NCBI GenBank assembly: GCA_030620005.1
Contig: JAUXAJ010000085.1
Location: 1-16,752, forward strand
DNA length: 16,752 nucleotides
Direction of reading: 5' to 3'
From: Promethearchaeota archaeon
GTDB lineage: Archaea; Asgardarchaeota; Lokiarchaeia; Sigynarchaeales; SOKP01
Below the pieces are notes generated by a model that did not search any database, was not told the DNA's origin, and was given only the letters and a program-made list of their open reading frames with translations. How positions within the stretch are numbered: the stretch's first letter is position 1; every line of letters starts with the position of its first letter. Shown one piece after another: positions 1 through 16,752 of this stretch. The position numbers were made by a program, and so were the translations under genes.

Positions 1-90
1 GCTGGCCTTGAGCCAATTGTTCGCCTGGGTTGTGCGAGCAAGACAGCCAGTGCGCGAAAGCGCTCGGGGGTTCGAGTCCCTCCATCTGCG
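1..90 (+). tRNA. tRNA-Ser(UGA), 5' end outside window, with 32-nt intron at 37/38
   Basis: This is the 3' part of a class II tRNA; the acceptor 5' strand and D-arm lie left of the window. The anticodon stem CTGGC (2-6) pairs with GCCAG (46-50). The loop reads C-T-TGA-G, anticodon at 9-11. A long variable arm (GCGC/GCGC with a GAAA loop, 52-63), T-stem GGGGG/CCCTC (66-70/78-82), T-loop TTCGAGT, acceptor strand CATCTGC (83-89) and discriminator G (90) follow. The variable arm, the UGA anticodon and G73 together indicate serine. The anticodon loop is 32 nt too long. CTTG (7-10) pairs with CAAG (39-42) as a 4-bp central helix, flanked by the 3-nt bulges AGC (11-13) and ACA (43-45). This bulge-helix-bulge predicts cuts after 12 and after 44, so the intron is 13-44. 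No CCA is encoded. Confidence 0.88.
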
Positions 91-260
91 CTCTTACAAT
101 ATGGAAATTGAGAGTTACTTTTAAATGACATTATTTTCTATCGTTTCTAATGTGTAATGAACCAATAAGCTTAATCTTTTACGATGATTCTAATATGGAA
201 ATCTCACTATTTAAAATTACATTTAATCAAAATAAATTATCATGAAATCTTTGAAAATAA

Positions 261-364
261 CGGGCTATAGGGGAATCGAACCCCTGACCTTCCTTTCTAT
301 ACGATGATCTCACATAAAATTCAGGTTAAGAGCCTGCTGCGCTACCTGCCTGCGCTAATAGCCC
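261..364 (-). tRNA. tRNA-Lys(CUU) with ~30-nt intron near position 43/44
   Basis: Read on the minus strand from 364: acceptor GGGCTAT (364-358) pairs with ATAGCCC (268-262), discriminator G (261). D-stem GCGC/GCGC encloses a standard loop with G18G19 and A21. The anticodon stem is GCAGG/CCTGA, with the 27-43 pair not Watson-Crick. The loop CTCTTAA carries anticodon CTT (330-328). T-arm is AGGGG, TTCGATT, CCCCT (285-269). A normal tRNA needs about 5 nt between the anticodon stem and the T-stem, but there are 35, so about 30 nt (roughly 320-291) is an insertion. An inner helix TTTTAT (319-314)/ATAGAA (300-295) and a CCT/AGG helix around the junctions suggest a relaxed BHB. The exact cut sites are uncertain by a base or two. 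The intron lies outside the anticodon loop, which is non-canonical. G73 fits archaeal tRNA-Lys. Confidence 0.88.
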
Positions 365-470
365 TAGAATAATACATTACTAATATTAAATATAAAATAA
401 CTTTTATATTTTTTATATTAGATCTTGATTAAAAATAATGTATATTTTAATAATTTTAGTTGTTATAACG

Positions 471-703
471 TGAGGGTATTTTTGAATTTCGAGAATTAAC
501 CGAAAAATGAAATTCTTCAATTTAACACCGACGAAAATTCTAATTATCCCAAATCAAAAAATGACAAAACATGGATTTTAGAACAAAAAAGTAGAATTGA
601 AATGCTCCGACTTAAATCGATATGGGGTAATCAGGATTATTGTCGGCTTTAAATTAATGATTTTTAATTTTTCGTTAAAAATAAAAGATTAAAAATACCC
701 TCA
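471..703. mobile_element. 233-bp foldback / MITE-like element
   Basis: The ends are a perfect 13-bp terminal inverted repeat, TGAGGGTATTTTT (471-483) and its complement (691-703). The inverted similarity continues without any gap for about 85 bp per arm (471-555 against 703-619), with about 62 of 85 positions matching by my hand alignment, including a shared CCGAC block (528-532 and complement). About 63 bp separates the arms. There is no coding frame inside. I found no convincing target-site duplication in the flanks. The structure fits a non-autonomous miniature inverted-repeat element. A hairpin-forming transcript is the alternative. No second copy is in the window. Confidence 0.6.
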
Positions 704-888
704 TGTGTTAATAAAATATATTGAAATCAAGAAATTCATCCACAATCCTAAATCCTTTATCCTAAGTCTCTTTTTTCCTTAATTTCATGATTTTTATAAA
801 ATTTTCCTGTTGAAAGTTTTAATCAATTATCATGATGAATTTAAGATTGGTATAATAATAATTATGAAAAAAAAATTAAAAGATTAAA

Positions 889-925
889 TATCATAAAAAA
901 TATCATTATATGATAAAATATGATA
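889..925. promoter_or_regulatory. Candidate operator: four clustered TATCAT/ATGATA half-sites
   Basis: Two TATCAT hexamers (889-894, 901-906) are followed by two in the opposite orientation, ATGATA (910-915, 920-925), giving a nested near-palindrome with half-site steps of 9 to 12 bp. It lies about 130 bp upstream of a gene whose product carries an RHH-like segment. RHH repressors typically bind clustered short inverted or direct half-sites and often control their own genes, so this is a plausible autoregulatory site. The surrounding DNA is very AT-rich, so chance is a real alternative. Confidence 0.35.
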
Positions 926-1054
926 AAAAACGAAACAGTGTAGTTATTTTTACCAATATTGTTATAAAAAATGTGAACAAATACTTGTTTGATTTTTAAT
1001 TTGAAATTCAAAATTGAAGTTTTTTTTTATTAAAAAATTTTCAATAAAAAATAG

Positions 1055-2011
1055 GTGCTCAAAATTACTGAAAATAATAAAGAAAAGAACAATCAAACCG
1101 TGTTGATTAAAAAAAAAAGATCTACCGCAAAAAGGAAGAAAAATGGTTCTAAAAATTGGGAGGACTTCGATAAAACACCTGAAATGGAGCAATATGAAGA
1201 AGAAACGGGAAAGTACGCGTTTTGGAGAGGTTCTATAACTGAAGGATTTAAAAAATGGAAAAGCGGAGAAAAAGTTTACGATCGAGACAAAGAAAGAATT
1301 TCTCTTTATGTTTCAGAAGAAGCAAAAGCCGAATGGCAAGATTTCATTAAAACGCATAATTATTCAACAATTTCCAAGTTAATTCGGGAGAGCGTGAATT
1401 ATTTTATCGCAGAGCAGACAAACTTGATAAGTAGTAGCCGATATAAATTAGACCAAAATATGATGTCAAACATCTCACATGCGTTAAAAGAACCCTTAAC
1501 ATCAATTAAAGGTTTTAGTCAATTATTAATTGAAAACAACAAAGAAGAATTGAGTGAAGCTGTTTTGGAAACCATTGAAAATATCTTCAATTCGTCAGTA
1601 CTTCTCGAAAATAAGATAATTAGTATTTTAGATAACATAAAAGTTGAAAGTAAGAATTATGAAATCCTGTTAATTGAAGACGATTTAGCCACAATTCGCC
1701 TATTAACTAGTTATTTTGAAAGTAAAGGTCATAATTGCAAGGGGGTAATTAGTGGAACGAAGGGTATTGAAGAACTGAAGCATACCAAACCTAAGTTAAT
1801 CTTATTGGATGTAATATTACCAGACTTCTCAGGATACGATCTTTGCAAGATGATCAAGAGCGACAAAAAGCTCAAGGATGTTCCCGTCTATTTTTTAACT
1901 GCCATTCCCAGTTCTGAAGTGGAAAAAAGATTTAACGAAACTCGTGCAGAGGGATTCATTTTAAAACCGTTTGATTTTTCAGATTTTGAGGTTCTATTCG
2001 AGTATCTTTAA
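1055..2011 (+). CDS. RHH DNA-binding / HisKA-like / receiver fusion regulator (copy 1)
   Basis: This 318-aa protein has three parts. Residues 1-35 are a lysine-rich extension. Residues 36-120 hold a segment shared with the next gene (KTPEM...WRG...TEGFKKW), then RISLYVSEE, a helix, and STISKLIRESVNYFI, the strand-helix-helix pattern of an RHH fold. Residues 137-196 resemble a HisKA dimerisation helix pair, with H-box SHALKEPLTSIKGF and His142. No ATP-binding (HATPase) domain follows. Residues 203-318 are a complete receiver domain: acidic E208-D209-D210, phospho-acceptor Asp252 (LLDVILPDFSG), Thr282 and Lys304. It probably works as a phosphorylation-controlled DNA-binding regulator, with a kinase encoded elsewhere. 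That role is inferred. The start is GTG, with no clear ribosome-binding site; no ATG lies nearby, and the copy 2 protein begins about 28 residues further in. About half or more of residues are shared with copy 2. Confidence 0.8.
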   Translation: MLKITENNKEKNNQTVLIKKKRSTAKRKKNGSKNWEDFDKTPEMEQYEEETGKYAFWRGSITEGFKKWKSGEKVYDRDKERISLYVSEEAKAEWQDFIKTHNYSTISKLIRESVNYFIAEQTNLISSSRYKLDQNMMSNISHALKEPLTSIKGFSQLLIENNKEELSEAVLETIENIFNSSVLLENKIISILDNIKVESKNYEILLIEDDLATIRLLTSYFESKGHNCKGVISGTKGIEELKHTKPKLILLDVILPDFSGYDLCKMIKSDKKLKDVPVYFLTAIPSSEVEKRFNETRAEGFILKPFDFSDFEVLFEYL

Positions 2012-2069
2012 TTATTAAGCCGTTAATATTGTCTTTTATCTATAGTTAAATTTTATAAAAGGAATTGCT

Positions 2070-2150
2070 TATTTTTTTCTCCCTTTTATTAAATATATTT
2101 TTCTTTTTCGTTTACTTTTTCATTTTTTTTTTTATTTTTTATTTTGTTTT
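2070..2150 (+). terminator. T-rich tract downstream of regulator copy 1
   Basis: A long run of T-rich sequence, with several blocks of 5 to 11 T on the coding strand, begins about 60 bp after the stop codon. Archaeal RNA polymerase terminates at oligo-T on the non-template strand, so this fits termination between the two paralogues. There is no strong hairpin. Confidence 0.45.
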
Positions 2151-2239
2151 CAATTAAATTTAAAATAAACTTCTTTTTTTAATGTAGTTAGTTTAGTTCA
2201 AAAAAAAAAAGAGTTCAAAAAAAAAAAATCGAAAAAAAA

Positions 2240-3136
2240 ATGGACGATGAACTAGGAAATTCGGAAGAAAATTTCGTGAAAACGCCCGAAATGCTGCAAT
2301 ATGAAAAATCTACGGGAAAATATTCCGTATGGCGTGGGATCGTGACCGAGGGTTTTAAAAAGTGGCAGAAAGGCGAGAAAGTATATAATAGAGATAAAGA
2401 AAGGATCTCTCTCTATGTATCCGAAGAAATTAAGAAGAACTGGGTAGATTTTATCAAGGAAAGCAATTTTTCAACGATCTCTAAATTAATTCGCGAAAGT
2501 GTTAAGTATTTTATCGAATCAAAAAACAATACGAATGATAAGACATTAGCTAATTTGAGTCCTCAAACGATCTCTTCAATCTCGCACTCTTTAAAGGAAC
2601 CTCTTACTTCGATAAAGGGCTATTCGCAGCTGCTTCTTGAATCAGAGATCTATAAAGATCAGCTCAGTGACCAAGTTCAACAAACCGTTAGAAACATATT
2701 TGACCAGAGCATCCTTCTCGAGAATAAAATCATTAATTTTCTTGATAATATAAAGGTTCCGAGTAAAAATTACGACATTCTTTTAATAGAAGATGATTTA
2801 GCAACTATAAGGCTCATCACGAGTTATTTTGAGAGCAAAGGATTTTTTTGTAAAGGTGTCGTCAGCGGATCAAAAGGCATCGAAGAATTAAAAAATGCAA
2901 CACCTAAATTAATATTGCTTGACATCATTCTTCCCGATTTGAGTGGTTATGATATTTGCAAAACAATAAAAAGCGATAATGAATATAAAAAAATCCCAAT
3001 ATATTTCTTGACAGCTATAGCAGGGTCAGAGGTAGAAAGAAATTTAAAAGAAACAGGAGCTGACGGATATATTCTGAAACCATTTAATTTTAGCGATTTT
3101 TCTATAGTGTTTGACGTTTTAAATAAGAATATTTAA
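2240..3136 (+). CDS. RHH DNA-binding / HisKA-like / receiver fusion regulator (copy 2)
   Basis: This 298-aa tandem paralogue of the preceding gene has the same domain order. The conserved N-terminal segment (KTPEM...KYSVWRG) and RHH-like region RISLYVSEE...STISKLIRESVKYFI cover residues 14-93. The HisKA-like helices cover 110-172, with His116 in SHSLKEPLTSIKGY. The receiver covers 178-298, with E184-D185-D186, Asp228 (LLDIILPDLSG), Thr258 and Lys280. All receiver catalytic residues are kept in both copies, so both are probably functional. There is again no HATPase domain. ATG start; the upstream sequence is three long A runs with no Shine-Dalgarno site. Divergence is spread evenly, so the duplication is not recent. 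Copy 2 lacks the basic N-terminal extension of copy 1. Confidence 0.8.
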   Translation: MDDELGNSEENFVKTPEMLQYEKSTGKYSVWRGIVTEGFKKWQKGEKVYNRDKERISLYVSEEIKKNWVDFIKESNFSTISKLIRESVKYFIESKNNTNDKTLANLSPQTISSISHSLKEPLTSIKGYSQLLLESEIYKDQLSDQVQQTVRNIFDQSILLENKIINFLDNIKVPSKNYDILLIEDDLATIRLITSYFESKGFFCKGVVSGSKGIEELKNATPKLILLDIILPDLSGYDICKTIKSDNEYKKIPIYFLTAIAGSEVERNLKETGADGYILKPFNFSDFSIVFDVLNKNI

Positions 3137-3183
3137 CCAATGAAGATGAAAAGATAGGTTTGGGAGTTAAAATAAACTGCTAA

Positions 3184-3204
3184 CTTTTCTTTTTCTTTTT
3201 TTTT
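3184..3204 (+). terminator. Oligo-T terminator after regulator copy 2
   Basis: A run of 20 pyrimidines out of 21, nearly all T, lies about 48 bp after the stop of regulator copy 2. It fits intrinsic archaeal oligo-T termination and separates the regulator from the small gene downstream. Confidence 0.45.
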
Positions 3205-3315
3205 ATAAGGTAGCAAATTAATCTCAGTTTAAAATTTAAATATGTGATAAGAATCGCTAATTTTAGTGCAATTTTTATTGTTATATTTAAAATAATGATA
3301 AAGGTGGTTCAAAAA

Positions 3316-3546
3316 ATGAGCATATTAAAATCCTTTATAAGAAAAACTAATTATGATAAAATGGAAAAAAAACGTCTAAAGGAGCTCGCAAGGAGAGTCG
3401 AATATGACGATAATTACGTGAAAGAATTATATCCGAAATGTTTCAAAGATCTTACAAATAATAGTGACTTTCTTTTCGAAAGTGGGTGGAGAGATCGATA
3501 CATTTTTGTAAGATGTAAAAGCTGTAATCAAATAGTGTATACATAA
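3316..3546 (+). CDS. Small hypothetical protein with a C-terminal CxxC
   Basis: This is a 76-aa protein I do not recognise. It is rich in Lys and Arg at the N-terminus (MSILKSFIRKTNYDKMEKK...), charged in the middle, and ends with VRCKSCNQIVYT. The single CxxC near the C-terminus plus one earlier Cys (YPKCF) could form part of a metal site, but no complete zinc ribbon is present. I chose the ATG at 3316 because GGTGG lies about 9 nt upstream. The frame stays open to a GTG at 3244, but that would add a hydrophobic stretch with no ribosome-binding site. It lies 3' of the RHH-receiver genes and could be linked to them only by position. Confidence 0.55.
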   Translation: MSILKSFIRKTNYDKMEKKRLKELARRVEYDDNYVKELYPKCFKDLTNNSDFLFESGWRDRYIFVRCKSCNQIVYT

Positions 3547-3581
3547 TTTTTTTCATTTATTATGATTAATGAAAGACTAAT

Positions 3582-4094
3582 TTAGGAATTAATGTATACT
3601 ATTTTTCCTCTAATATCTTTGCCAATATAGAGTTCTACTATTGAAGTTGGAGATCCATAATGATGACTCTCGAAATATCCTTTACCTGGATTAACTAACA
3701 ATATATCACCTTGAAATTCTAATAGTGGAACATGTGTATGCCCGTATAAAATGGCATCCACATTAAATTCCTTGAATTCAGATAAAACTCGTTTTCTCGT
3801 AAGTTTATCAGATCCACCGACAGCCGGATGTGTTATTCCTATCCTTTTACCTAAAATTTCGAAGATTTCTGTTGATGTGAGCTCATTTTGTATGTCTAAA
3901 GGGTCTGCATTTCCATATACGCCCTTAAATCGTTGATCTTTAAGCTTTAAAAGACCATCTAAAACATTTTTTGAAGTATAATCCCCGACATGAACAACAT
4001 AATCTGCATTTCGCATCGCTGTTACTATTTCAAGTGATATTTTTTTAAAAGCTAATACATGAGTATCTCCTACAACTATTATTTTAATTGGCAC
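3582..4094 (-). CDS. YfcE/MJ0936-family metallophosphoesterase
   Basis: This 170-aa protein is a calcineurin-like phosphodiesterase. Metal-binding motifs are in order: GDTH (Asp10, His12), VGD (Asp38), GNAD (Asn62), His89 in ITHP, and YGHTH (His119, His121). The length matches the small YfcE/MJ0936 family, which hydrolyses phosphodiesters in vitro with Mn or Ni; the cellular substrate is not known. Translation begins at GTG. The gene lies 38 bp downstream of the PdxA-family gene on the same strand, so the two are likely co-transcribed. The C-terminal NPGKGYF...PTSIVELYI region is typical of the family. Cytoplasmic: there is no signal peptide. Confidence 0.88.
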   Translation of the reverse strand: MPIKIIVVGDTHVLAFKKISLEIVTAMRNADYVVHVGDYTSKNVLDGLLKLKDQRFKGVYGNADPLDIQNELTSTEIFEILGKRIGITHPAVGGSDKLTRKRVLSEFKEFNVDAILYGHTHVPLLEFQGDILLVNPGKGYFESHHYGSPTSIVELYIGKDIRGKIVYINS

Positions 4095-4132
4095 TATTCT
4101 TAATCTAAATCAAACTTTTTATACATGAGATA

Positions 4133-5125
4133 TTAGTAAATAGAATATTCTTGGCTTGCCATTTTAGCTGCTACCATAATTGCTCGTTCCATGGCATTGG
4201 TATTTGCAATTCCTTTTCCAACAATATCAAATGCCGTGCCGTGAGCGGGTGTGGTAATTGGACACGATAAACCAGCTACAACTGTTACTCCCGATTCAAA
4301 GCCCTTAACTTTAAGGGCTATTTGACCCTGATCGTGGTACATTGTAGTTATTCCATTATATAAACCTTTAAAGGCATTATAAAAGAGAGTATCAGCGGGA
4401 AATGGACCAAATGCATTAAGTCCTTCATCTTGAGCTACTTTTACAGCAGGACCAATAATTTCAATCTCTTCGTTTCCATAAAGGCCATCTTCTCCACCAT
4501 GGGGATTTAAAGCGGCAACTGCGATTTGAGGTTCAACAATACCTCCTAGAAGCATGGTATCGTGTGCTAACTTAATGGCACCTACAATATTTTTAACATT
4601 TAGTCGTTTCGACACATCTTTAAATGGGATGTGACTTGTTACTTTTGAAATCCATATATCATTCAATACATTTATCTCGCCAAAGGGCCATTTCACTTTC
4701 AAATAGTTTGCAAATAATTTATATATATCGTAACCTCCATATTTTAACGCTGCCTTATTATATGGAGCGAAGGTAAACCCTGCAATATCTCCCTGTTTGA
4801 CCAATTTTAACGCTGTTTCAAATGTTTCTCCAGTAGCTCTTCCAGAATTCTCGTCTATTTGTCCAAGTTTTATGTTCATTGGATCCATATTTTTTTGATT
4901 CAAGAATGGAATTCCACTATTCCAATTTGCTTGAGAAATATCATCAATGACATTTATGGGAAAGTCTAAACGAAGCTTTTTTAGTTCAACATTTAAAACG
5001 CGAAAATCTCCAATCAAAACAGGCTTGCAGTGTAGTTTTAGTCTATTATTGAAACACAACTTCGCAACAATTTCTGGTCCTATACCACTCGCATCTCCTA
5101 ATAGAATACCTAGAATGGGTTTCAT
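4133..5125 (-). CDS. PdxA-family NAD-dependent dehydrogenase, altered metal site
   Basis: This 330-aa protein belongs to the PdxA family (4-hydroxythreonine-4-phosphate dehydrogenase and the PdxA2 sugar-acid phosphate dehydrogenases). Clear motifs are GDASGIGPEI (10-19), APYNKAAL with Lys124 (120-127), ALNPHGGEDG with His209, YHDQGQIALKVKGF with His264, and PAHGTAFDIVG with His295. The canonical GHTE segment after the Lys motif, which supplies a metal or substrate histidine in characterised PdxA, reads GYDIYKLF here, so that histidine is missing. A different substrate or metal geometry is therefore likely, and calling it vitamin B6 synthesis would be unsafe: most archaea make PLP by PdxS/PdxT. 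ATG start. It is the first gene of a probable two-gene operon with the phosphoesterase. Confidence 0.85.
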   Translation of the reverse strand: MKPILGILLGDASGIGPEIVAKLCFNNRLKLHCKPVLIGDFRVLNVELKKLRLDFPINVIDDISQANWNSGIPFLNQKNMDPMNIKLGQIDENSGRATGETFETALKLVKQGDIAGFTFAPYNKAALKYGGYDIYKLFANYLKVKWPFGEINVLNDIWISKVTSHIPFKDVSKRLNVKNIVGAIKLAHDTMLLGGIVEPQIAVAALNPHGGEDGLYGNEEIEIIGPAVKVAQDEGLNAFGPFPADTLFYNAFKGLYNGITTMYHDQGQIALKVKGFESGVTVVAGLSCPITTPAHGTAFDIVGKGIANTNAMERAIMVAAKMASQEYSIY

Positions 5126-5401
5126 ATTTTAATCAATTCCTTTGAAATTAGCAACTTTCAAGTGTCACTTAATATTTTTGACATTGTCATTTTTAGAACG
5201 CTTCATTCAATAAATTTTAATAATGAATATCTTTTAATAAAGTGATTGGTAATTCAGAATTGGACAGATCATTAAAAATAATAACGATACATTTATTTTA
5301 TTTCAACTACTATTATTAAATGTTGCATTTGATAATTTTAACTATACGAACATGTTTAAAAATATGACCTTTTTTTTAAATAAACGAAAATTTGCTTTAT
5401 T

Positions 5402-5655
5402 GTGATTCCTCCTTGGTTAGGCTTCCTTGTTGTAATTATATTGATAATCTCTTTATCTAAAAAAGAATTGAGTATAGTTTTAACTATTGGAGCTCTAATA
5501 TTTGGATTATTAACGCAAGTTAATGTTATTAATTCGTTTTTTTTGTCATTACTAATTTTTCAATCATACTTTTAGCTGTATCAATGACATTAATTTCAAT
5601 TCTTAGGGGAATAATGGATGAATCTTCTAAAAAAAGTTTTGGAAAGCTTCCATGA
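5402..5655 (+). pseudogene. Frameshifted remnant of a polytopic membrane protein (DUF401-like)
   Basis: From GTG 5402 a frame encodes IPPWLGFLVVIILIISL, KKELSIVLTIGALIFGLL and more hydrophobic sequence to TAG at 5573-5575. Hydrophobic coding resumes in another frame: IILLAVSMTLISILRGIMDES, ending at TGA 5653-5655. Joining them needs one missing base, most simply in the T8 run near 5535-5542. The hydrophobic pattern and LLAVSMTLISIL resemble DUF401-type integral membrane proteins of several hundred residues. This is from memory and not verified. Nothing further of the protein is visible downstream, so the gene is both frameshifted and truncated. A sequencing error in the T run could explain the frameshift but not the short length. 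Confidence 0.5.
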
Positions 5656-5731
5656 TGATTGTTCGTCCTTAGAATTTTAAATTTTTAAAAAATCATTTTG
5701 AATTCTATTGTTCTTTGAAAATGCGAAAAAT

Positions 5732-5971
5732 CTAAAAATATAATCTACATCTAATACTAAAAACATGATTTTGACGAATAGAATAAACATTTTGTTCGTG
5801 TTCTTTTATAAAATTACAATGCTCAGGAGGTATTTCTTCTAAAACTCTAAAAAAAACTCTATTACCTTCTATCCAAATTTTATCGACCATGAAATCAAAG
5901 TTGCCATTAGGGTAATAACTATAAACTTGAAAGCAAGTTAGTTTTTCTGGTTCAAACTTACTGTTTAACAT
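5732..5971 (-). CDS. Small hypothetical protein
   Basis: This is a 79-aa soluble-looking product that I do not recognise (LTCFQVYSYYPNGNFDF...WIEGNRVFFRVLEEIPPEH...). The composition is not the AT-driven Phe/Ile/Lys/Asn skew of the shadow frames nearby, and the alternating pattern suggests a small beta-rich domain. ATG start, no good ribosome-binding site, ends in TAG. It is isolated between a decayed gene and a long non-coding stretch, so it could be a remnant. Existence is moderately supported only. Confidence 0.42.
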   Translation of the reverse strand: MLNSKFEPEKLTCFQVYSYYPNGNFDFMVDKIWIEGNRVFFRVLEEIPPEHCNFIKEHEQNVYSIRQNHVFSIRCRLYF

Positions 5972-6536
5972 CTTATCTGTTTTAACACCAACTATTATGC
6001 TTTGATTTGATTTTTTACAGTATTCTTATCGTCAAAAATAGCTAAAAATGAAGAAAAAAAATTGTGTCTCCTAAAGTGTATTAATTTTTTTTAGTATTCT
6101 TGATAATTAATGAAACAATGCAATTAATAACTCTTTCATTACTAGACTTTTTCGTAGCAATATCACAGAAATGAAATTTCTTTAATTTACAATAAAAATT
6201 GGTGTAAAAAGCCCTAAAAAATAGTGAATAAAATTAAAGATATAATAATTTTAAAAATAAGTGTTTTTATAATAATAATTTTAAAATTTTCGATTTTTTA
6301 AAATTACTTATCAAATGGAAAGTAGTCGCAGGTAAAACGGGTGTTAAAACGACGAGATTTTTGGTGTAAATGGGAATTTTTTAAAATTGAATATTTATTC
6401 TCATTTTAAAAGAAAGTTTTACATAAAAAGGTTTTTTTGATGTGTTTTTTTGTAATGCATTCGATTGATTATTATTTTTCCATAAAAATAAATATTTTAT
6501 TGAATTTAACAAGAATAAAATTTTTAACAAACTATT
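5972..6536. other. Non-coding stretch, very AT-rich
   Basis: No believable gene is visible on either strand. A short direct repeat around ATAATAATTTTAAAA occurs near 6243 and 6271, and GGTGTAAA occurs twice (near 6201 and 6361). The stretch 6313-6370 is less AT-rich than its surroundings, but I could not fold it into a known RNA. It probably holds the promoter of the oxidoreductase gene. Confidence 0.4.
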
Positions 6537-6537
6537 A

Positions 6538-6543
6538 AAGGGG
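6538..6543 (+). promoter_or_regulatory. Shine-Dalgarno site that decides an ATT start
   Basis: AAGGGG lies 7 nt before ATT 6551 and is the only good ribosome-binding site near the start of the oxidoreductase frame. An in-frame TAA at 6548-6550 rules out any earlier start. Confidence 0.6.
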
Positions 6544-6550
6544 AAAATAA

Positions 6551-7564
6551 ATTAAAACCTTAAATGTTGGACTGATAGGCGCTGGTGCAATAGGTAATTT
6601 TCACTTGGCGGGATATATTCTAAACAAGAATTGTAAATTTATTGCTATTGCTTCTCGAACTGAAGAACATGCAAGAGTTGCTGCAGAAAAATACGAAATC
6701 CCTAATATTTACGTCAACGATGATTGGAAGAAAATGCTTGATGATGAGAACTTAGACATAGTTAGCATCTGTACTCCCAATTATTTACACGCACCCATGG
6801 TTCTGGAAGCAATAAAAAATGATATTAACATTTTATGCGAAAAACCTATATGCGTTTCTTTGGAAGAATTAAAGTCTGTCGAAAAGAAATTAAAAAATAA
6901 GAAAAATCTTGTATTTTTCACGGTTTTTCAAAAAAGATTCATCACAATCTTTCCAGTAATTAAGAATATAATCGATAATAATGTGTTAGGAAAAATTACT
7001 TTAGTACGATACTTTTTTTCACATTTTGGACCCTATACTTCTTGGAGCGCTCAATCTAAAGAACGATGGTTTTTTGATTCTAATAAGGCTAAAGGTGGAG
7101 TTTTTTTAGATTTAGGAGTTCATTGTATAGATTTACTTCGTTATTTAATTGACGATTACTCCAAAATCGAAGGATTCAATTATAATACATCGTGTAAAAA
7201 TATGACTGACGAAGATAACTGCAATGTCATTTTTCGATTTAAAAACGACGTTCTAGGTGTTATTAGCGTTTCGTGGTGCAATCATCCTGCGGAAATCATT
7301 GAAATAATTGGAACGACTGGCTCTCTCAAGCTAGATTTATTTCCTAGATGTGATATTTCTGTTACTCCTAACAAATTAAAAAGAAATGAGTTCGTCAAAA
7401 ATGCCATTGAACATGAAATCTCCAATACAAATCCTCTCCATGATCTTATTGATAGCTTTATAAATTGTGTATTGGAAAAAAAAAGCGATAGTCCTAATTT
7501 TGAAGATGGCAAAAAAGCAGTAGAATTTTGTTTAAACGCTTACTCGTTAAAGAAGCATCCATGA
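6551..7564 (+). CDS. Gfo/Idh/MocA-family NAD(P)-dependent oxidoreductase, probable ATT start
   Basis: This 337-residue protein (counted from ATT 6551) has an N-terminal Rossmann fold with nucleotide-binding GLIGAGAIGNFH (residues 7-18), then CTPNYLH, the family signature CEKP (E97-K98-P99), and the C-terminal-domain motif KGGVFLDLGVHCIDLLRYL with His191 and Asp194. Family members oxidise or reduce sugars, inositols or related polyols; the substrate cannot be told from sequence. The first ATG/GTG/TTG in frame is a TTG at 6605, which would cut away the whole dinucleotide-binding motif. The frame upstream reads (I)KTLNVGLIG directly after a stop and a good ribosome-binding site, so ATT is the likely initiator. 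Stop is TGA. It has no operon partner. Confidence 0.83.
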   Translation: MKTLNVGLIGAGAIGNFHLAGYILNKNCKFIAIASRTEEHARVAAEKYEIPNIYVNDDWKKMLDDENLDIVSICTPNYLHAPMVLEAIKNDINILCEKPICVSLEELKSVEKKLKNKKNLVFFTVFQKRFITIFPVIKNIIDNNVLGKITLVRYFFSHFGPYTSWSAQSKERWFFDSNKAKGGVFLDLGVHCIDLLRYLIDDYSKIEGFNYNTSCKNMTDEDNCNVIFRFKNDVLGVISVSWCNHPAEIIEIIGTTGSLKLDLFPRCDISVTPNKLKRNEFVKNAIEHEISNTNPLHDLIDSFINCVLEKKSDSPNFEDGKKAVEFCLNAYSLKKHP

Positions 7565-7664
7565 ATATTCTCTATTAATTCATTTTAAAATTTATTATAA
7601 AAAAAAAGGATTTTAAGAATTTGGTTAATGATATTATCAACTAAAAAATTTCAATTAATTCTAA

Positions 7665-8630
7665 TTACACCTTAACAACCCAGCCGAATTCATCTTCAAT
7701 TTCCAAACGTTGGATTCCAGTCAAAAGATCATATAATTTTATCGTGATTTCTCCTGGCTCCGAGTTGTTCCAAACTCTCTTTTGGTCTCCTAAAGTAACC
7801 GAGCCAATAGGAGTAATGACTGCAGCTGTACCAGTACAGAATGCTTCCAAGCAGGTATCTTCAAATAACTCTTTATAAGAAACATCTCTCTCTTCGACTG
7901 CCATCCCTAACTTTTTTGCGGCTAATTCCAAAACTGATTTTCTTGTAATTCCTGGTAATATTGTTCCTCTTATCCTTGGAGTGGCAAGTTTTCCGTTTAT
8001 TACTGCGAAAAAGTTGGCCGTTCCCACCTCGTCAATATATTCCATATTCTGGGCGTCTAAATAAATGATTTGAGCAAACCCTTTTAATTTCGTTTCTTTT
8101 GCGGGTTTCATTGTACCTGCGTAATTACAACAAGTTTTAGAGAAGCCAGTCCCTCCTGGAGCTGCCCGGGTATATTTTTTTGAAATTTCCAAATTGATTG
8201 CTGTAAACCCTTCAGGGAAATAGGGACCGACTGGAACGACGAATATTATAAATTTATATTCTTCAGCAGGCGCAACGCCTAAAACTGGACCGTTCCCTAT
8301 TAATAAAGGCCTTATATATAAGGCCCCCTCGCTATCATAAGGTGGAATGTATTCGTTGTTAGCCTTTACCACTTGCTTTACAGCGTCAACAAATTTATTG
8401 ACATCGTAATGTGGCATTAAAAGTCTTTCAGCACTCTCGTTTAATCTCTTACCATTTTCTTCAGGTCTGAATAAAACAATTTCACCGTTTTTAGCTTTTA
8501 AAGCTTTCATTCCTTCGAAGATACCTTGTCCATAGTTTAAGACGCATGCCCCCGGTGAAATTTCAAATGGTCCAAATGGCACTAATTTTCCTTCATCCCA
8601 TTTTCCATCTTTATAATCTGAAACAAACAT
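7665..8630 (-). CDS. ilvE: Branched-chain amino acid aminotransferase
   Basis: This is a PLP fold-type IV transaminase that interconverts Leu, Ile and Val with their 2-oxo acids. Motifs: VLNYGQGIFEGMKA (30-43), FRPEENGKRLN (54-64), the PLP lysine Lys165 in GFSKTCCNYAG, Glu201 in YIDEVGTANFF, and RGTILPGITRKS (221-232). From ATG 8630 the product is 321 aa. The family usually has about 20 more N-terminal residues, and the frame stays open upstream: positions 8690-8631 read KKIEDIDFYNLGFSFIETKT, which looks like the missing family N-terminus (NLGFSFI). No ATG, GTG or TTG lies there, so the true start may be ATA 8696 or ATT 8684. I give the ATG as the conservative start. Cytoplasmic. Confidence 0.9.
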   Translation of the reverse strand: MFVSDYKDGKWDEGKLVPFGPFEISPGACVLNYGQGIFEGMKALKAKNGEIVLFRPEENGKRLNESAERLLMPHYDVNKFVDAVKQVVKANNEYIPPYDSEGALYIRPLLIGNGPVLGVAPAEEYKFIIFVVPVGPYFPEGFTAINLEISKKYTRAAPGGTGFSKTCCNYAGTMKPAKETKLKGFAQIIYLDAQNMEYIDEVGTANFFAVINGKLATPRIRGTILPGITRKSVLELAAKKLGMAVEERDVSYKELFEDTCLEAFCTGTAAVITPIGSVTLGDQKRVWNNSEPGEITIKLYDLLTGIQRLEIEDEFGWVVKV

Positions 8631-8696
8631 TGTTTTTGTTTCAATGAAGGAAAATCCTAAATTGTAAAAATCTATATCTTCAATTTTTTTTGTTAT

Positions 8697-9107
8697 GGTT
8701 ACATCATCTATTTTTTTTTTTTATTCAATTTATTTCTATTTACATGATCTTTAAGAAAAGGGCATTTATATTTCTTAATTTAAATAAAATAAAACTGCTA
8801 CACAAGAAAGTTTATTTAAAATTATTAAATTTAAAAGAAGTCAAAAATGCTCTCTTGCGATATAATACTAATACTATTGTAATGAATCCCGATTTTTTAA
8901 CCAATAGGACTGCTGTATTACTATTTGATGAGATCATTATTGAAATTATATATATCATTATTATTTAATTTTTCCAATTAAGTTTTGTTACTACAAAAAT
9001 TAGAATTTAAATTTCATTTTATTCTTCTTTTTAAAACGAAAACATAAATAATTGAAGTCTGTTACTATTTATAATTTTGAAAAGTTTCAAAAAAATTCGA
9101 TTAAGAC
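8697..9107. other. Intergenic region between ilvE and the Arf/Rag-like GTPase gene
   Basis: No gene here can be supported. A 92-codon frame (8690-8968, +) overlaps the probable N-terminal extension of ilvE and encodes mostly Phe, Ile, Leu, Lys and Asn, as expected by chance in AT-rich DNA. The region should hold divergent promoters for the two flanking genes, but the AT-richness prevents picking a TATA box. Confidence 0.4.
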
Positions 9108-9992
9108 ATGAATATTGACCCAAATATCCAGGAAAAAATTAAGATTATTATAGCCGGCTTGGATAATGCTGGAAAAACCAGCTTCTTAATAGCTCTTAGA
9201 AAAAAATATAATTTTTACGAGGAAGTTCAGAAATTAAAGCCCACAATCAAAATAGATTATAGTTCATTTAAATTTTTAAATCATCTCTGTTCTTTATGGG
9301 ATATGGGAGGACAGGAAAAGTATCGAAAAATCTACATGAATAATCCGATTTATTTCACGGCGACTAAGTATCTTTATTACATTATTGACATTCAAGATGA
9401 GTTAAGACTAGAAGAATCAGCTCAATACTTGCACGAATTATTAGAAATTTATAGAGGAAAGGATATTGACTATTCAAACGAAATTCTTATTTGTTTTAAC
9501 AAGTATGATCCAAAATATAAGAAAAATGAAGAGTTTTCGGAGCGAACAGAGATGATTAAAAATGTAATTTTAATTCAAAACAAGGACTTTCAATTCAGAT
9601 TTTTTAACATGTCCTATTATGATATATCATCTTTATCGAAAGCTTTATCGTATTCTTTAAGTAAATTATTAAATCTCGAGACAATTAATGCTACGTTGGA
9701 AAAAATAATGGAAGAATTTGACTGTGGCTATGTCATTTTATACACTGAATCGGGATTAATAATTACTGATTACTATAAAGAATTAATTGATCCAAGAGAT
9801 TTTGAAGAGAAAATTGTTAAAATTAACGACGATCTTGAGTTTTTCCAAAGATTAATTGACGAAAAGATAAGTATTGATGAGAGAATAACATTTTCTGATA
9901 ATAAAGTCGAATACGTGAAAAGATACGATGGATTAGAAAAATATCGAGATGGCAAGTTTTATTTAGGAGTTTCGTATCTCCCCAAAAAATAA
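9108..9992 (+). CDS. Arf/Rag-like small GTPase with C-terminal roadblock/longin-like region
   Basis: This 294-aa protein has a GTPase domain at residues 10-190. P-loop GLDNAGKTS (17-25) is the Arf/Rag form. Thr46 lies in KPTIK (switch I), WDMGGQE (64-70) has the switch II Gln, and NKYD (131-134) gives guanine specificity. Residues 195-294 (LEKIMEEFDCGYVILYTESGLIITDYY...YLGVSYLP) look like an alpha-beta domain of the roadblock/longin type, as in eukaryotic Rag/Gtr GTPases that pair through C-terminal roadblock domains. By analogy it may dimerise or bind a roadblock partner; that is inference. There is no N-terminal glycine for myristoylation. ATG start. After the stop a different frame encodes a short coiled coil. 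Asgard archaea are known to be rich in such GTPases. Confidence 0.82.
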   Translation: MNIDPNIQEKIKIIIAGLDNAGKTSFLIALRKKYNFYEEVQKLKPTIKIDYSSFKFLNHLCSLWDMGGQEKYRKIYMNNPIYFTATKYLYYIIDIQDELRLEESAQYLHELLEIYRGKDIDYSNEILICFNKYDPKYKKNEEFSERTEMIKNVILIQNKDFQFRFFNMSYYDISSLSKALSYSLSKLLNLETINATLEKIMEEFDCGYVILYTESGLIITDYYKELIDPRDFEEKIVKINDDLEFFQRLIDEKISIDERITFSDNKVEYVKRYDGLEKYRDGKFYLGVSYLPKK

Positions 9993-10096
9993 ATGAACTC
10001 AAGGTGGAATTAGAAAAGTTCCAAAAAGTTTTAGAAACCTTGTGAAAAAAAAAAAATTAAAATTCAATTTTTACTTTTTTTACATATAATCATAAG

Positions 10097-10104
10097 TTTA
10101 AAAG
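10097..10104 (+). promoter_or_regulatory. TATA box of the tRNA-Cys gene
   Basis: TTTAAAAG lies 25-32 nt upstream of the mature tRNA 5' end, the expected archaeal spacing, in a short gap with no other candidate. Confidence 0.5.
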
Positions 10105-10128
10105 ATTTTTAATCATGCCAGAACATGC

Positions 10129-10299
10129 GCCAGAGTTGCCACAGACTTCACGCCTGAGCCATGGAGTCGCTTAGCCCGGATTTATTAAAGTCTTAAAACT
10201 TTTATGAAGGACATTTGAGCGTCAGCCTGCAGAGTTGATATGCGAGGGTTCAAATTTGGAATTACATTGCGTGATGCCATGAAAATCCCTCCTCTGGCT
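10129..10299 (+). tRNA. tRNA-Cys(GCA) interrupted by three introns, CCA encoded
   Basis: Acceptor GCCAGAG (10129-10135) pairs with CTCTGGC (10292-10298), discriminator T (10299), then CCA (10300-10302). U73 is the archaeal tRNA-Cys identity base. Anticodon stem TCAGC/GTTGA (10222-10226/10234-10238) closes loop CTGCAGA with GCA at 10229-10231. T-stem is GAGGG/CCCTC. Intron 1 is 10136-10166 (31 nt, after base 7). Intron 2 is 10180-10214 (35 nt, in the D-loop). Intron 3 is 10255-10285 (31 nt, in the T-loop). Each fits a BHB motif. Intron 3: helices GGG/CCC and TTCA/TGAA with bulges AAT/AAT. Intron 2: GCTTA/TGAGC, then GCCC/GGAC (one mismatch), bulges GGA/ATT, inner helix TTTAT/ATGAA. Intron 1: GCG/CGC, CCAG/ATGG (one mismatch), bulges AGT/AGT. 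Splicing leaves 74 nt with D-loop AGCCCGGTT and T-loop TTCAAAT, a standard cloverleaf. Confidence 0.9.
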
Positions 10300-10302
10300 C
10301 CA

Positions 10303-10326
10303 TTTACAATATTTTTTTATTGTAAA
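10303..10326 (+). terminator. Hairpin directly after tRNA-Cys
   Basis: TTTACAATA (10303-10311) and TATTGTAAA (10318-10326) form a perfect 9-bp inverted repeat around six T. It starts at the base after the encoded CCA. It could end the tRNA transcript, by the T run or by structure, or block the opposing HPS-RraA transcript, which ends about 40 bp away. Confidence 0.45.
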
Positions 10327-10362
10327 TAAAAATAAAAAAGAAGAATATTAATGCCTGGGAGA

Positions 10363-11115
10363 CTACTTTTGTTTTTCCCATTTCTTCAGATATATTACTT
10401 CGGAAAGCGTAGATCCTCTTTTAATTTCTTCCCGAAATCTATTTTCTTTCTCTAACACATTGATAGCTCTGTTCGCCATCTCTTGAGCTTTTTTTTTAGG
10501 AATTACAACTACACCGGAATCATCTCCCACGATCCAATCTCCCGGGGCAACATTTTGACCAGCACATACGATGCTGACATTAGTTTCTCCTAATCCTCTA
10601 GGTTCACCAGCAGTAGGAGTAAAATGTCTAGCAAAAAGGGGAAATTTAATTTTTCTTATATCATCAATATCTCTTACAGCGCCATCAATAACTACGCCTG
10701 CTATTCCTTTTACTTTGCAGCTCCACGATGCCAACTCGCCCCAAACTGCAATGTTTCCTTCACACGCATCTATCACGATGACATCTCCTTTTTCAGCTTC
10801 TTCAATTGCTTCAACGGGTTTACTCCAATCTCCATTATACGTTCTAACGGTATAGGCAGGCCCAGCAAATTTCAATGGTAGTTCTTCATTACCTATCCAC
10901 ACTGGTTTTAAACCCTTCATCTCTCCTGATCTGTGCATGGCGTCAGATATATTTGGAGTTGAAACTTTCATGAACGCATCCTTGATATTGGCAACATCAT
11001 ATTTTTTAAACAATTCTGTTTTTATTGGTTTTGCAGATCTAATTGCTTGTAAAATGTTTTTTGCCGTGTTTTCGGGTTTTTGAGATTTATAAAGAGCACC
11101 TCCAACAATTATCAC
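10363..11115 (-). CDS. RraA-like domain, C-terminal part of an interrupted HPS-RraA fusion
   Basis: From GTG 11115 this is 250 aa. Residues 1-25 are the last beta-alpha unit of the preceding HPS barrel (IIVGGALYKSQKPENTAKNI). Residues 45-230 are an RraA-like/HMG-aldolase domain: TPNISDAMHRSG, FAGPAYTVRT, GDVIVID, GELAS (126-130) and GVVIDGAVRD with Arg148-Asp149, the residues used for metal and substrate binding in RraA-type aldolases. Related proteins act on 4-hydroxy-4-methyl-2-oxoglutarate-type substrates or bind RNase E in bacteria; HPS-RraA fusions occur in archaea with unknown RraA function. The frame is continuous upstream with the HPS half except for one TAG at 11181-11179. Stop is TAG, with an in-frame TAA four codons later. 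The GTG is internal to the HPS fold, so independent translation from it would give a partial barrel end. Confidence 0.8.
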   Translation of the reverse strand: MIIVGGALYKSQKPENTAKNILQAIRSAKPIKTELFKKYDVANIKDAFMKVSTPNISDAMHRSGEMKGLKPVWIGNEELPLKFAGPAYTVRTYNGDWSKPVEAIEEAEKGDVIVIDACEGNIAVWGELASWSCKVKGIAGVVIDGAVRDIDDIRKIKFPLFARHFTPTAGEPRGLGETNVSIVCAGQNVAPGDWIVGDDSGVVVIPKKKAQEMANRAINVLEKENRFREEIKRGSTLSEVIYLKKWEKQK

Positions 11116-11178
11116 ATCAACGCCTATTTGCTTTGCAAGAGCTGCAGTTTCGCTATTTATTCCTCCTGCTATTGCTAA

Positions 11179-11703
11179 CTATGTGGTAGGGTGTAATTTT
11201 TCCTTTAACTTTCTAGCAACCTCAAGTGTCTTTTCGCCACCGTAAATTACTTGTTGATCAACACCAACATGTGAGCAAATCATATCTACCCCCAAAGTTT
11301 CTAATTCTAAAGCTCTTTCAATAAGTCTTTCTTCTGGTATATCTATAGTATCGCAGCCTAACATTACACCATATTTTTTTGCAGCCTCTACTGCTTCAGT
11401 TACAGACGCATTATCGCTTCCACCTAACATGAATACTATATTGGCCCCAGATTTTGCTGCTATTTCAATTTCTATAGTTCCGCCATCAGCTGTTTTCATA
11501 TCAGCGATAATTACATAATTTGGAAATTTTTTACGCAACATCCTTATAGCGTTCATTCCCTCTGATTTAATTAACGGCGTTCCTGCTTCTATCCATTCGA
11601 CGCCTCCTTTCACTGCTTCTTCTGCGATTTGTAAAGCCCTGTGTAAATTAATGACATCTAATGCTATTTGAAAATATGGTTCATTTTCTCTTTTTCTAAA
11701 CAA
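11179..11703 (-). CDS. 3-hexulose-6-phosphate synthase domain, N-terminal part cut by in-frame TAG
   Basis: This is a 174-aa TIM-barrel fragment of the OMP-decarboxylase/HPS superfamily. Asp16 lies in ALDV, then EAGTPLIKSEG (39-49), the catalytic DMKTADGG with Asp68, Lys70 and Asp73, and SHVGVD (144-149). HPS condenses formaldehyde with ribulose 5-phosphate, or runs in reverse to supply pentose phosphates in archaea without the oxidative pentose phosphate route. Full HPS is about 210 aa. The TAG at 11181-11179 falls just before the last strands; the same frame then reads LAIAGGINSETAAALAKQIG, the normal phosphate-binding end of the barrel. So this is a fusion gene of about 1.34 kb with a single stop inside. 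As it stands, the HPS half lacks its final phosphate-binding element. The start is shown as TTG/ATG-like at 11703 in a region with no strong ribosome-binding site. Confidence 0.8.
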   Translation of the reverse strand: MFRKRENEPYFQIALDVINLHRALQIAEEAVKGGVEWIEAGTPLIKSEGMNAIRMLRKKFPNYVIIADMKTADGGTIEIEIAAKSGANIVFMLGGSDNASVTEAVEAAKKYGVMLGCDTIDIPEERLIERALELETLGVDMICSHVGVDQQVIYGGEKTLEVARKLKEKLHPTT

Positions 11704-11941
11704 AATTTATTACCTAAATGTATTCATTGAAAAATTAAATAATTATATGTTGTAAAACCTATCAATTAGTTAGAAAATTTTATAATTTTATAATTTTTTC
11801 CATTTTTGGTTTTATTAAATGTTTTTTATCTATTTCAATTTCAATTAAAATTAAATTATATTGTTTTTATTATTATATTAAAAACACACTATGGAAATAA
11901 AAAGTCTAAAAATAAAAATATACCAATAAAACGAGTGGAGT

Positions 11942-11945
11942 GGAG
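11942..11945 (+). promoter_or_regulatory. Ribosome-binding site for a TTG start
   Basis: GGAG at 11942-11945, with a second GGAG at 11937-11940, sits 5 nt before TTG 11951. This supports TTG as the true initiator, since the GTPase fold starts within ten residues of it. Confidence 0.6.
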
Positions 11946-11950
11946 TTGAT

Positions 11951-13681
11951 TTGAGCGAGGATTACGATTATTTATTTAAATGCGTCGTTGTAGGGGACGG
12001 TGGCGTTGGAAAAACTGCTTTAACGATTCGGTTCTCCAAGGGATATTTTACGGAAGACTATAAAATGACGATCGGTGTCGATTTCCACGTAAAAACGATT
12101 GGGATTGACACTGTTGACGGACCGATCCAAACCAAGTTGCAGATTTGGGATACAGGGGGTCAAGAGCGATTTAGTAGTATTAGACCAATGTACTACAGAG
12201 GGTCTTTGGGGGCTCTTATAATCTTCGATCTAACATCTTACGAAAGCTTTCAACATCTACCTCAATGGCTCGAAGAGATTAGGGCTAACATCAAAAACGA
12301 AATTCCGTTGCTACTAGTTGGTAATAAGAGCGATCTTGTTGAACACCGCGCTGTATCGGTGGATGAAATCAATAGTTATACGAGAAAATTTAACTTGTAT
12401 TACATGGAAACATCAGCAAAAACAGGTGAAGGTGTAGGAGATTGTTTTTATATTCTAGCTTGCTTGATGATAGGTGCAGGAGTGCCCGACCAACTCATAT
12501 CTAGTGGAATAGTTTTTAGTCCGGATCATATTTCCGTTAAATCTGTGACCGCGAAGCCGGAACTGGCGTTTAATCTAGAAGCCCTTAAAGTTCAAGAACC
12601 ACCACCAATGAAAATAATTGAACCCGAACCTCATTTAGAACCGGAACCAGATGTAAGTTTCGAAGCCCCACAAGTTCCAGAACCGCCACCAATGAGAATA
12701 TTTGAACCCGAACCTCATTTAGAACCGGAACCAGAAGTAAGTTTCGAAGCCCCACCAGTTCCAGAACCACCACCAATGAAAATAGATGAACCTGAACTTC
12801 ATTTCAAACCGGAACCAGAAGTAAGTTTCGAAGCCCCACCAGTTCCAGAACCACCACCAATGAAGGCTTCAACGGAAGAGCAGGTAAATCTCTCACCCAT
12901 ACCAGATGCGCCTTCCTTTCCGGATTCCAAAGCGTACAAACCAAAAGCGGTTCCCTTTTCGTCAAATATTCCTGTTCCAGCACCTACTCCAGAAGATTTT
13001 CAAGAATCTCAAGAATTAGATACAACAAAACGTTCTTCCGAATCCACAACTCCCTTCATCCTACCAAAACATTCACCAGCTCTCGAATCAAAACCTACTT
13101 CGATTCCATTTGAGAGTTCTTCTATTAGCACTTCTACTTCACCACCAGAGGGAATTAATAATGTTAGACCATTTTCTCCATCCACTAGTTCAAGTTCAGA
13201 TGAAATAATAGATTATACAACTAAAACACTTAAATCAAAGAAAGATAAAAAGAAAAAAACTAAAAAGAAAAAGAAAGTAAAAGAACAAACAGAAAAGGTT
13301 AAAAAAGAAAAGAAAAGCAAGGTCAAAGAAAGCTTTCCTTTTCAAACAGCAACGCCAACATCAAGTACTTCGAGTACTCCATCTCTTTTTCAGGCATTAA
13401 GCAAAAAAACGGAAGTTTCTACGCCAATTAAGAGCACTGCCTTTACATCATTTACACCTGGAGAAAAAGAAGTGTCAAAAGAACCATCCGATCTCAGGAT
13501 CATTCCTAAAGTTGAGGATATTGAAAGCAAGTCAAGTAGTTTCACGACTGAACCGCAATCTCCATCAATTTTTTATCAAGACCAACCATCAAGTAAGCAA
13601 GATCTAATGGTTTGTAGTCACTGCGGAGCAACATTATCTAAAGATTATTTATTTTGTAATAAATGCGGGAATAGAATTTAA
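11951..13681 (+). CDS. Rab-like GTPase with long disordered tail and C-terminal zinc ribbon
   Basis: This 576-aa protein starts with a complete Ras-superfamily domain (residues 8-175): P-loop GDGGVGKT (15-22), switch I TIGVDF with Thr40, WDTGGQERF with Gln71, NKSD (125-128), SAK (155-157). It is closest in style to Rab, but switch II has DTGGQ rather than Rab DTAGQ. Residues 200-350 are rich in Pro and Glu and contain three and a half 28-residue repeats. Residues 350-550 are rich in Ser, Thr and Pro with a lysine block (429-461). The end is a zinc ribbon with Cys555, Cys558, Cys569 and Cys572. No prenylation cysteine is present, so the zinc ribbon or the lysine block may anchor or target it instead (inference). 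TTG start with a good ribosome-binding site. It is convergent with another zinc-ribbon gene. Cytoplasmic. Confidence 0.88.
   Translation: MSEDYDYLFKCVVVGDGGVGKTALTIRFSKGYFTEDYKMTIGVDFHVKTIGIDTVDGPIQTKLQIWDTGGQERFSSIRPMYYRGSLGALIIFDLTSYESFQHLPQWLEEIRANIKNEIPLLLVGNKSDLVEHRAVSVDEINSYTRKFNLYYMETSAKTGEGVGDCFYILACLMIGAGVPDQLISSGIVFSPDHISVKSVTAKPELAFNLEALKVQEPPPMKIIEPEPHLEPEPDVSFEAPQVPEPPPMRIFEPEPHLEPEPEVSFEAPPVPEPPPMKIDEPELHFKPEPEVSFEAPPVPEPPPMKASTEEQVNLSPIPDAPSFPDSKAYKPKAVPFSSNIPVPAPTPEDFQESQELDTTKRSSESTTPFILPKHSPALESKPTSIPFESSSISTSTSPPEGINNVRPFSPSTSSSSDEIIDYTTKTLKSKKDKKKKTKKKKKVKEQTEKVKKEKKSKVKESFPFQTATPTSSTSSTPSLFQALSKKTEVSTPIKSTAFTSFTPGEKEVSKEPSDLRIIPKVEDIESKSSSFTTEPQSPSIFYQDQPSSKQDLMVCSHCGATLSKDYLFCNKCGNRI
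12590..12862 (+). repeat. 84-bp in-frame tandem repeat in the GTPase tail
   Basis: Three full units and a partial fourth encode a 28-residue motif of the form VPEPPPMKI-EPEPHLEPEPEVSFEAPP (residues 214-241, 242-269, 270-297, then 298-304). The units are very similar at DNA level, which points to recent expansion and likely length variation between strains. The product is an acidic Pro/Glu spacer. Confidence 0.9.
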
Positions 13682-13730
13682 AATTAACAAAAAACAGGAT
13701 TAACTAGATAAATTTAATATATCTCCTATA

Positions 13731-14420
13731 CTAAGGCATTTTTCCACATATTGGACAAACAGACCACATTCTCTTTATTTTAGATTTGCAGTGATGGCAT
13801 ACTTTTAAATCAGGATCAATCTGAGTTTGAGGTTTTCCAAAGATGGTTGGACTTTGTTTATTTTGAGTTTGCTTCACAGGGGTGCCAAGGAATTCTTTTG
13901 GTGGAGTGGACGAGCGTTGTATATTTTCTTGTATTGCTCTTGCTTCACGTTGAGGAAGCTCTTCCTCCTTTAAACCTTCGCTAGGGCCTCCTACTTTATA
14001 ATAAAAATATTTGTTATCGTTATTTTCAATAACAGTTTCTCCATCAGCTAAACTTACTTCAATGTAGTAAATAATGACAGTACCTATTGGAACTTCGGCT
14101 ATTTCAGCTAAGAAATAATCGGTTTTAAAATTCATTGGCATTTGGTACCACGATTTTCCCTGGTTAGCACTAAAGACCAATTGAACTTTATTAATTGCTT
14201 GATTAAAATTATCTTCTGTCATTTTCACCACGATTTTGATGTTTTTATTAAATTCCTCCAACGCTTGCTTGTTTTTTCCCGTTTCTACAGCGTCCCAAGC
14301 AGTTCCACATCGAGGACACGCGACAAACCAGTTGGGATACTCGGAACCGCATTTCGTGCAGTTTTTAGTGAAATATCGCGTCGTTTTTATTCCTAAATTA
14401 ATTTTTTTTTCTTTTCCCAT
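13731..14420 (-). CDS. Protein with two zinc ribbons around a beta-sandwich-like core
   Basis: This 229-aa protein has an N-terminal zinc ribbon (Cys21, Cys24, Cys35, Cys38; CTKCG...CPRCG). The middle region (60-145) is strand-rich: IKIVVKM, KVQLVFSANQGKSWYQMPM, YFLAEIAEVPIGTVIIYYIEV, NKYFYYKVGG. This pattern is seen in Ig-like/E-set or carbohydrate-binding modules, with the 'surplus strand then Gly-Lys-Ser-Trp' turn typical of such folds. A charged linker (146-205) leads to a second zinc ribbon (Cys208, Cys211, Cys222, Cys225). The two ribbons may bind nucleic acid or protein. Function is unknown. It ends 49 bp from the convergent Rab-like GTPase, which also ends in a zinc ribbon, so a shared process is possible. 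ATG start, TAG stop. Confidence 0.75.
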   Translation of the reverse strand: MGKEKKINLGIKTTRYFTKNCTKCGSEYPNWFVACPRCGTAWDAVETGKNKQALEEFNKNIKIVVKMTEDNFNQAINKVQLVFSANQGKSWYQMPMNFKTDYFLAEIAEVPIGTVIIYYIEVSLADGETVIENNDNKYFYYKVGGPSEGLKEEELPQREARAIQENIQRSSTPPKEFLGTPVKQTQNKQSPTIFGKPQTQIDPDLKVCHHCKSKIKRMWSVCPICGKMP

Positions 14421-14560
14421 GGTGATTGGCTTTACATTCTATTGATCTCAAATAATAATTTTTAAACGCTAATTATTAGTTAGACTTAAAATTTATAATT
14501 TTTTCGGGTTTTCTTGTATGAATAAAAAGATTAATAAAATTGTTATACTTTCCTTTGGTA

Positions 14561-15181
14561 ATGTTAAGGAACAAAAAAGGGAATGAACTCATTAACTCAA
14601 AGGATTTAGAATCTCTCTTAACCGCTATTGATGATTTAATCGATATTAAGATGATGATTAGACAAATTACTCCAAGTTACAAGTTTGACGATGTCTTAAA
14701 CGATAAATTTTTACACTTATTAAGATCTTTACATACAAAACTTCACCCGATTTTTTTAAAATTTTTAACGCAAGAGGATGCTTTAACTTCTAAAGATTTA
14801 GTAAAAGAAAAAGTACTTAGAATGATTAATGCTGGAAACTTTGCCTTAATTTCAGCAGAGCGTTCTAAAAAAAAGTTAAAAAGTATAGGAGTTAATCCTC
14901 GCCAAATAATCGTTATGGGAGGACCTATTTCTGCGGAAGATTACAAGCTAATAAATCCAAACCTTCCGGATAAAGCTCTTGAAGGCATAAGAAAAAAATG
15001 CGAACATCTAATTTATCAAATAAAAAGCGAGAATTGGGAGAAAAAGGATTTATATTTCATCTACGATACAGATAATCCTACAGATAAATTAATATTGAAA
15101 AAATTAGATGACATTTCGAGACTAATTGGTAAAAAATTAAAAACTATGGAGTTAAAATCTTGGAAAGACTTAGGTTCTTAA
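14561..15181 (+). CDS. Uncharacterised archaeal protein (possibly DUF2100)
   Basis: This is a 206-aa soluble protein from ATG 14561; the frame also opens at TTG 14540, adding seven residues. The start is alpha-helical (SKDLESLLTAIDDLIDIKMMIRQI). Then come a conserved-looking IGVNPRQIIVMGGPISAEDYKLINPNLPDKALEGIRKKCEHL, and a C-terminal part YFIYDTDNPTDKLILKKLDDISRLIGKKL. From memory this pattern matches the archaeal family DUF2100, mostly seen in methanogens, but I cannot confirm it. There is no membrane segment and no catalytic motif I can name. It is divergent from the double zinc-ribbon gene and convergent with the decarboxylase gene, with 5 bp between stops. Confidence 0.72.
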   Translation: MLRNKKGNELINSKDLESLLTAIDDLIDIKMMIRQITPSYKFDDVLNDKFLHLLRSLHTKLHPIFLKFLTQEDALTSKDLVKEKVLRMINAGNFALISAERSKKKLKSIGVNPRQIIVMGGPISAEDYKLINPNLPDKALEGIRKKCEHLIYQIKSENWEKKDLYFIYDTDNPTDKLILKKLDDISRLIGKKLKTMELKSWKDLGS

Positions 15182-15186
15182 CTACT

Positions 15187-16371
15187 TTATAATTTAGTTG
15201 TTTTTAATTTCTTCAAGATATCTTCTAAATCATCCATAAACTTTGTCAAATGATCGCGTTTCACATGTGGCATGATAACAATTCTTATTAGATTAAAATC
15301 TTCGAACTTTCCTGTCATCCAATTCTTTTTTCGAAGTTCCTTGTCGATTTTAAAAATGTTTTCTTCACCCTCAGTAGTTATTCCTACGACGTTCATAACC
15401 GGATGGGCTGCCAATTTAACGCCGTTGATTTCACTCACTCGTTTAACAACAAATTCTGTATTTTCCATACAAGTCTTTATGATGTTTTTAAAACCGTTAA
15501 ACCCTAAATATTTTAATAGCGCCCAAAATGCTATTATAGGGGCCCCAGGTCTTGTTCCAACGATATTAAGGTGTTTAAAAGCACCTCCCGCTAAATATGG
15601 GATCTCATATCCAGCTTCTTGTAAAATTGATCGTTCTTTTAGGAAAATTCCTCCAGAGGGTATGATACCCATTCCCATTTTATGAGGATCTGCCGTTATT
15701 GAGCAAACACTATTGTTCGAAAAATCCCATGGAGGGATATTATGCTTTAATTGTTTTAAAAACGGTAATACAAAACCGCCAAAAGCGGCGTCAACGTGAA
15801 AAAAGATCTCTTTACCTTCAATAATTTTTCCAATCTCACGAATAGGATCGATTAATCCCAGCGATGTAGTTCCTGCAATTCCAACGACGCCACAGGTATT
15901 TTTATTAATTAAAGAGTCAAAATGGTTTAGATCTAGTTCAAAATCATCATTTAGATTTGCTTTTCGGACTTTAATTCCTAATAAATCTCCACCTTTGTCA
16001 AAAGAAATGTGTGCGGAAGCAGGAACAACAATTTCTGGATTTTTTATTTCTGACCTTAATTTTTTTGCAATCCTCATTGCAATTATGTTGGCTTCAGACC
16101 CTCCTGTCGTAAATGACCCTAAAATATTTTTACCTCCAAATAATTCACCGATTTCTTCGACTAACTCTTTTTCTAAATTTGCTGAACCCTCAAATAAGCC
16201 CGGATCACCTAAATTTTTATTAATATATTTCATATAAACATCCTTACCGAAATTGATAGGTTCAGAGCACATTGATCCCAAAATGAATCCTGAATCGTAT
16301 GTTAAGTCCCGAGATAATTTCTCTTCTAATATCTTTAAAATCTCTTGTTTTTTTAATCCTTCCTTCAACAT
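15187..16371 (-). CDS. mfnA: PLP-dependent group II decarboxylase, MfnA type
   Basis: This 394-aa protein matches archaeal MfnA/glutamate-decarboxylase-like enzymes. Motifs: SMCSEP near the start, LFEGSANLEKELVEEI, FTTGGSEANI (87-96), His121 in SAHISFDKG, HVDAAFGGFVLPF with Asp194, and the PLP lysine Lys231 in ADPHKMGMG. MfnA decarboxylates tyrosine to tyramine for methanofuran in methanogens and aspartate to beta-alanine for coenzyme A in other archaea. With no sign of methanogenesis here, aspartate 1-decarboxylase is the likelier role (inference). ATG start. Length is normal for the family. The stop lies 5 bp from that of the opposing gene. Confidence 0.88.
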   Translation of the reverse strand: MLKEGLKKQEILKILEEKLSRDLTYDSGFILGSMCSEPINFGKDVYMKYINKNLGDPGLFEGSANLEKELVEEIGELFGGKNILGSFTTGGSEANIIAMRIAKKLRSEIKNPEIVVPASAHISFDKGGDLLGIKVRKANLNDDFELDLNHFDSLINKNTCGVVGIAGTTSLGLIDPIREIGKIIEGKEIFFHVDAAFGGFVLPFLKQLKHNIPPWDFSNNSVCSITADPHKMGMGIIPSGGIFLKERSILQEAGYEIPYLAGGAFKHLNIVGTRPGAPIIAFWALLKYLGFNGFKNIIKTCMENTEFVVKRVSEINGVKLAAHPVMNVVGITTEGEENIFKIDKELRKKNWMTGKFEDFNLIRIVIMPHVKRDHLTKFMDDLEDILKKLKTTKL

Positions 16372-16511
16372 TACTCTGAAATAAAGTCTTGAATTCTAAT
16401 TATTTTTTACTATTTTTTCAAGAAATGGATTTTTTAATCACGTTAAATTTTAAAAGCTCTAATCAAAAACCAATTCATTTGCCTGAAAGAGTTTTTTATA
16501 AAATTTAAGGC

Positions 16512-16548
16512 AAAAAAACCCACGAATCGATGTTTTTCCGTCCGTGGG
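16512..16548 (-). terminator. Hairpin plus T7 terminator of the structured RNA
   Basis: On the minus strand CCCACG (16548-16543) pairs with CGTGGG (16524-16519) and is followed at once by seven T (16518-16512). This is the layout of an intrinsic terminator and marks the probable 3' end of a minus-strand RNA. Confidence 0.55.
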
Positions 16549-16752
16549 AGGATTTCCTACCTTACTATAAAGTAAGGCTTGCGTGCTAATATAAAACCCG
16601 CCTCCCGAAGGAGTAGTCCACATCGGCAATGTTACTATGGGTTTCCAGAAGGTTCCCCTTCGGTTGTCAGAAGCACTGGTCCTAACCCTGCAGGACTATT
16701 TAACCCCTGGCCGTAGTGTTTGGGGCTTGTGGAGCATTTCGATGTATCTAAG
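16519..16752 (-). ncRNA. Unidentified structured RNA, 5' end beyond window
   Basis: About 230 bp has clearly higher GC than the flanks, no open frame, and many helices. On the minus strand these include CTCC-TTCG-GGAG (16613-16602), a classic UUCG tetraloop; GAAGG-GGAA-CCTTC (about 16662-16649), a GNRA loop; GTCCT/AGGAC (about 16696-16679); CCTTACT/AGTAAGG (16577-16560); and a long-range TCCACA/TGTGGA pair (16734-16729 with 16622-16617). UUCG and GNRA loops appear only when read on minus, and the end has a hairpin with T7, so minus is the preferred strand. I looked for the signal-recognition-particle RNA helix 8 motif, RNase P CR-I and CR-V, and 16S/23S 3'-end landmarks, and saw none. It may be a divergent RNase P RNA, another housekeeping RNA or something new. 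Confidence 0.6.

Follow-up and report, generated by a model that had tools for sequence, protein, structure and literature searches.

A candidate three-intron tRNA-Cys(GCA) gene in a Lokiarchaeota locus and a provisional association of leader acceptor-strand copies with 5′-proximal tRNA introns

The stretch of DNA analysed here (16,752 nucleotides, hereafter the window) belongs to an Asgard archaeon of the Lokiarchaeota. Its tRNA-Cys gene (10129–10302, plus strand) is flanked on one side by a gene for an Arf/Gtr1-like GTPase (9108–9992) and on the other by an RraA-like gene (10363–11115, minus strand), the product of which shares 80–84% identity with homologues on eight Candidatus Lokiarchaeota contigs (L001–L008). 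Neither ARAGORN nor Rfam returned a match at the tRNA-Cys gene (10129–10302). The relatives used for comparison were 83 genomes, all of the class of G002, which is the genome of L002. Two other RNA features were noted in the window. A tRNA-Lys(CTT) gene at 261–364 (minus strand) is interrupted in the variable region; in comparison with an intronless tRNA-Lys(CTT) of G002 the insert was read as a 30-nt intron at position 44/45 (319 to 290), another register scoring slightly higher. At 16611–16752 (minus strand), cut by the window end, lies a sub-threshold HEARO RNA match (31.8 bits, gathering threshold 83, E = 0.0023), perhaps the omega RNA of an IscB-like element.

Removal of 31, 35 and 31 nt from 10129–10302 gave a tRNA-Cys(GCA) with an encoded CCA end, the cuts lying at position 7/8, at 19/20 in the D-loop and at 59/60 in the T-loop. 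When all ways to cut the 171 nt (10129–10299) plus the encoded CCA (10300–10302) were enumerated by script, a 77-nt mature tRNA was obtained by 25 cuttings, which are the 5 × 1 × 5 sliding registers of a single three-intron set; the boundaries given below are the best bulge-helix-bulge (BHB) register at each junction. All parts lie on the plus strand. Exon 1 (10129–10135, nt 1–7) is the acceptor 5′ strand GCCAGAG, complementary at 7/7 positions to CTCTGGC at 10292–10298 and shared by 11 of the other 15 sequences in a tRNA-Cys alignment. It is followed by the probable intron 1 (10136–10166, 31 nt, position 7/8, best of five registers), by exon 2 (10167–10179, nt 8–19), which is homologous to the tRNA-Cys of relatives, and by intron 2 in the D-loop (10180–10214, 35 nt, position 19/20). 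Exon 3 (10215–10254, nt 20–59) carries the GCA anticodon uninterrupted according to the cutting script and the alignment with relatives; intron 3 (10255–10285, 31 nt, position 59/60) interrupts the T-loop, and exon 4 (10286–10302, nt 60–73 with the encoded CCA) was placed by the script and by stem pairing. The preliminary description had read this gene as 171 nt that become a 74-nt tRNA-Cys(GCA) on loss of three introns, all outside the anticodon loop; the script recovered the same lengths, and the three positions agree with that reading.

All 21 of 21 stem pairs were formed in the spliced tRNA, which could be aligned with 15 tRNA-Cys sequences of the class genomes. In this 16-row alignment, which is biased towards the canonical tRNA by our own splicing, 99.1% of cells were paired and 10 pairs had both sides changed (equalled by 0 of 500 shuffles), further pair types giving a weaker signal (22 of 500 shuffles equal). 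As is typical of archaeal BHB tRNA introns, removal yields a canonical tRNA. The exons all stand in order inside 174 nt, unlike those of split or permuted tRNA genes, and the broken stems and lost conserved bases of tRNA pseudogenes were not seen.

The strength of each junction was scored as twice the number of central pairs plus the inner and outer pairs, taking the best of the sliding registers, and compared with 20,000 mononucleotide shuffles of the intron letters. For intron 2, with a central helix GCCC/GGAC (3/4 pairs, one C·A mismatch) and inner and outer helices of 5/5 each, 6 of 20,000 shuffles reached the observed score; for intron 3, with a central helix TTCA/TGAA (4/4) and an outer helix of 5/5, the count was 211 of 20,000. 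Fold energies relative to shuffles gave z values of −1.57 around intron 2 and −1.45 around intron 3. The structure of intron 3 is present in the minimum free energy (MFE) fold at zero cost, with a 4-nt 5′ bulge, and for intron 2 the MFE fold already contains the inner and outer helices, the central helix being enforceable at a cost of 2.1 kcal/mol. At both junctions a central helix with bulges at the splice sites was found, in the relaxed and not the strict form of the motif. Introns 2 and 3 are thereby well supported; they project as additional arms from a cloverleaf that is normal in other respects. The earlier claim that every junction can be drawn as a BHB with 3-nt bulges held in part: in the fold of intron 3 the 5′ bulge has 4 nt, and at intron 1 no good inner helix was found. 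Its further statement that introns 1 and 2 each have one central-helix mismatch was borne out (CCAG/ATGG and GCCC/GGAC, 3/4 each).

A tRNA-Cys gene adjoins RraA in four of the eight Lokiarchaeota loci, with one intron each, at 22/23 (L002, L007), 58/59 (L006) or 37/38 (L004), and no syntenic tRNA-Cys was found within 900 nt of RraA in L001, L003, L005 and L008. Two kinds of tRNA-Cys were distinguished in the class, type 1 with a GCCAGAG-like acceptor and a GCTTAG-like D arm, and type 2 with a CCGAG D arm and likewise a GCA anticodon. Among the matches listed, type 1 was read in at least 17 of the 83 genomes, one of these genes (G057) being cut by a contig end. Introns were present in 11 of the 17, at 22/23 (G002, G007, G027), at 58/59 (G006, G008, G025), at 37/38 (G001, G004, G005, G077) or at both 37/38 and 58/59 (G078); the genes of G028, G036, G040, G054 and G060 have none. 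Neither a three-intron gene nor an intron at 7/8 was seen among the type-1 genes of the 17 relatives. Introns 2 and 3 of the window gene had no significant similarity to the introns of relatives (best 125 and 231 of 2000 shuffles), and some introns of relatives are similar to one another (G007/G027 1, G006/G078 3, G025/G078 5, G006/G008 12 and G007/G002 28 of 2000 shuffles). The intron positions in relatives lie 1–3 nt off those of the window, an offset that may reflect either intron sliding or separate gain. A single-gene tree of RraA, with one of seven inner branches starred, is too poorly resolved for dating the introns.

A second tRNA-Cys(GCA), of type 2, was read in 14 of the 17 type-1 genomes, with some copies intronless; in G025, G057 and G077 none was found or only weak matches were. 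Judged from these relatives, the window gene is probably not the sole tRNA-Cys of its cell. This could mean that it is a decaying pseudogene and that the second tRNA-Cys(GCA) does the work, a reading in line with the type-2 genes of those 14 relatives, but one that we regard as highly improbable, as all 21 stem pairs form, the exons match those of relatives while introns 2 and 3 lack significant similarity to theirs, and the type-1 gene is retained, with differing introns, in 17 relatives (one contig-cut). Because all stems of the window tRNA are intact, the two types are read here as two maintained genes and not as proof of a pseudogene. Class genomes commonly have both tRNA-Cys(GCA) types, which differ in the D arm. 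Three further observations concern tRNA genes of these relatives at large. In G002, G007, G027 and G028 the introns often lie at non-canonical places, with two in some genes. With Rfam at E ≤ 0.01, the 4.6 Mb of G002 gave 19 tRNA matches. On contig 266 of G007 and contig 157 of G027, many tRNA matches are crowded into about 1.4 to 6.5 kb, and these clusters perhaps derive from a virus or from another organism in the bin.

Intron 1 is the least regular of the three. Its central helix CCAG/ATGG has 3/4 pairs, its outer helix GCG/CGC uses leader nt −2 and −1, its score was matched by 1358 of 20,000 shuffles, and the fold around it gave no signal (z = +0.99). Enforcing its helix cost 4.1 kcal/mol within the first 60 nt, 14.7 kcal/mol in a precursor with the leader from 10119 (inside the leader copy described below), 14.1 kcal/mol once introns 2 and 3 were removed and 10.1 kcal/mol with the whole leader copy; the probability of this BHB in the predicted ensemble was 0.0. 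As modelled, intron 1 is a relaxed, bulge-helix-loop-like motif. It is called probable because of the perfect acceptor stem, the spacing to a promoter-like motif and the introns that follow the acceptor strand in further tRNAs of the class.

The 5′ end bears directly on intron 1. A third near-copy of this end, GCCATGGAGTC (10158–10168, plus strand), spans the 3′ end of intron 1 and the first two nt of exon 2 and offers a rival start, in which only introns 2 and 3 would be real, the tRNA would begin at 10158 (GCCATGGAG), either a 2-nt bulge or a mismatch in the acceptor stem would result, and the upstream GCCAGA copies would be leftovers of tandem duplication in a leader. A match to covariance model R1, built on the mature tRNA-Cys, begins at 10158 (56.1 bits), the BHB of intron 1 is the weakest of the three, and the three near-copies of the 5′ end are arranged in tandem. 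Yet the R1 start is unreliable here, since long insertions are penalised and with the filters off the start moves to 10210, inside intron 2. Only a start at 10129 provides seven acceptor pairs (7/7 with the 3′ strand) together with two connector bases before the D stem, against the 2-nt bulge or mismatch left by 10158. The promoter-like motif AAAATTAAAATTC (10053–10065, plus strand) lies 76 nt before 10129, 64 nt before 10117 and 105 nt before 10158. The motif AAAATTAAAATTT, which was picked by eye from the leaders of relatives, stands 52–82 nt ahead of the tRNA in 14 of 17 relatives at up to three mismatches; at this threshold it was not found in G006, G028 and G023. Because 105 nt is beyond the 52–82 nt of relatives, the start at 10129 is favoured, and a start at 10158 is considered unlikely. 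The upstream copy at 10117 was also tried as exon 1 in three registers, which gave at most 2/4 central pairs.

Introns close behind the acceptor 5′ strand were found in other tRNAs of the class. The tRNA-Thr(GGT) of G002 has a 29-nt intron at 8/9, the BHB of which combines four central pairs with a matching inner helix and was equalled by 1 of 5000 shuffles; in eight type-2 tRNA-Cys genes the acceptor and the D arm are separated by an insert. A register with four central pairs was available in six of these eight, at 9/10 in G005 and at 10/11 in G001, G031, G032, G055 and G074; the register is not clear in G002 and G033, where the central-helix probability is about 0. In unconstrained cut scans of four other tRNAs, tRNA-breaking cuts ranked as high or higher (for Thr, 16 against 15 for the cut at 8/9), so the junctions are not fixed by BHB scores alone, and the canonical tRNA was used as the constraint for junctions in the tRNAs of relatives.

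Twelve nucleotides upstream of exon 1, the leader of the window gene contains GCCAGAA (10117–10123, plus strand), a 6/7 copy of the acceptor strand with a chance expectation of 0.0008–0.008 by composition. Among relatives, an acceptor copy of at least 6/7 within 20 nt upstream was present in 8/8 tRNA-Cys genes with a 5′-proximal intron and in 1/66 others (Fisher P = 6 × 10−10, a value that is too optimistic, being inflated by kinship: G031/G032 and G055/G074 are near-identical pairs, so that the independent events are fewer). All eight copies are 7/7 and lie at 6, 10 or 12 nt, the seventh base of those at 6 nt being G1 of the tRNA itself; the sole exception among the 66 is G022, with a 6/7 copy. 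The count covers 74 tRNA-Cys genes whose leader could be read, of which 16 are type 1 and 58 are not, and excludes the window, G030 and G057 (contig ends), the tRNA-Cys of G009, G011, G014, G015, G079 and G082, the matches in G017, G021, G080 and G083, and weak further matches. The hypothesis was drawn from the window gene, the tRNA-Thr of G002 and the type-2 tRNA-Cys of G001, G002 and G005, and was fixed before the type-2 genes of G031, G032, G033, G055 and G074 were read, all five of which have the copy (5/5). The tRNA-Thr of G002 with its 8/9 intron likewise has a 7/7 acceptor copy in the leader. A T-arm/acceptor scan of 1.99 Mb of G002 gave 33 matches (12 in the reversed control), of which 20 were read as tRNAs and three, Thr, type-2 Cys and Leu, have a copy. 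This tRNA-Leu (L419, contig C1), which has a D-loop intron and a 7/7 copy 11 nt upstream, was kept out of the leader-copy rule on account of its repetitive leader. The association of a leader acceptor copy with a 5′-proximal intron is proposed as new, provisionally and at the level of sequence. No such leader copy is described in the accessible parts of PMC4090602, PMC4033280, PMC3218864 and PMC11782384, subscription journals being largely outside this scope.

In folds that began at the copy, the copy paired with the 3′ acceptor strand through six or seven pairs in 9/9 leader-copy genes with a 5′-proximal intron (eight Cys, one Thr); with 30 nt more leader the pairing was retained in 8/9, G032 being the exception. 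The central splicing helix had a mean probability of 0.0–0.33 without a leader and of 0.79–0.997 with a 30-nt leader in seven of the 10 genes tested (Cys of G001, G031, G032, G055, G074 and G005; Thr of G002). For the Cys of G002 and G033 and for the window gene, this probability stayed near 0 with or without the leader. Scrambling of the copy (40 times each) lowered the average to 0.09–0.50 (0.02 for Thr), and single scrambles reached 0.98–0.997 in five of the seven (G001, G005, G031, G055, G074). For these seven genes of relatives, and not for the window gene, the modelling suggests that the leader makes the true 5′ end available to the splicing helix.

A placeholder may be encoded by those tRNA genes of this class in which an intron directly follows the acceptor 5′ strand. 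The leader copy would pair with the 3′ acceptor strand and keep the cloverleaf closed, leaving the true 5′ end free for the BHB; after splicing, the true strand would displace the placeholder, which RNase P would remove, and the window gene with its 6/7 copy would be a weakened case. We put this forward tentatively, as a proposal at slightly less than even odds. Alternatively, the copies may play no part in splicing and be a footprint of the local tandem duplication by which 5′-proximal introns would arise. Many introns are reported to have direct repeats close by (PMC11782384, in the part considered), some scrambled copies still allow the modelled helix (maximum up to 0.997), and no effect is predicted for the Cys of G002 and G033 or for the window. 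However, both repeats lie upstream of the intron instead of flanking it, the copy is exact in five type-2 genomes with a 10/11 intron (two near-identical pairs among them), each copy matches the acceptor of its own tRNA (Cys or Thr), and folding predicts a splicing effect in 7/10 genes; a footprint is a possible but rather doubtful explanation.

Splicing endonuclease genes were identified by PF01974, which matched in 82 of the 83 class genomes, with two matches in 67, three in one and one in 14; the one match of G002 is of the second-subunit type. The best matches of the catalytic subunit are solved archaeal splicing endonucleases (3p1z_B, 4.9 × 10−40), and the second subunit matches the same family. 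The histidine of an LEHS motif, which we take to be a catalytic residue, was present in 6/6 catalytic subunits read and absent from 7/7 second subunits read; it is replaced in 3ajv relative to 3p1z, in line with a catalytic role. The guess in the preliminary description that the endonuclease must accept relaxed motifs fits with the gene content of relatives, in which a catalytic subunit is accompanied by a second subunit without this histidine. By analogy with the enzymes covered in reviews (PMC4033280 and PMC4090602, in the parts considered), the two subunits may form a heterotetramer of broad specificity.

Taken as a whole, the preferred reading is a three-intron tRNA-Cys(GCA) gene with a transcribed leader, the introns of which would be cut by a two-subunit-type endonuclease and the leader of which would be removed, to which we assign a probability of roughly 0.78. 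It builds on the sequence, the exon homology, the structures at junctions 2 and 3 and the leader-copy association in relatives, and adds to these a proposed course of transcription, cleavage and order of events, and a role for the leader copy. The gene would be transcribed together with its leader from an AT-rich promoter upstream, and an archaeal splicing endonuclease of the two-subunit type, tolerant of relaxed BHB motifs, would excise the three introns from the precursor. Exon ligation would follow, and then removal of the leader by RNase P, as in known archaeal tRNA processing. The splicing helix of intron 1 would borrow acceptor nt 2–4 and nt 9–11 and would thus compete with the acceptor and D stems; intron 1 would have to be cut during transcription, or at a stage when the 3′ acceptor strand is held by the leader copy.

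The arrangement had been described as unfamiliar in Asgard archaea. This needs narrowing, since 92–95% of tRNA genes in Atabeyarchaeia and Freyarchaeia have introns, often non-canonical, and over half have multiple introns (PMC11291895, in the part considered); what stands is that neither a 7/8 intron nor three introns were read in a type-1 gene of the relatives. Those lineages are likewise Asgard with multi-intron tRNAs, but belong to other classes, and the part of PMC11291895 considered mentions no leader copy. In Thermoproteales, which are of a different phylum, tRNAs have up to three BHB introns each, at non-canonical sites such as 20/21, 22/23, 59/60 and, as an extreme, 3/4; 7/8 and 19/20 of the window gene are not among the positions named in the parts considered, in a list that ends with "etc." (PMC4090602, PMC4033280). 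In the split tRNAs of N. equitans and C. maquilingensis, complementary leaders help to build the BHB (PMC4090602, in the part considered). A leader sequence is predicted to help in a similar way in seven genes of the relatives studied here. In the present case only one transcript is involved, and the copy, a repeat of the 5′ strand of its own tRNA, would have the 3′ acceptor strand and not a second leader as its partner.

The window gene would place a member of the Lokiarchaeota among the archaea that have three-intron tRNAs, and a single tRNA gene with several intron positions across relatives provides a natural series for the gain and loss of tRNA introns. The leader-copy rule, if functional, would explain how an intron that uses the acceptor strand of its own tRNA is spliced, and it predicts cryptic tRNAs that are missed by tRNA finders.
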